From Pleurocapsales cyanobacterium LEGE 06147 (GTDB taxonomy: Bacteria > Cyanobacteriota > Cyanobacteriia > Cyanobacteriales > Xenococcaceae), in NCBI GenBank assembly GCA_015207585.1, contig JADEWQ010000002.1, forward strand, positions 1 to 64,000: a stretch of DNA of 64,000 nucleotides. Direction: 5' to 3'. This document shows, piece by piece, positions 1 through 64,000 of the stretch. The notes under the pieces are model-generated. The model had not been told where the DNA came from and ran no database searches. It saw only the letters and a list, made by a program, of their open reading frames with translations. Position 1 is the first letter of the stretch, and each line of letters begins with the position of its first letter. The translations under genes were made by a program, and so were the position numbers.

Positions 1-74
1 TAGGCGATGCTGACCATAACGGTGCAAAAAATATTGCTAACCTTGCTGGGATGGTTGTAAACTCGTTGCCTTAG
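1..74 (+). CDS. tnpB: C-terminal end of an IS605-type TnpB (partial)
   Basis: The frame entering the window from the left encodes GDADHNGAKNIANLAG and ends with VVNSLP and a TAG stop at 72-74. The DADHNGAKNI string matches the third RuvC motif found at the end of TnpB, the RNA-guided nuclease of IS200/IS605 elements, usually written D-x-N-x-A-x-N-I. Only about 24 codons are inside the window, so integrity of the gene cannot be judged. A right-end type hairpin follows at 110-121, which fits an IS605 terminus. The call rests on one short motif. Confidence 0.65.
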   Translation, partial: GDADHNGAKNIANLAGMVVNSLP

Positions 75-180
75 TTCGACTATGTTTTGTTCTCTACAAG
101 ATGTAGTTAGGGCTAAAGCCCATTCCTAATTAACGAACCACAGGCGAGTTAATAGGTAGTGGGTAGTTTACTGAGAACCA
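75..180 (+). mobile_element. Putative IS605-type right end with hairpin
   Basis: Directly after the TnpB stop codon lies a short hairpin, GGGCTAAAGCCC at 110-121, of the kind that marks IS200/IS605 ends and the 3' part of the TnpB guide (omega) RNA. The exact end of the element cannot be placed. From 180 to 378 I see only AT-rich DNA with one HIP1-like site near 241 and no gene. Confidence 0.35.
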
Positions 181-378
181 GATAATGGTATCGATACGCA
201 GTTCAACCAATTTTGCAGATCGGTTTCCGTCTCTGTCTATGGCGATCGCAATTGCAACAGCGATTTAAAGAAAACAAACCGATAAGCATGTGTCAAAAAT
301 ACCTATCTTGGTTTAAGATTTAACAGCAAGACCCAATAAATACTCCCGACCGAGCAACATCAAAATCTAATAAAGGTT

Positions 379-2853
379 ATGGAACAGTGGTTTAATTTAC
401 TGATTCAAGTCGCCAAACCGGTCTTGACTACTTTAGCTTATACGGGAACAAATGTATTTTTAAATACATTTCACAAGGAAATAAGAGAGCAACAGCTCGA
501 GCAAACAAAACTTGTCTTTAATGCTCTGGGTGTTAGAGAAAACAAGATTGGAAAAATTAATCGAGTAATTAAAGATATAACCTCAACAATCGAGTTAGAC
601 TACCGGGAACAACTCCAACAATTACCACAAAAAAAAATAGAGCGATCCCGCTTCGCGGGTGCTGCCGCACCGCAGCTGTTACTGTCCCAAGATGAATTAC
701 TCTTACAACTTGCGCAAAAGGCACGAGAAACAACTTTAAAGTTACCTGAAATAAATAAAAGTTTAGACTATTGGCCATTAAGATTACTGCCCCATCAATT
801 ACTTTGTTCTAGCCCAGGTAACGATCCGGCTCCTCTCAAAATTATTATTGCATCTCCTCAAAAAATTGGCAAAGAATTTAAATCGATAGGCATAGAAAGT
901 TCAGAAATAGAACAAATATTATCCCAAAATTTACGAGAATTTTTAAGTCATAATTATTCCTTGCACAGTAAAATAAAACCCACAGAATTTTTGGGAGGAG
1001 CTTGGAATAGTCAAAATTTTTATGGAGAAGCTAGCATCAGAATTTTATTTGATGTTTTGCAAACCAAACCCACTTTAATTTTAGAAACAGAAATAGAAAG
1101 TAATTTTATTATTTTTCGTTTAGCTTATTGGGGTACTTTTCAACGAAAATATTGCTATGAAACAATTTTTAAATTGCCTTATAAAAACCTAATCGAAGAA
1201 TCGATAAAAGCTCGCGCTTTAAGATGGAAAGTTATACACAGTAAGCTTTTAGCTCTAGGAAAATCCACTGAAGAAATCGAGAGACTGGGGGGTGATAATA
1301 CAATTAATCTTGCTCTTGTTGAAGAGGTAGAAAAGTTACAAGAAGCCGGAATTGATACTCAAGAACTTATATTTCCTTATCAAGTAAATAGACAAGATTT
1401 CGAGTATATTTGTCAATTTTTAAGTATCTGTCAGTGTCTTGTTGCTGGTTGGATTACTGATATTCATTATTTGCTCGACAATGATATTTCTCCCCATTTA
1501 CCGCAATGGTTACCAAAGTTAGGAAGTACTATTGCCGCGCCAGAACTGTTAGAAGCCATCACTCGCGCTACTGTTTCTCTCTATCAAGAAGTCGTTAAGA
1601 CATTAACTGACCAACGACCTCAAAGAATTCCTATACTCACTTTAAAATTAGCTCAAAGTTTAATCGAGTTACCAGACCGCTCTTTAGTCAAAAAGCAAAT
1701 CGAGTATTCTTTTGAGATTTGGCTCCAACAGCGTCAATTACCATCACTTAAAGAGATAGAGAAGCTAGATATCATAGATACTATTCAAGACACTTTCACT
1801 ACAGAAGATTGGCAATATCTTATCGATCTCAAATCTTGCTTGTCAGCTTTGAATGCCGAGTTATCTATGGCATCTCTACAAAAACTGGTAGATTCTTTGA
1901 GTGGAAGAATGCCAGCCGCAAAAGTTACTTGTCCGCCTACTGGAGCACATTTTAGTCTCGACTATACCGTTACAGAAATTGCAGGCAAAATTTTTTCCCT
2001 CTCTATTAATAGCGATAGTTATCAATTGGTCAGTGAAAGCGAACAGAGCATTCTGGCTTTGTGGCATCTCAAGCGCAGGAAAGTACAATTATCCCCTACC
2101 CATCAGCTTAAGGGTCATGCAGGGAAGATTGCGATTGTAACCCTCTGTCCTAGCGGAAAGATACTTGCTAGCAGCGATACGACTGCCAAGAGAAGCGAGA
2201 TTAAGATTTGGAATTTACAAACAGGAAAACTAGAGCGATCGCTATTTGGTCACAAACAAGTAATCCATTCGCTGGTTATCTACAGTGCAGGCGATCGCCC
2301 TATTCTTGCTAGCGGCAGTCATAAAATTAAACTGTGGGACTTGACAACGGGAGAGTCATGGTTAACTCTTTTTGGACATAAAGAATGGGTTTATTCTCTG
2401 GCAATTAGTCCTGATGGTCAAACTCTAGTTAGTGGCAGTCAGGATAAGTCAGTGAGAATATGGAGCTTGCAAACTGGCGAGTTGTTGCGGACTTTAGTAG
2501 GACATCAGGGAGCCGTTAGAATAGTGGCGATCGCCCCTGATGGAAATACCATCGCTAGCGGCAGCGATGACGGCACGGTCAAACTTTGGGAGCTCAAAAC
2601 TGGAAAATTGCGACGCACTCTAGCTAAGCATTCAAGCGGAGTTTCCACTTTGGCGATCGCTCCCGACGCTCAATACCTTTTTAGTGGTAGTCAGGACGGG
2701 AAGATTAATGTTTGGTATCTTCCCACCGGAGAACTTTTGCAAACTCTCCTCGGTCATCAACAAAGCGTTCGCGCTCTTGCCGTTCACCCCAACGGCAGTA
2801 TCTTAGCTAGTGGTAGCCAAGACAAGACCATTAAGTTTTGGCGCATTCTCTAA
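379..2853 (+). CDS. WD40-repeat protein with long N-terminal region
   Basis: The 824-residue protein has about seven WD40 blades in its last 280 residues. They carry repeated units such as SGSQDKSVRIWSL and GHKEWVYSLAISPDG, ending SGSQDKTIKFWRIL, which should close a beta-propeller for protein binding. The first 540 residues show no domain I recognise. They are mostly helical and charged, with no signal peptide or clear membrane segment. WD40 proteins of this size in cyanobacteria are usually scaffolds, but no partner is visible here. The ATG at 379 follows a modest AAAGG ribosome site. Codons 90-98 (647-673) are an in-frame copy of a palindromic repeat also present at 61331. The gene stands alone, convergent with the HMA gene that ends 3 bp away. 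Confidence 0.85.
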   Translation: MEQWFNLLIQVAKPVLTTLAYTGTNVFLNTFHKEIREQQLEQTKLVFNALGVRENKIGKINRVIKDITSTIELDYREQLQQLPQKKIERSRFAGAAAPQLLLSQDELLLQLAQKARETTLKLPEINKSLDYWPLRLLPHQLLCSSPGNDPAPLKIIIASPQKIGKEFKSIGIESSEIEQILSQNLREFLSHNYSLHSKIKPTEFLGGAWNSQNFYGEASIRILFDVLQTKPTLILETEIESNFIIFRLAYWGTFQRKYCYETIFKLPYKNLIEESIKARALRWKVIHSKLLALGKSTEEIERLGGDNTINLALVEEVEKLQEAGIDTQELIFPYQVNRQDFEYICQFLSICQCLVAGWITDIHYLLDNDISPHLPQWLPKLGSTIAAPELLEAITRATVSLYQEVVKTLTDQRPQRIPILTLKLAQSLIELPDRSLVKKQIEYSFEIWLQQRQLPSLKEIEKLDIIDTIQDTFTTEDWQYLIDLKSCLSALNAELSMASLQKLVDSLSGRMPAAKVTCPPTGAHFSLDYTVTEIAGKIFSLSINSDSYQLVSESEQSILALWHLKRRKVQLSPTHQLKGHAGKIAIVTLCPSGKILASSDTTAKRSEIKIWNLQTGKLERSLFGHKQVIHSLVIYSAGDRPILASGSHKIKLWDLTTGESWLTLFGHKEWVYSLAISPDGQTLVSGSQDKSVRIWSLQTGELLRTLVGHQGAVRIVAIAPDGNTIASGSDDGTVKLWELKTGKLRRTLAKHSSGVSTLAIAPDAQYLFSGSQDGKINVWYLPTGELLQTLLGHQQSVRALAVHPNGSILASGSQDKTIKFWRIL
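647..673 (+). repeat. 27-bp double-hairpin repeat inside the WD40 gene
   Basis: The element holds two adjacent small hairpins, CCCGC-TTC-GCGGG and GGTGC-TGCC-GCACC. The same 27 bases recur at 61331-61357 inside a gene of opposite orientation. Here it is translated as RFAGAAAP-like sequence, interrupting an otherwise polar stretch. It looks like a small inserted palindromic element tolerated in frame. Confidence 0.75.
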
Positions 2854-2855
2854 AC

Positions 2856-3446
2856 TTAACTAGATCGCTCTTGTGATAAAGACTCCCCTGACTGATTGAG
2901 TTTTATAAAACTATCAAAGGAATACCATGCCAAAACATACCAAGGAATAGCTTCAAACTGTAACCCCTTGAGCCATAATTGCCGCAAGGCTAACATGGCA
3001 AAGCAAAAAGGCATGATAAATCGCAGATCGATCGCACCTTGGGTTATTTTTTTAACCCGTTGGTTGAGGTCTGTTGTCGCTTTTGTTATTCCTGCTGCTG
3101 CAGAAGAATTGCCATTGAGTTGTATCGGTATGTCTTCTATTTCAACCAAAATGATGCCCAAATCCTTTAAAATCGCGCGAATCTCTTCGCCAGATAAGAG
3201 TTCCCGTCCGTGATGTACGGTAATGCTGCCGCTGGTAATATTAGCTTTCACGCGATAAACTTCCACTTTTTTTTTCAAAGCATCCGCAATCGGCTCCAGC
3301 TTATGCTTTTGACGATAGGAATGGTCAACTCGCAAGCGAATTCGTCCGGGGGTTTGACTGACAACCCGAGCGTAAACTGGAGAAGCGTCTTGGTTTTGAA
3401 CGGTTTGAGCAAGCCGTGCTGTTTTGTTATTATTGGCGATCGCCAT
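2856..3446 (-). CDS. HMA-fold protein without CxxC, membrane-associated
   Basis: The product (196 residues from the ATG at 3446; a TTG at 3482 would add 12) has an HMA-like ferredoxin fold around residues 25-100 with the SQTPGRIRLRVDH motif. A hydrophobic stretch FIMPFCFAMLALRQLWL lies near residues 143-160. The CxxC metal-binding pair of true heavy-metal domains is absent, so it probably does not bind copper in the usual way. It is the third gene of a minus-strand set with DUF5132 and another HMA-fold protein, which suggests a shared membrane-associated role. Function is unknown. I chose the ATG because it is followed directly by the conserved-looking sequence. Confidence 0.75.
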   Translation of the reverse strand: MAIANNNKTARLAQTVQNQDASPVYARVVSQTPGRIRLRVDHSYRQKHKLEPIADALKKKVEVYRVKANITSGSITVHHGRELLSGEEIRAILKDLGIILVEIEDIPIQLNGNSSAAAGITKATTDLNQRVKKITQGAIDLRFIMPFCFAMLALRQLWLKGLQFEAIPWYVLAWYSFDSFIKLNQSGESLSQERSS

Positions 3447-3498
3447 TGCCGAAAACCTGTAAGAAAAACGACTAGATTGCAATTGTAGGTAAGAAAAA

Positions 3499-3789
3499 TT
3501 AGCTTTCTACCGAAGTTTCTCCTGGTTCGATACTTACTCGACCATTATCTTCTGCTAATTCAGCTTTTACTTCGGCAATCATATCTTCTATTGCTTCCCC
3601 TGCTTCGGCAAAGGTGCTTCTACTTTTTTCATAAGCAACAATTCCCCCTTTAAGGACAGCTTTCGCAACGGGTTTACCTACTTTAGCCACAGCAGGAATA
3701 AGCAGAGGAGTCAGTACAATTGCACCTACCCCTGCTGCAACTCCAGGAATTCCTAAATCTTCAAAAAAATCTCCAACTTTGAGTGCCAT
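3499..3789 (-). CDS. DUF5132 small membrane protein
   Basis: This is a 96-residue protein whose first half is a long Gly/Ala-rich hydrophobic segment (IPGVAAGVGAIVLTPLLIPA). A Lys-rich patch (KVGKPVAKAVLKGG) and an acidic helical tail follow. The pattern is that of DUF5132. The architecture, one membrane helix then a charged helix, resembles the PacL/DUF1490 partners of P-type metal ATPases in mycobacteria; that is an analogy, not homology I can show. A very good ribosome site (AAGGAGG) precedes the ATG at 3789. It lies between two HMA-fold genes. Confidence 0.8.
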   Translation of the reverse strand: MALKVGDFFEDLGIPGVAAGVGAIVLTPLLIPAVAKVGKPVAKAVLKGGIVAYEKSRSTFAEAGEAIEDMIAEVKAELAEDNGRVSIEPGETSVES

Positions 3790-3981
3790 TTTTAACCTCC
3801 TTGTACTTTGATAAGAGTAAGCAACGTCTGTTTATTGTATACCCTTATTTTTTTTAAGTTATTAGCTTTGCCCAACTATCTATCTAATGATTGACATTTC
3901 TCAACTTTCTGTCTATTTTATTTTTATCTTCTCTTTAATCATCGATCTAAAAAATTAAATTTAATCCATATCAGCTTAAAT

Positions 3982-4872
3982 TTAGGCAGTTTGCACTGGC
4001 AGCTTGCCTATCAATTTCAGCATCATCGACAGCATAGAGGATTTAAAGTTAGACCAATAACTTTCATTCTCCATTATCATTTCTTTAATTGAATCTGCGG
4101 CTTCTTCTGTCTCTAATTTGGCAGTCTCGTCTGCTTCTGAAGTCACGATACCTTCAGGTTCTGCCCCGTGTTCCTTCTGTGGGCTATTACTCCTAGAAGT
4201 GATATCGGCTTTTCGGGGCTTCCTCTTTGAAGGGTGACGTTTGTGAGACTTTAAAGGGTTTTCTTGACCGGAAGAAGACTCTTCATCTTCTTGCCTTGGT
4301 GTTATTCGCTTTTCTCCGTCGAGGGGATTGGAATTTTCAGATTCATCAGCAGCATTTAATTTTGGCTTTTCCAATACTGCTGGTGTAGATGTAGACTGGG
4401 AAGATGCTGCCGGCACTAGTTGCTCCCAAATTTCGCGAATAACGCCCGTTGCCACTAAATAAGTAACGAGAGATTTCCAGCCAGTTACTCCTATTCCTCT
4501 GACGATCGCCAGTCCTAAAAGCGGAGGAACTAAGGACAACAATCGCTCATAAGTCTGAGACTGAGATGAAGATAAAGATGAATCAGTCGAGGTAGTTGCT
4601 TTTGTTGGGGAAGGTAGAGCAATACCCCAGGGTTGCAACAATTGTGTCAGTTGCCCTGGGGAGAAATTATTGGGATCGAATTCAACTAGTAAACTGCCGG
4701 TTGTTTTATTGGTCGTAACTTTACGAATCCCCGCTCGTTCTCGTAAATCTTGCCCTATTGTCGGTAAAAGTTCGCGAGCGCGATCGCTATTGCAACGCAA
4801 CCGAACTCGACCCCCAATTGCATGAACGATTTTCATCTCTTCAGGTGCTAGAGATGCCGTGCTGTTTTTCAT
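3982..4872 (-). CDS. HMA-fold protein with long disordered linker
   Basis: The 296-residue product begins with an HMA-like domain (residues about 13-88, motif AIGGRVRLRCNSDRA), again without CxxC. A hydrophobic stretch around residues 110-150 (LVPPLLGLAIVRGIGV, then LVTYLVATGVI) suggests membrane association. Residues about 160-260 are a low-complexity, charged, serine-rich linker. The last 35 residues (SNFKSSMLSMMLKLIGKL) form a second amphipathic or hydrophobic segment. It leads the minus-strand set with DUF5132 and the second HMA-fold gene; the gap of about 190 bp to DUF5132 is AT-rich. Specific function is unknown. Confidence 0.75.
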   Translation of the reverse strand: MKNSTASLAPEEMKIVHAIGGRVRLRCNSDRARELLPTIGQDLRERAGIRKVTTNKTTGSLLVEFDPNNFSPGQLTQLLQPWGIALPSPTKATTSTDSSLSSSQSQTYERLLSLVPPLLGLAIVRGIGVTGWKSLVTYLVATGVIREIWEQLVPAASSQSTSTPAVLEKPKLNAADESENSNPLDGEKRITPRQEDEESSSGQENPLKSHKRHPSKRKPRKADITSRSNSPQKEHGAEPEGIVTSEADETAKLETEEAADSIKEMIMENESYWSNFKSSMLSMMLKLIGKLPVQTA

Positions 4873-5055
4873 TGGCGTTACTTAAATGCTTACGGCAAAT
4901 AATAGTTAAATAATAACGCTAAACTTTTTAGCAAAGACTTTTTTTATCTAGAGACCGATAAAAGCGAGTAAAAAAATAAAAATCAGCAACCAAACCAGAT
5001 AAGGTTACTGAATGGGAACCGCTATTTGACAATATTTGGATTATCCCTTCTTTTT

Positions 5056-5379
5056 TTATTCTTCGCGATCGCTTTTATTGGGAGAAGAATTAAAAATAGA
5101 ATCTAGTTGTTCGCGGGCATCTTCTACAGAGACAGAACGCATTACCAACAGTGGCTCATTTATGACCCTACCTTGCTCGTCTAGTAATTCTGGATGAATT
5201 TCCCTTGGCGAGCGAGAATTGCTTCTTACTTGTGAACGATTATTTGACTGAGAAGATTGGTTAGCAGAAGGATAAACTCTTTGCGTTTCTGCACTCAATG
5301 TAATTAAACTGCGGATTAAATTACTAATAGCTATAAAAGCAATGGTTGTAAAAGCAAGAATGTAAACGAGATGTAACAT
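5056..5379 (-). CDS. DUF2973 family protein
   Basis: The small cyanobacterial protein (107 residues) starts MLHLVYILAFTTIAF, a single N-terminal membrane helix, then has a polar linker and an acidic C-terminus ending SDREE. The segment HPELLDEQGRVINEPLLVMR is typical of DUF2973. A longer reading from 5427 exists, but a strong ribosome site (GAGGGAGG) sits just before the ATG at 5379, which I take as the start. It lies downstream of the DUF2605 gene on the same strand, a pairing common in cyanobacteria. Role unknown. Confidence 0.8.
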   Translation of the reverse strand: MLHLVYILAFTTIAFIAISNLIRSLITLSAETQRVYPSANQSSQSNNRSQVRSNSRSPREIHPELLDEQGRVINEPLLVMRSVSVEDAREQLDSIFNSSPNKSDREE

Positions 5380-5447
5380 AAAATTTTCCTCCCTCTTATA
5401 GATGATGGCTGTATCTTGTCCGGACAAACGGGGTTTTAAAGTTAATT

Positions 5448-5774
5448 TTAAAAAGTGTTCTTGTTATTTAATTCTCGCCATCTTCTTGCTACATCCCCAC
5501 ATTCGGCAACTAACTGATGCCAGGGAACGAGCAGGCGAGATTCTATACCAGCTTCTCCGTTCATTGCTTTGAACAACATTTGAGCTGTTTTTACTTCCTG
5601 TTGACTTTTCTTAACTCTCTCGAGTAACTCTGCTTGCTCTTGAGCAGAGAAAAAAGATAGTTTTTCTGATTCTAATAAAGAACGGGATCGCGCAAACCAA
5701 TATTGAAAATCTTTCAAAAGTGGCTCTAAAACTGTTTTTAGTAGTTCTTTCTCCGTCGGTTGTTTGGGTGACAT
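5448..5774 (-). CDS. DUF2605 family protein
   Basis: The 108-residue soluble, helical protein has the DUF2605 pattern: a conserved N-terminal LKTVLEPLLKDFQYWF and a later LVPWHQLVAECGDVARRWRE. It has no signal peptide or membrane segment. It is the first gene of a two-gene unit with the DUF2973 gene 68 bp downstream and diverges from thrS. The function of the family is not established. Confidence 0.8.
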   Translation of the reverse strand: MSPKQPTEKELLKTVLEPLLKDFQYWFARSRSLLESEKLSFFSAQEQAELLERVKKSQQEVKTAQMLFKAMNGEAGIESRLLVPWHQLVAECGDVARRWRELNNKNTF

Positions 5775-5965
5775 GAACTTTTAATAGTTTGCTATCTTAC
5801 TACATATATTAGCGTTTTTTACATTACTTAATAATATCTAATTCTTTTTTAATTTTTGCCAGAGAATACAAAGATTAGGCAACCCCAGTATCATAGAAAA
5901 AGTAACGATCGACGAGCGGGAGTTTGTAAGCCCCGTCAGCAGTAAAATTAAACGAGTTAACTGGG

Positions 5966-7789
5966 ATGGTTAAACAGCCAATGCCAACCGCAACAGAACG
6001 AGTAGGAATTAGACTACCCCGTACTAGTGAATCAGAAAACCTCAAGAAAATTCGTCACACAACGTCTCACATAATGGCAATGGCGGTGCAGAAGCTGTTT
6101 CCCAAAGCACGGGTAACCATTGGTCCCTGGACGGAGAACGGCTTTTATTACGATTTTGATAATCCCGAACCATTTACGGAAAAAGATTTAAAGGCAATCA
6201 AAAAAGAGATGATTAAAATCATCAATCGTAAATTGCCAGTGATTCGGGAACAAGTCAGTCGCGAAGAAGCCAAACGGCGCATTGAGGAATTAGGCGAAAC
6301 TTACAAGTTGGAGATTCTTGAAGAGATAGAAGACCCCATCACCATCTATCATTTAGGAGAACAGTGGTGGGACTTGTGTGCCGGTCCCCACGTGGAAAAT
6401 ACAGGAGAGATTGACCCCAAAGCATTCGATCTAGAAAGCGTGGCTGGTGCATATTGGCGCGGCGACGAAAATAACCCTCAACTGCAACGTATATACGGTA
6501 CTGCTTGGGAAACACCAGAACAGTTAGCAGAGTATAAACGCCGCAAGGAAGAAGCTTTAAGGCGCGATCACCGCAAATTAGGGAAAGAATTGGGTCTATT
6601 TATCTTTTCAGATTCCGTAGGACCCGGTTTACCATTGTGGACTCCTAAAGGAACGCTCGTGCGATCGCAACTAGAAGATTTCCTCAAACAAGAGCAACTC
6701 AAGCGAGGTTATTTACCTGTAGTTACTCCTCACATCGCCAGGGTAGATTTATTTAAAATTTCAGGACACTGGCAAAATTATCAAGAGGATATGTTCCCAA
6801 TGATGGCAGAGGACGAGCAAGCGGCAGAACTAGAACAGGGATTTGTCCTCAAGCCAATGAATTGTCCCTTTCACATTCAAATCTACAAGAGTGAGTTACG
6901 CTCTTATCGAGACTTACCGATGCGCTTAGCCGAGTTTGGTACTGTCTACCGCTACGAACAATCAGGAGAATTAGGAGGTTTAACCAGAGTACGCGGTTTT
7001 ACTGTCGATGACTCCCATTTATTTGTTACTCCCGAACAACTAGAGGAGGAATTTCACAGTGTCGTCGATTTAATTCTTTCTGTATTTAAGAGTCTTCAAT
7101 TAACTAACTTCAAAGCTCGTCTGAGTTTCCGCGATCCGGAGTCGGATAAATATATCGGTTCTGATGAAGTTTGGGACAAAGCACAGAATGCGATTCGTCA
7201 CGCCGTGCAAACTATAGGCATGGATTATTTTGAAGCTCCAGGAGAAGCCGCTTTCTATGGTCCTAAACTAGATTTTATTTTTGAAGATGTCTTAGAACGA
7301 GAATGGCAATTAGGAACAGTCCAGGTAGACTATAATTTACCGGAACGTTTTGATTTAGTCTATACTGCCGAAGATGGTTCCCGTCAGCGTCCGGTGATGA
7401 TTCACCGCGCTCCTTTTGGCTCGTTAGAACGTTTAATCGGCATTTTAATCGAGCAATACGCTGGAGACTTTCCTTTGTGGTTGGCTCCCATTCAAGTACG
7501 TTTGCTGCCTGTTAGTGATGCTCAGTTAGACTTTGTTAAAGAATTAGCGGCAAAAATGCGCTCGCTCGGAATTCGTGCCGAAGCAGATACTAGCAGAGAA
7601 CGTCTGGGTAAGATGATTCGCAATGGAGAGAAGCAAAAAATCCCTGTAATGGCAGTAGTAGGGGCAAAAGAACTAGAAGAAAATACTCTAAGCATCCGTA
7701 CTCGTGCTGGGGGAGAATTGGGAGCGATACCTGTAGCAGAAGTAATCGACAAGCTCAGAGATGCGATCGCTTCCCACAGCGATTTTTAA
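5966..7789 (+). CDS. thrS: Threonyl-tRNA synthetase
   Basis: This enzyme charges tRNA-Thr with threonine. The editing domain is seen early, with the HTTSHIMAMAVQKLF motif at about residues 31-45. The class II catalytic core follows, with the zinc-binding cysteine in MNCPFHIQIY. A C-terminal anticodon-binding domain begins near LAPIQVRLLPV. At 607 residues it is shorter than the E. coli enzyme because the N-terminal TGS domain is missing, which is usual in cyanobacteria. The start at 5966 is supported by the length; an ATG three codons later is possible. A hairpin terminator follows at 7850. Confidence 0.97.
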   Translation: MVKQPMPTATERVGIRLPRTSESENLKKIRHTTSHIMAMAVQKLFPKARVTIGPWTENGFYYDFDNPEPFTEKDLKAIKKEMIKIINRKLPVIREQVSREEAKRRIEELGETYKLEILEEIEDPITIYHLGEQWWDLCAGPHVENTGEIDPKAFDLESVAGAYWRGDENNPQLQRIYGTAWETPEQLAEYKRRKEEALRRDHRKLGKELGLFIFSDSVGPGLPLWTPKGTLVRSQLEDFLKQEQLKRGYLPVVTPHIARVDLFKISGHWQNYQEDMFPMMAEDEQAAELEQGFVLKPMNCPFHIQIYKSELRSYRDLPMRLAEFGTVYRYEQSGELGGLTRVRGFTVDDSHLFVTPEQLEEEFHSVVDLILSVFKSLQLTNFKARLSFRDPESDKYIGSDEVWDKAQNAIRHAVQTIGMDYFEAPGEAAFYGPKLDFIFEDVLEREWQLGTVQVDYNLPERFDLVYTAEDGSRQRPVMIHRAPFGSLERLIGILIEQYAGDFPLWLAPIQVRLLPVSDAQLDFVKELAAKMRSLGIRAEADTSRERLGKMIRNGEKQKIPVMAVVGAKELEENTLSIRTRAGGELGAIPVAEVIDKLRDAIASHSDF

Positions 7790-7811
7790 AAACTTTCGAT
7801 CCCCAGATATC

Positions 7812-7851
7812 TTTAATATTAAAAATCTAAGTTTAATATTAAAAATCTAAG
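7812..7851 (+). repeat. 20-bp tandem duplication
   Basis: The 20-base unit TTTAATATTAAAAATCTAAG occurs twice head to tail just after thrS. The second copy runs into the terminator stem. Confidence 0.85.
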
Positions 7852-7892
7852 GGAAAAGGGATTTCTTATCCCCTTTCCCTATTTCTTTTTTT
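7850..7892 (+). terminator. Rho-independent-type terminator of thrS
   Basis: A stem formed by AGGGAAAAGGGA and TCCCCTTTCCCT (one bulged base), with a 7-nt loop, is followed by ATTTCTTTTTTT. Its placement 60 bp after the thrS stop fits transcription termination. Confidence 0.75.
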
Positions 7893-7979
7893 CATTTCCC
7901 TTTTTGCGCGATCGGTAGCATTCACAAACAACTTTTTTTGCTAAACCAGTTTTTTGAATTAAACTAAATTAATTTGATA

Positions 7980-8108
7980 CTAATTAACTGAATCAAGCTT
8001 TCTGGAGAAAAACTTTGACCAATCTAATGTGAGTATTCTAGGTAAAACAAGGCAAAACCCAGCATTAAATAAAATCATGCCATATAGAGTAAAATCATTA
8101 ATTTCCAT
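7980..8108 (-). CDS. Possible 42-residue single-helix membrane protein
   Basis: An open frame starts with ATG at 8108 behind a good ribosome site (AAGAGGTG, 7 bases upstream). It encodes MEINDFTLYGMILFNAG, continues with a hydrophobic run (FCLVLPRIL), and ends in a basic tail (SRKLDSVN). This is the layout of cyanobacterial single-helix subunits, but I do not recognise the family. It is the only credible gene in the 800-bp gap between thrS and purA. The rest of that gap, 8110-8520, is AT-rich without a supported gene. Confidence 0.45.
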   Translation of the reverse strand: MEINDFTLYGMILFNAGFCLVLPRILTLDWSKFFSRKLDSVN

Positions 8109-8522
8109 AGATAAACACCTCTTAAATCACTGTTTTAACTAAGTTAGCTATTTCTTCTATTTTTTATTTTGAAAAAAAATCTAGAAAAAATATACTATTT
8201 AGTATTTAAATTTCTTGTTTTAATAATAATTTTACCTTATCTTCTACTTCGAACCAAAAAATCAGTAGTTTAGGTTTATGCGATAAGAAAATTCTTTTTG
8301 CTGTAAAATAAAAGGCAAGTTCGCTTAGGTTAATTACTTTTTGGTACGAGTAAATTAGCAATAAACTTTAATGAAATCGAATATAAATCTTATCTAGTTT
8401 TTTGGGATAATATTGGCTAAATTCGCCTCAATTGTCGATTACAGTCGAATTTGCTCAATAATTCCTCGGTTTGAGTCGGCTGTCGTTTTTATTTGCCATT
8501 CAAGACTATTTTTGGGCAAAGG

Positions 8523-8552
8523 TTGACACCCTTAACCATTGCTGATGATAAT
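8523..8552 (+). promoter_or_regulatory. Sigma-70-type promoter for purA
   Basis: A consensus -35 box TTGACA at 8523-8528 is separated by 18 bases from GATAAT at 8547-8552. Transcription would start about 30 bases before the purA start codon. Confidence 0.6.
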
Positions 8553-8573
8553 AATAGTTTGTGTAAACTTTAG

Positions 8574-9926
<1,353 letters not shown>

Positions 9927-10025
9927 TTACTACTAAAAATTTAAAAGTTGAAGGTTGTGGGCAAAGCTTCCAACCTTCTTGTCGCGATATCTAAACATTT
10001 GAATTGTAACTACGGAACGAACACT

Positions 10026-10640
10026 ATGCAAATTACAGTTGAATGCCAAAAAAGAGAAGAAGGAAGCAAACCAAAAGCACTGCGTCGTCAGGGTTTAATC
10101 CCTGCCTCCTTATACGGACATAACGGTGCTGAATCTGTTGCTCTTACTCTAGATGCCAAGGATGCTCAAAATTTATTAAAAGAAGCTGCCGTCAATAATA
10201 CTTTGATTGACCTTAAGATTCCTGATATTTCTTGGAATGGTAAAGCTTTGATTAGAGAAGTACAAGCTCATCCTTGGAAAAAAACTCTCTATCACCTCAG
10301 TTTTTTCTCTGTGACTGCTGACGAGAAGTTGGAGTTAGTTGTACCTATCAAAATTGTGGGTGAAGCTAAAGGACTTAAGCAAGGAGGAATTGTAGAGCAA
10401 CTCCTGATGGAGCTCAACATCAGTTGCATCCCCGATAAAATTCCTGAATCTATCGAGGTTGATATTTCCGATTTTGATATTGGCAGCAATCTTCACATCG
10501 GCGATTTAATTTTATCAGAAGGAGTGACTGTTTTAGACGATTTAGATAGAACCGTTGTCTCCATTGTTGCTCCTGCCAAAATGGCTGAAAGTACAGATAC
10601 AGAAGAAGCAGCAGAAGTATCCGAAACAGCAGAAATATAG
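10026..10640 (+). CDS. rplY: Ribosomal protein bL25 (Ctc form)
   Basis: This 5S rRNA-binding protein of the large subunit is the two-domain Ctc type. It starts [20 protein letters not shown] and has the [13 protein letters not shown] segment of the RNA-binding domain. A C-terminal beta domain (residues about 95-185) is followed by an acidic Glu/Thr-rich tail. I place the start at the ATG at 10026 (204 residues); a TTG at 9948 would add 26 residues unlike the family. It lies downstream of purA and converges with the NB-ARC gene across a set of palindromes. Confidence 0.93.
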
Positions 10641-10674
10641 CGGCTCCCAGATCGATTTCATTCTTATCCTAATT

Positions 10675-10755
10675 AACCAAGAAATGAATTTCTTGGTTTA
10701 AAACTAAAGTCCGTTTAAACGGACTTTAGCTATAAGACAGAGAATTCATTCTCTG
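10675..10755. repeat. Three tandem palindromes between convergent genes
   Basis: Three perfect inverted repeats lie side by side: AACCAAGAAAT with its complement (10675-10698), a 26-bp palindrome containing GTCCGTTTAAACGGAC (10704-10729), and CAGAGAAT with its complement (10738-10755). The last overlaps the stop codon of the minus-strand NB-ARC gene. Similar hairpins occur near 21432 and 52310. They could act as a bidirectional terminator or be a REP-like element. Confidence 0.75.
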
Positions 10756-12113
10756 GCTATCGATAATGAAATAGCTCTGTCTTTCTCCTCTGTGAGAATA
10801 TATTTCATCACCATGGGTTGGAGTGTAAAACTAGTTTGATTTACCTCGGAAATTACTTCGATTAGCGATCGCCTTTTTAAAGATGTGAGGGTATGAAGCA
10901 ATTTTGATGAACCTACTTGAGGTTTAAAATGCTCTTGTAACTGTTTTAAGCTAATTGGTTGACGATTAATTGCTAAAGCATACATAATCTCTTGTTCCAA
11001 GTTTGATAAACGTTCAAACTGCTCTGTTAATAGTTCTTGGAAAAAACTCGGTACGATAACACCTAATTCTGTATTTGCTTCTAAAAACTTGACTACACTT
11101 CCACCAAATAGCTCTTGTATAGTTGCCGAAACTAACTTTAACGCTAAAGGATTGCCCTGGTAACGCTCGATCAGTTTTTGCCAACAATTGGAGTTAGATA
11201 AACCTTTTTCCTTTAATATTTCTTTGGCTGCATCTTCTAAACTACCTATTTGTAGTGACTCTACTTTATTGGCTCGGATAAATAACAGATCTACTGGTTC
11301 ATCCTGACTAGTCAGCAGCAAACAGCTTTGATGAGTTTCTTCTGCTACTCGTCTAATCAGTTGACTATAGTTGCTATATTTTTCTTTATAAAAACCAGCA
11401 AGATGATTAACATCTAAAAGTGCTTCTAAATTATCAAGAATTAAGAGACATCGTGAAAAACGCAAGTATTCTATTAGTAGAGAAATTTGCTCTTGAATAG
11501 TGGTTGGCAAATTGCTGTTACTAAAAAATCCGAGTAAATCTCTCAAAAGTTCTTTAAGTAGTGGAGCATGACGTAAACTGCGCCAAATAATATATTGAAA
11601 TTCCTGCTTATTTTTTTGAGCAAACTTGACTGCTAGAGCAGTTTTTCCAATTCCCCCCATGCCTAGCATGGTTATCAGACGGTATTTATCCTGAATAATT
11701 TTTTTTTCCAGTTGTGCTAGTTCTTTTTCTCTGCCATAAAAGCTGAAAATCTCCGGTGCTTCTGACCAATCTTGTTTTGATTGAGGAATTTTGTATTCCG
11801 TTTCTTCTAGCCATCGAACAATATCTCGCCAATTTTTAATAGCATTGAGATCGTGAGCTGTTAAAGTTTCGATATAGCGATACAACCCTCTAGTTAGTTC
11901 AACTCTGAGGGAGCTTAATGTCCAATGAAGATGAGCAGCTATCTCTTTGGGAGAGTAACTGCATAGCAAGCCGCGAAGGATAGCTTTTTCAACAGAAGTA
12001 AGTCTTGCCGTTTTAAGTGTAGCGATCTGCTTAGCTTCGGTCAGCTTTCCATATAATCTTTCTAAATCCCAACTAAGTCCTGCTTCTGGAAATAATCGAT
12101 CTTCAAATTTCAT
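10746..12113 (-). CDS. STAND ATPase (NB-ARC) with vMAP-like N-terminal domain
   Basis: This is a 455-residue signalling ATPase. Residues 1-110 form a helix-turn-helix-like domain (LTSVEKAILRGLLCSYSP) resembling the N-terminal domain of vWA-MoxR-associated proteins. Residues about 125-400 are an NB-ARC module with P-loop GMGGIGKT (151-158), Walker B-like CLLILDNLEALL and a GNPLALKL motif, then a winged-helix-like end. The usual C-terminal WD40 or TPR sensor is missing, and the stop codon lies inside a palindromic repeat, so the protein may be truncated. The N-terminal domain is shared with the HlyD-type gene at 19048. It is divergent from the lanthipeptide operon and may regulate it; that is inference. 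Confidence 0.8.
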   Translation of the reverse strand: MKFEDRLFPEAGLSWDLERLYGKLTEAKQIATLKTARLTSVEKAILRGLLCSYSPKEIAAHLHWTLSSLRVELTRGLYRYIETLTAHDLNAIKNWRDIVRWLEETEYKIPQSKQDWSEAPEIFSFYGREKELAQLEKKIIQDKYRLITMLGMGGIGKTALAVKFAQKNKQEFQYIIWRSLRHAPLLKELLRDLLGFFSNSNLPTTIQEQISLLIEYLRFSRCLLILDNLEALLDVNHLAGFYKEKYSNYSQLIRRVAEETHQSCLLLTSQDEPVDLLFIRANKVESLQIGSLEDAAKEILKEKGLSNSNCWQKLIERYQGNPLALKLVSATIQELFGGSVVKFLEANTELGVIVPSFFQELLTEQFERLSNLEQEIMYALAINRQPISLKQLQEHFKPQVGSSKLLHTLTSLKRRSLIEVISEVNQTSFTLQPMVMKYILTEEKDRAISLSIARE

Positions 12114-12226
12114 TTTTAAACAAGAATCATCTTATATAATATCTTTAAAATAATGTATGTTTGGCTACACATTTTTATGCTTCCCTTTCAGGGGATTAGA
12201 CAAGGTTCTTAAAAAGCATCTTAGTT

Positions 12227-12265
12227 GAGCGATCGCACTTCTAGAAATCCTGGCGAGCGCTTTTT
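12227..12265 (+). terminator. HIP1-stem hairpin followed by T-run
   Basis: GAGCGATCGC pairs with GCGAGCGCTT (one mismatch) across a 16-base loop and runs straight into five Ts. The duplicate at 23328 pairs perfectly. It may end readthrough transcription before the precursor promoter or act as an attenuator. Confidence 0.5.
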
Positions 12266-12319
12266 GCTTGATGCGCTCGCCATCAATTCTTTGAAGCTCT
12301 TGGGGTAGACAGCAAAAAA

Positions 12320-12359
12320 CCTAATCAAAGACCTAATGAACTGCTAATGCTCATTAGGT
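12320..12359 (+). promoter_or_regulatory. CTAAT repeat array with 9-bp inverted repeat
   Basis: CTAAT occurs at 12321, 12333 and 12343, about one helical turn apart, followed by the inverted ATTAG. ACCTAATGA (12331-12339) and TCATTAGGT (12351-12359) form a perfect 9-bp inverted repeat. The array is kept at 23421-23460 before the RTX gene. It looks like an operator or activator site. Confidence 0.55.
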
Positions 12360-12533
12360 GAATTCAGATTGTGTGGCTCGTTATTGTAAATGCAGTTACC
12401 CAGCAGAGGAGCGATTGAGAACAGCAAGATTCTTTTTTAGCACTCCCAATTTTTCCTAGCTAGGCAACGGTAAACCTGAAATCAAAAATTTGTTTCAGGA
12501 ATTGACATTAATTTAACTTTAAGGAGAAAAATC

Positions 12534-12782
12534 ATGTCGAACGAAGATATTATCCGCGCTTGGAAAGATGAAGAGTATCGCAATAGTCTCAGTGAAGAAC
12601 AACTTAAGCTGTTGCCCGATAATCCAGCAGGGATCGCCGAGCTGTCAGATGAGGTTTTGCAAACTGTTGTAGGAGGTATGCGTCCACGCGATGGCGGTGG
12701 CGGCGGCACAGGATGCGGTACAGGAGGTAACTGCACGAAATGTGACCCTTGCAGTGGGAAGTTAATGGTTAATGCTCTTTAG
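12534..12782 (+). CDS. Class II lanthipeptide precursor (mersacidin/lichenicidin-type leader)
   Basis: The 82-residue precursor begins MSNEDIIRAWKDEEYRNSLS, the leader pattern of the mersacidin/lichenicidin family. It continues through PDNPAG to a double-glycine site VVGG at residues 45-48. The 34-residue core is glycine-rich, with four cysteines (GCGTGGNCTKCDPCSG) and several Thr/Ser available for dehydration. An AAGGAG ribosome site precedes the ATG. The LanM synthetase follows 200 bp downstream with a hairpin between them. The C39 exporter at 16883 probably removes the leader at VVGG. The mature structure is unknown. Confidence 0.9.
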   Translation: MSNEDIIRAWKDEEYRNSLSEEQLKLLPDNPAGIAELSDEVLQTVVGGMRPRDGGGGGTGCGTGGNCTKCDPCSGKLMVNAL

Positions 12783-12893
12783 ATAGTCGTATAACCCTTG
12801 GAACGTTCGTTCGAAGGAAGCAAACTCTCACCAAACCGTTCGACATAACGCTATCAATGTCGCTACGATTCGGTGATTGGACAAAAGGGAGTC

Positions 12894-12918
12894 AAGAGAA
12901 GTCATCGTGGCTTCTCTT
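12894..12918 (+). terminator. Hairpin between precursor and LanM
   Basis: AAGAGAAG and CTTCTCTT form a perfect 8-bp stem with a 9-base loop, followed by pyrimidine-rich DNA. It could act as a partial terminator, giving more precursor than synthetase mRNA. Confidence 0.5.
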
Positions 12919-12984
12919 CTCCTCTTACTTGTTACTCGTGCAATGTCAACAAATTTCTAAACTCACTTTGCAGGGTTAAAAAAC

Positions 12985-15900
12985 GTGAATCGAGAATACT
13001 TTCAAGCTGCTGACTGGTATAGAGCGATCGAGTTAAAGGAAAGGATTGCATCGCTTTCAGTAGTAGCAAATCAAATTCCAAATAAGCAGGTAAACGCAGA
13101 TTTAGCTCAGAATCGTATGGAGCGATGGCGCAATCAAGATCCTTTTCCAACAGAATCTTACTTTGCCGAACGTTTGGCGATCAATGGAATCGATGAAGAG
13201 AAATTTTTATTACTTCTTGGTGAACCCATTGAAGCAGTACAAGAACGTTTCTCTGAAACTCCGACTTGGTTAAAACAAATTGCCGAGGCATTTCCAACTA
13301 CTTCTGAGCAGTTTCATCTTCCAGAAACAACACAGAATTTAGAGAATAGTTGGTTGTTATACTTAATTGAGCCGCTAATCTGCCAAGGCTTGAACCGATT
13401 GTCTGAAGGTATCGAGAATCTAAGTCAGCAGCATTCGGAACTGCCCTTTGAACCAAAGACATTTACAGAGATGCTCTTGACAAATTTGTCAGTACAATTG
13501 TACGACATTTTAGCTCGCACCCTAGTTTTAGAACTCAATGTGGCTCGCCTGCAAGGGTTGCTTACAGGTGATACACCTCAAGAGCGATTTTGCAGTTTTG
13601 TGGAGCGTTTGCGTCAGCGAGAGGTTTCCCTTTCTATTTTGCAAGAATATCCTGTTTTGGCTCGCCAAACTACTATTTGTATCAATCATTGGCTGACATT
13701 TAGTTTAGAATTTCTCCAACATTTATGTGCAGATTGGCATGAAATCCAAGCTAAATTTAGTCCCGAACATGAACCTGGTTTACTAGTGGAGTTGAAGGGT
13801 GGTGCTGGAGATAGTCATAAAAGTGGGCGTTTTGTTCTGATTGCCAGATTTAGTTCGGGTTTGCAATTGGTCTACAAACCGAGATCCCTGGCAGTAGATG
13901 TTCATTTCCAAGAACTCCTCACTTGGCTGAATGTGCGTGGCGATCACCCACCTTTCCGCATCTTAAAACTTCTAGACTGTGGCGACTACGGTTGGGTCGA
14001 GTTTGTTAAGGCTGAAAGCTGTAAAACCCCAGCAGAAATCCAGCGTTTTTACCAACGCCAAGGTGGTTACTTAGCTTTGCTCTATGCCGTGCAAGCGACT
14101 GATTTTCATTCCGAGAATTTAATTGCTGCGGGTGAACATCCAATTCTGATTGACCTGGAAGCTCTCTTCCATCCCAAAGTCGGTAAAATTGATAACTCCC
14201 AAGCCAATTTAGTTGCCAGCGACAAAATGGCTTACTCGGTTTTGGGTATCGGTTTGCTGCCGCAGCGTGTTTGGGGCAACAATCAGTTTGACGGCATCGA
14301 TATGAGCGGATTAGGAGCAAAAGAGGGGCAACTCACTCCTCATCAGATTCCTTATTGGGAAGACAGGGGGACGGATGAGATGCGACTGGCACGTAAGCGG
14401 ATGGAGATGCCACCTGACCGAAATCTACCTACTTTGAATGGCTCTAGTGTCAATCTATTTGACTATACTGAGGAAATTCTACATGGGTTTACCCATATCT
14501 ATCAGTTGCTACTTAAATATCGAGAAGATTTACTTTCAAAACAAGGACCAATCGCTGCTTTTGCCGAAGATAAAATCAGAGTTATTCTCGGTCTTACCCG
14601 TACCTATAGTTTTTTGTTAGACGAAAGTTTTCATCCCGATCTGTTGCGCGATGCTCTAGAGCGCGATCGCCACTTTGATCGACTCTGGCTTCGGATTCAG
14701 CATCAACCCTACTTAAAGCAAGCGATCGCCGCAGAGCGTGAGGATTTGTTGCGTGGGGACATTCCTTTGTTCGTGACGCGGCCAAACTCGCGAGATGTTT
14801 GGAGTAGTGATGGGCAATGTCTCACAGATTTTCTTGAGGAAGCCAGTATCGATATGGTTTACCGTCGCTTAGAGCAGTTGAGTGACTTGGATATGACACA
14901 ACAACAGTGGTTTATCCGGGCTTCTCTGGCAACGGTTCATCTGGGATTATCTAACGCTGCTTTTCCAGCCTACTCGATCACAGAGCCACAGATGATCGCA
15001 AACCGAGATCGACTATTAGCGACTGCTCGTGCCATCGGCGATCGCTTGGATTTCTTAGCAGTACGAGGTGAAAAAGATGCCTCTTGGATTGGTTTGATGT
15101 TTACAAATGAACATCAATGGTCCCTGGTGTCTTTAGGAATTGATTTGTACGAAGGGTTGCCTGGAATAATTTTATTCCTCGCTCATCTGGGTGCTGTTAC
15201 TGGAGAGGAACGTTACACTCATCTCGCACAGGCTGCGTTGATCGCGATGCGTTCTCAAGAGGCACAGTTTCGATCGGACATCAAATCTATTGGTGCGTTT
15301 GGTGGATGGGGAGGCACAATTTATACTCTGACACATTTGGGCGTATTGTGGCATCAACCAGAACTGTTAACTGAGGCCCAGAACATAGTTAACCGTCTCC
15401 CCAATCTAATTGAGCAAGATGAGGAATTCGATCTTATCAGTGGTGCGGCTGGATGTATTGCTAGCTTGCTAGGGTTATATTGCTGTCAACCTGACGATAA
15501 GATACTGAATGTGGCAATCCAATGCGGTGATCGACTGATTGCGCGTGCTGAAAAAATGCCTCGTGGCATTGGTTGGAGATGGAAAAATCAGATGTTTGAG
15601 GAAAAACCACTCACAGGTTTTTCTCATGGTGTGGCTGGGATAGCCTGGGCACTGCTGGAATTAGCATCGACGACGAGCGAGCAACGTTTCGCCACCACAG
15701 CTTTAGCCGCTCTTGAGTACGAACGCAGCCTTTTTCTCCCTGAATTAGGAAATTGGTTGGATTTACGTAATTTTACCAATACGGTCTTGGCAGAGAAAGA
15801 GGATCGAAATACTTGTATGAATGCCTGGTGTCATGGAGCACCAGGAATTGGGTTAGCTCGCCTACGCAGTCTTCCTCATCTTGATGATGCTGAAATCAGA

Positions 15901-16302
15901 TCCGAAATCGACACTGCTTTGAAAACTACTATAGCTGAAGGATTTGGTAATAATCACTCTCTGTGTCACGGTGATTTGGGCAACTTGGAATTGCTTTTGC
16001 AAGCCAGTCTCACTCTCGATCGCTCCCAGTGGCAACCCCAAGTCGAGCGCTTTGCTGCCATTATTCTCGAAAGTATTAATAAACACGGTTGGCTTTGTGG
16101 CGTTCCTTCAGGAGTGGAGACTCCTGGTTTAATGACTGGACTGGCAGGTATTGGTTATGGATTACTGCGTTTAGCAGAACCAAAGCACGTTCCTTCTGTA
16201 TTGGTGTTAGAACCTCCGAAACTAAATAGTCCAATGTCAATTAATTTGGGATTAACCTCGACCATAAGGAGACGGAGCTTGAAAATTTTAGATTTAGCTT
16301 AG
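12985..16302 (+). CDS. lanM: Type 2 lanthipeptide synthetase LanM
   Basis: This bifunctional enzyme dehydrates Ser/Thr in the precursor and adds Cys thiols to form lanthionine rings. At 1105 residues it is full length. The dehydratase domain (about 190-560) shows KPRSLAVDVHF and TDFHSENLIAAG, typical of the kinase-like LanM fold. The LanC-like cyclase (about 740-1090) has zinc ligands in NAWCHGAPG (Cys949) and SLCHGDLG (Cys994, His995), plus GFSHGVAGIAWAL. The start is GTG at 12985, giving NREYFQAADWYRA, the usual LanM N-terminus. The precursor lies immediately upstream. Confidence 0.96.
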   Translation: MNREYFQAADWYRAIELKERIASLSVVANQIPNKQVNADLAQNRMERWRNQDPFPTESYFAERLAINGIDEEKFLLLLGEPIEAVQERFSETPTWLKQIAEAFPTTSEQFHLPETTQNLENSWLLYLIEPLICQGLNRLSEGIENLSQQHSELPFEPKTFTEMLLTNLSVQLYDILARTLVLELNVARLQGLLTGDTPQERFCSFVERLRQREVSLSILQEYPVLARQTTICINHWLTFSLEFLQHLCADWHEIQAKFSPEHEPGLLVELKGGAGDSHKSGRFVLIARFSSGLQLVYKPRSLAVDVHFQELLTWLNVRGDHPPFRILKLLDCGDYGWVEFVKAESCKTPAEIQRFYQRQGGYLALLYAVQATDFHSENLIAAGEHPILIDLEALFHPKVGKIDNSQANLVASDKMAYSVLGIGLLPQRVWGNNQFDGIDMSGLGAKEGQLTPHQIPYWEDRGTDEMRLARKRMEMPPDRNLPTLNGSSVNLFDYTEEILHGFTHIYQLLLKYREDLLSKQGPIAAFAEDKIRVILGLTRTYSFLLDESFHPDLLRDALERDRHFDRLWLRIQHQPYLKQAIAAEREDLLRGDIPLFVTRPNSRDVWSSDGQCLTDFLEEASIDMVYRRLEQLSDLDMTQQQWFIRASLATVHLGLSNAAFPAYSITEPQMIANRDRLLATARAIGDRLDFLAVRGEKDASWIGLMFTNEHQWSLVSLGIDLYEGLPGIILFLAHLGAVTGEERYTHLAQAALIAMRSQEAQFRSDIKSIGAFGGWGGTIYTLTHLGVLWHQPELLTEAQNIVNRLPNLIEQDEEFDLISGAAGCIASLLGLYCCQPDDKILNVAIQCGDRLIARAEKMPRGIGWRWKNQMFEEKPLTGFSHGVAGIAWALLELASTTSEQRFATTALAALEYERSLFLPELGNWLDLRNFTNTVLAEKEDRNTCMNAWCHGAPGIGLARLRSLPHLDDAEIRSEIDTALKTTIAEGFGNNHSLCHGDLGNLELLLQASLTLDRSQWQPQVERFAAIILESINKHGWLCGVPSGVETPGLMTGLAGIGYGLLRLAEPKHVPSVLVLEPPKLNSPMSINLGLTSTIRRRSLKILDLA

Positions 16303-16339
16303 ATGATGATACTTCTTCTCTGGTTTAATTTCAACTTGC

Positions 16340-16553
16340 TTGAAGTACACCAACTATGACTGTAGTTATCCAAACCAGCGATCACACAGCAACAAAGATA
16401 TCAAATTGCATTGGAAAGAGAAGGAGTATCGCCACAGTTTATCCGAACAAATGCGATCGCAAATATCTGAAAACCACCGCAGGAAATCTCGAACTTTCAA
16501 ATTTGGGTTGTCCACCCAACAATATTGGATTTGAGCTAACTACAAAATATTAA
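16340..16553 (+). pseudogene. Frameshifted lanthipeptide-type precursor relic
   Basis: One frame encodes KDIKLHWKEKEYRHSLSEQ then MRSQISEN. These match the leader IIRAWKDEEYRNSLSEEQ and the usual PENPAG segment. The neighbouring frame then continues TAGNLELSNLGCPPNN to a stop at 16551-16553. A single frameshift near 16475 would join the two. No double glycine or Cys-rich core remains. The tail (16505-16640) is repeated at 21867-21996. Confidence 0.7.
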
Positions 16554-16626
16554 GTTTTATTACTTGGCTGCATCAATCTAAGCATTTAGTCATAAATGCA
16601 AATAGGTGTGAGGATTTATAGCGTTT

Positions 16627-16869
16627 CTCGACTTTCGCGAAGATTCAAAAACTCAGTTGCTGCCATTTGTCTTACCAGCAGCAATTCAAAGACAGTGTCT
16701 GGCTATTGCTAAGGTACTACATCTATAATGGATAGCCATTGATTGGCGTAAGACTCCGGCGGGAGAATATGTTTTTCTAAAAGCAAATCCTAGTCCGATG
16801 TTCATCCACTTCGAGCAACAAATTGATTTCCCAATTACAGAAAAATTAGTCAAACTCTTAATGGCTTAG
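16627..16869 (+). pseudogene. 3' fragment of a graspetide ATP-grasp gene
   Basis: This encodes LDFREDSKTQLLP to the end ITEKLVKLLMA, closely matching the last 80 residues of the intact ATP-grasp gene ending at 23170. One in-frame TAA replaces the Glu of HLEWTAIDW, and the metal-binding Glu of EANPSP is Lys. The upstream part is missing, with the break at a TTTCTCGA sequence also present before the intact precursor. The fragment lies 13 bp before the ABC exporter, showing that the exporter once followed an ATP-grasp gene. Confidence 0.9.
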
Positions 16870-16882
16870 AACTTAATCTGAC

Positions 16883-19030
16883 ATGAAATACCAGCTTGTT
16901 CGACAGCACAGCGAAGAAGACTGCGGTGCTGCTTGTCTGGCTTCCATTACCAAATATTACGGTAAAATCTTCACCATTAACCGCATTAGAGAAACAGTAG
17001 GAACCGGACAGCAAGGCACTACCTTATTGGGATTAAAACAGGGAGCCAATAGACTTGGTTTTAATGCCAGGGGGGTAAAAGTCTCTATTGAGGTTATTAA
17101 TAAACAAGCCATACCTCTGCCAGCGATTATTCACTGGAAAGGCTATCATTGGGTAGTTTTATACGGCAAGCGGGGCAGGAAATATGTCGTTGCCGATCCT
17201 GCTATTGGCATTCGCTATCTAGATGCCGAGTCGTTGGAGGAAGCCTGGACGGACAGAGTAATGCTACTGGTAGAACCAGATCCAGTCCGCTTCTTGGCTC
17301 AAGAGGATGAAAAAAATAAGATCGGGGGATTATCTCGTTTCCTCAAGCGCGTATTACCCTATCGCAATCAAATCGCCCAAACCTTTTTGCTCAATGCTTT
17401 TATCGGTTTGCTTTCTCTGGCTTCTCCGTTTCTGTTGCAAATCTTGACAGATGATGTCTTGATTCGAGGCGATACCCAGCTTCTAAGCAGAGTTGCTATT
17501 GCTGTAGTCGTCATGCACTTGGTCAGTAGCAGTCTCCGACTAGCCCAGTCTAACTTAGTTGTCCATTTTTCTCAGCGTCTGCAACTGGGGCTAATCTTAG
17601 AATTTGGTCGTCAAATTTTACGCTTGCCTCTTAGTTATTATGAAACCCGTCGCAGTGGGGAAATTGTCAGCCGTTTAGAGGATATTCAAGAGATTAATCA
17701 GTTGGTTGCTCAAGTGGTTGTGAGCTTACCCAGCCAATTTTTTACTGCTCTAGTCTCTCTAGGCTTCATGTTGTTCTATAGCGTGCAACTTACGATAGTC
17801 GCTAGTGTTATTGCTATTTTCATGACTCTCTCAACTGTAGTGTTTTTGCCTACCCTCCAGCAAAAGATTCGCAATCTCCTAGTTTTATCGGCAGAAAATC
17901 AAGGTGTTTTAGTAGAAACCTTTAAAGGTGCCATTACTGTAAAAACTACTACTGCTGCTCCCCAATTCTGGGAAGAATTCCAACATCGCTATAGTCGTCT
18001 GGCTAACTTCAGCTTTCGCACTATTCAAATCGGCTTCGTTAATAATATTTTCTCTAATTTAGTTTCTAATAGTGGCAGTATCGTCTTACTCTGGTTTGGC
18101 AGTAATTTGGTGATTAATCAAGAATTAACCATCGGTATGCTGCTGGCATTTAACAGCATGAATGGCAACTTTACTTCTTTCATCGATACAGTAATAGGCT
18201 TTGTCGATGAATTTACCCGTACTAGAACTGCTACTCAACGCCTCACTGAAGTGATTGACGCTACCCCAGAAACTCCACCTAACAGTCAAAAGCCTTGGGT
18301 ATCGCTTCCTGACGATGTCAATGTTATTTGTAGCAATCTCAACTTTCACCATCCTGGTAGAGTTGACCTACTACAAGACTTTTCCCTGACTATTCCTGGG
18401 GGAAAAGTTATTGCCTTAATTGGTAAATCTGGCTGTGGCAAAAGTACGTTAGCCAAAATTATTGCTGGGTTATACTCTCCTGATTCTGGCAACATTCGCT
18501 TCGGTATCTACAATCAGCAAGATTTATCCCTCGATTGTCTGCGCCAACAAGTAGTACTGGTTCCTCAAGATGCTCATTTTTGGAGTAGATCCATTGTTGA
18601 AAACTTTCGCTTGGGCAATCCCCACTCTACTTTTGAGCAGATTGTTAGAGCTTGCCAGATTACAGGCGCAGATGAATTTATCTCGAAACTGCCGGACAAA
18701 TATGAAACCGTTTTAGGAGAATTTGGCTCTAACCTCTCTGGAGGACAAAGACAGAGATTAGCCTTAGCTAGAGCCATTATTAACGCTCCGCCCGTACTGA
18801 TCTTAGATGAGTCTACTGGTGCTCTCGATCCCGTAAGTGAAACTGAAGTGTTAGATAGCCTACTCGCCTATCGTCAGGGGAAAACAACGATTATGATTAG
18901 TCATCGTCCTCCAGTAATTGAGCGTGCGGAGCGGCTCGTACTGCTAGAGGAGGGACGTTTGCAACTTCAAGGTTCTCTCAAGGATTTACGTTACCAAACT
19001 GGAGAGCATTTGAAATTTTTGATGGTGTAA
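16883..19030 (+). CDS. C39-peptidase ABC exporter (bacteriocin/RiPP type)
   Basis: This 715-residue transporter cleaves double-glycine leaders and exports the peptide. The C39 peptidase (1-135) has an intact triad: Cys14 in EEDCGAACLA, His89 in GYHWVVLYG and Asp105 in VADPAIG, with Gln8 for the oxyanion hole. Membrane helices span about 155-440. The nucleotide-binding domain (465-715) has GKSGCGKST, LSGGQRQRLALARA and VLILDESTGALD. It sits between two RiPP units whose precursors both end their leaders in GG, so it can plausibly serve both. The HlyD-type gene begins 17 bp downstream. Confidence 0.95.
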   Translation: MKYQLVRQHSEEDCGAACLASITKYYGKIFTINRIRETVGTGQQGTTLLGLKQGANRLGFNARGVKVSIEVINKQAIPLPAIIHWKGYHWVVLYGKRGRKYVVADPAIGIRYLDAESLEEAWTDRVMLLVEPDPVRFLAQEDEKNKIGGLSRFLKRVLPYRNQIAQTFLLNAFIGLLSLASPFLLQILTDDVLIRGDTQLLSRVAIAVVVMHLVSSSLRLAQSNLVVHFSQRLQLGLILEFGRQILRLPLSYYETRRSGEIVSRLEDIQEINQLVAQVVVSLPSQFFTALVSLGFMLFYSVQLTIVASVIAIFMTLSTVVFLPTLQQKIRNLLVLSAENQGVLVETFKGAITVKTTTAAPQFWEEFQHRYSRLANFSFRTIQIGFVNNIFSNLVSNSGSIVLLWFGSNLVINQELTIGMLLAFNSMNGNFTSFIDTVIGFVDEFTRTRTATQRLTEVIDATPETPPNSQKPWVSLPDDVNVICSNLNFHHPGRVDLLQDFSLTIPGGKVIALIGKSGCGKSTLAKIIAGLYSPDSGNIRFGIYNQQDLSLDCLRQQVVLVPQDAHFWSRSIVENFRLGNPHSTFEQIVRACQITGADEFISKLPDKYETVLGEFGSNLSGGQRQRLALARAIINAPPVLILDESTGALDPVSETEVLDSLLAYRQGKTTIMISHRPPVIERAERLVLLEEGRLQLQGSLKDLRYQTGEHLKFLMV

Positions 19031-19047
19031 TAATTCAAGTGGTTATC

Positions 19048-21180
19048 ATGCTTGAGGATAAACTGTTTTGGAAAGCTGCCGATAATTGGGATTTAAAAAG
19101 ACTATATGAAAAAATTGAATCTACTAAACAACACCAGTCTGGTGAAAAGCAACTTACCTCTTTAGAAAAAACTGTCTTGCGGGGATTGCTGTGCGATTAT
19201 AGTCCCGAACAGATAGCCAATAATCTTACAGGAGAATCTTATGGATTAATAGTTAACTTGACTTGGAGACTACACAAATGCATTCAAACTATTACTAATA
19301 GAAAACCTCAAAACATTGAGAGTTATAGAGATATTCCTAATTGGCTCGAAGCAGCAGGATATAAAAAAAGAAACAAGAAACAATCTACCTCTTCCTTATC
19401 TAAAAGGAAAAAAAATGTTGCTTCTTCCTCAACTATTGCTCATTCCCTAGAACGCTACACGGAACACCTAGTACAAGGCGGGAGAAATACTTTTACTTCT
19501 TTAACAGAAGATATTTGCAGGGAAAATGTACCAACCGATGTATATCCAAGACTCCCTGTCTCAGACAATCAACCCCAACAACAGGCTATACCAGAACAAG
19601 CAGGCTCCAATTTAGTAGAGGAACGGCAACAGTCAGAGCAATCGGCATTAGCTGTTAGCCAGCCTCATCAAAACCCATCAAATATTGTTTCATCTCAACA
19701 GAATTTTTTACCCTCAGTTGACGAAAATGATTTTTTGCCGCCAATTAGTCGTTGGACTAATCTTGGTGGATTATTTATCGTTGGTTCTGTAGCAATAGCG
19801 ATCGCCCTAGCGGCTTTTACTCCCTACAATGTCACTGTCCAAGCACGGGCAAAAGTCCGTCCCTGGGGTGAATTGCGAGTTATAGAAGCCCAAACAGAAG
19901 GTGTGGTTGTGGATATCCGCGCTAAAGAAAATCAAGCTGTTAGCAAGGGAGAGATCGTTGCCATCCTCAATGATTCTCGTTTCCAAACCCGAAAAAACCA
20001 ATTGCAGAGCAACATACAGCAGGCAAAATTACAACTATTGCAAATTAACGCTCAGATCGAAGCTCAGAAAAGGCAGATTTTAGCAGAAACCGACCGAATA
20101 GAACTCGCTGTTGCTATTTCCGAGCAAGAATTGAGTCGTAGTCGTCGGGAACATCAGGATAGAAAAATTACTACTACTGCCCAAGTCGATGAAGCAGCAG
20201 CTAACTTGAGGATAGCCCAAGAAGAATTGCACCAAGCAGAGGCAGAGTTGCAATCGGCAAAAGCCAACTTAAAATCGACTCAAGCAGCCTTAGATTCAGC
20301 AAAGTCCCGACAGGAGCGATATCAAACCATCGCAGAATCTGGTGCTCTTTCTACGAATCAATTGGAAGAAGCTCAACTAGCAGTCGTTCAACAACAAGAA
20401 GCAGTGGCAGCCCAACAAGCCACAGTCGAACATCATCAAAAAGGCATAGAAAGGCAACGTCAAGCAGTAGAAGCTGCTAGAGCTAGATTAGAAAATACAA
20501 GCGCAGCACTCAATCCCATTGATGCTGAAGTGGCGATCGCTCAAGAAAATATTGCTAGAGAACGAGCCACTGGTAAAGCTACCCTTGCTAGTTTACACCG
20601 AGACAAGGAAGCTTTAATCCAGCAACGTATTGAAATTGAAAAGCAAATAGAGTCAGATAATAGCGAACTTCAACAAGTAGAAAAAGAAATAGCTCAAACT
20701 GCGATCGCCGCACCTGCAGACGGTGTTCTTTTTCAGCTTAACCTGCGTAACCCAGGTCAGACGGTTAGAATGGGAGATAAAATCGCTCAGATTGCCCCCA
20801 GTCAAAATGTACTGGCGATCGAGGCTTTAGTTGCCGCTCAAGATATTAGCAGAGTCAAGACAGGACAACCAGCACAGGTAAGGGTATCTGCCTGTCCTTA
20901 TCCAGACTACGGTACTCTCAAGGGTTCGGTCACTAATATTTCTCCAGATGTTATTTCCTCTCAAAATAACCATAGTTCGGCAAATTCTTCCAGCCAGAGT
21001 ACTAACCCCAGCAACAACTTCTATGCAGTAACAATCGAGCCAGAAAGTCTTTCTTTAAGTCAAGGTCAGAAAAAATGTCTCGTCCAATTGGGTATGGAAG
21101 GCAGGGCAGATATTATTTCTAGAGAAGAAACTATTTTACAATTTTTACTTAGAAAAGCAAGACTTATTGCCGACTTATGA
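19048..21180 (+). CDS. HlyD-type adaptor with vMAP-like N-terminal domain
   Basis: The 710-residue protein joins two unlike parts. Residues 1-105 (LEDKLFWKAADNWDLKRLYE, LTSLEKTVLRGLLCDYSP, RDIPNWLEAAGYK) are homologous to the N-terminus of the STAND ATPase at 10746, at roughly 45% identity by eye. After a Gln/Ser-rich linker comes one membrane helix (about 239-258), a long periplasmic coiled coil (about 320-560) and a lipoyl/barrel region (DGVLFQLNLRNPGQTVRMG). That is a membrane-fusion protein of a type I exporter. The N-terminal domain would face the cytoplasm. I chose the ATG at 19048 by alignment with the ATPase; a GTG lies nine bases earlier. It probably works with the C39 exporter just upstream. 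Confidence 0.88.
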   Translation: MLEDKLFWKAADNWDLKRLYEKIESTKQHQSGEKQLTSLEKTVLRGLLCDYSPEQIANNLTGESYGLIVNLTWRLHKCIQTITNRKPQNIESYRDIPNWLEAAGYKKRNKKQSTSSLSKRKKNVASSSTIAHSLERYTEHLVQGGRNTFTSLTEDICRENVPTDVYPRLPVSDNQPQQQAIPEQAGSNLVEERQQSEQSALAVSQPHQNPSNIVSSQQNFLPSVDENDFLPPISRWTNLGGLFIVGSVAIAIALAAFTPYNVTVQARAKVRPWGELRVIEAQTEGVVVDIRAKENQAVSKGEIVAILNDSRFQTRKNQLQSNIQQAKLQLLQINAQIEAQKRQILAETDRIELAVAISEQELSRSRREHQDRKITTTAQVDEAAANLRIAQEELHQAEAELQSAKANLKSTQAALDSAKSRQERYQTIAESGALSTNQLEEAQLAVVQQQEAVAAQQATVEHHQKGIERQRQAVEAARARLENTSAALNPIDAEVAIAQENIARERATGKATLASLHRDKEALIQQRIEIEKQIESDNSELQQVEKEIAQTAIAAPADGVLFQLNLRNPGQTVRMGDKIAQIAPSQNVLAIEALVAAQDISRVKTGQPAQVRVSACPYPDYGTLKGSVTNISPDVISSQNNHSSANSSSQSTNPSNNFYAVTIEPESLSLSQGQKKCLVQLGMEGRADIISREETILQFLLRKARLIADL

Positions 21181-21210
21181 CCTCCATAAGCCCTAAAAGA
21201 AAAGACTAAT

Positions 21211-21336
21211 TAATGTACATTCTAAATTTGATGGTTTAGAAACAGTTTTAGATTTCTTATCAAACCAAAAGAAGATTTAGTCGGCAAACGTAACGACGAT
21301 GAAGTATATCAAAAATTAGAGCGTTTGTTGGAATAA
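21211..21336 (+). pseudogene. Relic of a Phd/RelE toxin-antitoxin pair
   Basis: After the HlyD stop the DNA matches 32370-32400 (TA promoter with TGTACA), then jumps to the start of the relE gene (TTTGATGGTTTAGAAACAGT). It jumps again to its end (CAAACGTAACGACGATGAAG to a TAA at 21334-21336). The antitoxin and most of the toxin are deleted. The intact pair is at 32436-32973. Confidence 0.85.
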
Positions 21337-21431
21337 TCGCTTATCCTAGAAATCCGTACCATCTCACATCTTGCACCATTCTCAACAACCACTCGCAAAA
21401 GTCTTCGTGCATACGACTAGATAAGCATTTT

Positions 21432-21480
21432 AGTCCATTTATAATGGACTTAATTTTTTAGCCAAGAACTTTAGTTCTGG
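21432..21480. repeat. Two adjacent hairpins, REP-like
   Basis: AGTCCATT-TAT-AATGGACT is followed by CCAAGAAC-TTTA-GTTCTGG. The pair sits in about 150 bp that are absent from the otherwise matching copy at 33000, so it looks like an insertion. Similar hairpins lie at 10704 and 52310. Confidence 0.6.
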
Positions 21481-21689
21481 GCGTTGATGCACCAGAGGCA
21501 AGATCTCAGTAACATCGAATTTTTGCAGAATTAGACTAAAAAATTGCCAGTCCAGGTCTGAGAAATTTTTTGAAATACAGTTGCGTTCGTCTTTTATGCA
21601 ACATCATTAAGATGATATTAATTTAGCGACTATCTCTCCCATCCCTATTTTATTCTTAATCTTCCTAAGTACCTCTAGGTATTACTCAG

Positions 21690-21785
21690 AGTGCATCCTT
21701 TCTTTTTAGGCAAGATAAAAAAATTTTGAGAAAGCATCTTAATGGAGCGATCGCACTTCTAGAAATCCTGGCGATCGCATTATTG
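21690..21785 (+). repeat. Leader repeat, partial copy 3
   Basis: GTGCATCC through the HIP1 pair matches 23272-23360 and, from about 21735, 12215-12258. The T-run and the CTAAT array are lost here. Confidence 0.8.
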
Positions 21786-21809
21786 AACGTATCTCAAGCT
21801 ACAGAGCAT

Positions 21810-21996
21810 GATATGGGTTGGTTGCCAAATAATGGGGAAGAAAAACCTCTATCTGGATTCGTCTTAGGTTGTCCGCCCGAACAATACTGGATTTGAGCTA
21901 ACTACGAAATATTAAGTTTTTATTACTTAGCTGTATCAATCTAAGCACTTAGTTATAGAAACAAATTAAGTATGCAGATTCCTAGCGTTTCTCGAT
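21810..21996 (+). pseudogene. Scraps of a second lanM and precursor tail
   Basis: 21810-21860 encodes DMGWLPNNGEEKPLSGF, which resembles the LanC-domain segment GIGWRWKNQMFEEKPLTGF of LanM. At 21862 it joins a copy of the precursor-relic tail seen at 16505-16640 (GFELTTKY and the following non-coding DNA). This suggests that a second lanthipeptide unit once stood here. The LanM match is short. Confidence 0.5.
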
Positions 21997-22017
21997 AGCA
22001 AATCAACAAGGAGTAAA

Positions 22018-22212
22018 ATGATGCATCATCCCTTTGAACTAGAACTTTCTGAACTAGAAACTATTAATTTTGAGCTGGAAGAACTTACTGATGAAGAGGC
22101 AAAAAAAGTTGCTGGCGGACGTACTTTCTCTACCTTAGCAATTGGGGAAGAAGGAGGAGGTAGGATTACCACTATGGCAATTGGGGAAGAAGGAGGTGAC
22201 TATCAATATTAG
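22018..22212 (+). CDS. Graspetide precursor with two TTxxxxEE-type modules
   Basis: This 64-residue peptide has an acidic leader ending in a double glycine (EEAKKVAGG, cleavage after residue 34). The core holds two repeats, FSTLAIGEEGG and ITTMAIGEEGG. Each contains the (S/T)TxxxxEE pattern of plesiocin-type (group 2) graspetides, where Thr/Ser hydroxyls are joined to Glu side chains by ester bonds. The ATP-grasp ligase is 40 bp downstream. AAGGAG lies at 22008-22013; spacing slightly favours the second Met at 22021. The product would be two linked bicyclic hairpins. Confidence 0.88.
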   Translation: MMHHPFELELSELETINFELEELTDEEAKKVAGGRTFSTLAIGEEGGGRITTMAIGEEGGDYQY

Positions 22213-22252
22213 CGATTAGCGGTGAAGCCGTTTACTAGCTAAGCTTTCGGGA

Positions 22253-23170
22253 ATGTCTGAACAAATAAACATTTTAATACTGGGCAATGCTTTAGATGCC
22301 CACGCCACCCATCTGCACGACGCTCTCATGCAAGCAGGTGCCATAGCTGATTATTTAGATACTCGTAAGTTTCCTACTCAAATAGGAATTTCTTGGGAAC
22401 CTAACAACCAGATGGGATGGCTGAACTTATCTAGCGAACGTCACTGGCAATTCCAAGACATTAAAAGTGTTTTTTGGCGCAGTTTTCATGGTGTTGGCAT
22501 TCCCTCCTTGAAAGATTCTCATCAGCAGCAAGTAGCATTTAACGATGCCATGAGTGCAGTTAGAATGTTGATGCAAACTGGTCCCGCCCGTTGGGTTAAT
22601 TCCTGGCAGGCATATCAGTTTCATAAAGAGAAGCCCCTGCAACTGCGTCAAGTTCAGCTTTTAGGAGTCAAAATTCCGCCAACCTTAATCAGCAACGATC
22701 CAGAGCAAATAATTAGATTTGCTCAATCTCATCAACAAGTTATCTCTAAACCAGTTTATGGCGGTGCTCATGCCAGAATCTTGACTGATTCTCATTTAGA
22801 GCCTAAACGACTAAAATTAGCCCTGAGCATTGCTCCCATCACTCTCCAACAATACATCCCTGGCACTAATATTCGCAGCTACGTAATTGCTGATTCAGTT
22901 TATGCTGCTGAAATTCGCAGTAACTCTCTTGACTTTCGCGAAGATTCAGAGACTCAGTTGCTGCCAGTTGACTTACCAGCAGTAATTCAAAGACAGTGTC
23001 TGGCTATTGCCCAGGCACTACATCTAGAATGGACGGCCATTGATTGGCGTAAGACTCCGGTGGGGGAATACGTTTTTCTAGAAGCAAATCCTAGTCCGAT
23101 GTTTATCCACTTTGAGCAGCAAACTGGTTTCCCAATTACAGAAAAATTAGTCAAACTCTTAATGGCTTAG
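22253..23170 (+). CDS. ATP-grasp ligase for graspetide ester formation
   Basis: The 305-residue enzyme is of the RimK-like MvdC/MvdD group that makes side-chain esters or amides in graspetides. Features seen are KPVYGGAHARIL (ATP-binding region), LQQYIPGTNIRSYVIAD, and a C-terminal FLEANPSPMFIHFEQ with the metal-binding Glu and Asn. Its substrate should be the precursor directly upstream. The last 80 codons are duplicated as a relic at 16627. Glutathione synthetase-like activity is less likely given the precursor gene beside it. Confidence 0.92.
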   Translation: MSEQINILILGNALDAHATHLHDALMQAGAIADYLDTRKFPTQIGISWEPNNQMGWLNLSSERHWQFQDIKSVFWRSFHGVGIPSLKDSHQQQVAFNDAMSAVRMLMQTGPARWVNSWQAYQFHKEKPLQLRQVQLLGVKIPPTLISNDPEQIIRFAQSHQQVISKPVYGGAHARILTDSHLEPKRLKLALSIAPITLQQYIPGTNIRSYVIADSVYAAEIRSNSLDFREDSETQLLPVDLPAVIQRQCLAIAQALHLEWTAIDWRKTPVGEYVFLEANPSPMFIHFEQQTGFPITEKLVKLLMA

Positions 23171-23183
23171 AATTTAATCTGAC

Positions 23184-23272
23184 ATGAAATATCAGCTCGT
23201 TTGACAGCAAAGCTCAAGAGGATGAAAAAAGGATTAACTCGCTTCCTTAAGCGCGTATTACCCTATCGCAAC
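23184..23272 (+). pseudogene. 5' relic of the C39 ABC exporter
   Basis: ATGAAATATCAGCTCGTT matches the exporter start at 16883 but hits a TGA at codon 7. It then jumps by deletion to the segment equal to 17319-17372 (CTCAAGAGGATGAAAAAA, then GCGTATTACCCTATCGCAA) and ends. The relic has the same 13-bp spacing to the ATP-grasp stop as at 16869/16883. Confidence 0.9.
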
Positions 23273-23500
23273 GTGCATCCTTATCTTTTTAGGCAAGATA
23301 AAAAAATTTTGGGGAAGTATCTTAATTAAGCGATCGCATTTCTAGAAAACCTGGCGATCGCTTTTTGCTTGATGTAATTGCAATCAATTTTTTGAAGTAC
23401 TTGAGATAGACAGCAAAAAACCTAATCAAAGACCTAATGAACTGCTAATGCCCATTAGGTGAATTCAGGTTGTGTTGCTCGTTATTGTGAATGCAGTTTA
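23272..23500 (+). repeat. Leader repeat, copy 2 (upstream of RTX gene)
   Basis: From about 23315 this matches 12215-12400 before the lanthipeptide precursor, and its first 90 bases match 21690-21785. It carries the CTAAT array (23421, 23433, 23443, inverted repeat 23432-23460 with one mismatch). It accounts for most of the 370-bp gap. Confidence 0.85.
23328..23366 (+). terminator. Perfect HIP1-stem hairpin with T-run
   Basis: AAGCGATCGC (23328-23337) pairs perfectly with GCGATCGCTT (23354-23363), and the T-run extends to 23366. It is a canonical intrinsic-terminator shape built from two HIP1 octamers. Confidence 0.6.
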
Positions 23501-23543
23501 CACACAAACAGCATAACTTTAACAACAACAAAAGGAAACTGAA

Positions 23544-24317
23544 ATGGTAACTAAATATGGTACTTTTGCGTCCGATAACATAATGGGAACCAATTTTGCG
23601 GACACCCTTTATGGGTATCCCAAAGGTGATGACCCCAATACTGGCTATGACGGCAATGACACTCTAAAAGGCTTGGATGGGAATGATTCCCTATATGGCG
23701 GCTCAAACAATGACTACCTCTATGGGGGTAATCACGATGACTACCTTAATGGGGGTAATGACAATGATTATCTCTATGGGGAATCAGGCAATGACTATCT
23801 AGACGGCTGGAAAGGGAATGACTACCTCAATGGGGGCATTGGTAACGACACTCTGCTGGGCTACGACGGCAATGACACCTTAGACGGCTGGTATGGGGAT
23901 GACAAGCTCTATGGAGAAGCTGGCAACGACACTCTGTTAGGCTACGACGGCAATGACTCTCTCTATGGCGGTTTAGGCAATGACTCCCTCAATGGAGAAG
24001 CTGGCAATGACTACCTCAACGGTGGCGGTGGCTATGATACTTTGGTAGGTGGTACTGGAAAAGATACGTTTGTGGTCTCTGATTATGATTACACGGGAGC
24101 TGGCTACGCCATCATTAATGACTTCAAATATCAGGAAGGCTATCAGGAAGGCGATAAAGTCGATCTGACCCTGAGTTACGATCAATACACCTATAAAACT
24201 GGTAGTTTGGCTGGTTCTACTGCTTTGGACACCTTGATCTACAAAAAGGACGATTTGCTTGCTGTCGTTGCGGATAAGACTGGTAACGATTTCATCCCCA
24301 AATATGATGTCATTTAA
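23544..24317 (+). CDS. RTX calcium-binding repeat protein, likely secreted
   Basis: The 257-residue protein consists mainly of RTX nonapeptide-type repeats (about residues 25-175), e.g. GNDTLLGYDGNDTLDG and AGNDYLNGGGGYDTLVGG, which fold as a calcium-bound beta-roll. A C-terminal region (GGTGKDTFVVSDYDY onward) follows. That end is where type I secretion signals lie, and there is no N-terminal signal peptide. AAAGGAAA precedes the ATG. It shares its upstream leader with the lanthipeptide precursor and heads the set glycosyltransferase, parvulin, ABC exporter and HlyD, which should export it. No enzymatic domain is visible. Confidence 0.88.
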   Translation: MVTKYGTFASDNIMGTNFADTLYGYPKGDDPNTGYDGNDTLKGLDGNDSLYGGSNNDYLYGGNHDDYLNGGNDNDYLYGESGNDYLDGWKGNDYLNGGIGNDTLLGYDGNDTLDGWYGDDKLYGEAGNDTLLGYDGNDSLYGGLGNDSLNGEAGNDYLNGGGGYDTLVGGTGKDTFVVSDYDYTGAGYAIINDFKYQEGYQEGDKVDLTLSYDQYTYKTGSLAGSTALDTLIYKKDDLLAVVADKTGNDFIPKYDVI

Positions 24318-24430
24318 CTTTTCTAGCAGAGTTCCAATTTTCTTGGACAAGACAAAACCCGCAAATAGGATTTATACCTGAGTCCATAACAGCGGTGCTC
24401 TGCAAAAGCTAGGTTAGCCTCAAGCTTCAC

Positions 24431-24456
24431 GGCTGTCCCTGAGGAGAGGGACAGCC
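24431..24456 (+). promoter_or_regulatory. Perfect 10-bp hairpin before glycosyltransferase
   Basis: GGCTGTCCCT and AGGGACAGCC flank the loop GAGGAG. It has no T-run. It lies 114 bp after the RTX stop and 24 bp before the next start codon. The loop itself is a possible ribosome-binding sequence, so it may stabilise the RTX transcript or tune translation. Confidence 0.5.
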
Positions 24457-24480
24457 TTCATGAGATACTCCACTGGTGCT

Positions 24481-25710
24481 ATGCAGATTCTTTTTCTCCA
24501 CCCCAATTTCCCCGCGCAGTTTCGGCACCTGGCTGTTGCCTTAGCCAAAGATAAACGTCATCGGGTCGTCTTCGGAACTACTCGTAGGGAAGGTCAACTG
24601 CCCAAAGTTGACAAGGCTATCTATCAGCCTTCTCGTCAAGCTCGCCCCCAAACTCACCCCTATATTCGCAACCTGGAGAATGCTGTTCTTCAAGCTCAAG
24701 CAGTCTATCGCCTGGCAGAACAACTGAAGTTTCGGGGCTTTATTCCCGATGTGGTTTACGGACATTCGGGTTGGGGACCGACTTTATTAATCAAAGATAT
24801 TTTTTCCCAAGCTAAATTGCTGTGCTATTTCGAGTGGTTTTACCACGCTCGCGGGTCGGATGCGGACTTCGATCCGAACGAGCCCCTGACTGCTGACGAC
24901 CAAGCTCGGATTCGGCTCAAAAATACCCCGATACTAATCGATCTCTATAGTTGCGATTGCGGTCTGTCTCCTACCTACTGGCAGCGCCAGCAGTTTCCCC
25001 CGGAATACCATGGCAAAATTACCGTTCGTCATGATGGCATAGACACGGCCTTCTTTAGACCTAAGCCTGGGGCAAAATTAGTTTTACCTTCGCTCAATCT
25101 TGATTTATCGCAGGCTGAGGAAATCGTGACTTATGTAGCTAGAGGAATGGAACCCTATCGAGGTTTTCCTCAGTTTATGGAAGCGGCAGTCCTGATTCAG
25201 CAAAGACATCCTAACTGTCACATAGTAGTTGTAGGAGAAGACCGCGTTGCCTACGGTAGGGCTGCTCCGGAAGGCAAAACTTACAAGCAGTTAATGCTCG
25301 AAAAACTACCTTTGGATTTATCCAGGCTGCACTTTACTGGGTCGTTACCTTATCCTCAGTACCTTCAAGTTTTGCAAGCTTCTTCAGTCCACGTTTATCT
25401 TACTCGTCCTTTTGTCTTGTCTTGGTCAATGTTGGAGGCAATGGCGACGGGATGCCTGGTAGTGGCTTCGGACACTCCGCCAGTGACCGAAGTGATTCAA
25501 GATGGAATCAATGGACTTTTGGTAAACTTTTTTTCTCCTACTGAAATTGCCGAGCGGGTAGACGAAGTCTTAGACCATCCTCAGCGGCTGGATGCGGTGA
25601 GAGCTAAAGCCAGGAAAACAATCAGGGCGCATTATGACTTGACTAAACTTTTACCCCAACACTTGCAATGGCTAAATAAGCCAATGAATGCAATTCGATT
25701 GGCTGGCTAA
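24481..25710 (+). CDS. GT4-type glycosyltransferase
   Basis: The 409-residue enzyme starts MQILFLHPNFPAQFRHLA and has the GT-B fold of family 4. The C-terminal nucleotide-sugar site (EAMATGCLVVASDTPPVTEV, then DGINGLLV) is clear, with YVARGMEPYRGFPQFMEA before it. An upstream ATG at 24460 would add seven residues, but the family-like N-terminus fits 24481. It lies between an RTX gene and its exporter genes, which suggests that it modifies the exported protein or a surface glycan; the acceptor is unknown. Confidence 0.88.
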   Translation: MQILFLHPNFPAQFRHLAVALAKDKRHRVVFGTTRREGQLPKVDKAIYQPSRQARPQTHPYIRNLENAVLQAQAVYRLAEQLKFRGFIPDVVYGHSGWGPTLLIKDIFSQAKLLCYFEWFYHARGSDADFDPNEPLTADDQARIRLKNTPILIDLYSCDCGLSPTYWQRQQFPPEYHGKITVRHDGIDTAFFRPKPGAKLVLPSLNLDLSQAEEIVTYVARGMEPYRGFPQFMEAAVLIQQRHPNCHIVVVGEDRVAYGRAAPEGKTYKQLMLEKLPLDLSRLHFTGSLPYPQYLQVLQASSVHVYLTRPFVLSWSMLEAMATGCLVVASDTPPVTEVIQDGINGLLVNFFSPTEIAERVDEVLDHPQRLDAVRAKARKTIRAHYDLTKLLPQHLQWLNKPMNAIRLAG

Positions 25711-25793
25711 AGGTGATGGTCGAATGAGAAGTTTTAGCCAGCTTGCAAATTTCTCTATCAACACTGAACCAACTTTTTTACATTTACACGGAT

Positions 25794-26531
25794 ATGACTG
25801 ACTTTTTACAAGTTGGACATCAAACTATTCCAGTCTCAGAAATTATCCCCCGGCTGACTAGATATAAAATGCTACCCCAGCTATTAAGGGAAATGATTAT
25901 TGACGAGGCGATCGCTTCTGTTAGTTGTACGCCAGAAGAAAAAGCCACTGCTAAAGAGCGATTTTACGAGCAAAATCAGCTAACTGATGAAACGGCGCGA
26001 AGGGCTTGGTGCGAGCGCAACTGCATTACTCCCGAAGAATTAGAAGACTTGGCTGTCCGCCTCCTGAAAATTGAGAAGTTCCAACAAGCTACCTGGGGTC
26101 ACCAGGTTGAATCCTTATTCCTCGAGCGCAAGGAGCAGCTAGATCGGGTCAGCTATTCCCTGATTCGCACTCGAGATGCCGGATTAGCTCAAGAACTCTA
26201 CTATCGGCTTGAGGAAGGGGAGCAGACTTTTGCCGAGTTAGCTCGGGAGTACTCCCAAGGAGTGGAAGCGCAAAAAGGCGGGTTAATCGGTCCGATGCCC
26301 CTAACCATGACCCACCCGGCTATCGCTCAGATACTCTCGACCAGTCAGCCCGGTCAGTTGTGCCCACCTGTGCGGATAGAAGAATGGATAGTGATTGTTC
26401 GCTTGGAAAAGTTATTCTCAGCTCAGCTCGATCGCCGCTTACGCCGACGACTGCTCGATGAATTGTTCCAGAACTGGCTCTTTGAGCAACTCGATCGACT
26501 AACTCAAACACCGCACCTGCCTATTGCTTAA
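25794..26531 (+). CDS. Parvulin-type peptidyl-prolyl isomerase
   Basis: The 245-residue SurA/PpiC-like protein has a helical N-terminal part with a short helix bundle (TDETARRAWCERNCITPEEL). A parvulin domain (about 115-215) includes TFAELAREYSQGVEAQKGG and LIGPMPL. There is no signal peptide, so it should act in the cytoplasm on the secretion substrate or exporter. The ATG at 25794 is preferred over a TTG at 25743. Such isomerases commonly accompany HlyB-like exporters in cyanobacteria. It precedes the ABC gene by 81 bp. Confidence 0.82.
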   Translation: MTDFLQVGHQTIPVSEIIPRLTRYKMLPQLLREMIIDEAIASVSCTPEEKATAKERFYEQNQLTDETARRAWCERNCITPEELEDLAVRLLKIEKFQQATWGHQVESLFLERKEQLDRVSYSLIRTRDAGLAQELYYRLEEGEQTFAELAREYSQGVEAQKGGLIGPMPLTMTHPAIAQILSTSQPGQLCPPVRIEEWIVIVRLEKLFSAQLDRRLRRRLLDELFQNWLFEQLDRLTQTPHLPIA

Positions 26532-26612
26532 ACCACTAAATCAATAGAAGGTGCTCGGCAAAGAATTCGCTTCTGTACCTTCTCAGTCTTCTATCACTAT
26601 GCAAGCTGCCTA

Positions 26613-29570
26613 ATGACTTATACAACATCTTCCATTCAAGAATTTCTTGCTGGCGTTCCCCTCTTGAATCAGTTGCCAACTGATACTGTAGCCGAATTAG
26701 CAGAACGCTTGCAGCCACTGCGCTATCGCCTGGGCGAAATCATTCTGATGCGTGAGAGAATCCCCACACACCTAGTCATTCTCTATCGCGGACAAGCTCG
26801 CCTGCTAGGTTACGATCCCCGGACGAAGAAGCAGGTGACCCTGCAAAAACTAGAACCAGGTGCTATTTTAGGTTGGGTTAGCCTAGTGCGGGGAGTTTAC
26901 AGCGAAACGGTGCTTGCTTCTACAGAAGTTGAAGGTCTAGCATTACCAGCGACCGAGTTTTTTACCTTGCTCGACAAACACCCTACCCTAGCAGCGGTTT
27001 TTCAAGAGTGCTGTGCTCCGATTGAAATTTTTGACTTACTCGGTGCTGAACTGGAGCGCAGAGCAGATGGAGCGGCTCCTCTCAAGAAACTGGCTCTTCA
27101 GGCTTGGCGAGAAGCAGTCGTTTACCACTTCCCCCCAACCGATGCAGGGAAGTTAGATCCCAATCGAATTTGGTTCGTCAGTGGAGGCTCAGTCCCGAAT
27201 CTGCCAGTAGGCAGCCGCCTCAGTTGGGAAAGCGAAGGGCTAACCCTCAAGAAATTAGGTTCAGATTCTGTACGCTTAGTGGGACTTCCGAAATCAATTC
27301 TGTCTGGATCGATAACGACTCTAGGGAAACAAGATGACGATCTTCCTTCCGGAACTTCTGCTCGATCGGAAATTCCCTATGCCAGAGAATATCTACCATC
27401 GCCCCAGTTCTTAATTCCTGCTCGTCAAGGTCAGCACCGGAGCCAAAAATATCCTTACATTCGCGGCAGAGGTCCCTTAAAGGGAACTTTGGCTTGCTTC
27501 GAGATGCTCAGTCAAGCTCTCGGTGTTTCCTTTCATCGAGAGGTGATTCGCAGAGTCTTAGTCAACCAGCAGCAAACCGGAAGGTTTTCGCTTCGATTTG
27601 CTGCTGTCGTAGCCGATTTGATGGGATTGCAAGCTCAGCTACTGAAGATCGGTGCTTCTAGTCTCCCTCAGCTGCCAACGCCAGCTCTAATCCACTGGGA
27701 AGATAGCTTCGCCGTCCTCTACGAAGTCAGTCACAAAGAAGTGGTGCTAGCCGCGCCAGAATCGGGCATCAAATGCCTCAAACTCAGTACTTTTATCGAT
27801 ATCTGGGGTTCTTCCGGTCAAATTCTCCTCCTCAAAGTAGGAGCGAGTACCCCCAAGAAAAAGTTTGGACTTTCTTGGTTTGTCCCAGCTCTGTGGAGCT
27901 ACCGTCGGGTACTGCTGGAAGTCTTGCTTGCTTCCTTTTTTGTCCAACTCTTTGGCTTGGCCAATCCCTTGATGACTCAGGTAATCATCGACAAGGTGAT
28001 TGGTGGCAACAGTCTAGATACCCTGCACGTCTTGGGTATCTTACTGATAGTCGTAGCGATGTTTGAGGCTCTTTTGACCAGTTTGCGCACCTATCTTTTT
28101 TCTGATACCACCAACCGTATTGACCTGTCTCTTGCAACTGAGGCGATCGACCACCTGCTGCGCTTGCCGATGTGCTACTTCGGACGCCGCACCGTCGGAG
28201 AGTTAGCAACACGGGTCAATGAACTGGAGAAAATTCGCCAATTCCTCACTGGCACCGCTCTGACTGTGGTCTTAGATGCGGTCTTTTCCGTCATTTACAT
28301 TACGGTTATGGCGATTTACAGTCCCCAGCTCACCCTCGTGGCTTTAGCTATAGTCCCTCTGTTCGTCTTGCTGACGCTAGTATTTTCTCCGATTTTGCGG
28401 CGTCTGTTAAGGGCTAAGGCCGAGCGCAACGCCGAAACTCATTCTTATCTGGTCGAGGTGCTCAATGGCATTGAAACCGTTAAATCCCAAAACATCGAGC
28501 TGCGATCGCGCCTGTCTTGGCAAGAGCGCTACGCTCGCTATGTCTCAGACGGTTTTAAAACGGTTAAGCTCTCTACAACTGTCGGTTCTCTCAGCGATTT
28601 TCTCAACAAACTCTCTAGTTTATTGGTGCTCTGGGTTGGGGCTTATCTCGTCCTCAAGCATCAATTAACCCTAGGGCAATTAATCGCCTTTCGCATTATT
28701 GCTGGCTACGTTACCAGTCCGCTGCTGCGGCTGTCCCAAATATGGCAAAACTTCCAGGAAACTGCTCTCTCTATCGAGCGCCTGAGCGATATTCTCAATC
28801 ATCCTCAAGAATCACCTAGAGAACAGCATCACAACATCATTATGCCAGTGATTCAAGGAGCTGTGACCTATGAACAGATTTGCTTCCGCTTTCTTCCAGC
28901 AGGTCCTTTGCAACTGAATCAGGTTAACCTCGACATTTCCGCTGGTTCTTTCGTCGGCATTGTCGGGCAAAGTGGCTCGGGCAAAAGCACCTTGACGAAG
29001 CTGTTACCCCGCTTCTACGAACCCAATAGTGGTCGAATTCTCATCGATAACTACGACATTAGTAAAGTCGAACTTTATTCTCTGCGGCGTCAGCTTGGCA
29101 TTGTTCCTCAGAATCCGCTCTTGTTTGAGGGAACGATCTACGAAAATATTGCCCTCAATCACCCAGAAGCCACCAATGAAGAAATTATCGCCGCCGCCAA
29201 AATTGCTGTAGCCCACGATTTTATTATCGACTTACCCAATGGTTATAACACTCAGGTAGGAGAGAGGGGATCGGCTTTGTCTGGAGGACAGCGGCAGCGA
29301 ATTGCGATCGCTCGTACTGTCTTGCAAAATCCACGACTGCTGATCCTAGATGAAGCGACCAGTGCTCTGGACTATGAAACTGAGCAGCAGTTGTGTCGAA
29401 ATCTTGCTGAAGCGTTTTCCGGTCGCACGGTCTTTTTCATTACCCACCGAATGAGCACGATTAAGGACGCCGATCTGATTTTGATGATGTCTCAAGGAAA
29501 AGTGGTGGAAATGGGAACCCATGCAGAATTAATGGCTCTGAAAGGTCGTTATTACTGTCTTTATCACTAA
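26613..29570 (+). CDS. Type I secretion ABC exporter with cNMP and C39-like domains
   Basis: This is a 985-residue HlyB-type exporter. A cyclic-nucleotide-binding-like domain is N-terminal (about 10-150). A C39-like domain follows (about 275-410) in which the catalytic Cys is replaced (GPLKGTLACFEML) and the His is Phe (HWEDSFAVLYE), so it binds rather than cleaves. Membrane helices lie at about 430-700. The ATPase domain has GQSGSGKST, LSGGQRQRIAIAR and LLILDEATSALD. This pattern fits RTX export without leader cleavage, matching the RTX gene upstream. The cNMP domain may gate export by a cyclic nucleotide; this is inference from the family. Confidence 0.93.
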   Translation: MTYTTSSIQEFLAGVPLLNQLPTDTVAELAERLQPLRYRLGEIILMRERIPTHLVILYRGQARLLGYDPRTKKQVTLQKLEPGAILGWVSLVRGVYSETVLASTEVEGLALPATEFFTLLDKHPTLAAVFQECCAPIEIFDLLGAELERRADGAAPLKKLALQAWREAVVYHFPPTDAGKLDPNRIWFVSGGSVPNLPVGSRLSWESEGLTLKKLGSDSVRLVGLPKSILSGSITTLGKQDDDLPSGTSARSEIPYAREYLPSPQFLIPARQGQHRSQKYPYIRGRGPLKGTLACFEMLSQALGVSFHREVIRRVLVNQQQTGRFSLRFAAVVADLMGLQAQLLKIGASSLPQLPTPALIHWEDSFAVLYEVSHKEVVLAAPESGIKCLKLSTFIDIWGSSGQILLLKVGASTPKKKFGLSWFVPALWSYRRVLLEVLLASFFVQLFGLANPLMTQVIIDKVIGGNSLDTLHVLGILLIVVAMFEALLTSLRTYLFSDTTNRIDLSLATEAIDHLLRLPMCYFGRRTVGELATRVNELEKIRQFLTGTALTVVLDAVFSVIYITVMAIYSPQLTLVALAIVPLFVLLTLVFSPILRRLLRAKAERNAETHSYLVEVLNGIETVKSQNIELRSRLSWQERYARYVSDGFKTVKLSTTVGSLSDFLNKLSSLLVLWVGAYLVLKHQLTLGQLIAFRIIAGYVTSPLLRLSQIWQNFQETALSIERLSDILNHPQESPREQHHNIIMPVIQGAVTYEQICFRFLPAGPLQLNQVNLDISAGSFVGIVGQSGSGKSTLTKLLPRFYEPNSGRILIDNYDISKVELYSLRRQLGIVPQNPLLFEGTIYENIALNHPEATNEEIIAAAKIAVAHDFIIDLPNGYNTQVGERGSALSGGQRQRIAIARTVLQNPRLLILDEATSALDYETEQQLCRNLAEAFSGRTVFFITHRMSTIKDADLILMMSQGKVVEMGTHAELMALKGRYYCLYH

Positions 29571-29639
29571 TTTTTATCAATTGATCTCGGATGAAAGGAT
29601 TTGGGATTGAAACATTGAATCAGGAGTCAGAATTCAGTA

Positions 29640-29715
29640 GGGGACGGGACTTACAACGCGCCCTGTCCGTACGACGACAAAGACAGCCCCTCCGAATGGT
29701 CATTCGCCCGTACAG
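29640..29715. repeat. Dispersed GC-rich repeat, variant copy
   Basis: CCGTACGACGACAAAGACAGCCCCTCCGAATGG resembles the constant flanks (GTACGA, ACA(A/G)CCCCTC) of elements at 42127 and 52245, with the middle hairpin shortened. A CGAATG-GT-CATTCG hairpin follows. Confidence 0.5.
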
Positions 29716-29754
29716 GAGTCAGGATGTGGAGGACTTGGGGACTGTCTAGGACTT

Positions 29755-29945
29755 TGGGACTTGGGGAATTGGGGACGAGGGGAGGGTTTATCAACACTGC
29801 CCCCAGTCTCCCCATTCCCCTATTTCCCTAACTCCTTATCTCCTCGTCTCCCCGTCTCCCTTTCACCTCGTCGCCTCGTCTCCCTATTTCCCTAACTCCC
29901 TAATTTCCCATCTCCCCGTCGCCCCGTCTCCCCGTCTTCTTCTTC
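29755..29945. repeat. Pyrimidine-rich low-complexity spacer
   Basis: Degenerate repeats of CCCCGTCTCCC, CCTCGTCTCC and CCCTAACTCC fill this stretch between the exporter and its HlyD gene. No gene is seen from 29571 to 30059. Similar shorter strings lie at 38560-38620 and 39990-40060. Confidence 0.75.
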
Positions 29946-30059
29946 GATAAGCCTTTGAATAGACGTAAGAGCTTGTCAGATTTCAGGTGCAGACGAATAA
30001 ATAAGGTCGATTTTAGGTTATCGCGAATTATTCATTTTACTAAATATAATTGAAACGCC

Positions 30060-31742
30060 ATGAATTACGAGAAATATCGAGCAGAAATTTCTTCCGAAGC
30101 TGCTGAAAACTGCAAATTCAAAGAATCAACCTTAACCGTTCAAAATTCGGTTTCATCTGACACCAAATCTTTCGTCGAAGGTTTAATTCAAGATAGTGAA
30201 TTTGAGCACCCGATTATTCCTTCGCAACCTGCCGTTTTTCTCAAACAACCTGCCATCTGGTCGCGAGCAATTATCTGGGGGATTATGGGAATCACCATTT
30301 TTGGTGTTGCTTGGGCATCTGTAGCCAAAGTTGAGAAAGTGATTCCGGCACAGGGCAAGTTAGAACCCCAAGCTGCTGTCAAAAAAGTTCAAGCACCCGT
30401 TGCTGGTGTAGTCGCAGATGTTTTAATTGACGATGGAGATCTGGTCAAGCCACATGAGGTACTTATTCGGTTTGATATGACAGCTACTAAGGCTCAGTTA
30501 GAGTCTCTCGAACAAATTCGGAAGTCCTTAATTCAGGAAAATCAGTTCTATCGTTTTCATATAGGTTCCTCTCAAACCAGTCAAATAAATACTATCCAAC
30601 TCAAGTTACCTCCAGAAATCTTGCTTTTGATTAAAAATCGAGCCAATTTAGTCGCAGAAAATCAACTTTATCAAATCCAAATGACTGGTTCTGGTTCCAC
30701 TGGGAGAGCAAACCTGACTCTAGAGCAACAATTACGCCTGCGAATGAGCCAAGCTGAATTTGACTCTCGGGTTACTGCTAGCCAGGAAGAAGTTGAGCAA
30801 TTAGCAAAACAACTACAGCAAACCCAAATAGAATTAGCCAACTCTAGAAAGCTTTTGACTAATGACCAGAATAATTTCGTGACTGAACAAAATAATTTAG
30901 CTATTGAACAGCAGATTTTACACAACCTTGAACCTTTAGTCAAAAAAGGAGCAATTGCCCAAATTCAATACCACAGACAAGAACAGGAAGTCGGCAGGCG
31001 TAAAGTGGAGGTAAGCAAGAGCCAAGCTGAGGTTAGTACGCGCCAAGCCGAGGTAAATCGGCTAATTCAGGAACAACAACGGATAAACAGTGAAATAGCT
31101 CAAGCCAAGGCACAATTGACAAACACAATTGCCACGACTAAAACTGAGCTACAGGATAAGATTGCCCTCAATCAACAAAGTATTGCCGACATTGATACTC
31201 AGCTAGGCAAGCAAATTATAGAAAATGATAAAAAAATAGCGGAAATTGCTAGCCAAATCAGTCAAATAAAACAAAATCTAAAATATCAGGAAATCAAGGC
31301 TCCCGTAGCTGGAACAGTTTTTGAACTCAAGGCTTACCCAGGCTTTGTTCCGACTAGCGGTCAAACCGTTCTTGAAATCGTACCTAATGACGCCCTAATT
31401 GCTGAAGTATTTATTCCAAATAAGGATAGGGGTTTTGTTAAAGTAGGGATGGATGTCGATGTCAGAGTTGATTCCTTTGACTTTAGTGAGTTTGGTGATA
31501 TCAACGGCAAGTTAATTTGGATAGGTGCTGATGCCCTCCCGCCGGATGAAATTCATCCTTATTATCGCTTTTCTGCTAAAATTCAGCTAGAAAAGCAGTT
31601 TATCGAAGTTAACGGTCAGGAAACTTCTCTAGAATCAGGTATGTCAGTGAAAGTGAATATTAAGGAGAGAAAGCGTCGGGCTATCACTATTTTTACTGGT
31701 TTCCTGACCAAAAAGTTGGAAAGTCTGCAGCAGTCTAGGTAA
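30060..31742 (+). CDS. HlyD-family membrane-fusion protein
   Basis: The 560-residue adaptor links the ABC exporter to an outer-membrane channel. It has one membrane helix (about 70-90, IIWGIMGITIFGVAWAS), then a lipoyl-like half (GKLEPQAAVKKVQAPVAGVV). A long coiled coil (about 130-410) and the closing segment YQEIKAPVAGTVFELKAYPG lead into the beta-barrel. Length and order are normal. It belongs with the cNMP-domain exporter although 490 bp of repeat DNA intervene. Unlike the adaptor at 19048 it has no extra N-terminal domain. Confidence 0.93.
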   Translation: MNYEKYRAEISSEAAENCKFKESTLTVQNSVSSDTKSFVEGLIQDSEFEHPIIPSQPAVFLKQPAIWSRAIIWGIMGITIFGVAWASVAKVEKVIPAQGKLEPQAAVKKVQAPVAGVVADVLIDDGDLVKPHEVLIRFDMTATKAQLESLEQIRKSLIQENQFYRFHIGSSQTSQINTIQLKLPPEILLLIKNRANLVAENQLYQIQMTGSGSTGRANLTLEQQLRLRMSQAEFDSRVTASQEEVEQLAKQLQQTQIELANSRKLLTNDQNNFVTEQNNLAIEQQILHNLEPLVKKGAIAQIQYHRQEQEVGRRKVEVSKSQAEVSTRQAEVNRLIQEQQRINSEIAQAKAQLTNTIATTKTELQDKIALNQQSIADIDTQLGKQIIENDKKIAEIASQISQIKQNLKYQEIKAPVAGTVFELKAYPGFVPTSGQTVLEIVPNDALIAEVFIPNKDRGFVKVGMDVDVRVDSFDFSEFGDINGKLIWIGADALPPDEIHPYYRFSAKIQLEKQFIEVNGQETSLESGMSVKVNIKERKRRAITIFTGFLTKKLESLQQSR

Positions 31743-31904
31743 AGAATTTGAGTTCATCCGAGAAAGCTTAGTAACGCTGGGCGGAAGTCACTTACTACAA
31801 TGCCTCCCCATGGGGTATAATTCTAAGTCGCGTACAATTTGTCAATTATCTTTTACAAATCATTAATTTAAAGCTATAAGCCTTGTTAATTATAGCTTTG
31901 GAGG

Positions 31905-32355
31905 CTTTTCGCTCAAACTGCGATCGCCGCCACTGCAGATGGCATCCTTTTTCAGCTTAACCTGCACAACCCCAGTCAGACGGTCAAAACAGGAGACAAA
32001 ATCGCTCGGATTGCCCCCAGTCAAACTTTTTTGGCGATCGAGGCTTTAGTTACCGCTCAAGATATTAGTAAAGTTAAGACAGGACAACCAGCACAGGTAA
32101 GAGTATCTGCTTGTCCTTATCCAGACTGATGCCATTTCACCTCCAGGCAATAGTGCTGCTTCTACTGCTCACACAAATTCTGCCAGTCAAAAATTGGCTG
32201 CTGTGGCTGCTTTTTATCAGGTAAAAATTGAGCCAGAAAGCCTTTCTCTTGGTAGAGATAAACACCAGTGTGCGCTCCAACGTTGATATTATTTCTAGGG
32301 AAGAGAGTGTGCTTAAATTTCTACTCAGGAAGGCAAGGCCGATCGCAGACTTATG
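31905..32355 (+). pseudogene. 3' relic of an HlyD gene
   Basis: The DNA matches the end of the adaptor at 19048 (20690-21180). It encodes AQTAIAATADGILFQLNLHN and continues to CPYPD followed by a premature TGA. After small deletions it shows TNSASQKLAAV and FYQVKIEPESLSLG to a TGA at the position of the intact stop. It sits directly before the intact toxin-antitoxin pair, the mirror of the arrangement at 21.2 kb. Confidence 0.9.
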
Positions 32356-32387
32356 ATCTCCATAAGCCCTAAAACAAAAGACTAATT

Positions 32388-32415
32388 AATGTACATTTTT
32401 GCTATTATGTACAAA
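32388..32415 (+). promoter_or_regulatory. Paired TGTACA operators of the toxin-antitoxin unit
   Basis: TGTACA occurs at 32390-32395 and 32408-32413, centres 18 bp apart, just before the antitoxin start. The first is embedded in the palindrome AATGTACATT. Such spaced palindromes fit Phd-type autorepression. The first site is kept in the relic at 21.2 kb. Confidence 0.5.
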
Positions 32416-32435
32416 ATAATCGATAACTATTGCAG

Positions 32436-32699
32436 ATGAAAAGCTACACTCTGACACAAATCCGTAATCAACATGGTGAAGTGTTTGATAAAGCTATAGT
32501 TGAACCAGTGCTAGTCACCAAACAGAAACGACCTAGCCATGTCATTCTCTCAGCAGAAGCTTATCAAAAACTGATCGCCAGACTAGAAGAACTAGAAGAT
32601 TTAAACTTAGGTAGAGCAGCAGAAACCGCACTAAGCCAATCTTCAATGGTGGGAAGTGAAGAATTTACAGCTACTCTAGAGAAACTAGCCAATGGCTAA
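32436..32699 (+). CDS. Phd/YefM-family antitoxin
   Basis: The 87-residue antitoxin starts MKSYTLTQIRNQHGEVFDKA and has the RPSHVILSAEAYQKLIARLE segment of the Phd fold. A disordered C-terminal tail would bind the toxin. A TTG at 32430 is also in frame; the ATG at 32436 fits the family better. Its stop overlaps the toxin start by 8 bp, a typical coupled module. It should repress its own promoter through the TGTACA sites. Confidence 0.88.
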   Translation: MKSYTLTQIRNQHGEVFDKAIVEPVLVTKQKRPSHVILSAEAYQKLIARLEELEDLNLGRAAETALSQSSMVGSEEFTATLEKLANG

Positions 32700-32973
32700 A
32701 CTTGATGGTTTAGAAACGGTTTTAGATTTCTTAAAAGGATTACAACCCAAAATCGCAGCCCAAATTGCTAAAAAAGTATTGTCTTTCAACATTGACCCTT
32801 TACCTACTGATAGTAAACAGTTAAAAGGATATCCTGGTTATTATCGGGTAGATAGTGGTGAGTATCGTATCGTTTATCGGTTCAAACCCAAAGAAGATTT
32901 AGTAGAAGTAATTCTAGTCGGCAAACGTAACGATGACGAAGTATATCAAAAATTAGATCGTTTGTTAGAATAA
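32692..32973 (+). CDS. RelE/ParE-family toxin
   Basis: The 93-residue toxin has PLPTDSKQLKGYPGYYRVDSG and EYRIVYRF, followed by VILVGKRNDDEVY. That is the beta-sheet pattern of RelE-type mRNA interferases. It overlaps the upstream antitoxin. The DNA after the gene, up to the next start codon, is repeated at 21.3-21.6 kb. Confidence 0.9.
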   Translation: MAKLDGLETVLDFLKGLQPKIAAQIAKKVLSFNIDPLPTDSKQLKGYPGYYRVDSGEYRIVYRFKPKEDLVEVILVGKRNDDEVYQKLDRLLE

Positions 32974-33099
32974 CCGCTTATTTTAAAAATCCGCACTTGC
33001 AGAATTAGACTGCAAAGTGGCCAGTGCAGGTGTGAGAAATTTGTTGAAATACAGTTGTGTTCGTCTTTTGTGCAGCATCATTAAGATGATTTTAGTTTA

Positions 33100-33945
33100 A
33101 TGACAACCAATCTCAAAGAATGTCTTTATCACCATCTCACGCAGCTTGTTAGGGAAAGAGATCCCTATGTTGCTTCTGGGGGACATTTCTTTGTCCGACA
33201 ATACCTTTATCAACAGTTAGGGCAATGGGGTACGGTGGAAACCCATGAATTTACTGTTAGAGGCAAAACCCATCAAAATTTGATCCTTAATCTTCCCAGT
33301 AATAATAAAAAAAAATTGCACCCAATTTTAATTGGAGCGCATTATGATGCAGTTCCGGGAACCCCAGGGGCAGATGACAACGCTACCGGAGTAGCTGGGT
33401 TATTGGAGTTAGCCCGAGCTTTTGCTGCCAAACCGCCTAAATACTCAATTCGTCTAGTCGCTTTTGACATGGAAGAATATGGTATGTTGGGCAGTACTGC
33501 TTATGCTGCTTATCTCAAACAACAAAAGCAACCCCTAAAGTTAATGCTGTCTCTAGAAATGCTGGGATATTACAATGTTTCTCCTCATTCTCAAAGCTAT
33601 CCAGCAGGATTAAAATACTTTTATCCCGATCGCGGTAACTTTATTGCTTTGATAGGGAACTTAGTTACAATTCCCGAACTAATTCGTCTCAGCGGCATTA
33701 TCCGTCAGCAAGGAACTCCCTGTGAGTGGTTGCCCGTTCCCAACAGTGGTAAATTATTACCTCAAACTCGATTGAGCGATCACAGTCCTTTTTGGGACAG
33801 GGGATATCGTGCTCTAATGGTCACGGATACGGCTTTTTTGCGCAATCCTCATTATCATCAACCCAGCGATACGTTAGAAACTATTGACTTAGATTTTCTT
33901 GCGGGGGTTTGTCAGGGGTTAATTGCAGGAATTTATTCTTTGTAA
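33100..33945 (+). CDS. M28-family metallopeptidase
   Basis: The 281-residue zinc peptidase probably removes amino acids from peptide ends. Metal ligands are in GAHYDAVPGTPGADDNATG (His and Asp), DMEEYGMLGS (Glu pair) and near HYHQPSDTLE (His). No signal peptide is seen, so it is probably cytoplasmic. The duplicated segment of the island ends exactly at its start codon, so its 5' leader came with that duplication. Whether it acts on the exported peptides is unknown. Confidence 0.88.
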   Translation: MTTNLKECLYHHLTQLVRERDPYVASGGHFFVRQYLYQQLGQWGTVETHEFTVRGKTHQNLILNLPSNNKKKLHPILIGAHYDAVPGTPGADDNATGVAGLLELARAFAAKPPKYSIRLVAFDMEEYGMLGSTAYAAYLKQQKQPLKLMLSLEMLGYYNVSPHSQSYPAGLKYFYPDRGNFIALIGNLVTIPELIRLSGIIRQQGTPCEWLPVPNSGKLLPQTRLSDHSPFWDRGYRALMVTDTAFLRNPHYHQPSDTLETIDLDFLAGVCQGLIAGIYSL

Positions 33946-33949
33946 AGAA

Positions 33950-34485
33950 ATTTTAGAGTAAAAAGAAAACTGCAATATTTTACTTTGATGGGCTAAGAGA
34001 AGAGCTAACGCCGCACCTAACAAGGCAACTGCTGCAAGGGAAATGGGGACTGGGAGCGATTCGCCAATTGCAAAAAAGATCAAAACAAACGCAACAATTA
34101 ACATCCCTATCATTAAAACTTTAGGATGATTGATTTGAGGGTGAGGTAATTGACCTAATTTTCAAATTTGGTGCGCCATATCTGAGAAAATATAGCAGGA
34201 GTCAGAAAGACCTTCGGTAGTCGCTATGGACCCTTCGGGAGCGCGTACAGAAGTATAATTCTTAAACTGCAATGATTTGGGCTATTCAATGTGTCCTAAT
34301 CTTTTTGACTACCGCTATATAAAAGGACATAAGCTTAAAACCGTTAGGACAGCGATCGCACCTCCCAAACTCAATCGAGAAAGATAATCTAGAAAACTAA
34401 TATTAATAGAATCTCCAACTATAAACTTCGCTGAATCGCCTACTAAAGTTAATAATCCCGCACTATTGGCAACGAACTAATAATT
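33950..34485 (-). pseudogene. Decayed SLC13/ArsB-type permease
   Basis: Two minus-strand stretches match the second half of ArsB/NhaD-like permeases in the right order. The first, about 34340-34470, encodes SAGLLTLVGDSAKFIVGDS and then SFLDYLSRLSLGGAIAV. The second, about 33960-34160, encodes HPKVLMIGMLIVAFVLIFF and then SLAAVALLGAALALLLAH. Neither has a full reading frame, and a repeat-like stretch lies between them. The rest of the gene is gone. Confidence 0.8.
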
Positions 34486-34535
34486 AGCTGAAGAGTTAAT
34501 AACTAAGTATAAGAAAATCTCGAAAAAATTATTCT

Positions 34536-35021
34536 TCAACTTTCTTTTTCTTTAGTTGACCGAGCTTGTTCTTTGAGCTCGTTATTTTGTGGATTATTTA
34601 TGCAGATTCCTCTATATTTTAGATTAGCTTTAGGTAAAGGTGCAGGAATTGGCTGATAGTTGGGTTTTTTCCAAGAAATTCCGCGATATTTACCTACTAT
34701 TGAATCTCCATTCTCTTTAACTGAAGAATTACTAGACTCGTCGCTGACTAGTTCATTTTCTTCTCTCTTTTTTGGTTCCTCACTTTCGGAAATATTTGCC
34801 TTCTCTACTTTAAACCAGAATTTCTGACTCCAAGCGATAACCAGAACGAGAATCAAAAGTTGAAGCTCCCAGGGAGCTAAAATCAAACTTAAAACAAGAG
34901 TAAAAACAGTTACTGCTCCTGTAAGGTAAGAAATCTCTGCATCCGAATTATGAGTGATATAGAAGGCTACTAAAGCAGTTAATAGCGGAATCAGAAAGAT
35001 CCAATGTATCTCAATAGTCAT
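34536..35021 (-). CDS. Membrane protein with two DUF4278-like YRG motifs
   Basis: This 161-residue protein has three hydrophobic segments in the first 70 residues, ending LILVLVIAWSQKFWF. A charged linker and two short motifs, GKYRGISW and LKYRGICI, follow. These resemble the L-x-YRG-x-x-Y core of the small cyanobacterial DUF4278 domain. The ATG at 35021 is chosen over a TTG at 35027. It is alone on its strand, 180 bp from mntP. The function is unknown. Confidence 0.65.
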   Translation of the reverse strand: MTIEIHWIFLIPLLTALVAFYITHNSDAEISYLTGAVTVFTLVLSLILAPWELQLLILVLVIAWSQKFWFKVEKANISESEEPKKREENELVSDESSNSSVKENGDSIVGKYRGISWKKPNYQPIPAPLPKANLKYRGICINNPQNNELKEQARSTKEKES

Positions 35022-35202
35022 ATGCAAGAACCAAAGTAAAGATAGCTATTCAAGATAAGTATCTTGGAGATAGCCATGAATATTTTGATATATCAGTATC
35101 ATATATCTTAGTCTTTACCTGATACCCAATCCGTAACACCTAATATCTTTACTCGAACGAGGCGTCCTCGCTCAATTTAAAAATACGTTAAATTCTCTGA
35201 GT

Positions 35203-35760
35203 TTAAGTCAGATGGGAAAATAAAATTTTAATACCAATAAAAATTAAAATCGCCCCGCCAATCATTTCTGTTTTAAACTTACACAAACTTCCCCATTTGT
35301 GTCCGAGATAAACACTAATAAATGACAGCCAAAAGGTAACGATACCGATTAGAGCAGCATCAGACAAAATTGAAGATTTTAGTAAAGATAAACTTAAACC
35401 AACAGCTAATGCATCAAGACTAGTAGCAATAGCCAATCCGAGAAGAGTATAAGTATCTAAAGGATTAAACTTTGTATCTTCGGTTTCTTCTTGGAGCGAC
35501 TGATAAATCATTTTGCCGCCAATAAAACTCAGTAAAGCAAAGGCAATCCAACTATCTATTCCTGAAAGTAAATCTCGAAAACTCAGTCCGGCTAACCAGC
35601 CAATTAAAGGCATTAACATTTGAAAAACGCCGAAGAAAAGAGCTATTTTAACTGCCTTATTGAGTTTAATATGCTTGATTGTTAAGCCACTAGTGAGAGA
35701 AACAGCGCAAGCATCTGCTGCTAGTCCTACACCCATTAATGTAGTATTAATTATTTCCAT
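35203..35760 (-). CDS. mntP: Manganese efflux pump MntP
   Basis: The 185-residue protein has six membrane helices and the two conserved MntP repeats GVGLAADACAVSLTSG and LAIATSLDALAVGLSL, each with the Asp used for Mn export across the inner membrane. Length is normal. The ATG at 35760 begins MEIINTTLMG. The upstream 300 bp contain no Mn riboswitch that I can recognise. Confidence 0.93.
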   Translation of the reverse strand: MEIINTTLMGVGLAADACAVSLTSGLTIKHIKLNKAVKIALFFGVFQMLMPLIGWLAGLSFRDLLSGIDSWIAFALLSFIGGKMIYQSLQEETEDTKFNPLDTYTLLGLAIATSLDALAVGLSLSLLKSSILSDAALIGIVTFWLSFISVYLGHKWGSLCKFKTEMIGGAILIFIGIKILFSHLT

Positions 35761-36066
35761 CGAGTAATGTTTGGCAAGTTTATCTTTTAGTTACAATATA
35801 GTTTAACTGATTTTGTCTATTATTATTTATCATGTTTAAATCATTTTCTTTTCATTTATTTTTCATATTATGATTATTATTTTTCAAGTTAATTTTAGAA
35901 TTAAAAACAAATTAACAGGCTATTTGTAAAGTAAAGAGATCTATTAAAACTCTCACCAAAGAGACTTCTCCACTCACCCTCTTCCAGTATCGATTCAGAC
36001 CGCGGGAACAAGTTCGAGGCGATCGAGCGCTTACAAAGGTTTAAAGCGAATATATTTGATAATGCT
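35761..36066. other. Intergenic region without recognised feature
   Basis: This AT-rich gap lies between mntP and the MFS gene. I find no gene, strong hairpin or promoter that I can defend, apart from a GCGATCG site near 36020. Confidence 0.6.
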
Positions 36067-37338
36067 TTATTTTGGAATCTCCGAGCGGAACAACGGAATC
36101 GCAGCTATGGTGGCTAACAACTGTACAATGCTGAAGATCGCTAGTGTAGGACCAAAGCCCAGACGAAGTACTTCGCCGAAGATAAAACCTCCAATACCAA
36201 ACCCAGCGAACAAGGTGAAAACTGTGAGTCCCATTCTCTGCCCTAAACTCTGAGAGCCACCCAAATCAGTCACAATCGCAGCAAATAATGGCTGGGTCAA
36301 ATCATAGCCTAGAGACAAAATAGCTATTGCTCCAATAACAACACTTAAGGGAACCTGAAAAATCATCACAGCAGTAGCAATAGCAGCAATACCGAGTCCA
36401 GGTGGAATGAGCCATTTGCGTCCCCATTTGTCTGCCGCTCGTCCGATTGCGTTGCTGAATAAAAAGCCAGGAATTCCGTAGCCCAAAATTGCCAACCCAA
36501 TTCCAAGCTCTCCTAATTCATATCGTTGAGATAAGTAAAGCCCCAGCCAGGTGTAAACTCCAGAGTGGAAGATAGCGTTCAAAAAGATATAGACATAGGT
36601 CCGCTTACCACGTCCAGTTGACAGTAAGCTATAGTACCCCACAAAAATCTCTTTCACAGATGGCATTGACGCCACATGCGGACGATCGAACAGCGCACCG
36701 TAGCGGCGTAAACGCCATAGAATGACTACTGTTGTGGAAGCTGTCAGAACAAACAACATCTGCCAACCGACAAAGGGTTCGAGAATCGCGCCGCCAGTGG
36801 AACCTAAAGCCATTCCGCCTTCCATCGCCGCAAACAGCAAGCCGATCGCGCTACCTCGCTGCTCAAAGGGAAATAAATCTCCGATCAGTGCGATCGCCAG
36901 TGGAATAGCACCGCTGGCCCCTAGCCCAGTTAAGAGTCGCCAAAAGAGGAGTTGCCAGGCAGACTGTGCAGTTGCCGTCATTGCTGTAGCCAGGATAAAA
37001 ATTATGAGTGAAGCTCGGATGGTAGACCAACGACCAAAACGGTCTGAGAGTATTCCGTAGAATAGTCCCGTTAGAGCGTAGGTAAGCATATATGCTGGAA
37101 TGACCAGACCGATCTGTTGCGCTGGAGCTTGAAAAACCTCCGAGAAGCGGGGGATGAGCGGCGCAATCATGTATCCTTGGAAAAAGATCGAGCCAGCTAC
37201 TACGGAAAGCAGCCCAAAAAATCGCTGATGCTGTTTCAATCTTTGTTTCAAGTCCGCTTCTTCTATATGCCTAGATGAGCGATCGTACATAATTTCCTTA
37301 AAGTTACAGAGCAAGTTTTTCAGTTGTGGACTTTTCAT
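36067..37338 (-). CDS. MFS transporter
   Basis: The 423-residue efflux-type permease has twelve hydrophobic segments and the family signature between helices 2 and 3 (YGILSDRFGRWSTIRAS). A related motif GRAADKWGRKWL lies mid-protein. The substrate is unknown. It diverges from a LysR regulator 184 bp away, which probably controls it. Met17 (MYDRSSRHIEE) is a possible later start. Confidence 0.9.
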   Translation of the reverse strand: MKSPQLKNLLCNFKEIMYDRSSRHIEEADLKQRLKQHQRFFGLLSVVAGSIFFQGYMIAPLIPRFSEVFQAPAQQIGLVIPAYMLTYALTGLFYGILSDRFGRWSTIRASLIIFILATAMTATAQSAWQLLFWRLLTGLGASGAIPLAIALIGDLFPFEQRGSAIGLLFAAMEGGMALGSTGGAILEPFVGWQMLFVLTASTTVVILWRLRRYGALFDRPHVASMPSVKEIFVGYYSLLSTGRGKRTYVYIFLNAIFHSGVYTWLGLYLSQRYELGELGIGLAILGYGIPGFLFSNAIGRAADKWGRKWLIPPGLGIAAIATAVMIFQVPLSVVIGAIAILSLGYDLTQPLFAAIVTDLGGSQSLGQRMGLTVFTLFAGFGIGGFIFGEVLRLGFGPTLAIFSIVQLLATIAAIPLFRSEIPK

Positions 37339-37521
37339 GCCCTCACATTGGCAGCACGCATTACACTTTGCTGCCAGGCAAAGCGAGTCGAAGCTAGCGC
37401 TTCCTTCAAATTTTTCTAATTGAAAATCTATTTCTGCTGAGCAGGCTGTTTTGTCGGCTGCCGTGAGTTCTTAATCTTTAAGATATGGTTTAAGCGCTAT
37501 ATTGTCTAATTAAGAATTGGC

Positions 37522-38454
37522 ATGAGCATCATCACTGCCATGAATTACGAACGAATCGATCTCAATCTTCTAGTGGTCTTTGATGCGATCATGACGGAAT
37601 TGTCTGTCACGCGGGCAGCAGAGCAACTATGCATGACTCAATCAGCGGTGAGCAATGCTCTAAAGCGGATGCGTCGAATTCTCAATGATGAACTGTTCAT
37701 TAAAGTTCCTAGCGGGGTCAACCCCACGCCAAAAGCAGTTGAAATTTGGCCTTCTATTCATGATGCCTTAGCTCAAATTCGGCAAACTCTTCAGCCGTTT
37801 TCATTTGAGCCAGCTCTATCCAAACTTACATTTACATTTGTCGTGACTGACTACATTGCCACTTCCACCGTATCGCTCATCCTGCCGATTATGCTGAGGC
37901 GCTTGGAGCGGTCAGCACCTAATCTTAATCTCCGATTTTTTCCCACTACGAACGCGAATGCTTCAGTTCTATTAGAGCGAGGAGAAGCAGATATGGCGCT
38001 TGGTGTGTTTCCGAATCCTGGAACCCGATTTAGAACCTATACCTTAGTGACAGAAGAGTATGAGTGTGTGATGCGGTCTGACCATCCCTTAGCTAGTTCA
38101 AAGCTAACGCTCAAAAAATTTGTTGGAGCAAAACATCTGCTGGTCAGCATGACGGGAGAACCAATCGACTTTGTAGACCAACTGTTAGAAGAAAAAGGAC
38201 TGAAGCGACGAATCGCTCTAAGGATTGCTCAATTTGCATTAGCACCTGTTTGCATTATAAATTCCGATCTGATTGGCACACTTACATCTCGAATTGTTCG
38301 CAATTCTGAACTGAAGGACAAACTACATGTGACACTGCTGCCACTTGAGGTGGAGCCAAAGCCTATCAGAGTGATGTGGCATGAACGCAATCAGCAAAAT
38401 CCTGCCCATAACTGGTTGCGCTCACTGCTGATTGAGGTATGTGAAAGTGTTTAA
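37522..38454 (+). CDS. LysR-family transcriptional regulator
   Basis: The 310-residue regulator has an N-terminal winged helix (LSVTRAAEQLCMTQSAVSNA LKRMR region, residues about 25-50) and a substrate-binding domain of NodD/NahR-like type. The sequence MNYERIDLNLLVVFDAIM suggests that Met7 at 37540 may be the real start. It is divergent from the MFS gene, the usual layout for a LysR protein and its target. Confidence 0.93.
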   Translation: MSIITAMNYERIDLNLLVVFDAIMTELSVTRAAEQLCMTQSAVSNALKRMRRILNDELFIKVPSGVNPTPKAVEIWPSIHDALAQIRQTLQPFSFEPALSKLTFTFVVTDYIATSTVSLILPIMLRRLERSAPNLNLRFFPTTNANASVLLERGEADMALGVFPNPGTRFRTYTLVTEEYECVMRSDHPLASSKLTLKKFVGAKHLLVSMTGEPIDFVDQLLEEKGLKRRIALRIAQFALAPVCIINSDLIGTLTSRIVRNSELKDKLHVTLLPLEVEPKPIRVMWHERNQQNPAHNWLRSLLIEVCESV

Positions 38455-38650
38455 AAGCATGGGCTGTTGCCTCTTGTCTTGCTGATATCTAATCTATCCG
38501 TCTATTGCTATATTTCCTATCCCAGATGTTGCATAATTCGGGTATGAATTAGTTAGCATTGGAACTGACACGGAGACACGAGGAGGAATGCTATCGCCGC
38601 GTCTCCCAAAACCGCGTCCGCAAAAATCATATCTTAATTCAGCAAAGCTC

Positions 38651-39934
38651 CTATCCCACTACCGATAATCCTTCCACAATTAGTGATGGAGTATAGCAAG
38701 AACCATTCCAAAGACAGTCATTACCCAAAGCAACTACCTGTTTTAGCACGGTGTAAACATTTCCTGCAATCATTGTATCTTTAACTCTACCTACTACCCG
38801 ACCGTTTTCCACCTGATAGCCTAAGTCTACGTTAATCGAAAAATCACCAGAAAGATCTGCACCGCCGCCTAAGATTTGGTCTACAATTACCCCTTTATCT
38901 AACTGATGAATTAAATCTTCTAAGGAACCGCGATCCGGTTCGACAATTAAGTTAACTAGAGAAGGAGTAGGATAGCTTCCCAAACCAGGACGAAAACCGT
39001 TACCAGTAGTACCAGTACCTAATTCTCTCCCGATGGTGCGATCGCAATAAAAATTTTCTAGCCTTCCTTGGGTAATTAAAGCTAGGGATTGAGTTAAGGT
39101 ACCTTCATCATCAAAAGGACAACTATATGGTTCTTTATCTGGTTGTTGGGAGAGAGTCAATAGTTCGCAAACAACCAATTCTCCTTTTTTCTCACTCCAA
39201 GGAGAAGAACCTTCTAACACTCGCTTACCGTTTAAAGCAGCCGAAACTGTTCCCCATAGCATTGTAACGGCATTAGCCGTAAACAGAACCGGAACTTTAC
39301 CCGTCAGTGGTGCCGTATTGGTTTTTGCCCAATCAAGACGTTGCAAAATCTGTTTGACGATAAGGTCGGGATTTAGTTTGTCCCTACTATATTCTCCATC
39401 GTAAATCCCTAAAAAATCTTCTCCTCGCACCAATTCCACGCCGAGATAGTAGCTGAGAGAGGTATCGGTGTATTGACAATCAAGTCCCTGGGAATTAACT
39501 AGAGTAGTAGTTTCCTCTTCGCATTCAAACTCTGCCGAACAAACTACTTCAGGATGGGCTTCGCGCAACTGAGCGATCGCTTTTTTACCCATTTCAATTA
39601 AAGTTTCTACAGGCAGAGTTTGACCGACATTAGGACGAATATCTATCCGCGCTTCTGTTAGTTCGACCGTTTCTGGTAGATTTAATTGGGAGAGGGCAAC
39701 TGCTTTGTCTACCAAAACTTCTGGGTCAAATTGTCCATAAGCTACTGCCAATCCAGGGCAACCGTCGCGCCACAATCTTAAAGCCGTTCCCTCTGATTGA
39801 GAACTTTCTAGCTGCTTGAGACGATTTCCTTCAAAAAAGACGGGATGAGAGAGCGATCGCGCCTGATAAACTTCTGCCTCAGTTGCACCTTTGTTTTTGG
39901 CAATTTTTAATAGTTGTTCTAGCTCTCTTTTCAT
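38651..39934 (-). CDS. PmbA/TldE-type metalloprotease subunit
   Basis: The 427-residue TldD/PmbA family member shows the PmbA-like end (GDFSINVDLGYQVENGRVVG, then VKDTMIAGNVY). It lacks the HExxxH zinc motif of TldD, so it should be the non-catalytic partner (TldE). In other bacteria this pair trims peptides such as microcin leaders. The partner tldD is not in the window. The ATG at 39934 is preferred to a TTG six bases earlier. Confidence 0.88.
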   Translation of the reverse strand: MKRELEQLLKIAKNKGATEAEVYQARSLSHPVFFEGNRLKQLESSQSEGTALRLWRDGCPGLAVAYGQFDPEVLVDKAVALSQLNLPETVELTEARIDIRPNVGQTLPVETLIEMGKKAIAQLREAHPEVVCSAEFECEEETTTLVNSQGLDCQYTDTSLSYYLGVELVRGEDFLGIYDGEYSRDKLNPDLIVKQILQRLDWAKTNTAPLTGKVPVLFTANAVTMLWGTVSAALNGKRVLEGSSPWSEKKGELVVCELLTLSQQPDKEPYSCPFDDEGTLTQSLALITQGRLENFYCDRTIGRELGTGTTGNGFRPGLGSYPTPSLVNLIVEPDRGSLEDLIHQLDKGVIVDQILGGGADLSGDFSINVDLGYQVENGRVVGRVKDTMIAGNVYTVLKQVVALGNDCLWNGSCYTPSLIVEGLSVVG

Positions 39935-40104
39935 ATGCAATCCGTTTAATTAGTAGTAATAAAAAAATCTCCGCGTCTTCTGATGAGGGGGAGACTCGGA
40001 GAAGGATTTATTCCCCGCGTCGCCGTGTCCCCCTGTCTCCCTGTCCAATACCCCGCGTCAACCTTATTGATAACTATTCAAGCGGACTCGATCTCATTTC
40101 CCTC

Positions 40105-40974
40105 TCACTTCTTTAACAGCCAAAATCCAGCAAAAGACTCGGATTCGGGAGATGATTGTACGGCAAGAAAATGTACTCCCCGAGCCTTCTGTTTCGCCGC
40201 CTCAAATTCTTTAGCTTCGTCAACGGTTTGCGGGTTAGTCAAGTTAATTAAAATCCAGCTATCGCTAACTCCTGTCTGTAAAACCAGTTGAGAGCGCACA
40301 CCGGCTTCTAACTGTAACCCACATATTTCTAAACCCGACATCCAAGCAGCAAAAGGAGTAGCGCGAGGTGAAAAAATAATTAGCCCCGGAATTTTGGTTT
40401 CTGGCGCGAGTTCAACTATAGAAAGGGGAAATGCTTCGCCAAAACTTATATCCCATTCATTCATTTCTGTCAAAGCTGCCGCTTCCAAACTAACAAATGC
40501 CCATCTATCTCCCTTGTCTCCCCTAACAGCATCCGGTAAAGGAATGGGATTCAATACCGGATATTGTACCGTGGCAGAACCGTCTGCTTGGGAGTCATAT
40601 CCGGGTTCGTTAGGATATACTTCTTTCATTCTCTCTTCCAGCCATCGCTCTAGGAAGTAGGTGCGGCAACTGGGGGCGGCAACAATACCTGCATCCTCAC
40701 AGGCTTTTGTAATCATATTATTCATCTGACGGCGAAAGAAGCGGATTTTTTGCGGCGGTGCTGGTGCTTCGCTCATAGCTTTTTCAATCGCTTCTCGCAA
40801 CCAAATTGAATTAACTGTTTTGCTCGAACAGTATTGAGCGTATTTAAATAGAGATTCGGGCATTTGCTCGACATCGGTAGGACTCTCACAAATTAGTACT
40901 TCCCACAGTTTTTTGTTATTTTCATCTAAAATTGGACGGGAATAAAAATCGAGTTCCCAAATCGTTTTACTCAT
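40105..40974 (-). CDS. Tab2 family RNA-binding protein
   Basis: The 289-residue protein starts MSKTIWELDFYSRP, the hallmark N-terminus of Tab2/Atab2. In plants and algae this family is needed for translation of photosystem I mRNA. Other conserved parts are KIRFFRRQMNNMI and LPDAVRGDKGDRWAFVSL. The ATG at 40974 is used; a GTG at 40992 would add six residues. It is followed by the PmbA gene on the same strand, with 170 bp of repeat-like DNA between. Confidence 0.9.
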   Translation of the reverse strand: MSKTIWELDFYSRPILDENNKKLWEVLICESPTDVEQMPESLFKYAQYCSSKTVNSIWLREAIEKAMSEAPAPPQKIRFFRRQMNNMITKACEDAGIVAAPSCRTYFLERWLEERMKEVYPNEPGYDSQADGSATVQYPVLNPIPLPDAVRGDKGDRWAFVSLEAAALTEMNEWDISFGEAFPLSIVELAPETKIPGLIIFSPRATPFAAWMSGLEICGLQLEAGVRSQLVLQTGVSDSWILINLTNPQTVDEAKEFEAAKQKARGVHFLAVQSSPESESFAGFWLLKK

Positions 40975-41599
40975 AGCAGCTACATTAGTCACCAGTCATT
41001 AATTATCAGTGTACAGAGATCGGCGTCCTATCCGTACATCGAGGATGATAACAAAAAGGGCGATCGCCAATTACCTAAAAATCGCTATATAAATGGCTAC
41101 GATAGCTATACTTTTCGTTTTCAACTTGACTTTATCTAACGATATAACCCAAAAACAATGTAGGAGCTATCTTAGAGTCGGAGCATTTTTAGTAGTCGGT
41201 ACATTAAGGCATTGAAAAAATTGAAAGGCAAAAATACCGATAAGCACCTGAAAGTTTTACCAAAGCCATCAAACTTAATCCTAAATATGTGGATACTTAA
41301 TTTTTAAAAAAGTTGCATTTTATAAATCGAGAAAATATCAAAGCGCGTCGCAGATTATACTTAAATTTTTTAATAGGTAAAGGGAGCAAGATAGGGGACT
41401 GTGAGGCGAATCGAATTCAGTACCGGGCTTTCAGGAACCGCGGAATGCAGTCACGGTCCCTCGGCTTGTACGCCCCGTGATTTTTACGTTCCTTTTCTCT
41501 ATTAGTCGTTTGCCCAAATTTTTCATTTGAAATCTAGTCCGTAGAACGGATGTTAGTGAAAATGCCAACTAAGCTTTTTTATCCGCTTGGGGCAACTTC
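40975..41599. other. Intergenic region with a TPR relic
   Basis: No complete gene is present. The short open stretch 41256-41300 encodes FTKAIKLNPKYVDT and a stop, which is a TPR motif fragment. A GC-rich repeat-like stretch follows at 41400-41480 (GGTCCCTCGGCTTGTACGCC). Confidence 0.5.
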
Positions 41600-42007
41600 C
41601 TATTTTTCAATAAAGTTAAGAGCAACGCCATTCATACAGTAACGTCGACCAGTGGGGCGGGGTCCATCATTGAAAACGTGACCGAGATGTCCGCCGCAGC
41701 GACTGCAATGCACTTCTGTTCTGGTCATGAACAAAGAACGGTCTACCGACGTGCCAACTGCATTTTCAATGGGAGCATTAAAACTCGGCCATCCCGTTCC
41801 ACTATTAAATTTAGTTTCCGAAGTAAATAAGGGCTGACCGCAGCCAGCACATACATAGATACCCTTTGCATATTGTTTATCTAGAGGGCTGGTACCGGCT
41901 CTTTCGGTTCCGTGCTTGCGCAATACACGAAATTGTTCTGGTGTTAAACTTTCCCGCCACTCTTGTTCGGTTTTTTGAATTTCAAAGTTTTCGTTGGTAG
42001 TTGTCAT
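41600..42007 (-). CDS. msrB: Methionine (R)-sulfoxide reductase B
   Basis: The 135-residue enzyme repairs R-methionine sulfoxide in proteins. The zinc site CxxC pairs are in YVCAGCGQPL and VHCSRCGGHLGH. FNSGTGWPSF and the catalytic Cys in RRYCMNGVAL are intact. A ribosome site (GGAG) fits the ATG at 42007 better than the TTG at 42016. It has its own transcription unit. Confidence 0.96.
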   Translation of the reverse strand: MTTTNENFEIQKTEQEWRESLTPEQFRVLRKHGTERAGTSPLDKQYAKGIYVCAGCGQPLFTSETKFNSGTGWPSFNAPIENAVGTSVDRSLFMTRTEVHCSRCGGHLGHVFNDGPRPTGRRYCMNGVALNFIEK

Positions 42008-42126
42008 AAATTTCAATCTCCACGCTCGATTTTAATTAATTTAAATTAATATCTATTAATCATTGTTAATAAAAAAATAGGGAAAAACAAGGATAGAACT
42101 TTTCGTGATAACCGATAGTAGGGGAC

Positions 42127-42170
42127 GGGGCGTACGAGCATTTGAGGAAACCTCAAATGACAACCCCTCC
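42127..42170. repeat. Hairpin element with constant flanks, copy A
   Basis: GGGGCGTACGAG (42127-42138) is followed by a perfect 9-3-9 hairpin CATTTGAGG-AAA-CCTCAAATG (42139-42159), then ACAACCCCTCC. The copy at 52245 has the same flanks and the same 21-nt hairpin geometry but different hairpin bases. Confidence 0.8.
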
Positions 42171-42301
42171 GATTGGCTCTCACCGTCCGCCCTGACGCTC
42201 CGCGTAGTGAGGCGAGGGCGGGGTCAGCCCCTTACGAAGTCTAGCGGTGCACGCCCCTACAAAGTTCAAAATTTCCTATCTCCTGTTCCCTCTTACCGCT
42301 C

Positions 42302-43762
42302 TTAATTCAACTTGGGCTGTTGCTCGTGCCACTCTGTCGCCTGTTCGTAAGCATAAGCTACGCGAAACAACACATCTTCTCGCAATACATTTCCAATCAA
42401 TTGCATGCCAATTGGTAAACCTTCCTCATCAAAACCACAAGGAATGCTCATTCCGGGTAAACCAGCAAGATTAACAGGAATAGTCATTAAATCCAGAAGA
42501 TACATACTTAGAGGATCGGCTGTTTTATCTCCAGCTTTGAAAGCAGTAATAGGAGAAGTAGGGCAAACTAAAACATCTACTTGCTCAAAAGCTTTTTCAA
42601 AATCTTGTTTGATCAGGGTACGCACTTTTTGTGCTTTGAGATAGTAAGCATCGTAATATCCAGCCGAAAGCGCATATGTACCCAACATAATCCGCCGTTT
42701 CACCTCGGCCCCAAAACCAGCAGCGCGAGTTTTGGTATACATCTCTAGGAGATTGTCCGCTTCTTGACGCAAACCATATTTAACTGCATCGTAGCGGGCG
42801 AGATTAGCAGAGGCTTCGGAAGGAGCAATGATATAATAAGCGGGTAATCCGTAGCGGAAACGAGGACAGAAAATTTCTTGAACTTCTGCGCCTAACTCTT
42901 CCAATTGTGCGATCGCTTTTTTTACTGCCTCTGCTACTGTTGGGTTTAAACCTTCTCCGAAAGTTTCTTTAATTATTCCTACCTTTAATCCGCCTTTCTT
43001 AAAGTCTGGCTTGAGGAATTGGGTATAGTCGGGAATTTCTACCTTAAGACTAGTAGCATCATAGGGATCGTGTCCGGCAATCGCGCCTAACAAAATCGCC
43101 GCATCTTCCACACTTCGTGCAAATGGTCCAATTTGATCTAACGAAGAACCAAAAGCTACCAAACCAAAACGAGATACTAAACCATAAGTTGGCTTCATTC
43201 CTACCACGCCACATAGAGAAGCTGGTTGACGAATCGAACCCCCCGTATCCGAACCCAAAGCAACTACACATTCTTTGGCAGCCACTGCAGCTGCAGAACC
43301 GCCAGAAGAACCTCCAGGAACTCTTTCCAAATCCCACGGATTAGCAGTGACTTGAAAACCGGAATTTTCTGTCGAACTGCCCATAGCGAATTCATCTAGA
43401 TTGGTTTTGCCCACCATTACCGCCCCAGCATCTTTTAATTTCTGGGTAACGGTCGATTCGTACGGAGGGACAAAATTTCCTAAAATGCGAGAAGCACAAG
43501 TAGTCTTAATCCCTTTAGTACACATATTATCTTTAATAGCGATCGGGATTCCTTCTAGCAGTCCAATTGCTTCTTTAGCGGCAATTTTGGCATCTACTTG
43601 CTTGGCTGTCTCTAAAGCTACATCGGGGGTAACAGCCAAAAAGGCGCGCACTTTTGGTTCTAAAGCTTCAATGCGTTCCAGAGTTTCTGTTGCTATTTCT
43701 GTAGCAGAACGCTCTTTACTAACTAATTGTTTATGTAACTCCCGTATAGATGCCATATCCAT
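42302..43762 (-). CDS. gatA: Glu-tRNA(Gln)/Asp-tRNA(Asn) amidotransferase subunit A
   Basis: The 486-residue amidase releases ammonia from glutamine for GatB to convert Glu-tRNA(Gln) to Gln-tRNA(Gln). The Ser-cisSer-Lys triad region is seen: [10 protein letters not shown] (Lys), [16 protein letters not shown] (Ser-rich loop) and [12 protein letters not shown]. Length is normal. The start is [10 protein letters not shown] at 43762; Met3 is an alternative. No gatB or gatC is nearby, as is usual in cyanobacteria. Confidence 0.97.
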
Positions 43763-44016
43763 AACTCAGCTTTTGTCATGAGTACCAGTATAAGAGGTTA
43801 TGGTTACAGAGTTGGGTAATAAAATATCTCAAGAGGAAGTTGTGGTTTTTAACATATTATCTCGTAATACCAATTACTCGCTTGCTCGGGCGATCGCTCT
43901 TTTCTGCTCAGAGTCATACCAATTTCTCTATTTCTTCTCGATTGATTCCTATTTTGGAGTCTAACAGAGCCAATTTGTCAGTAATTAAGCAATAGATTAG
44001 GTAAGGAGAAAAAACA
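43763..44016. other. Intergenic region without recognised feature
   Basis: This stretch is AT-rich with one HIP1 site near 43890 and a strong ribosome site (AAGGAG) at its end. No gene is supported. Confidence 0.5.
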
Positions 44017-44103
44017 ATGAATGCTGCACGAGTAGCACTTGAGATTCGTGACCGATTGAAGATAGACGATGCTGGCTGTATATTGCCTCGGTGCGGGCAT
44101 TGA
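44017..44103 (+). CDS. Short 28-residue open frame with strong ribosome site
   Basis: A strong AAGGAG site precedes an ATG whose frame encodes MNAARVALEIRDRLKIDDAG, then CILPRCGH and a stop. It lies 100 bp before the truncated flavoprotein gene. It may be a real small gene or the 5' remnant of a longer one. I do not recognise it. Confidence 0.35.
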   Translation: MNAARVALEIRDRLKIDDAGCILPRCGH

Positions 44104-44203
44104 CTTGGCTAGCAGCGAAGAGTTATATCGATAATGTTTGGTTTACGGGTCAGACAAGTATTTTGAGTTCTTCCCCTAATCATTCACGCCAAAAGAAGAA
44201 ATC

Positions 44204-44941
44204 ATGGCACGTTCATTCTTGTGTCGCAAATTTATTCGCCTGCTGCAAGCGGCTCATTTACAATCGCCTACAACTGAAATCACTACTCTATCATCTTCCA
44301 GAAAATCGGGCTGGTCGCGCCGACGATTCCTGAGATTCTCAGCCCTAGCCGGAGGAGCCACCATTGCTACCACTGCCATTTCTGAACTTTCCCGCCTGCA
44401 AACAGCCTGGGGGTATGGTGAACCAAAAGTAGCGATCGTCGGTGGAGGGATTGCCGGACTGAATGCCGCCTACCAACTGAAAAAGCTGGGTTTAACTGCC
44501 ACCGTCTACGAAGCAAAATCCTATGTCGGGGGACGAATTCAGTCTCAAACGGTTGTCAGCGATAACTTAGTAAATGATTTGGGCGGTAGTTTTGTCAATA
44601 CGGATCGCGAAGATATCTTGGTACTGGTGGAAGAATTTGGGCTAGAATTGTTCGATCGCGTTGCCGATGCTGACCGCATTGCTTTTCCCGAAACTGCCTA
44701 CTACTTCGACGGCAGAGCCATCCCCGAAGCTGAACTACTCGATTTGCTGCGTCCCCTTGCCGACCAACTGGCGATCGATGCCACTTTACTTGACGAAGAC
44801 TTTGATACCTATGCCTCGCAATTCGATCGACTTTCCGTTGCCGATTACCTAAATCAACATAGTGACAAAATTTCGGCTTCAGTGATCAGTTATCAGTTGA
44901 AAGTAAACGAGCGAGCGAGTCGCTCTGCTCATCTGTTTTAA
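44204..44941 (+). pseudogene. Truncated Tat-exported flavin amine oxidase
   Basis: The 245-residue product has a twin-arginine signal (SRRRFLRFSALAGG, residues about 37-50), then an FAD-binding Rossmann fold (KVAIVGGGIAGLNAAYQLKK). Amine-oxidase-like sequence follows (YEAKSYVGGRIQSQT, LGGSFVNTDRE). Family members have 450-550 residues. Here homology stops near residue 225 at DKIS, and the tail comes from a repeat-like GTGATCAGTTATCAGTTG junction. It is probably a 3'-deleted gene. Confidence 0.8.
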
Positions 44942-44982
44942 ACAGTCTTCAGTAATTTTAACTCTAATCAACAATTTTTGCT

Positions 44983-46518
44983 CTAACTCAACCGGCGAAT
45001 AGCTTCGAGTAGACCTTTAGCTTTGTTGAGAGTTTCTTGATATTCTTTTTCTGGTTCGGAGTCAGCCACTAAACCCGCTCCTGCTTGGACTGATACCAAA
45101 TGGCGGTCGTTTTGCTCGGGACGAACTATCATCGTTCGGATCGTAATGGCACTATTTAGTTGTCCCTCAAAGTCGTAATAGCCATAAACACCTGAATAAG
45201 GACCCCGGCGTTCTGGTTCTAATTCATTAATAATCTCCATTGCCCGAATTTTCGGCGCACCGCTAACAGTTCCCGCTGGAAAGCAGGCTTTGAGTAAGTC
45301 CCAAGCAGTTTTATCTGGTTCTAATTCGCCGATGACATTGCTGACAATATGCATCACGTGGGAATAGCGTTCTATTACCATTAATTCATCTACTCGCACG
45401 CTTCCCTTGACGCAGACGCGCCCGAGATCGTTGCGTCCCAAATCGACTAACATGACGTGTTCGGCAATTTCTTTGGGGTCTTGCAATAAATCCTTGGCTA
45501 AAGCTTCATCTTCGGTTCCCGTGTTACCTCTGCGTCTAGTTCCAGCAATAGGACGCAAAGTTGCTTTGATTTTGCTATTTTCCAACCGTTCTGCTTTAAC
45601 CATTACTTCTGGAGATGAGCCAATAATTTGCCAATCCCCAAACTGATAATAAGCCATGTAGGGAGAAGGATTGATCGAGCGTAGAGAACGGTAAAGATTG
45701 AAGGGATGACCGGTATAAGTTGTGGATAGCCTTTGAGAGAGGACAACTTGAAAGATATCTCCCGCACGGATGTAGTCTTTAGCTTTCTTTACATTTTCAC
45801 AAAATAGCTCTTTTGGCGTATTGCTAGAGTAGGCTAATTCCTCGTCATCTTGCTGGCTAGTTGGGGCTGTCTCTCTCCATTCCAGAGATTTGGCTTCTAT
45901 TGGCAGAGGTAATTGCAGCTTGAGTACCAGTTTGGCAACGCGATCGCAAGCATTCTGATAAGCTTGTTGTAAATCTACCGTTCGATCTTGTAAATCGGCG
46001 TAGGCGATCGCCCAAATTTTTCGCTTGACCTGATCGAAAATAATCAAGTTGTCTATTTGCAGCCAAACGCCATCAGGCAAATCGGTTTCAGCAGCTCGAT
46101 ACACCGATACTTTCGGTTCGATCCAACGAATTAGTTCGTAGCCCCAAAAACCGAATAAACCGCCTATTCCTGGTGGTAGTTCGGGCAATTTTACCGGATG
46201 GATTGATTCTAGACAGCGAGCGAGAATATCGAAGGGATTACCTGTAAATCGTTCTAGCGAGCCATCTCGGCGTGTTTGCGTGGTGATTTCTTCTCTAGCT
46301 TCTAATATCCAGACCGGATCGCAACCCAAAAAACTGTAGCGACCGAGTTTTTCTCCTCCTTCCACCGACTCGAGTAAGAAACTGTAGGGCTGACCGACAC
46401 AAACTTTATACCAGGCAGAAACCGGGGTTTCTAGATCGGCGACCAACTCTTGATATACGGGGATGAAGTTTCCTTGCCGGGCTAAGTCAGAAAATTGAGT
46501 AAAACTGGGGAAAATCAT
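44983..46518 (-). CDS. trpE: Anthranilate synthase component I
   Basis: The 511-residue enzyme makes anthranilate from chorismate, the first step of tryptophan synthesis. Conserved blocks are PIAGTRRRG, VDLGRNDLGRVC, TVSGAPKIRAMEII and GPYSGVYGYYDFEG near the active site. The ATG at 46518 (MIFPSFTQFSDLA) is chosen; a TTG at 46542 would add eight residues. psaD lies directly upstream on the same strand. The psaD-trpE linkage is also known in Synechocystis PCC 6803 (slr0737-slr0738). The glutaminase partner is not in the window. Confidence 0.95.
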   Translation of the reverse strand: MIFPSFTQFSDLARQGNFIPVYQELVADLETPVSAWYKVCVGQPYSFLLESVEGGEKLGRYSFLGCDPVWILEAREEITTQTRRDGSLERFTGNPFDILARCLESIHPVKLPELPPGIGGLFGFWGYELIRWIEPKVSVYRAAETDLPDGVWLQIDNLIIFDQVKRKIWAIAYADLQDRTVDLQQAYQNACDRVAKLVLKLQLPLPIEAKSLEWRETAPTSQQDDEELAYSSNTPKELFCENVKKAKDYIRAGDIFQVVLSQRLSTTYTGHPFNLYRSLRSINPSPYMAYYQFGDWQIIGSSPEVMVKAERLENSKIKATLRPIAGTRRRGNTGTEDEALAKDLLQDPKEIAEHVMLVDLGRNDLGRVCVKGSVRVDELMVIERYSHVMHIVSNVIGELEPDKTAWDLLKACFPAGTVSGAPKIRAMEIINELEPERRGPYSGVYGYYDFEGQLNSAITIRTMIVRPEQNDRHLVSVQAGAGLVADSEPEKEYQETLNKAKGLLEAIRRLS

Positions 46519-46629
46519 GGTAGGCGATCGCGCGATTAGCAATTGAGAACTAGAGATTAGGTCATAAAAGATATTATCACCCAGTCTCCAGTTCCCTCAT
46601 TATTTTTTTCCCGTCTCCAGTAGCACTAA

Positions 46630-47064
46630 TTAAACGTCGTAAGGAGCTTTGCCAGAGAACTTCAGAGTTGCTGGTTCGGGATTGTCACCAATCTTCCTTT
46701 CAATTTTGCCAACATAGGGACGACCCTCGTTGACTGTTTCGGGGAAGACACCATCTGCCGGATGGATATAGACAGTTTCCCCATTGGGAAAGATACGGTA
46801 AATTTTATAGTCAGTGATTTTGGGTTTAAATTTAGTTCTGAGTTGTCTGCCTAAAGCCAAACATTGTTCTTTACGGGATAGATAAAGAAGGTTTTCACCT
46901 TCATTCATAATAGCCGCGCCGCCAGTAGGCATTTCAAACACTTGTTCTTTAGGACTCGTCCAAGTAATTGCATATTTTTCTTCTACCTCTGCTTTAGTGA
47001 GCAAGCCGCCAGTGCTGCCACCAAATTTGGGTGGTTGTCCAGATAGTTTAATGTCTTCTGCCAT
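46630..47064 (-). CDS. psaD: Photosystem I subunit II (PsaD)
   Basis: This 144-residue stromal subunit of photosystem I forms the ferredoxin docking site. The family signature is unmistakable: [35 protein letters not shown] and [14 protein letters not shown]. Length is normal. It is 111 bp before trpE and probably cotranscribed with it. Confidence 0.98.
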
Positions 47065-47163
47065 AAGAAAATTTCTCTCAAAGGTATTTCTTTAGGTATG
47101 TAGGGAATGCTATCACTGAGTTCAACCTCTTTTGATGGCTCTGTCAAGAACTGTAACAGTTTG

Positions 47164-49248
47164 TTAGTTTTTGCTTTGTCTATTTGGACCTCGTTTTTTT
47201 TTGCGACCATTTTTGGTGGTTTTGGATTTCGAGTCAGAGGACGATTGATTGTCAGTGGTAGGGGAAGAAGTAAATATAGGAATAGTGAAATGGAATTGGC
47301 TACCTTGGTTTTTACCTGCTGATTCTGCCCAAATTTCTCCACCCCAACCGCTGACAATTTGGCGACAAATAGCTAATCCCAGACCAGTTCCGCCCGTACT
47401 ACGCCGCAATGCTCCTTCTTCCTGATAGAAACGGTCAAAAACTCGATCGAGACGTTGGGGTTCGATTCCTCTGCCCGTATCGGCTATAGTAACTTCTAAA
47501 CTGCCAGAGCCATTAGTTTGGGCATCAATAGTAATTTGACCTTCAGCATTGGTAAATTTGCAGGCATTATCTAATAATTTTGCCAATACTTCCACTAACC
47601 ATTCGCCATCAGCTTCTACAAGAGGTAATTTTGTCGAAGTCCAATTGCGAATTGGGGGGAGCTTTTCTTCCCGCAGGCGCGAGCGTACATTGCTTATTGC
47701 TAGCTCGACGCACTCAGCTAGAGATAGAGGTTCAACATTCCACTCGATCCGTCCGCTTTCTAGCCGAGAAAGGGTTAAAAAGTCCTGGATGAGTTGTCGC
47801 ATCCTTTCGGAATCAGCTAGAGCGGTATTGAGCATTATCTGGCGCAATTCTGGGGACATGTCTGGTTCGCTAGCCAAACTTTCAAGGCAAACCTGAATGG
47901 TAGATAGAGGAGTCCTGAGTTCGTGACCAGTGATGGCGACTAAATTAGAGCGGGTACGGTCTAGAGCTTCTAGCTGTTCGTTGAGGTCTTCGAGGTTAGC
48001 ATAGGCTTCTGCTTGAATCAAGGCTACTCCGATTTGGGTAGCGACAGCATCTACTAAAGCTACATCCTCTGATTTCCAGACAATTGGTACGGGTTCGCAA
48101 TGATGTAACTCTACCATACCCAAAAGCCTATCTTTATACAGAACGGGCACTAATAACCAAGAGAAAATAGAACAATTTTGCACGAGGTTTTGCAGGTATT
48201 GTTCCTTTTCTTTACTTCTCGATTGTTGATTTATGCGGGGATCTTTATTGGTATGGTCAATACTAAGAGCTTCCCGTAATTCTACTACTTCTTTAAATAA
48301 GGGGTTCTCTTCTAACTGCCAACTCCTTCCTTTAATAGAATTAATACCCGGACGAATAAATTCGTGATTAATCGTTGCAGTAGCATCAGTTTCACTACAG
48401 CGATAAACAACACAGCGACAGACTCCCAATCCTTCTCCTAGCTTTTGAACTGCCACTCGCAAAATTTCTTCTATATCCAGCGAGCGACGAATAGCAGCGG
48501 TTACAGAGTTGAGCAGTTGTTCTTTTTGTTGTTTAATTGCTAAAGATTTATTAGCTTTGAGCAACTTGTATTGACCCGCCTGGAGATAAGTAACCAGCCT
48601 TTGGACAAAAGGGTCGGGATTAGCCAGAGGAGAGTCTGAAGTTACCGATTGCTTTGATTTGAGCGATTTTTTTGGTGCTGAAGTTTGAGAAAGCAAATAT
48701 TGTTGACGAGCTTGTTCGATTTTATTTTGTAGTTCTGGTCGATAGATAAGAATGCGCTCTAAAAGAATTTTTGCTGCTTTAATACTTACTTGTCGGTCAA
48801 ACGTCCAAATTCCTTCGAAGCGGCGGCTAGCATCTATCGCCGAACTAATTTTGTCATCCACAGTCGAGGTCAATTTTTCTCGACAGATCAAACAACTAGC
48901 ATAATGCTGTCCGATAATTATTAGATGCCACTCTTGTGCCAGAACATCTGTTGGCTCAAAGGCAACCGTCTCGTAAACATGAGAACTATGTTTAAAATCT
49001 GTTTCTGGAGAAGCCAATACGTACACCTGGTCGCTCGTGTTAGCAATGCGTCGATAGCGATGAGCTTCCTGACGATAAAAGCGTTCTCGTTGAAAACTAG
49101 CAATTACTAGTGGATTATCCGAACCAGCCAGTACCCGATCTTCCATTGCGTGAGACAAGGCAGTAAGAGAAGATTTGAAGTACATTTGTGGTCGCCAACT
49201 AGGAAAAGATTGCAGCAGTTCTACCACCACAGATTTAGAGATGCTCAT
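47164..49248 (-). CDS. DICT-domain sensor histidine kinase
   Basis: The 694-residue kinase has an N-terminal DICT sensory domain (about 1-160, with AHRYRRIANTSDQVYVLAS), a GAF domain (about 250-420), and HisKA with the phospho-acceptor in AITGHELRTPLSTIQ (about 435-450). The HATPase domain has TIADTGRGIEPQRLDRVFDR and STGGTGLGLAICRQIV. The end is basic and low-complexity. No membrane helix is seen, so it is a soluble sensor. No response regulator is adjacent. DICT domains are often found in light or diguanylate-linked signalling, but the signal here is unknown. Confidence 0.93.
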   Translation of the reverse strand: MSISKSVVVELLQSFPSWRPQMYFKSSLTALSHAMEDRVLAGSDNPLVIASFQRERFYRQEAHRYRRIANTSDQVYVLASPETDFKHSSHVYETVAFEPTDVLAQEWHLIIIGQHYASCLICREKLTSTVDDKISSAIDASRRFEGIWTFDRQVSIKAAKILLERILIYRPELQNKIEQARQQYLLSQTSAPKKSLKSKQSVTSDSPLANPDPFVQRLVTYLQAGQYKLLKANKSLAIKQQKEQLLNSVTAAIRRSLDIEEILRVAVQKLGEGLGVCRCVVYRCSETDATATINHEFIRPGINSIKGRSWQLEENPLFKEVVELREALSIDHTNKDPRINQQSRSKEKEQYLQNLVQNCSIFSWLLVPVLYKDRLLGMVELHHCEPVPIVWKSEDVALVDAVATQIGVALIQAEAYANLEDLNEQLEALDRTRSNLVAITGHELRTPLSTIQVCLESLASEPDMSPELRQIMLNTALADSERMRQLIQDFLTLSRLESGRIEWNVEPLSLAECVELAISNVRSRLREEKLPPIRNWTSTKLPLVEADGEWLVEVLAKLLDNACKFTNAEGQITIDAQTNGSGSLEVTIADTGRGIEPQRLDRVFDRFYQEEGALRRSTGGTGLGLAICRQIVSGWGGEIWAESAGKNQGSQFHFTIPIFTSSPTTDNQSSSDSKSKTTKNGRKKKRGPNRQSKN

Positions 49249-49422
49249 CTATGTTTTTTCTCTGTCTTAACAAACGCAGCATCGGTAATTAACTCGCCTA
49301 AAGCTTGAGGGAGTTCGACGTTAAATTAGATAAAGAATTGAATTTCGTCAATTTCGGGCGATCGCCTTTTGTGCGAGTAGTTTACTCCTATGAACATCCT
49401 ACAAAAAATTGATGGTCAAACT

Positions 49423-50169
49423 TTAACCGAGTGGTTGTTGATTGGGTACGCCAATAGCACGAGGAAAATTCTCTGGGGTAGAAGAGTGTTTGCGCAGATA
49501 GATACAGTGACGAATGCTTTTAGTTAAGGGAGTTTTCCAACTCCTGACCAACTCGATTTTGCTACCCAGTTGCTCGGCAGCCGACTCTAACGTCAGACGA
49601 TCCGCCTCACTCCAATGACCTCGATAGAGTATAACCATGCCCCCAATCTTAACTAGGGGAACGGCGTATTCTGCACAAACCGGAGCCTGACCTACAGCCC
49701 TAATTAAAGCTAAATCATACCTTTCTCGATGTAATTTCTGCTGACCTACTGCTTCTGCTCTACCAAATAAAGTTCGGACATTGCCAATTTCTAACTCCGT
49801 CACTAGAGTTTCTAAAAAAGCCACTTTTTTGCGAGTAGAATCGAGTAAAGTCACGGTCCAATGAGGAAAGGCGATCGCCACTGGCAAACCAGGAAAACCC
49901 GCTCCCGTACCGATATCTATAGTACTTAAGGGTTTTTGCTTCTCATTGTCTTCCAGCCAATTACTCACTCCTGATAGAGAATCCCAAAGATGTTTTTCCC
50001 AGAAATCCTCTGGCGCAGTAATACGAGTGAGATTGAGCAGGCGATTGCCCGAGACAATTTTGGTATGAAGTCGCTGAAATTGTTGCTGTTGCTCTTCAGG
50101 CTGCCATTGAAGGGTTTCGTACCAAATTTCCTTCATTAAAGGCAGCTCGCGAGTTTTACTCTGCTCCAT
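49423..50169 (-). CDS. rsmG: 16S rRNA (guanine-527-N7) methyltransferase
   Basis: The enzyme methylates G527 of 16S rRNA. Seen are NRLLNLTRITAPEDFWEKH, the SAM motif TIDIGTGAGFPGLPVAIAF and LLDSTRKKVAFL. About 248 residues are read from the ATG at 50169. Starts at 50184 (TTG), 50178 or 50136 are possible because the gene overlaps the end of the ABC ATPase gene, to which it is translationally coupled. Confidence 0.94.
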   Translation of the reverse strand: MEQSKTRELPLMKEIWYETLQWQPEEQQQQFQRLHTKIVSGNRLLNLTRITAPEDFWEKHLWDSLSGVSNWLEDNEKQKPLSTIDIGTGAGFPGLPVAIAFPHWTVTLLDSTRKKVAFLETLVTELEIGNVRTLFGRAEAVGQQKLHRERYDLALIRAVGQAPVCAEYAVPLVKIGGMVILYRGHWSEADRLTLESAAEQLGSKIELVRSWKTPLTKSIRHCIYLRKHSSTPENFPRAIGVPNQQPLG

Positions 50170-50842
50170 TATCTTCATTGTCAATTGTTAGTTTTGAATG
50201 ACTTAAACTGTTTGGTTCGACAAATTTTAATTCTCCTCGGTCGATCGACCAACAGCGATCGGCAATTTGCGTTAATTCTCCAGCATCATGAGTAACAATT
50301 AGTAGTGTCCAATGTTCCTTCAGTTTGGCGAGCAATTTGGTCAACTGGCGACGCATCGACCAATCCAATCCCGCTGTCGGTTCATCTAACATTAAAATAT
50401 TTGGTTGGCGAATTAGTTGTACTGCTAGGGCAAGACGACGCTGTTGACCGCCGCTAAGAGCATGGGGAGAGGTGTTAAAGGCAACATGGTCTAATCCTAC
50501 TTCTGCTAAAGCTTCTTTGACTCTTGTTGTTCCTAACTCCGGATGACCCAAGCGTAACTCTTCTAAAATAGTACTGCCGCAAAAATGTCGTTCGGGAAAC
50601 TGAAAGACAATCCCTCCGAGTTGTTGTAGGTGGAGAGAGGTTAGTTCTTGAGTATGCCAGTAAATATTGCCTCCCGTTCTCTCTGCCAGTCCAGCTAAAA
50701 TTTCCAGTAGGGTAGTTTTACCCGAACCGGAAGGACCGACGATCAAACCAAGTTCTTGGCATGCTAATTCTAAATTAATTTTTTTCAGAATAGGAGTAGG
50801 TGTAGCAGGGGGATGATAAATCAAATTATCGAGACAAAGCAT
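50156..50842 (-). CDS. ABC transporter ATPase (ECF/CbiO-like)
   Basis: The 228-residue nucleotide-binding protein has Walker A GPSGSGKTTL, signature ALSGGQQRRLALAV and Walker B ILMLDEPTAGLDWS, with a Q-loop VFQFPERHF typical of CbiO/EcfA ATPases. No permease gene is adjacent, so the transported substrate is unknown. It overlaps rsmG at the 3' end. Confidence 0.9.
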   Translation of the reverse strand: MLCLDNLIYHPPATPTPILKKINLELACQELGLIVGPSGSGKTTLLEILAGLAERTGGNIYWHTQELTSLHLQQLGGIVFQFPERHFCGSTILEELRLGHPELGTTRVKEALAEVGLDHVAFNTSPHALSGGQQRRLALAVQLIRQPNILMLDEPTAGLDWSMRRQLTKLLAKLKEHWTLLIVTHDAGELTQIADRCWSIDRGELKFVEPNSLSHSKLTIDNEDNGAE

Positions 50843-51056
50843 TAATTAATCAATTATTCGAAATTCGGATCGACTAAACTAGGAAAAGAGCAAACAATCC
50901 ATCGCGACTGAGGAAACATCGAGAGAATTTGAATCTTTCTAATTTCCTATCGCCCTAGATTATAGCTATACGCAATATAGCTAATCGCGTCTCCAAAGAC
51001 AGGAACTAGCTAATTTAATCTTACGTCAGATACCCTAACTCTAGCGATCGCCTTAC

Positions 51057-51998
51057 ATGAATCAGATGACCTCAATCGCTTCTTGGAAAAAGTTTTCACT
51101 GACACTATCTGTTGCTGCTGCTGTTATTTTTACTTTTGGCAATCGTCCTCTTCTTGCGGCAGATCCTTTCAGAACTAATAATGTCCGGGATATTGGCGAG
51201 CATACAGAAGCTGCTTTTAAGACAATTTTTTTGCAGGGAGATTACAAAGCAGTTAACGGCGACCTTAATTTGGCAGAATCGGAGGAAGCAAGCGAACCCC
51301 TCGCTCATGCCATGAAAGGTTCTTTGGCTTTTACAGAGGAAGATTGGGAAACTCTCAAGGTTTATGCTTTAAAAACTTTAGAAACTGCAGAAGCTTTAAA
51401 AGCTACAGATCCTTTGCGCGGTAATCTTTATTTAGCTGTCGGTCACTTCTTGGATGGAACTTATATTTATGAAAAAGAGGGAGCCTTCGGAGCAATTCAG
51501 AAATTACAACAAGTTTTTAGATACTTTGATGCTGCAGAAAGTATCGATCCTAACGATCCGGAATTAAATTTGATCAAAGGATATATGGATTTACTTTTAG
51601 CAGTAAATCTACCTTTTTCTAGTCCAGAACAGGCGATCGCTCGGTTTGAGAAATATGCTGCTCCCAACTACTTAGTCGAGCGCGGATTGGCTGTCGCTTA
51701 TCGGGATTTAAAACAGTACGACAAAGCTTTAGTATCTGTAGACAAGGCATTACAAGTTGCTCCAGAAAATCCAGAACTTTATTATCTCAAAGGTCAAATC
51801 TTAAGAAAAATAGGCAAAGAACAAAAGAATCTTTTAGTTCTAGAAGAGGCTATAGTTCATTTCGAACAAGCCATGCATAAATCCGAACAATTACCTCGAT
51901 TTGTAGTCAAACCCCTGACAAGAGAACTAAGACAAACTCATGAAAGTATAGCGGAAATTCGAGCTGAGTCTGCAACTAGTGCCGCTGCGCGAAAGTAA
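51057..51998 (+). CDS. Sll0314/Alr1548-type TPR protein, exported
   Basis: The 313-residue protein has an N-terminal signal peptide (LSVAAAVIFTFGNRPLLAA). TPR-like helices follow, the clearest being KQYDKALVSVDKALQVAPEN and the unit after it (residues about 215-285). The family is conserved in cyanobacteria and its role is not established. It should be periplasmic or lumenal. The start is the ATG at 51057; Met4 is possible. Confidence 0.85.
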   Translation: MNQMTSIASWKKFSLTLSVAAAVIFTFGNRPLLAADPFRTNNVRDIGEHTEAAFKTIFLQGDYKAVNGDLNLAESEEASEPLAHAMKGSLAFTEEDWETLKVYALKTLETAEALKATDPLRGNLYLAVGHFLDGTYIYEKEGAFGAIQKLQQVFRYFDAAESIDPNDPELNLIKGYMDLLLAVNLPFSSPEQAIARFEKYAAPNYLVERGLAVAYRDLKQYDKALVSVDKALQVAPENPELYYLKGQILRKIGKEQKNLLVLEEAIVHFEQAMHKSEQLPRFVVKPLTRELRQTHESIAEIRAESATSAAARK

Positions 51999-52244
51999 AA
52001 ATTCAAAACTCAAAAGGCAAAAGTTAAAAGAACAGTCAATAATTGATAATTAATAATCCGAAATGGGGTCAGCCGAAGGCGGTGACGTGCAGTCTTGGGA
52101 GGGGCTATCTCTTGAATTCAATTCAATAGTGCGGAATGCATTCCTTGGCGGTGAGGGTCGAAGCCAGATCGGCGGAATACCTCGACCCGTCCGAGTTCCG
52201 GCTTCCGCCTGGTTTATAAGCCCCGTTCCGCCGTGAGACGGACA

Positions 52245-52286
52245 GGGCGTACGAGGTCTGCCGTCGTACGGCAGACACAGCCCCTC
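52245..52286. repeat. Hairpin element with constant flanks, copy B
   Basis: GGGCGTACGAG (52245-52255), a perfect 9-3-9 hairpin GTCTGCCGT-CGT-ACGGCAGAC (52256-52276) and ACAGCCCCTC follow in order. The flanks equal those at 42127, while the hairpin sequence is different. It lies in a GC-rich repeat patch (52060-52290) within the 630-bp gap before clpB. Confidence 0.8.
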
Positions 52287-52304
52287 GCCTGCTTGGACTT
52301 CGTT

Positions 52305-52410
52305 AAGCTAACCCATTGAAATGGGTTTGAGCTTTGAGCCGGAACTTTAGTTCTCGGCAAACTTGAACGTTGAGGAGGAAAACCAACCTACTCTGGTAGG
52401 GGTTTCCTCC
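52305..52410. repeat. REP-like hairpin cluster before clpB
   Basis: ACCCATT-GA-AATGGGT (about 52312), then the GGAACTTTAGTTCTCG hairpin, then a long stem GGAGGAAAACC...CCTAC-TCTG-GTAGG...GGTTTCCTCC (52374-52410). It resembles the hairpins at 10704 and 21432. Confidence 0.6.
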
Positions 52411-52449
52411 CTAAATTAGGTTATTTGAACTATTACAATTACAATAACA

Positions 52450-52469
52450 ATGATGACAACAGTCATCAT
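52450..52469 (+). other. Perfect 8-bp stem-loop in clpB leader
   Basis: ATGATGAC-AACA-GTCATCAT lies about 160 bp before the clpB start. It could belong to the clpB 5' leader. No CIRCE element is visible from 52290 to 52632. Confidence 0.4.
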
Positions 52470-52632
52470 CTATTGCGATTTTCAGTTGAGAGCAATAGAT
52501 TCTTCTTTTGAAAACAAAAAAAAAGGGGAAAGGAAATTTTTCTAAATAATAACCTTTTCCTCAGCAGCAAAAATATATAAATTAATTTTTTTTAGTTGTA
52601 ATTATTGTTTTATTGATAATTAGGAAGAGGAA

Positions 52633-55248
52633 ATGCAACCGACTAATCCACAAAAATTTACAGAAAAAGCATGGCAAGCAATAGTCCGTACTTCAGATAT
52701 TGCCAAACAAAATAAACATCAACAAATAGAAAGCGAACACCTGCTTAAATCCTTAATTGAAGAAGAGGGACTGGCTACCAGTATCTTCAACAAAGCCGAT
52801 ATCAGCGTGCAACGACTGCGGGATAAAACCGATGAATTTATTAATCGTCAACCAAAGGTAACTAATGTAGGCGATTCTGTTTATCTGGGCAGAAGTTTAG
52901 ACACTTTGCTAGACCGAGCAGAAAATTTTCGCCAAGAGTTTGGTGACGAATATATCTCGATCGAGCATCTAATTTTAGCTTATGCCAAAGACGATCGCTT
53001 CGGTCGCAAACTCTTTCAAGAATTTGGTTTGACGGAAAATAAACTGAGGGAAATTATTAAGCAGGTAAGGGGTAGCCAAAAAGTGAGCGATCAAAACCCA
53101 GAAGGCAAATATCAAGCTTTAGAAAAATATGGTCGCGAACTAACTCAATTAGCCAGAGAAGGAAAACTCGATCCGGTGATCGGTCGTGATGAAGAGATTC
53201 GTCGCACGGTCCAAATTCTCTCCCGTCGCACTAAAAATAATCCCGTTCTGATTGGCGAACCTGGTGTGGGTAAAACTGCCATCGTCGAGGGATTAGCCCA
53301 ACGGATTGTCAACCGCGACGTACCCGAATCATTGCGCGATCGCAAACTAGTTGCCCTGGATATGGGTGCTTTAATTGCTGGGGCAAAATATCGCGGCGAA
53401 TTTGAAGAACGCCTCAAAGCTGTCTTGAAAGAAGTGACCGAATCTCAGGGACAGTTCATCATGTTTATTGACGAGATTCATACCGTAGTTGGCGCGGGGG
53501 CAACCCAAGGGGCAATGGATGCAGGTAACTTACTCAAACCGATGTTGGCACGGGGAGAGTTGCGCTGTATTGGTGCTACGACCCTAGATGAATATCGCAA
53601 GTATATTGAGAAAGATGCTGCCTTAGAAAGACGTTTCCAAGCAGTATTAGTAGACGAACCCAGTGTAGTGGATACTATCTCCATTCTGCGGGGCCTCAAA
53701 GAACGCTATGAAGTCCACCACGGAGTCAAAATCTCCGATACAGCTTTAGTGGCAGCCGCTACTCTGTCCAATCGCTACATTAGCGATCGCTTTTTACCCG
53801 ACAAGGCAATTGACTTAGTAGACGAGGCGGCGGCAAAGTTAAAGATGGAGATTACCTCCAAACCAGAAGAACTCGACGAAATCGACCGCAAAATCCTTCA
53901 GTTGGAAATGGAACGTCTCTCCCTACAAAAAGAAGAGGACGAACTTTCCCGCGAGAGATTAGCTCGATTGGAAAAGGAATTGGCTAATCTTAAAGAAGAA
54001 CAAGCTCGATTATCTGCTCAATGGCAATCGGAAAAAGAGATCATCGACCAAATTCAGACTCTTAAAGAAGAGATCGACCGGGTTAATGTCGAAATTCAAC
54101 AAGCAGAACGAGATTACGACCTCAATCGCGCTGCCGAGTTACGTTATGGCAAGCTAACCGACTTGCAACGACAAGTCAAGGAAATTGAAGGCAAGCTGGA
54201 AGAAAGACAAACTACGGGGAAATCTCTTTTGCGAGAAGAGGTTACCGAATCCGATATTGCCGAAATTATCTCGAAATGGACGGGAATTCCCATTAGCAAA
54301 TTAGTAGAGTCGGAAAAAGAAAAACTTCTCCATCTCGAAGAAGAACTGCACCAAAGAGTCATCGGACAAGATGAAGCAGTTAGTGCAGTAGCCGATGCAA
54401 TTCAGCGTTCTCGCGCCGGATTGGCCGATCCCCAACGTCCTACTGCTAGCTTTATCTTCCTCGGTCCCACGGGGGTGGGTAAAACGGAACTGGCTAAAGC
54501 CTTAGCGGCAAATCTGTTTGACACCGAAGATGCCTTAGTACGCATCGATATGTCTGAATATATGGAGAAACATAGCGTTTCCCGGTTGGTAGGGGCACCT
54601 CCAGGATATATCGGTTACGAAGAAGGAGGACAATTAACCGAAGCTATTCGCCGTCGTCCCTATTCTGTCATTCTCTTCGACGAAATCGAAAAAGCGCACA
54701 ACGATGTTTTCAACATCATGCTACAAATCCTCGATGACGGACGGTTGACCGACTCTCAAGGTCGTACGGTAGATTTTAAAAACACCATTATCATCATGAC
54801 CAGTAATATTGGTTCTCAGTACATTCTCGATATCGCTGGCGATGATACTCGGTATGAGGAAATGCGATCGCGAGTTATGGATGCGATGCGCAATAGCTTC
54901 CGACCCGAATTTCTCAACCGCATCGACGAAATCATTATCTTCCATGCTTTACAAAAATCGCAGTTGCGGGAAATTGTCAAGCTTCAGATACAACGTCTAG
55001 AAGAACGGTTAGCAGACCAAAAACTGTCTCTGAAGATGTCGGACGCAGCATTAGACTTCTTAGCCGAAATCGGTTACGACCCAGTTTATGGTGCAAGACC
55101 CTTAAAGCGGGCAGTACAAAGATACTTAGAAACTGCCATTGCTAAAGCGATTCTGCGGGGCGAATTCAAAGGTGGCGACACTATCTTCGTCGATGTAGAA
55201 GACGAACGCTTGACCTTGAAGCGAGTGCCTATAGAGATGCTGACTTAA
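52633..55248 (+). CDS. clpB: ATP-dependent disaggregase ClpB
   Basis: The 871-residue Hsp100 chaperone rescues aggregated proteins together with DnaK. It has a Clp N-domain (1-145) and a first AAA+ module with [13 protein letters not shown] and [12 protein letters not shown]. The coiled-coil M-domain (about 410-530) and a second AAA+ module with [14 protein letters not shown] and [14 protein letters not shown] follow. Length and order are complete. The ATG at 52633 follows a GAGGAAA ribosome site. A hairpin downstream at 55320 may end the transcript. Confidence 0.97.
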
Positions 55249-55319
55249 GAATCTTACAGCAGTTTTCAATTGAATAGACTACGTTAACCGCTATGCATTT
55301 ATAAGTTTGCGAGAGTGCG

Positions 55320-55342
55320 CAGCCGGAGCTTGCATCCGGCTG
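55320..55342 (+). terminator. Hairpin after clpB
   Basis: CAGCCGGA-GCTTGCA-TCCGGCTG is a perfect 8-bp stem 70 bp after the clpB stop. There is no T-run directly after it, so termination is only probable. Confidence 0.45.
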
Positions 55343-55427
55343 ACATATCTAAATTTAGTTGTATGAGTTTTTTTTTCGTCATCAAGCTTTTTAGCAACTG
55401 GGGGCGTTAGTTGAAATTAACCTAAAG

Positions 55428-55442
55428 GGTATAATATATACC
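55428..55442 (+). promoter_or_regulatory. Palindrome over the XRE gene promoter
   Basis: GGTATA-ATA-TATACC overlaps a TATAAT box 35 bp before the XRE gene. It would suit autorepression by a toxin-antitoxin XRE protein. Confidence 0.4.
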
Positions 55443-55476
55443 GTATAAAATATAAATATTAACTAGGAGGCAATTA

Positions 55477-55887
55477 ATGTCATTTAAGATTAAGCCTCAA
55501 CTTGCACTGCTTCGTGCCAGGCATGGAAGGATTAGCCAATCTGAGTTATCTAGATAAACTGGCATCACACAAAAACAATTAAGTGCCTTGGAAACAGGGA
55601 AAACCAAAGGCATAACTTTTGAAACGCTAGCTAAACTTTGTCTGTTTTTCTCTTGCACCCCTAATGAATTGTTAGAGCTCGAAGCAGAAACAGAAGTAGA
55701 TCCGCCTCCAACAACAGAAGAACTATTATTAGCTGATGAAATTATTTCTCGTGGATTAAGTCGTGCTATAACAACACTTAAGCGTCCAACAGAAGAAATT
55801 TGGACAGAATTTGACGCTATTAGAGCCAAAATAGCAACTCATGCCTCCATGAAAAGCGATCGCGAGACTGAGACAAGCGTTGATTAA
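55477..55887 (+). pseudogene. XRE-family antitoxin with premature stop
   Basis: An AGGAGG ribosome site precedes the ATG at 55477. The frame encodes SFKIKPQLALLRARHGRISQ, then a TAA at codon 27 (55555-55557), and continues in the same frame as TGITQKQLSALETGKTKGIT and a long acidic tail to 55887. The helix-turn-helix spans the stop. One base change would restore a 136-residue protein. A start after the stop would lose the first helices. It pairs with the PIN relic just downstream. Confidence 0.85.
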
Positions 55888-55960
55888 AGTTGTTATAGAT
55901 ACTTCGGTTTTTATTGCTGCTCTTCTCAGTAAAAATCAGAAAAAAAAAATAAATAACTGA
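55880..55960 (+). pseudogene. N-terminal relic of a PIN-domain toxin
   Basis: The frame from TTG at 55880 encodes LIKVVIDTSVFIAALLSKN, the start of a PIN nuclease with its first catalytic Asp. It then ends at a TGA after a run of As. The rest of the toxin is missing; the next gene, on the other strand, ends at 55961. Its start overlaps the antitoxin stop, the normal layout of such pairs. Confidence 0.8.
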
Positions 55961-56722
55961 TTAGCGAACCAACAAATTCCCAACCAAAGCTAAGAAAATA
56001 GCTGCAATCGCCCCAATAGCAGTGTTAATAATATTGACTATTTCATTAGTTAACCAAGCTATCCGAGACTGAAGGGTTGCGCCAATTAAACTTTCGATAT
56101 TAGTGGCAATAAAAGCAGCCAAGACGCACCAAAAGATGCCCCAAAAATTAATTAGACCTACTCCCCAACCAACTAAAGCGATCGCTACAGATGCTATTAT
56201 TCCCGCTACAGTTCCTTCTAAACTAACTGCTCCTTCCGTACCTCTCGGTACTGGTTGCAAGGTAGTAATTAAAAAAGTACGTTTGCCATAAGCCTTGCCT
56301 ACTTCACTGGAAGTAGTATCTGCAAGTTTGGTGCTAAAACTGGCAACATAAGCGAGCAAAAATAACTCTTTTAGAGGATAATCCCAGAATAAAGTGGCTA
56401 TCGCGCAGATAGTTCCAGTAAGAGCCGAACCCCAAACATTTTCCGGTCCCCGTGCTCCCGCTCTTTTTTCGGCAATTCCTTCTGCCTCTTTTTGTGCTAT
56501 GCCAATGCGGGTAACGGCAGAACCTACTAGAAAATAGAACATTACCACTGCATACCCCTGCCAGCCCAGGGTTCCCCAGATTAGCACCCCTAAAATCCAA
56601 GCATGTAAATAGCCAGCAGGGGTAAGTAATTTTTTGGGTGCAAAAAAGGCGATCGCTAATAAAATACTATTCAATCCTGCTGCTATTAGCCAAGAACTAT
56701 ACCACTCATCGGTTAAGAGCAT
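55961..56722 (-). CDS. TIGR00297/DUF92 membrane protein (VTE6-like)
   Basis: The 253-residue protein has about six membrane helices and the family segments FSTKLADTTSSEVGKAYGKR and PRGTEGAVSLEGTVAG. The plant relative VTE6 is a phytyl-phosphate kinase that recycles chlorophyll phytol into tocopherol. The cyanobacterial protein may do the same, which is inference from homology. The start is ATG at 56722. Confidence 0.88.
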   Translation of the reverse strand: MLLTDEWYSSWLIAAGLNSILLAIAFFAPKKLLTPAGYLHAWILGVLIWGTLGWQGYAVVMFYFLVGSAVTRIGIAQKEAEGIAEKRAGARGPENVWGSALTGTICAIATLFWDYPLKELFLLAYVASFSTKLADTTSSEVGKAYGKRTFLITTLQPVPRGTEGAVSLEGTVAGIIASVAIALVGWGVGLINFWGIFWCVLAAFIATNIESLIGATLQSRIAWLTNEIVNIINTAIGAIAAIFLALVGNLLVR

Positions 56723-57155
56723 TAGTGACTACTATAAACAACGTCAGTATGCTCATAGTTTAGATCGGCTTTAAGTAGCATAGTACGGAACATATTAGTC
56801 CGAGCACAATCCAAATCAATGGATTGCAAATGCCAAAAATCTGCCTAGTTTTTCGATTTACCTCATAGTTTGAGCAAATTCATGATTTTTTTCCATTTTT
56901 TGTCCACAACTGCGTATGGTTACCAGTGAGAGTAAGACGTAGAAGCTTTTTGAGAAGGGGCTATAACTCCCTTGTTTTTCTTTTATCAGTCCAACGAGGC
57001 TATGGGGGTTGGTTCGTCCCACAGTTCCTTGCCTGCTTCGACTTCGTCAATTAGCTTCGGAAGATTAGTTCCTACCAGCGCTAGATCCCTAGCTTGCAAT
57101 TTCCCTTAATATTACTTAATATTAAATATTAATCGAATCACTAGGAAGAGCAGCC
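56723..57155. other. Divergent intergenic region
   Basis: This gap lies between the VTE6-like gene and the NDH-2 gene. I see AT-rich DNA and a short repeat-like stretch (57000-57070, TTGCCTGCTTCGACTTCGTC) resembling 52285-52310, but no gene or clear promoter. Confidence 0.5.
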
Positions 57156-58463
57156 GTGTTATCGTTAAGACCCCGAGTAGTAATTATCGGTGCAGGTTTT
57201 GCTGGAGTGAGAGCTGCTCGCGAATTAGCTAACTCAAATGCCGAGATCCTGCTAATTGACCAGAATAATTACCATACCTTTATTCCCCTACTTTATCAGG
57301 TAGCTACTGCTTTTATTTCGCCAGAAGCGATCGCTTATCCCATTCGTCGCTTACTACGACGCATTCCCAATGCTCATTTTCTCATGGCTCGGGCGAAGGG
57401 AATTGATTTTAGTGCCAAACTAGTGCAAACGGACAGCATCGGTATTTTCTATGATTATTTAATTGTGGCAACGGGCAGTCAAACTCAATTTCTCGGTGTA
57501 GAAGGTGCGCCTCAATATGCTTTATCCCTGAGAACATTGGAGGATGCTGTTGCCATTCGCAATCATATTCTAAGCTGTTTTGAACGAGCGGCGTACGTAA
57601 CTGAAGAGAGTCAGCGACGACAACTGCTTACTTTTGTTATTGTAGGTGGCGGTCCCACCGGAGTCGAGTTAGCAGGAGCTTTAATTGAGTTAATTAAGCA
57701 ACCACTTGCTAGAGATTATCCCCTTATAGATCCGCGACAGGCTCGCGTAATTCTACTACACTCGGGAGAACGTCTACTTGGCAAACTTCCCGAGCATTTA
57801 GGAAATTATACTTGCCGACAACTAAGACGCAGAGGTGTTCGAGTACACCTGCAAACCCGAGTTAGCTCTGTCACGCCGACTGCTGTAGAGTTAGAAGATG
57901 GAAATGTTATTGCAACCTCTACAGTTATTTGGACTGCAGGAGTAGAGGCAAATATTCCAACGGATACAGCAAAGCTACCCACTGCTAAAAAGAATAAAAT
58001 TGTGGTCGAGTCGACACTACAACTACCAAAACAGCCTCATGTTTACGTAGTTGGCGACGTTGCTTTCGTCGAGCAAAACGGGAAACCGTTAATTGGCGTA
58101 GCTCCAGAAGCCTTGCAGCAAGGGACTGCCGTAGCTCAAAATATTAAACGGCAATTGCAGGGACGTTCTCCCAAACCTTTCGAATATTTCAATAAAGGTA
58201 GGGCAGCAATTATTGCTCGTAATGCTGGAGTGGCATATCTGTTTGGCAAAATGAGTTTTACAGGTTTTTTTGCCTGGTTACTTTGGCTGGGCATTCATCT
58301 GTACTATCTTCCTGGTTGGTCAAACCGATGGACAGTTCTTGCTAGCTGGATTCGGGATTATTTTACCCGAGAGCGGACGATTCGCCAAATTTTCCCTGCT
58401 CAGACTTCAATCTTAACTAATTCTAACGATTTAGAGCGACAGCAAGTTAAATTTGATTCTTAA
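57156..58463 (+). CDS. Type II NADH dehydrogenase-like flavoprotein
   Basis: The 435-residue enzyme is of the NDH-2 family, which oxidises NAD(P)H and reduces quinone without pumping protons. An FAD site (VVIIGAGFAGVRAAREL) starts at residue 8 and an NAD site (FVIVGGGPTGVELAGAL) near 165. The second FAD motif HVYVVGDVAFVEQNGKP and a C-terminal membrane-anchoring region (FFAWLLWLGIHLYYL) are present. The start is GTG at 57156 after AGGAAGAG. A DoxX gene follows 24 bp downstream. Confidence 0.92.
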   Translation: MLSLRPRVVIIGAGFAGVRAARELANSNAEILLIDQNNYHTFIPLLYQVATAFISPEAIAYPIRRLLRRIPNAHFLMARAKGIDFSAKLVQTDSIGIFYDYLIVATGSQTQFLGVEGAPQYALSLRTLEDAVAIRNHILSCFERAAYVTEESQRRQLLTFVIVGGGPTGVELAGALIELIKQPLARDYPLIDPRQARVILLHSGERLLGKLPEHLGNYTCRQLRRRGVRVHLQTRVSSVTPTAVELEDGNVIATSTVIWTAGVEANIPTDTAKLPTAKKNKIVVESTLQLPKQPHVYVVGDVAFVEQNGKPLIGVAPEALQQGTAVAQNIKRQLQGRSPKPFEYFNKGRAAIIARNAGVAYLFGKMSFTGFFAWLLWLGIHLYYLPGWSNRWTVLASWIRDYFTRERTIRQIFPAQTSILTNSNDLERQQVKFDS

Positions 58464-58487
58464 TGTTGGATGGAGGTAATTTAAAAA

Positions 58488-58868
58488 ATGAAATACGTAG
58501 CACTAGCTGCTCGCATTTGCCTTTCTCTCATTTTTATTAAAGCAGGAATCAGCCATATATTAGGATTTTCAGACACGGTGTCGATGATGGCGCAACAAGG
58601 ATTGCCATTGCCAAATATATTGTTAATCGGTACTATCGTTTTTCAACTTTTGGGTAGTATTTCCCTATTACTGGGTTATAAAGTTCGTATCGGCTCGATT
58701 CTTTTAATTATTTTCTTGATTCCCACAACTTTGATTTTTCATAATTTTTTAGCCGATCCCAACGAGATTAATGATTTTTTTAAAAATATCGGTTTGATTG
58801 GCGGATTATTAATGGTAATTTATGCTGGAGCAGGTGCAATCAGTTTGGATGCTCAAACTAAGAATTAA
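58488..58868 (+). CDS. DoxX-family membrane protein
   Basis: The 126-residue protein has four membrane helices and the DoxX pattern (ARICLSLIFIKAGISHIL; LLLGYKVRIGSILL). DoxX proteins often accompany respiratory or redox enzymes. Here it is 24 bp after the NDH-2 gene with its own GGAGG ribosome site, so the two are probably one operon. Confidence 0.9.
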   Translation: MKYVALAARICLSLIFIKAGISHILGFSDTVSMMAQQGLPLPNILLIGTIVFQLLGSISLLLGYKVRIGSILLIIFLIPTTLIFHNFLADPNEINDFFKNIGLIGGLLMVIYAGAGAISLDAQTKN

Positions 58869-58967
58869 TTAATAAACCTTAAGTTTCTAACCTCATACCT
58901 CAGTAGAGTAGATACATGCGTCAAAATGCCGTACAATAAATAGCAGACAGTTACTTATAATTTAAAG

Positions 58968-59252
58968 ATGGCTAAGTCAACAAACAACTCCTCAGCTAGA
59001 TTAGAAGCTCGTGTCAATCCAGAAGTAAAAGCATTGTGGCAAAAAGCAGCCGAATTAGAGGGGCGTACTTTAACTGATTTTGTAATCGCTAGCGTACAAG
59101 AAGCAGCATTTAAGGTTATCCAACGCCATCAAATATTAAAGCTTAATCGTGAAGATAGTGAAACTTTTGTAGCAACTCTGCTTGAACCACCTCAGTTTAA
59201 TGAAGCTTTAAAAACAGCAGCCGTTAGCTATAAGCAAAAGATAAAGAGTTGA
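58968..59252 (+). CDS. DUF1778/TacA-type antitoxin
   Basis: The 94-residue ribbon-helix-helix antitoxin starts with a polar stretch, then SARLEARVNPEVKALWQKAA and GRTLTDFVIASVQEAA. The C-terminal part (FVATLLEPPQFNEAL) is the toxin-neutralising segment. Its stop overlaps the ATG of the GNAT toxin (TGATG). It should bind its own promoter. Confidence 0.92.
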   Translation: MAKSTNNSSARLEARVNPEVKALWQKAAELEGRTLTDFVIASVQEAAFKVIQRHQILKLNREDSETFVATLLEPPQFNEALKTAAVSYKQKIKS

Positions 59253-59770
59253 TGGCATTACAAATTGAACCTTTAAATCGCAAACAACACAATAGGTCAG
59301 CTTTTAGTTATGGAGTAGATAGTCTAGATAACTACATACGCAGACAAGCGAATCAAGACTTAAAAAAAAAGATTGCGACGGTATTTGTTTTAATTGATTC
59401 TCCCAATACAAACGTAATTGCTTACTACACTCTTTCTTCTTATACCGTTGAGATAACAGAACTGGATAACTCCTGGGTCAAACGGTTGCCACGCTACCCC
59501 TTTCTGCCTGCTACTTTATTGGGTCGTCTGGCAGTCGATAGTAATTATCGAGGTCAGCATTTGGGGAAATTAATGCTAGTTGATGCACTCAAAAAATCGT
59601 GGGAAGCAACAGAAAGAGTAGCCTCTTTAGCTGTTATTGCCGAGGCTATAGATGAAAAAGCAGTCGATTTTTATCGCAAGTATGGTTTTCGTCCCTTTGT
59701 AAACAGCCCGATGAAACTCTATTTTCCTATGCAATCAGTTCGAGAACTTTGTCAGACTTTGAATATCTAG
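59252..59770 (+). CDS. GNAT toxin, TacT type
   Basis: The 172-residue acetyltransferase toxin of the TacA/TacT type acetylates aminoacyl-tRNA to stop translation. The N-terminal IEPLNRKQHNRSAFSYGVDS, the acetyl-CoA loop region LGRLAVDSNYRGQHLGKLML and DFYRKYGFRPF are typical. The start is ATG at 59252, overlapping the antitoxin stop; a TTG just before is in frame. Confidence 0.93.
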   Translation: MALQIEPLNRKQHNRSAFSYGVDSLDNYIRRQANQDLKKKIATVFVLIDSPNTNVIAYYTLSSYTVEITELDNSWVKRLPRYPFLPATLLGRLAVDSNYRGQHLGKLMLVDALKKSWEATERVASLAVIAEAIDEKAVDFYRKYGFRPFVNSPMKLYFPMQSVRELCQTLNI

Positions 59771-59818
59771 TTAATCGGCGAGAAGTAATGATGTGTACGA
59801 ATTAAATGTACAAACAGC

Positions 59819-61102
59819 TTATAAACTAGGGGGAGGATCGAGAACATTGATTTGTACTAAAGGAGTGACATTAAAACCAGCTTCCTGTAAGTAAAGTTGA
59901 ATTTCTCGCGTAAGGCGATCGCTAATTTGTGCCTCTGAGAGAGTAACACCGGATTCTCGTTGCACGTAAATTACGCTAAGCAATGTGTTTTGGTCTTCAA
60001 TGTCGGAACGAGTAAATCGGACATTGGCTTCTACGAGTTTAACAAGGGGATCTGCCTCTACTAAATTCTGAATTTGAGCCGTGGCTCGCTGAGCGCGGCT
60101 GGAACGCTCGAACATGGGTGCATTGGCAAACTGCCAAGTTAACAATCCTACCAGTGCTAGAGTAGTAATACCGAGGACGACGGGAAATACCCATTTCTTG
60201 CCCCGCTTATAACGCGCTCCTTGAGAATTTAGCCCATAGAAGCGGAAAATAGCTGCTGCGGATAGGTTGATCCCGACTAGTTGCAACAGAATGAGGAATA
60301 TACCGCTGATAATGATTTGAGGTCGTCCGAGGGCAATAGACATACCGAGAACCCCAACAGGCGGAGCCAACGAGGCAGCAACCAGCATTCCTACCGATGC
60401 CCCCGATACTAAACTACTCCGCTCTGACTGAACTAGATTAATTGCCCCTGCTGCCCCTGCGGCTAAAGGCAGCAGAACTGCTACGGCTGAAATTTGACTG
60501 TTATCTAGCATGAGGTTGGTTGCTACTTCTTGGCGCATAACTAGACTCAATAGGGCAGATACTACAACCGTTACTGCCAAAGCCACGAAATAGCGAACTA
60601 AACTACGCCATAAAAGCTGAAGGTCTCCTCTAGCTGTAGCGATCGCTGTATTCATTGCCGGTCCGGCAAAGGGAGCAATTAACATGGCAGCGACTAGCAA
60701 AAAAATAGTGTTGGTGAATAATCCAATCCAGACAACTACCCCCGCTAGGACAGCATAACCCAAAAATCCCCGCCAAGAGCCGACACTTTGCAATCCTGCT
60801 AGAAAAATTTCGATGGGGCTGCGTTCCTTTACATCTGTAACCTGTTCGGGAGCTTCTGCAGTAGGTGGATGTAAGGGAATAACGCCCCGAGGAATCAAGG
60901 TGATTTGCAGCTCGGATAAGGTTTCTAACTCTTCTATAAGAGCTTCGACTTGCTGATTCGAGACATGAACGATGACCAGTTCTTTCGAGCCATTTTCAGA
61001 CAACGCTTCAACCTTAGCCAGATTAACTCCTTGGTGAGATTGAGCGATATCTAAAACTGTTTTTCCCTTACCTGGCGGTACCTGAACCAATAACTGCCGC
61101 AT
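59819..61102 (-). CDS. DUF389/TIGR00341 membrane protein
   Basis: The 427-residue protein has a ferredoxin-like soluble N-terminus (1-85, RQLLVQVPPGKGKTVLDIA) and about seven membrane helices from residue 110 with the DUF389 pattern (LVAAMLIAPFAGPAMNTAIA; GMLVAASLAPPVGVLGMSI). A soluble C-terminus follows. The molecular function is unknown. It is the last gene of a tight minus-strand run, 10 bp after the DUF2993 gene. Confidence 0.9.
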   Translation of the reverse strand: MRQLLVQVPPGKGKTVLDIAQSHQGVNLAKVEALSENGSKELVIVHVSNQQVEALIEELETLSELQITLIPRGVIPLHPPTAEAPEQVTDVKERSPIEIFLAGLQSVGSWRGFLGYAVLAGVVVWIGLFTNTIFLLVAAMLIAPFAGPAMNTAIATARGDLQLLWRSLVRYFVALAVTVVVSALLSLVMRQEVATNLMLDNSQISAVAVLLPLAAGAAGAINLVQSERSSLVSGASVGMLVAASLAPPVGVLGMSIALGRPQIIISGIFLILLQLVGINLSAAAIFRFYGLNSQGARYKRGKKWVFPVVLGITTLALVGLLTWQFANAPMFERSSRAQRATAQIQNLVEADPLVKLVEANVRFTRSDIEDQNTLLSVIYVQRESGVTLSEAQISDRLTREIQLYLQEAGFNVTPLVQINVLDPPPSL

Positions 61103-61112
61103 GAATTAGCCT

Positions 61113-61880
61113 TTATTCGGAAGGAAATTGCTCGATATGGGCATCTCCTAATAGGGTTATTTGCTCTGAAGCTACCTCTAATTTTCTGAGCCGAAGACTC
61201 ATACCTTCTAGCTCAAAATTTCTCAGATCGAGTAATTCCCTCGCTTGTTCTAGTAATTTTTCAGTTAGTTCTGGAGAAAGCCCCTCCCCTTCATGATATT
61301 CAATATTTTCTAATAGAACTTGGTGGCGGTCCCGCTTCGCGGGTGCTGCCGCACCGCTACTGACGCGGGGTGTCGTCGTAAAAGCAACCTGTTTTGTTTC
61401 TCCGCTCTGTTCCAGTTCTACACTAGCTTGCAGAAAAATTTTGTCGTCTCCCGGCAAACTAAACTCTATCTGACGAACATAAATTTTGGTGGGTTTTTCG
61501 TCTATCGATACCTCCAACTCTTGTAATTTCTGTTGGAGGTAATCTGAGTTGAAAGCACGATTAATATCTCCCTCGGTTAAAACCACTTGTGCTGTCGCGT
61601 CAGTAGGATGGGTTAACTCCACGTTACCGAAGACTGTACTGAGAGGATTGACTCCAACATGACCCGTCTGAAGGTGCATTTCCTCCATGCGCAGGTCTTT
61701 TTCCATCACCATTCCCCTACCATTCACTGCAACCGAATCTAATTCCCCTTGAGCCAGTTTAAAGGGATCTGTGGCAATATCGACATCTACATCAACTACT
61801 TCATCTAATTGGCTCGATATGCCAGCTTCGGCAACCTTACTCAGTGCTTGCTCTCCCAAATCGCGATCTTCTTGACTCAC
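61113..61880 (-). CDS. DUF2993 family protein
   Basis: The 255-residue protein has the DUF2993 (LmeA-like) beta-rich pattern, with repeated segments such as GELDSVAVNGRGMVMEKDLR and DINRAFNSDYLQQKLQE. Members of the family bind lipids or act near the cell envelope; the cyanobacterial role is not known. There is no signal peptide. Codons for GAAAPAKRD (61331-61357) are a palindromic repeat also found at 647. It is 15 bp from the FAD/Rieske gene and 10 bp from the DUF389 gene. Confidence 0.88.
   Translation of the reverse strand: MSQEDRDLGEQALSKVAEAGISSQLDEVVDVDVDIATDPFKLAQGELDSVAVNGRGMVMEKDLRMEEMHLQTGHVGVNPLSTVFGNVELTHPTDATAQVVLTEGDINRAFNSDYLQQKLQELEVSIDEKPTKIYVRQIEFSLPGDDKIFLQASVELEQSGETKQVAFTTTPRVSSGAAAPAKRDRHQVLLENIEYHEGEGLSPELTEKLLEQARELLDLRNFELEGMSLRLRKLEVASEQITLLGDAHIEQFPSE
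61331..61357 (+). repeat. 27-bp double-hairpin repeat inside the DUF2993 gene
   Basis: This is identical to 647-673. Here the coding strand is the opposite one, yet the frame stays open and reads SGAAAPAKRD. Confidence 0.8.
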
Positions 61881-61895
61881 GCCAAATCTCCTTTA

Positions 61896-63422
61896 TTACT
61901 GATGTTTTTTCAAATTACTGACTGGAGGACCGTGCAGTACCTCCCCTTCATAGCTAAAGCGACCGCCGTGACAAGGACAATCCCAGCTTTGTTCGGCTGC
62001 ATTCCAGGCTACGATACATCCCAGGTGAGTACATACAGCAGAGACTTGGTGCAAAGTACCCATTTGGTCTCGATAGGCGGCAATTTTTTTACCATTGACG
62101 CTAACTACCTTGCCTTCTCCTTGCCTTACATTCTCGGGCGAATCGAGTAATCCCTTGAGGCGATCGCCAACCCAATGTATGCCCACATCAAGATTTTGTT
62201 TAATCGATTCTTGAGTGACAAATGGTGTGGGACGAGTCGCGTCATAAAGCTCAATCCAAGGATTGTCGATCCCCAAAATCATGTCCGACAATAGCATGGC
62301 TGCCATCGTGGATTTACTCATACCCCACAGACTAAAGCCCGTTGCCACGTAAGTATGATTATTTATTGGGGTTAACTTACCAATGTAAGGAAGTCGATCG
62401 AAAGACACCATATCCTGAGTTGACCAACGATAGGCGACTTCTTCTACCCCAAACTTGGAACGAGCATACTCTGCCAAACGTTCGTATCGCTCTTCGGTAT
62501 CGGAAGCTTCTCCAACTTTGTGCCCTTCTCCACCAATTAACAGTAGTGTTTTCCCTTCGTGAGGAGTAGTACGAATCGAGCGATAATCTCCTCCAGCACC
62601 AATATACATGCCTTGGGGATCTTTAGCCGGATCGATCCAAGCACCAATCAAATAGGAACGTTTTGCATAAGCTTTGGCAAAGAACAATCCCCGATCCAGA
62701 ATAGGCGCATTGGTGGCAATAATAACGTCTCGTGCCGTGACAACACATTTATTTTCTGCAATTATCCGACAGGGATTTTCCCCTTCAACTGTTTTGATAC
62801 GAGTGCTTTCAAATACATAGCTTCCATCCCCTGGAATGGTTCCAGCCAAGTTCAAAATATACTTGCGAGGATGAAACTGTGCCTGATTGGCAAATTTAAC
62901 GGCTCCCGCAATCTCAAAGGGTAATTTGGTTTCTTTGACAAAGGATGCGGGTAATCCTAAACGTATTGCTGCATCGACCTCTGCTTCAATCTTGTCTAAA
63001 TCTTGAGCCGAAGGAGCAAAAGTATAACTATCTTTGCGCTCAAAATCGCAATCAATCTGTTCTTCTTGCACGAAGGTAGCAACTTGCTCGAGCGCTGCCT
63101 GATTGGATAGTCCATAAAGACGAGCTTTTTCTTCGCCTAGCTTTTTGAGCAAGTCAGCATAAACTAGCTGATGCAGCGAAGTAATTTTGGCAGTAGTATG
63201 CCCAGAAACTCCCGTTGCAACTTTTTGGGCTTCGAGTACCGCAACTGTTTTTCCAGCTCGTTTCAAGAGCTTGGCGGCAGTAATACCCACCAAACCCGCA
63301 CCGACAATTGCCACATCAACTGATACGTCTTGTGTCAAAGTGGGATAGCTCGAATCAAGAGTTGAAGCAATCCAGAAAGAATGGGAGCGATCGGGCAGAG
63401 ATTGAGACATGAAGATTGGCAA
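61896..63422 (-). CDS. FAD-dependent oxidoreductase fused to a Rieske domain
   Basis: The 508-residue protein has an N-terminal DadA-like FAD fold ([20 protein letters not shown], residues about 32-51) with a C-terminal Rieske 2Fe-2S domain (about 420-500). The cluster ligands are in [10 protein letters not shown] and [11 protein letters not shown], both intact. Such fusions pass electrons between flavin and iron-sulfur cluster; the substrate is unknown. It leads the run into DUF2993 and DUF389. The start is ATG at 63422 or Met5. Confidence 0.93.
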
Positions 63423-63527
63423 TTTGATGATACTTATACTTTATGAATTTCTATTAAGCTGCAATTTCCCCGCTCGATGCATCCACCTCAAGATGGAAGA
63501 AAAAGATATATACTACGCTACACAAAA

Positions 63528-64000
63528 TTATTTTCTACGTCTGATAATCCAAATTCCCAAAAAAATGACCAGGGTAACAATAACAATTGCAGAAATAGGG
63601 CTAAGATACTCTTTTACCAAATGATAATTTTGACCTAAAAGGTAGCCCGCATAGGTCAACAAGCTAGTCCATAGTGTAGTGCCAATAAGAGAGAAAAACA
63701 GAAACGGCAATAAGTGCATTTCCTCTATACCCGCAGGAATTGAAATATAAGTGCGCACTCCGGGTATCAAACGGCAGAAAAGTACCGCCTTGTTACCTTG
63801 TTTATGAAACCAGTAGGAAGCTTTACCAACGTCTCGTGCTGACAAAGTTAACCATTTACCGTATTTGTCTGCCAAACGCTCTAAGCGTCGTCGTCCAAAA
63901 AATTTCCCAGCATAATACCAGGGTAAGGTGCCAGCTATCGAACCGATTACTCCTGCCAGCACGACATAAGGAAACTCAATTTTTCCTTGATTAACGGCAA
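63528..64000 (-). CDS. DedA-family membrane protein (5' end outside window)
   Basis: The frame is open to the window edge and reads VNQGKIEFPYVVLAGVIGS and on. Family marks are GTLPWYYAGKFFGRRR and the FCRLIPGVRTYISIPAG motif with the conserved Arg and Pro. Several membrane helices follow. DedA proteins act in phospholipid scrambling or undecaprenyl phosphate recycling. The start lies beyond 64000, so the length cannot be judged. Confidence 0.92.
   Translation of the reverse strand, partial: AVNQGKIEFPYVVLAGVIGSIAGTLPWYYAGKFFGRRRLERLADKYGKWLTLSARDVGKASYWFHKQGNKAVLFCRLIPGVRTYISIPAGIEEMHLLPFLFFSLIGTTLWTSLLTYAGYLLGQNYHLVKEYLSPISAIVIVTLVIFLGIWIIRRRK

Follow-up and report, generated by a model that had tools for sequence, protein, structure and literature searches.

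Organisation of the Locus

The window, i.e., the whole stretch of 64,000 nucleotides that was analysed, contains an island of genes for secreted peptides (Table 1). It comprises a lanthipeptide cluster, after which come genes for a GG-leader peptide, an ATP-grasp ligase and, further on, an RTX-repeat protein. The lanthipeptide cluster belongs to class II, possessing a LanM synthetase, a mersacidin-type precursor and a C39 transporter. Positions 22018–23170 encode the GG-leader peptide with a repeated (T)xAIGEEGG core, followed by the ATP-grasp ligase, and form a graspetide-like cluster inside the lanthipeptide island. The gene for the NB-ARC protein is oriented divergently from lanA.

The adaptor encoded next to the C39-ABC exporter belongs to the HlyD/MFP group (PF13437, TIGR01843), and its HlyD body is 51–62% identical to the standard full-length adaptors of the host's taxonomic family (hereinafter, the family). 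The open reading frame occupies positions 19039–21180 of the forward strand and encodes 713 amino acids when read from the GTG at 19039 or 710 from the ATG at 19048. The ATG (MLED...) is the homologous start, and the GTG lying further 5′ is an alternative possible start. The first-pass description of the surroundings was confirmed; they comprise a C39-ABC exporter, HlyD_3 in the adaptor, NB-ARC, LanM and a leader of the mersacidin family.

Table 1. Features of the peptide island and the evidence for their assignment.
Feature	Positions	Strand	Evidence and remarks
NTD–NB-ARC–winged-helix STAND protein, candidate transcription factor	10746..12113	−	455 aa; NB-ARC E = 2.5e-10; AlphaFold2 model and fold matches to CED-4, Apaf-1 and MalT
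N-terminal HTH-type domain, NB-ARC copy	11772..12113	−	BLASTP, genome search, residue comparison
Element copy 1, ACCTAATGAACTGCTAATGCTCATTAGGT, candidate operator	12331..12359	+	between lanA and the divergent NB-ARC gene
lanA precursor, mersacidin/lichenicidin-type leader, proposed target	12534..12782	+	TIGR03898, E = 1e-19
LanM class II lanthipeptide synthetase	12985..16302	+	TIGR03897
C39-peptidase ABC exporter	16883..19030	+	directly 5′ of the HlyD gene; PF03412, PF00664, PF00005
HlyD-family adaptor with N-terminal HTH-type domain	19048..21180	+	HlyD_3 E = 4e-19; TIGR01843; N-terminal domain by BLASTP
N-terminal domain, HlyD copy	19048..19380	+	HTH core at about residues 33–82; recognition helix changed (W73, H76, C78)
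Single TM helix of the adaptor (GGLFIVGSVAIAIALAAF...)	19759..19818	+	from the sequence; follows an unconserved linker; same layout in relatives
Element copy 2, ACCTAATGAACTGCTAATGCCCATTAGGT	23432..23460	+	before the RTX gene
RTX-repeat protein, proposed target of element copy 2	23544..24317	+	PF00353

Homology and Nature of the Shared N-Terminal Domain

According to the first-pass annotation, the HlyD adaptor and the NB-ARC ATPase align at their N-termini. BLASTP of the full proteins bears this out: 131 aligned residues are 42% identical (E = 2e-23). Every motif quoted in that annotation for the two N-termini is present. The match is limited to the N-termini, with its boundary at the start of NB-ARC in the STAND protein and at the start of the linker in the adaptor. 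Residues 1–110 of the two proteins are homologous. Searching the whole genome with the domain gave these two copies (E = 2e-74 and 9e-22) and no third one below E = 0.4. The domain is common to the adaptor and the ATPase, as had been proposed, and its cytoplasmic placement, also proposed, agrees with the topology from which we infer it.

The shared domain (NTD) is a helix-turn-helix (HTH) of the LuxR/sigma-region-4 type. Neither window copy has a strong Pfam match. Among 70 homologues, the sole recurrent Pfam matches were GerE (PF00196, 8 members) and Sigma70_r4_2 (PF08281, 15 members), both at E ≤ 0.01, and a stand-alone member (L116) exceeds the GerE cut-off with 27.6 vs. 23.5 bits. The HlyD copy itself gave neither of these two matches, and its HTH membership follows from homology. 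The closest PDB sequence matches of the domain are LuxR-type response regulators and one sigma factor, and its AlphaFold2 model is all-helical (pLDDT 82). A Foldseek search with the isolated domain returned LuxR-type and other HTH structures, all above E = 0.3, which were not taken as proof. The next-best matches in the genomes of the family, mostly frames of 214–266 residues, aligned over the HTH core alone.

A profile–profile comparison (hhalign) with the HTH of cyanobacterial STAND proteins, which we take to be of the VMAP-M9 type, reached 62% probability with 16% identity over 57 columns of the HTH core. The identification of the domain as VMAP was rejected on this ground, and the earlier label "vMAP-type" gives way to the LuxR/GerE and sigma region 4 relationship indicated by the Pfam and PDB matches. 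Judging from the profiles, the NTD is perhaps distantly related to the VMAP-type HTH of other cyanobacterial STAND proteins.

The domain occurs in 210 of the 391 sampled genomes of the order. It is found alone or joined to NB-ARC (with or without WD40), NACHT-NCH2, AAA_35, WD40 alone, DUF433 or unknown modules. Stand-alone HTH proteins of about 170 residues are widespread (L116, L117, L118, L101, L129) and carry a conserved, beta-rich C-terminal motif (VxIVxI..N..TIDIxxxLxxP). An apparent NTD protein of 24,210 residues (G089, L087) was discarded as an artefact of a masked run of N.

Fusions of the Domain with HlyD

Among the sampled genomes, NTD-HlyD fusions were found in nine, all from the family of the window's host, and in the order-wide HlyD search adaptors elsewhere were about 500 residues long. 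The NTD is not a general feature of C39-associated HlyD adaptors, the norm being proteins of about 505 residues without the domain. In the tree of the domain, all sequences from HlyD proteins group in a single clade (support 100/99). Most of the fusion genes directly follow a C39-ABC gene, and GG-leader precursors are often encoded close by. A chance distribution over unrelated proteins had been named in the first-pass annotation as a possible objection. The domain is indeed widespread, but its HlyD partners make up one monophyletic, mostly C39-linked group, which is not what chance would give.

Two relatives, G010 and G011, encode a single protein of 936–940 residues comprising the domain, a complete NB-ARC, the winged helix, a TM helix and HlyD, with HlyD in the place of the STAND sensor. 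The link between the switch and the exporter, suggested earlier from the window alone, is thus real. Both genomes also have a separate NTD-NB-ARC gene, which, as in the window, is placed at the opposite end of the lanthipeptide island. The fused NB-ARC branches as the sister of the family's stand-alone clade, outside it, in a tree with an uncertain root. This position favours an old fusion followed by loss of NB-ARC over recent gene conversion, and a recent gain of NB-ARC in G010 and G011 by recombination with the neighbouring gene was rejected for the same reason. The presence of NTD-HlyD and NTD-NB-ARC in the same genome is weakly correlated (p = 0.07), and two genomes with NTD-HlyD have no NTD-NB-ARC (G002, 96% complete; G022, 91%). 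The stretches examined at six NTD-HlyD loci also lack the promoter element described below. A STAND partner is therefore not obligatory.

Other HlyD adaptors have a CheY-type receiver domain in the same N-terminal position (PF00072, E = 6e-23 to 5e-30). They occur in the family, in several cases beside C39-ABC genes and in some directly 3′ of them, and once in another family (G360). The phospho-acceptor motif is visible in these proteins (L212:2036–4021, L213:6994–8940, L214:3567–5399, L216:6813–8732, L218:7289–9229), and by their sequence the adaptors look phospho-regulated. Together, the HTH and receiver fusions mean that cytoplasmic signalling domains reached cyanobacterial exporter adaptors at least twice. 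A literature search found no paper that describes a HlyD protein with a fused receiver domain, NB-ARC or HTH.

A Conserved Promoter Element

Alignment of the region between the NB-ARC gene and lanA in the window with those of G010 and G011 revealed a strongly conserved block, ACCTAATGAAnTGCTAATGnnnATTAGGT. The element is 29 bp long; two of its CTAATG boxes are direct repeats with 11 bp between them, and a third box is inverted. The window contains two copies, while shuffled sequences gave an expectation of 0. With up to two mismatches, the element was found in 9 of the 27 genomes of the family (reversed control, 0), and its presence is associated with that of NTD-NB-ARC (Fisher p = 3e-4) and of NTD-HlyD (p = 1e-3). 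Copies are found immediately 5′ of NTD-NB-ARC genes, both in several genera and in a second family (f15), with a divergent RTX gene on the other side. Of 40 exact gapped matches across the order, 19 are within 2 kb of an NTD gene, compared to a chance of about 0.1% each. The reversed pattern is about as common order-wide, so the location of the element, not its number, is the evidence. The strict element was not found adjoining the NTD-NB-ARC genes of G014 and G001.

A related form with 12 bp spacing occurs about 80 bp upstream of genes in which the NTD is joined to an unknown partner, so that what all these loci share is the NTD. In family f2 (L108, L109, L112, L122, L123), the 12-bp form is found near NTD-NB-ARC genes and upstream of genes for DUF5648 and AraC-type regulators.

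Within the family, the element precedes lanA genes, GG-leader peptides, an RTX gene, C39-exporter operons and APH-HopA1 pairs, the latter encoding enzymes of the class V lanthipeptide type. It is located between an NTD-NB-ARC gene and a divergent APH and HopA1-like operon in G023 (L076:2–4062) and upstream of an APH and HopA1-like operon in G014 (L262:7643–10098). In the same two genomes, it also lies upstream of a small HTH gene and an exporter with cNMP-binding, C39 and ABC parts (L263:4419–7755, L264:7117–10575). A similar long ABC exporter is encoded in the window at 26613–29570 without the element, and no promoter-proximal copy was found before the window's own C39-ABC gene. At 12 of 31 NTD-NB-ARC loci, but at 2 of 28 other NTD loci, there is an RTX gene no more than 2.5 kb away (p = 0.006); many of these loci belong to related genera, and genes of the RTX type are abundant.

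The host genome has a third copy of the element (C30:35693; L261:6694–8288), upstream of a gene for a 477-residue protein with a hydrophobic N-terminal part and no Pfam match, followed by a gene for a 134-residue orphan. The gene for the 477-residue protein may be a further regulon member.

The NB-ARC Protein as a Candidate Transcription Factor

The STAND protein consists of the NTD, the nucleotide-binding domain and the winged-helix domain, without sensor repeats (AlphaFold2 pLDDT 88). It belongs to the STAND NB-ARC class according to its PF00931 match, its GMGGIGKT and LLILD motifs and the fold matches of the model, which Foldseek lists as plant NLRs, CED-4 and Apaf-1, with MalT (8bob) at rank 46. 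The layout of MalT and the LAL factors is not reproduced: the HTH is N-terminal, and the protein stops after the winged helix with no TPR sensor.

Since the element adjoins NB-ARC/HTH genes and faces genes for secreted peptides, the protein can be read as a transcription factor; it is probably a MalT-like, sensorless STAND factor for peptide clusters. The first-pass annotation had proposed sensing or gating of export by the ATPase; the DNA element favours a transcription factor instead, and, on the sequence evidence, the ATPase is most likely the regulator of the peptide cluster. In G020 (L265:3600–4400), an NTD-NB-ARC gene beside lanA and LanM has undergone an internal deletion that left the start of the NTD and the end of the winged helix; the element and the lanA genes persist.

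Proposed Role of the HlyD Copy

The scaffold of the domain is kept in the HlyD copies (F7, A10, W14, L19, Y20, L36, L44, G46, L48, I56, A57, L100, G104, Y105), whereas the recognition helix is altered in all of them. The other members conserve K/R73 (most of them), Y76 (60 of 60 sequences) and R77. All ten HlyD copies have W at position 73 and have lost Y76, and the mean net charge in this comparison is −1.5, against about +2 elsewhere. The altered helix and the charge reversal argue against the reading of DNA and for a protein-binding face. The HlyD copy is probably a docking module coupling the exporter and the regulator, a role for which the shared fold, the common island and the one-protein fusion are circumstantial evidence. 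HlyD forms hexamers around the transporter (PMC9751043). E. coli HlyD that lacks its first 45 residues no longer recruits TolC or activates the HlyB ATPase (Balakrishnan 2001, cited in PMC4446572). The state of the exporter could therefore be sensed or controlled from the position of the domain.

The following model appears to us the best available, with a probability of roughly 45%. The NB-ARC protein would be a STAND transcription factor of the CED-4/MalT kind that has no sensor repeats. Through its N-terminal HTH it would read the 29-bp element, and it would control lanA and the RTX gene and, in relatives, also the exporter operon. The HTH would have arrived on the HlyD adaptor once, in the ancestor of the family; the simplest route is that an entire HTH-NB-ARC protein became fused to HlyD. 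This fusion would have been kept in G010 and G011, and the NB-ARC part later lost in lineages like that of the window. The HlyD copy would have retained the fold with its DNA-reading face replaced. On its cytoplasmic side, the base of the exporter would present as many as six copies, which may dock the STAND regulator or its sigma/RNA polymerase partner. Docking would couple the assembly or occupancy of the exporter to expression of the cargo. In this model, the homology, the HTH class, the monophyly, the NB-ARC-HlyD fusion and the element with its neighbourhood are computed results, and binding of the element by the STAND protein, activation, docking and the direction of signalling are inferred.

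The location of the HlyD part at the usual place of the STAND sensor leads to a bolder and rather doubtful version, in which the adaptor carries the STAND transcription factor that serves its cargo genes, or docks it through the HTH fold they share. The exporter itself would then act as sensor for a CED-4-like switch, and export would license the synthesis of the peptide.

The near-complete genomes with NTD-HlyD and no NTD-NB-ARC make a role internal to the exporter a serious rival, if on balance an unlikely one. The domain would then be a structural or allosteric module of the exporter, replacing the N-terminal cytoplasmic helix of classical HlyD in its role and serving transporter coupling or the handling of cargo or leader with no STAND partner. 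The E. coli deletion phenotype and the usual position of the gene directly 3′ of C39-ABC agree with this, but closely related C39-type HlyDs lack the domain, and the complete NB-ARC fusion and the shared element tie NTD-HlyD to STAND.

It is improbable that NTD-HlyD is a membrane-tethered DNA-binding regulator similar to CadC or ToxR, which would bind the same elements and report the exporter state directly. The HTH fold is retained, the element is associated with NTD-HlyD in the family and in G003 it lies upstream of the operon encoding NTD-HlyD, with no NTD-NB-ARC found in this 81% complete genome. Against this stand the six NTD-HlyD loci lacking the element and the recognition helix, whose residues conserved elsewhere are lost and whose charge is reversed.

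The fused intermediates and the tree topology would also suit a functionless remnant of an ancestral NTD-NB-ARC-HlyD fusion. This is very unlikely given the scaffold residues conserved across the HlyD clade, where mean identity is 40% in the NTD vs. 27% (noise level) in the linker. In the fused pair, dN/dS is 0.12 for the NTD vs. 0.43 for the linker; the domain there is under purifying selection.

The vMAP/conflict-type signalling complex of the first-pass annotation, with the ATPase gating export, is scarcely credible: the STAND architecture and the STAND-HlyD fusion would fit it, but the seven window proteins scanned with Pfam include no vWA or MoxR domain, as a partner in a VMAP/vWA-MoxR ternary system, the relation to the VMAP-type HTH is weak, PADLOC gave marginal matches only, on which membership in a defence system was rejected, and the DNA element and its target set fit transcription control.

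Comparison with Known Systems

Producers of toxic or costly secreted peptides must match expression to export, which in known cases is achieved by sensor kinases or secreted anti-activators. NB-ARC switches are best known from apoptosis and plant immunity. Here, in the living relatives G010 and G011, such a switch is physically joined to the adaptor of a type I exporter, and the HTH-HlyD fusion suggests a connection between export and gene expression. Since a specific promoter element has been identified, the proposed circuit is open to direct testing, and the NB-ARC protein and the element are a candidate regulator and a candidate binding site for silent cyanobacterial lanthipeptide clusters.

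The NB-ARC protein shares with MalT and the LuxR-type STAND (LAL) factors the STAND NTPase, the winged helix and an HTH of the LuxR/GerE type. Several short direct and inverted boxes at target promoters, candidate ones here, are a further likeness. It differs in the N-terminal instead of C-terminal HTH, the lack of a TPR sensor, the box sequence and the putative status of promoter binding. With CED-4, Apaf-1 and NLR switches it has the NBD-HD-WHD fold in common, and CED-4 is also devoid of a sensor; the N-terminal HTH in place of CARD, CC or TIR and the peptide-biosynthesis context are different.

The adaptor resembles the HlyD/CvaA-type adaptors of C39 (bacteriocin) exporters in HlyD_3, the single TM helix, the gene position after C39-ABC and GG-leader cargo nearby, and differs in the additional 110-residue HTH domain, or HTH and NB-ARC, on the cytoplasmic side.

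A survey of cyanobacteria describes Sigma70_r4_2 proteins (SigR and relatives) with NB-ARC, WD40 and AAA_35 partners (PMC11119718), the same partners as those of the NTD. The survey gives domain lists only, under sigma-like names, with no operator or link to peptide clusters, and no HlyD partner is mentioned in its main text. In the effector-associated (homotypic adaptor) domains of STAND conflict systems (PMC10907252, PMC7159879), one small domain is likewise present on a STAND protein and on a neighbouring non-STAND protein; in the system considered here, the domain has an HTH fold and is accompanied by a promoter element, and the partner is an exporter instead of an effector nuclease or protease.
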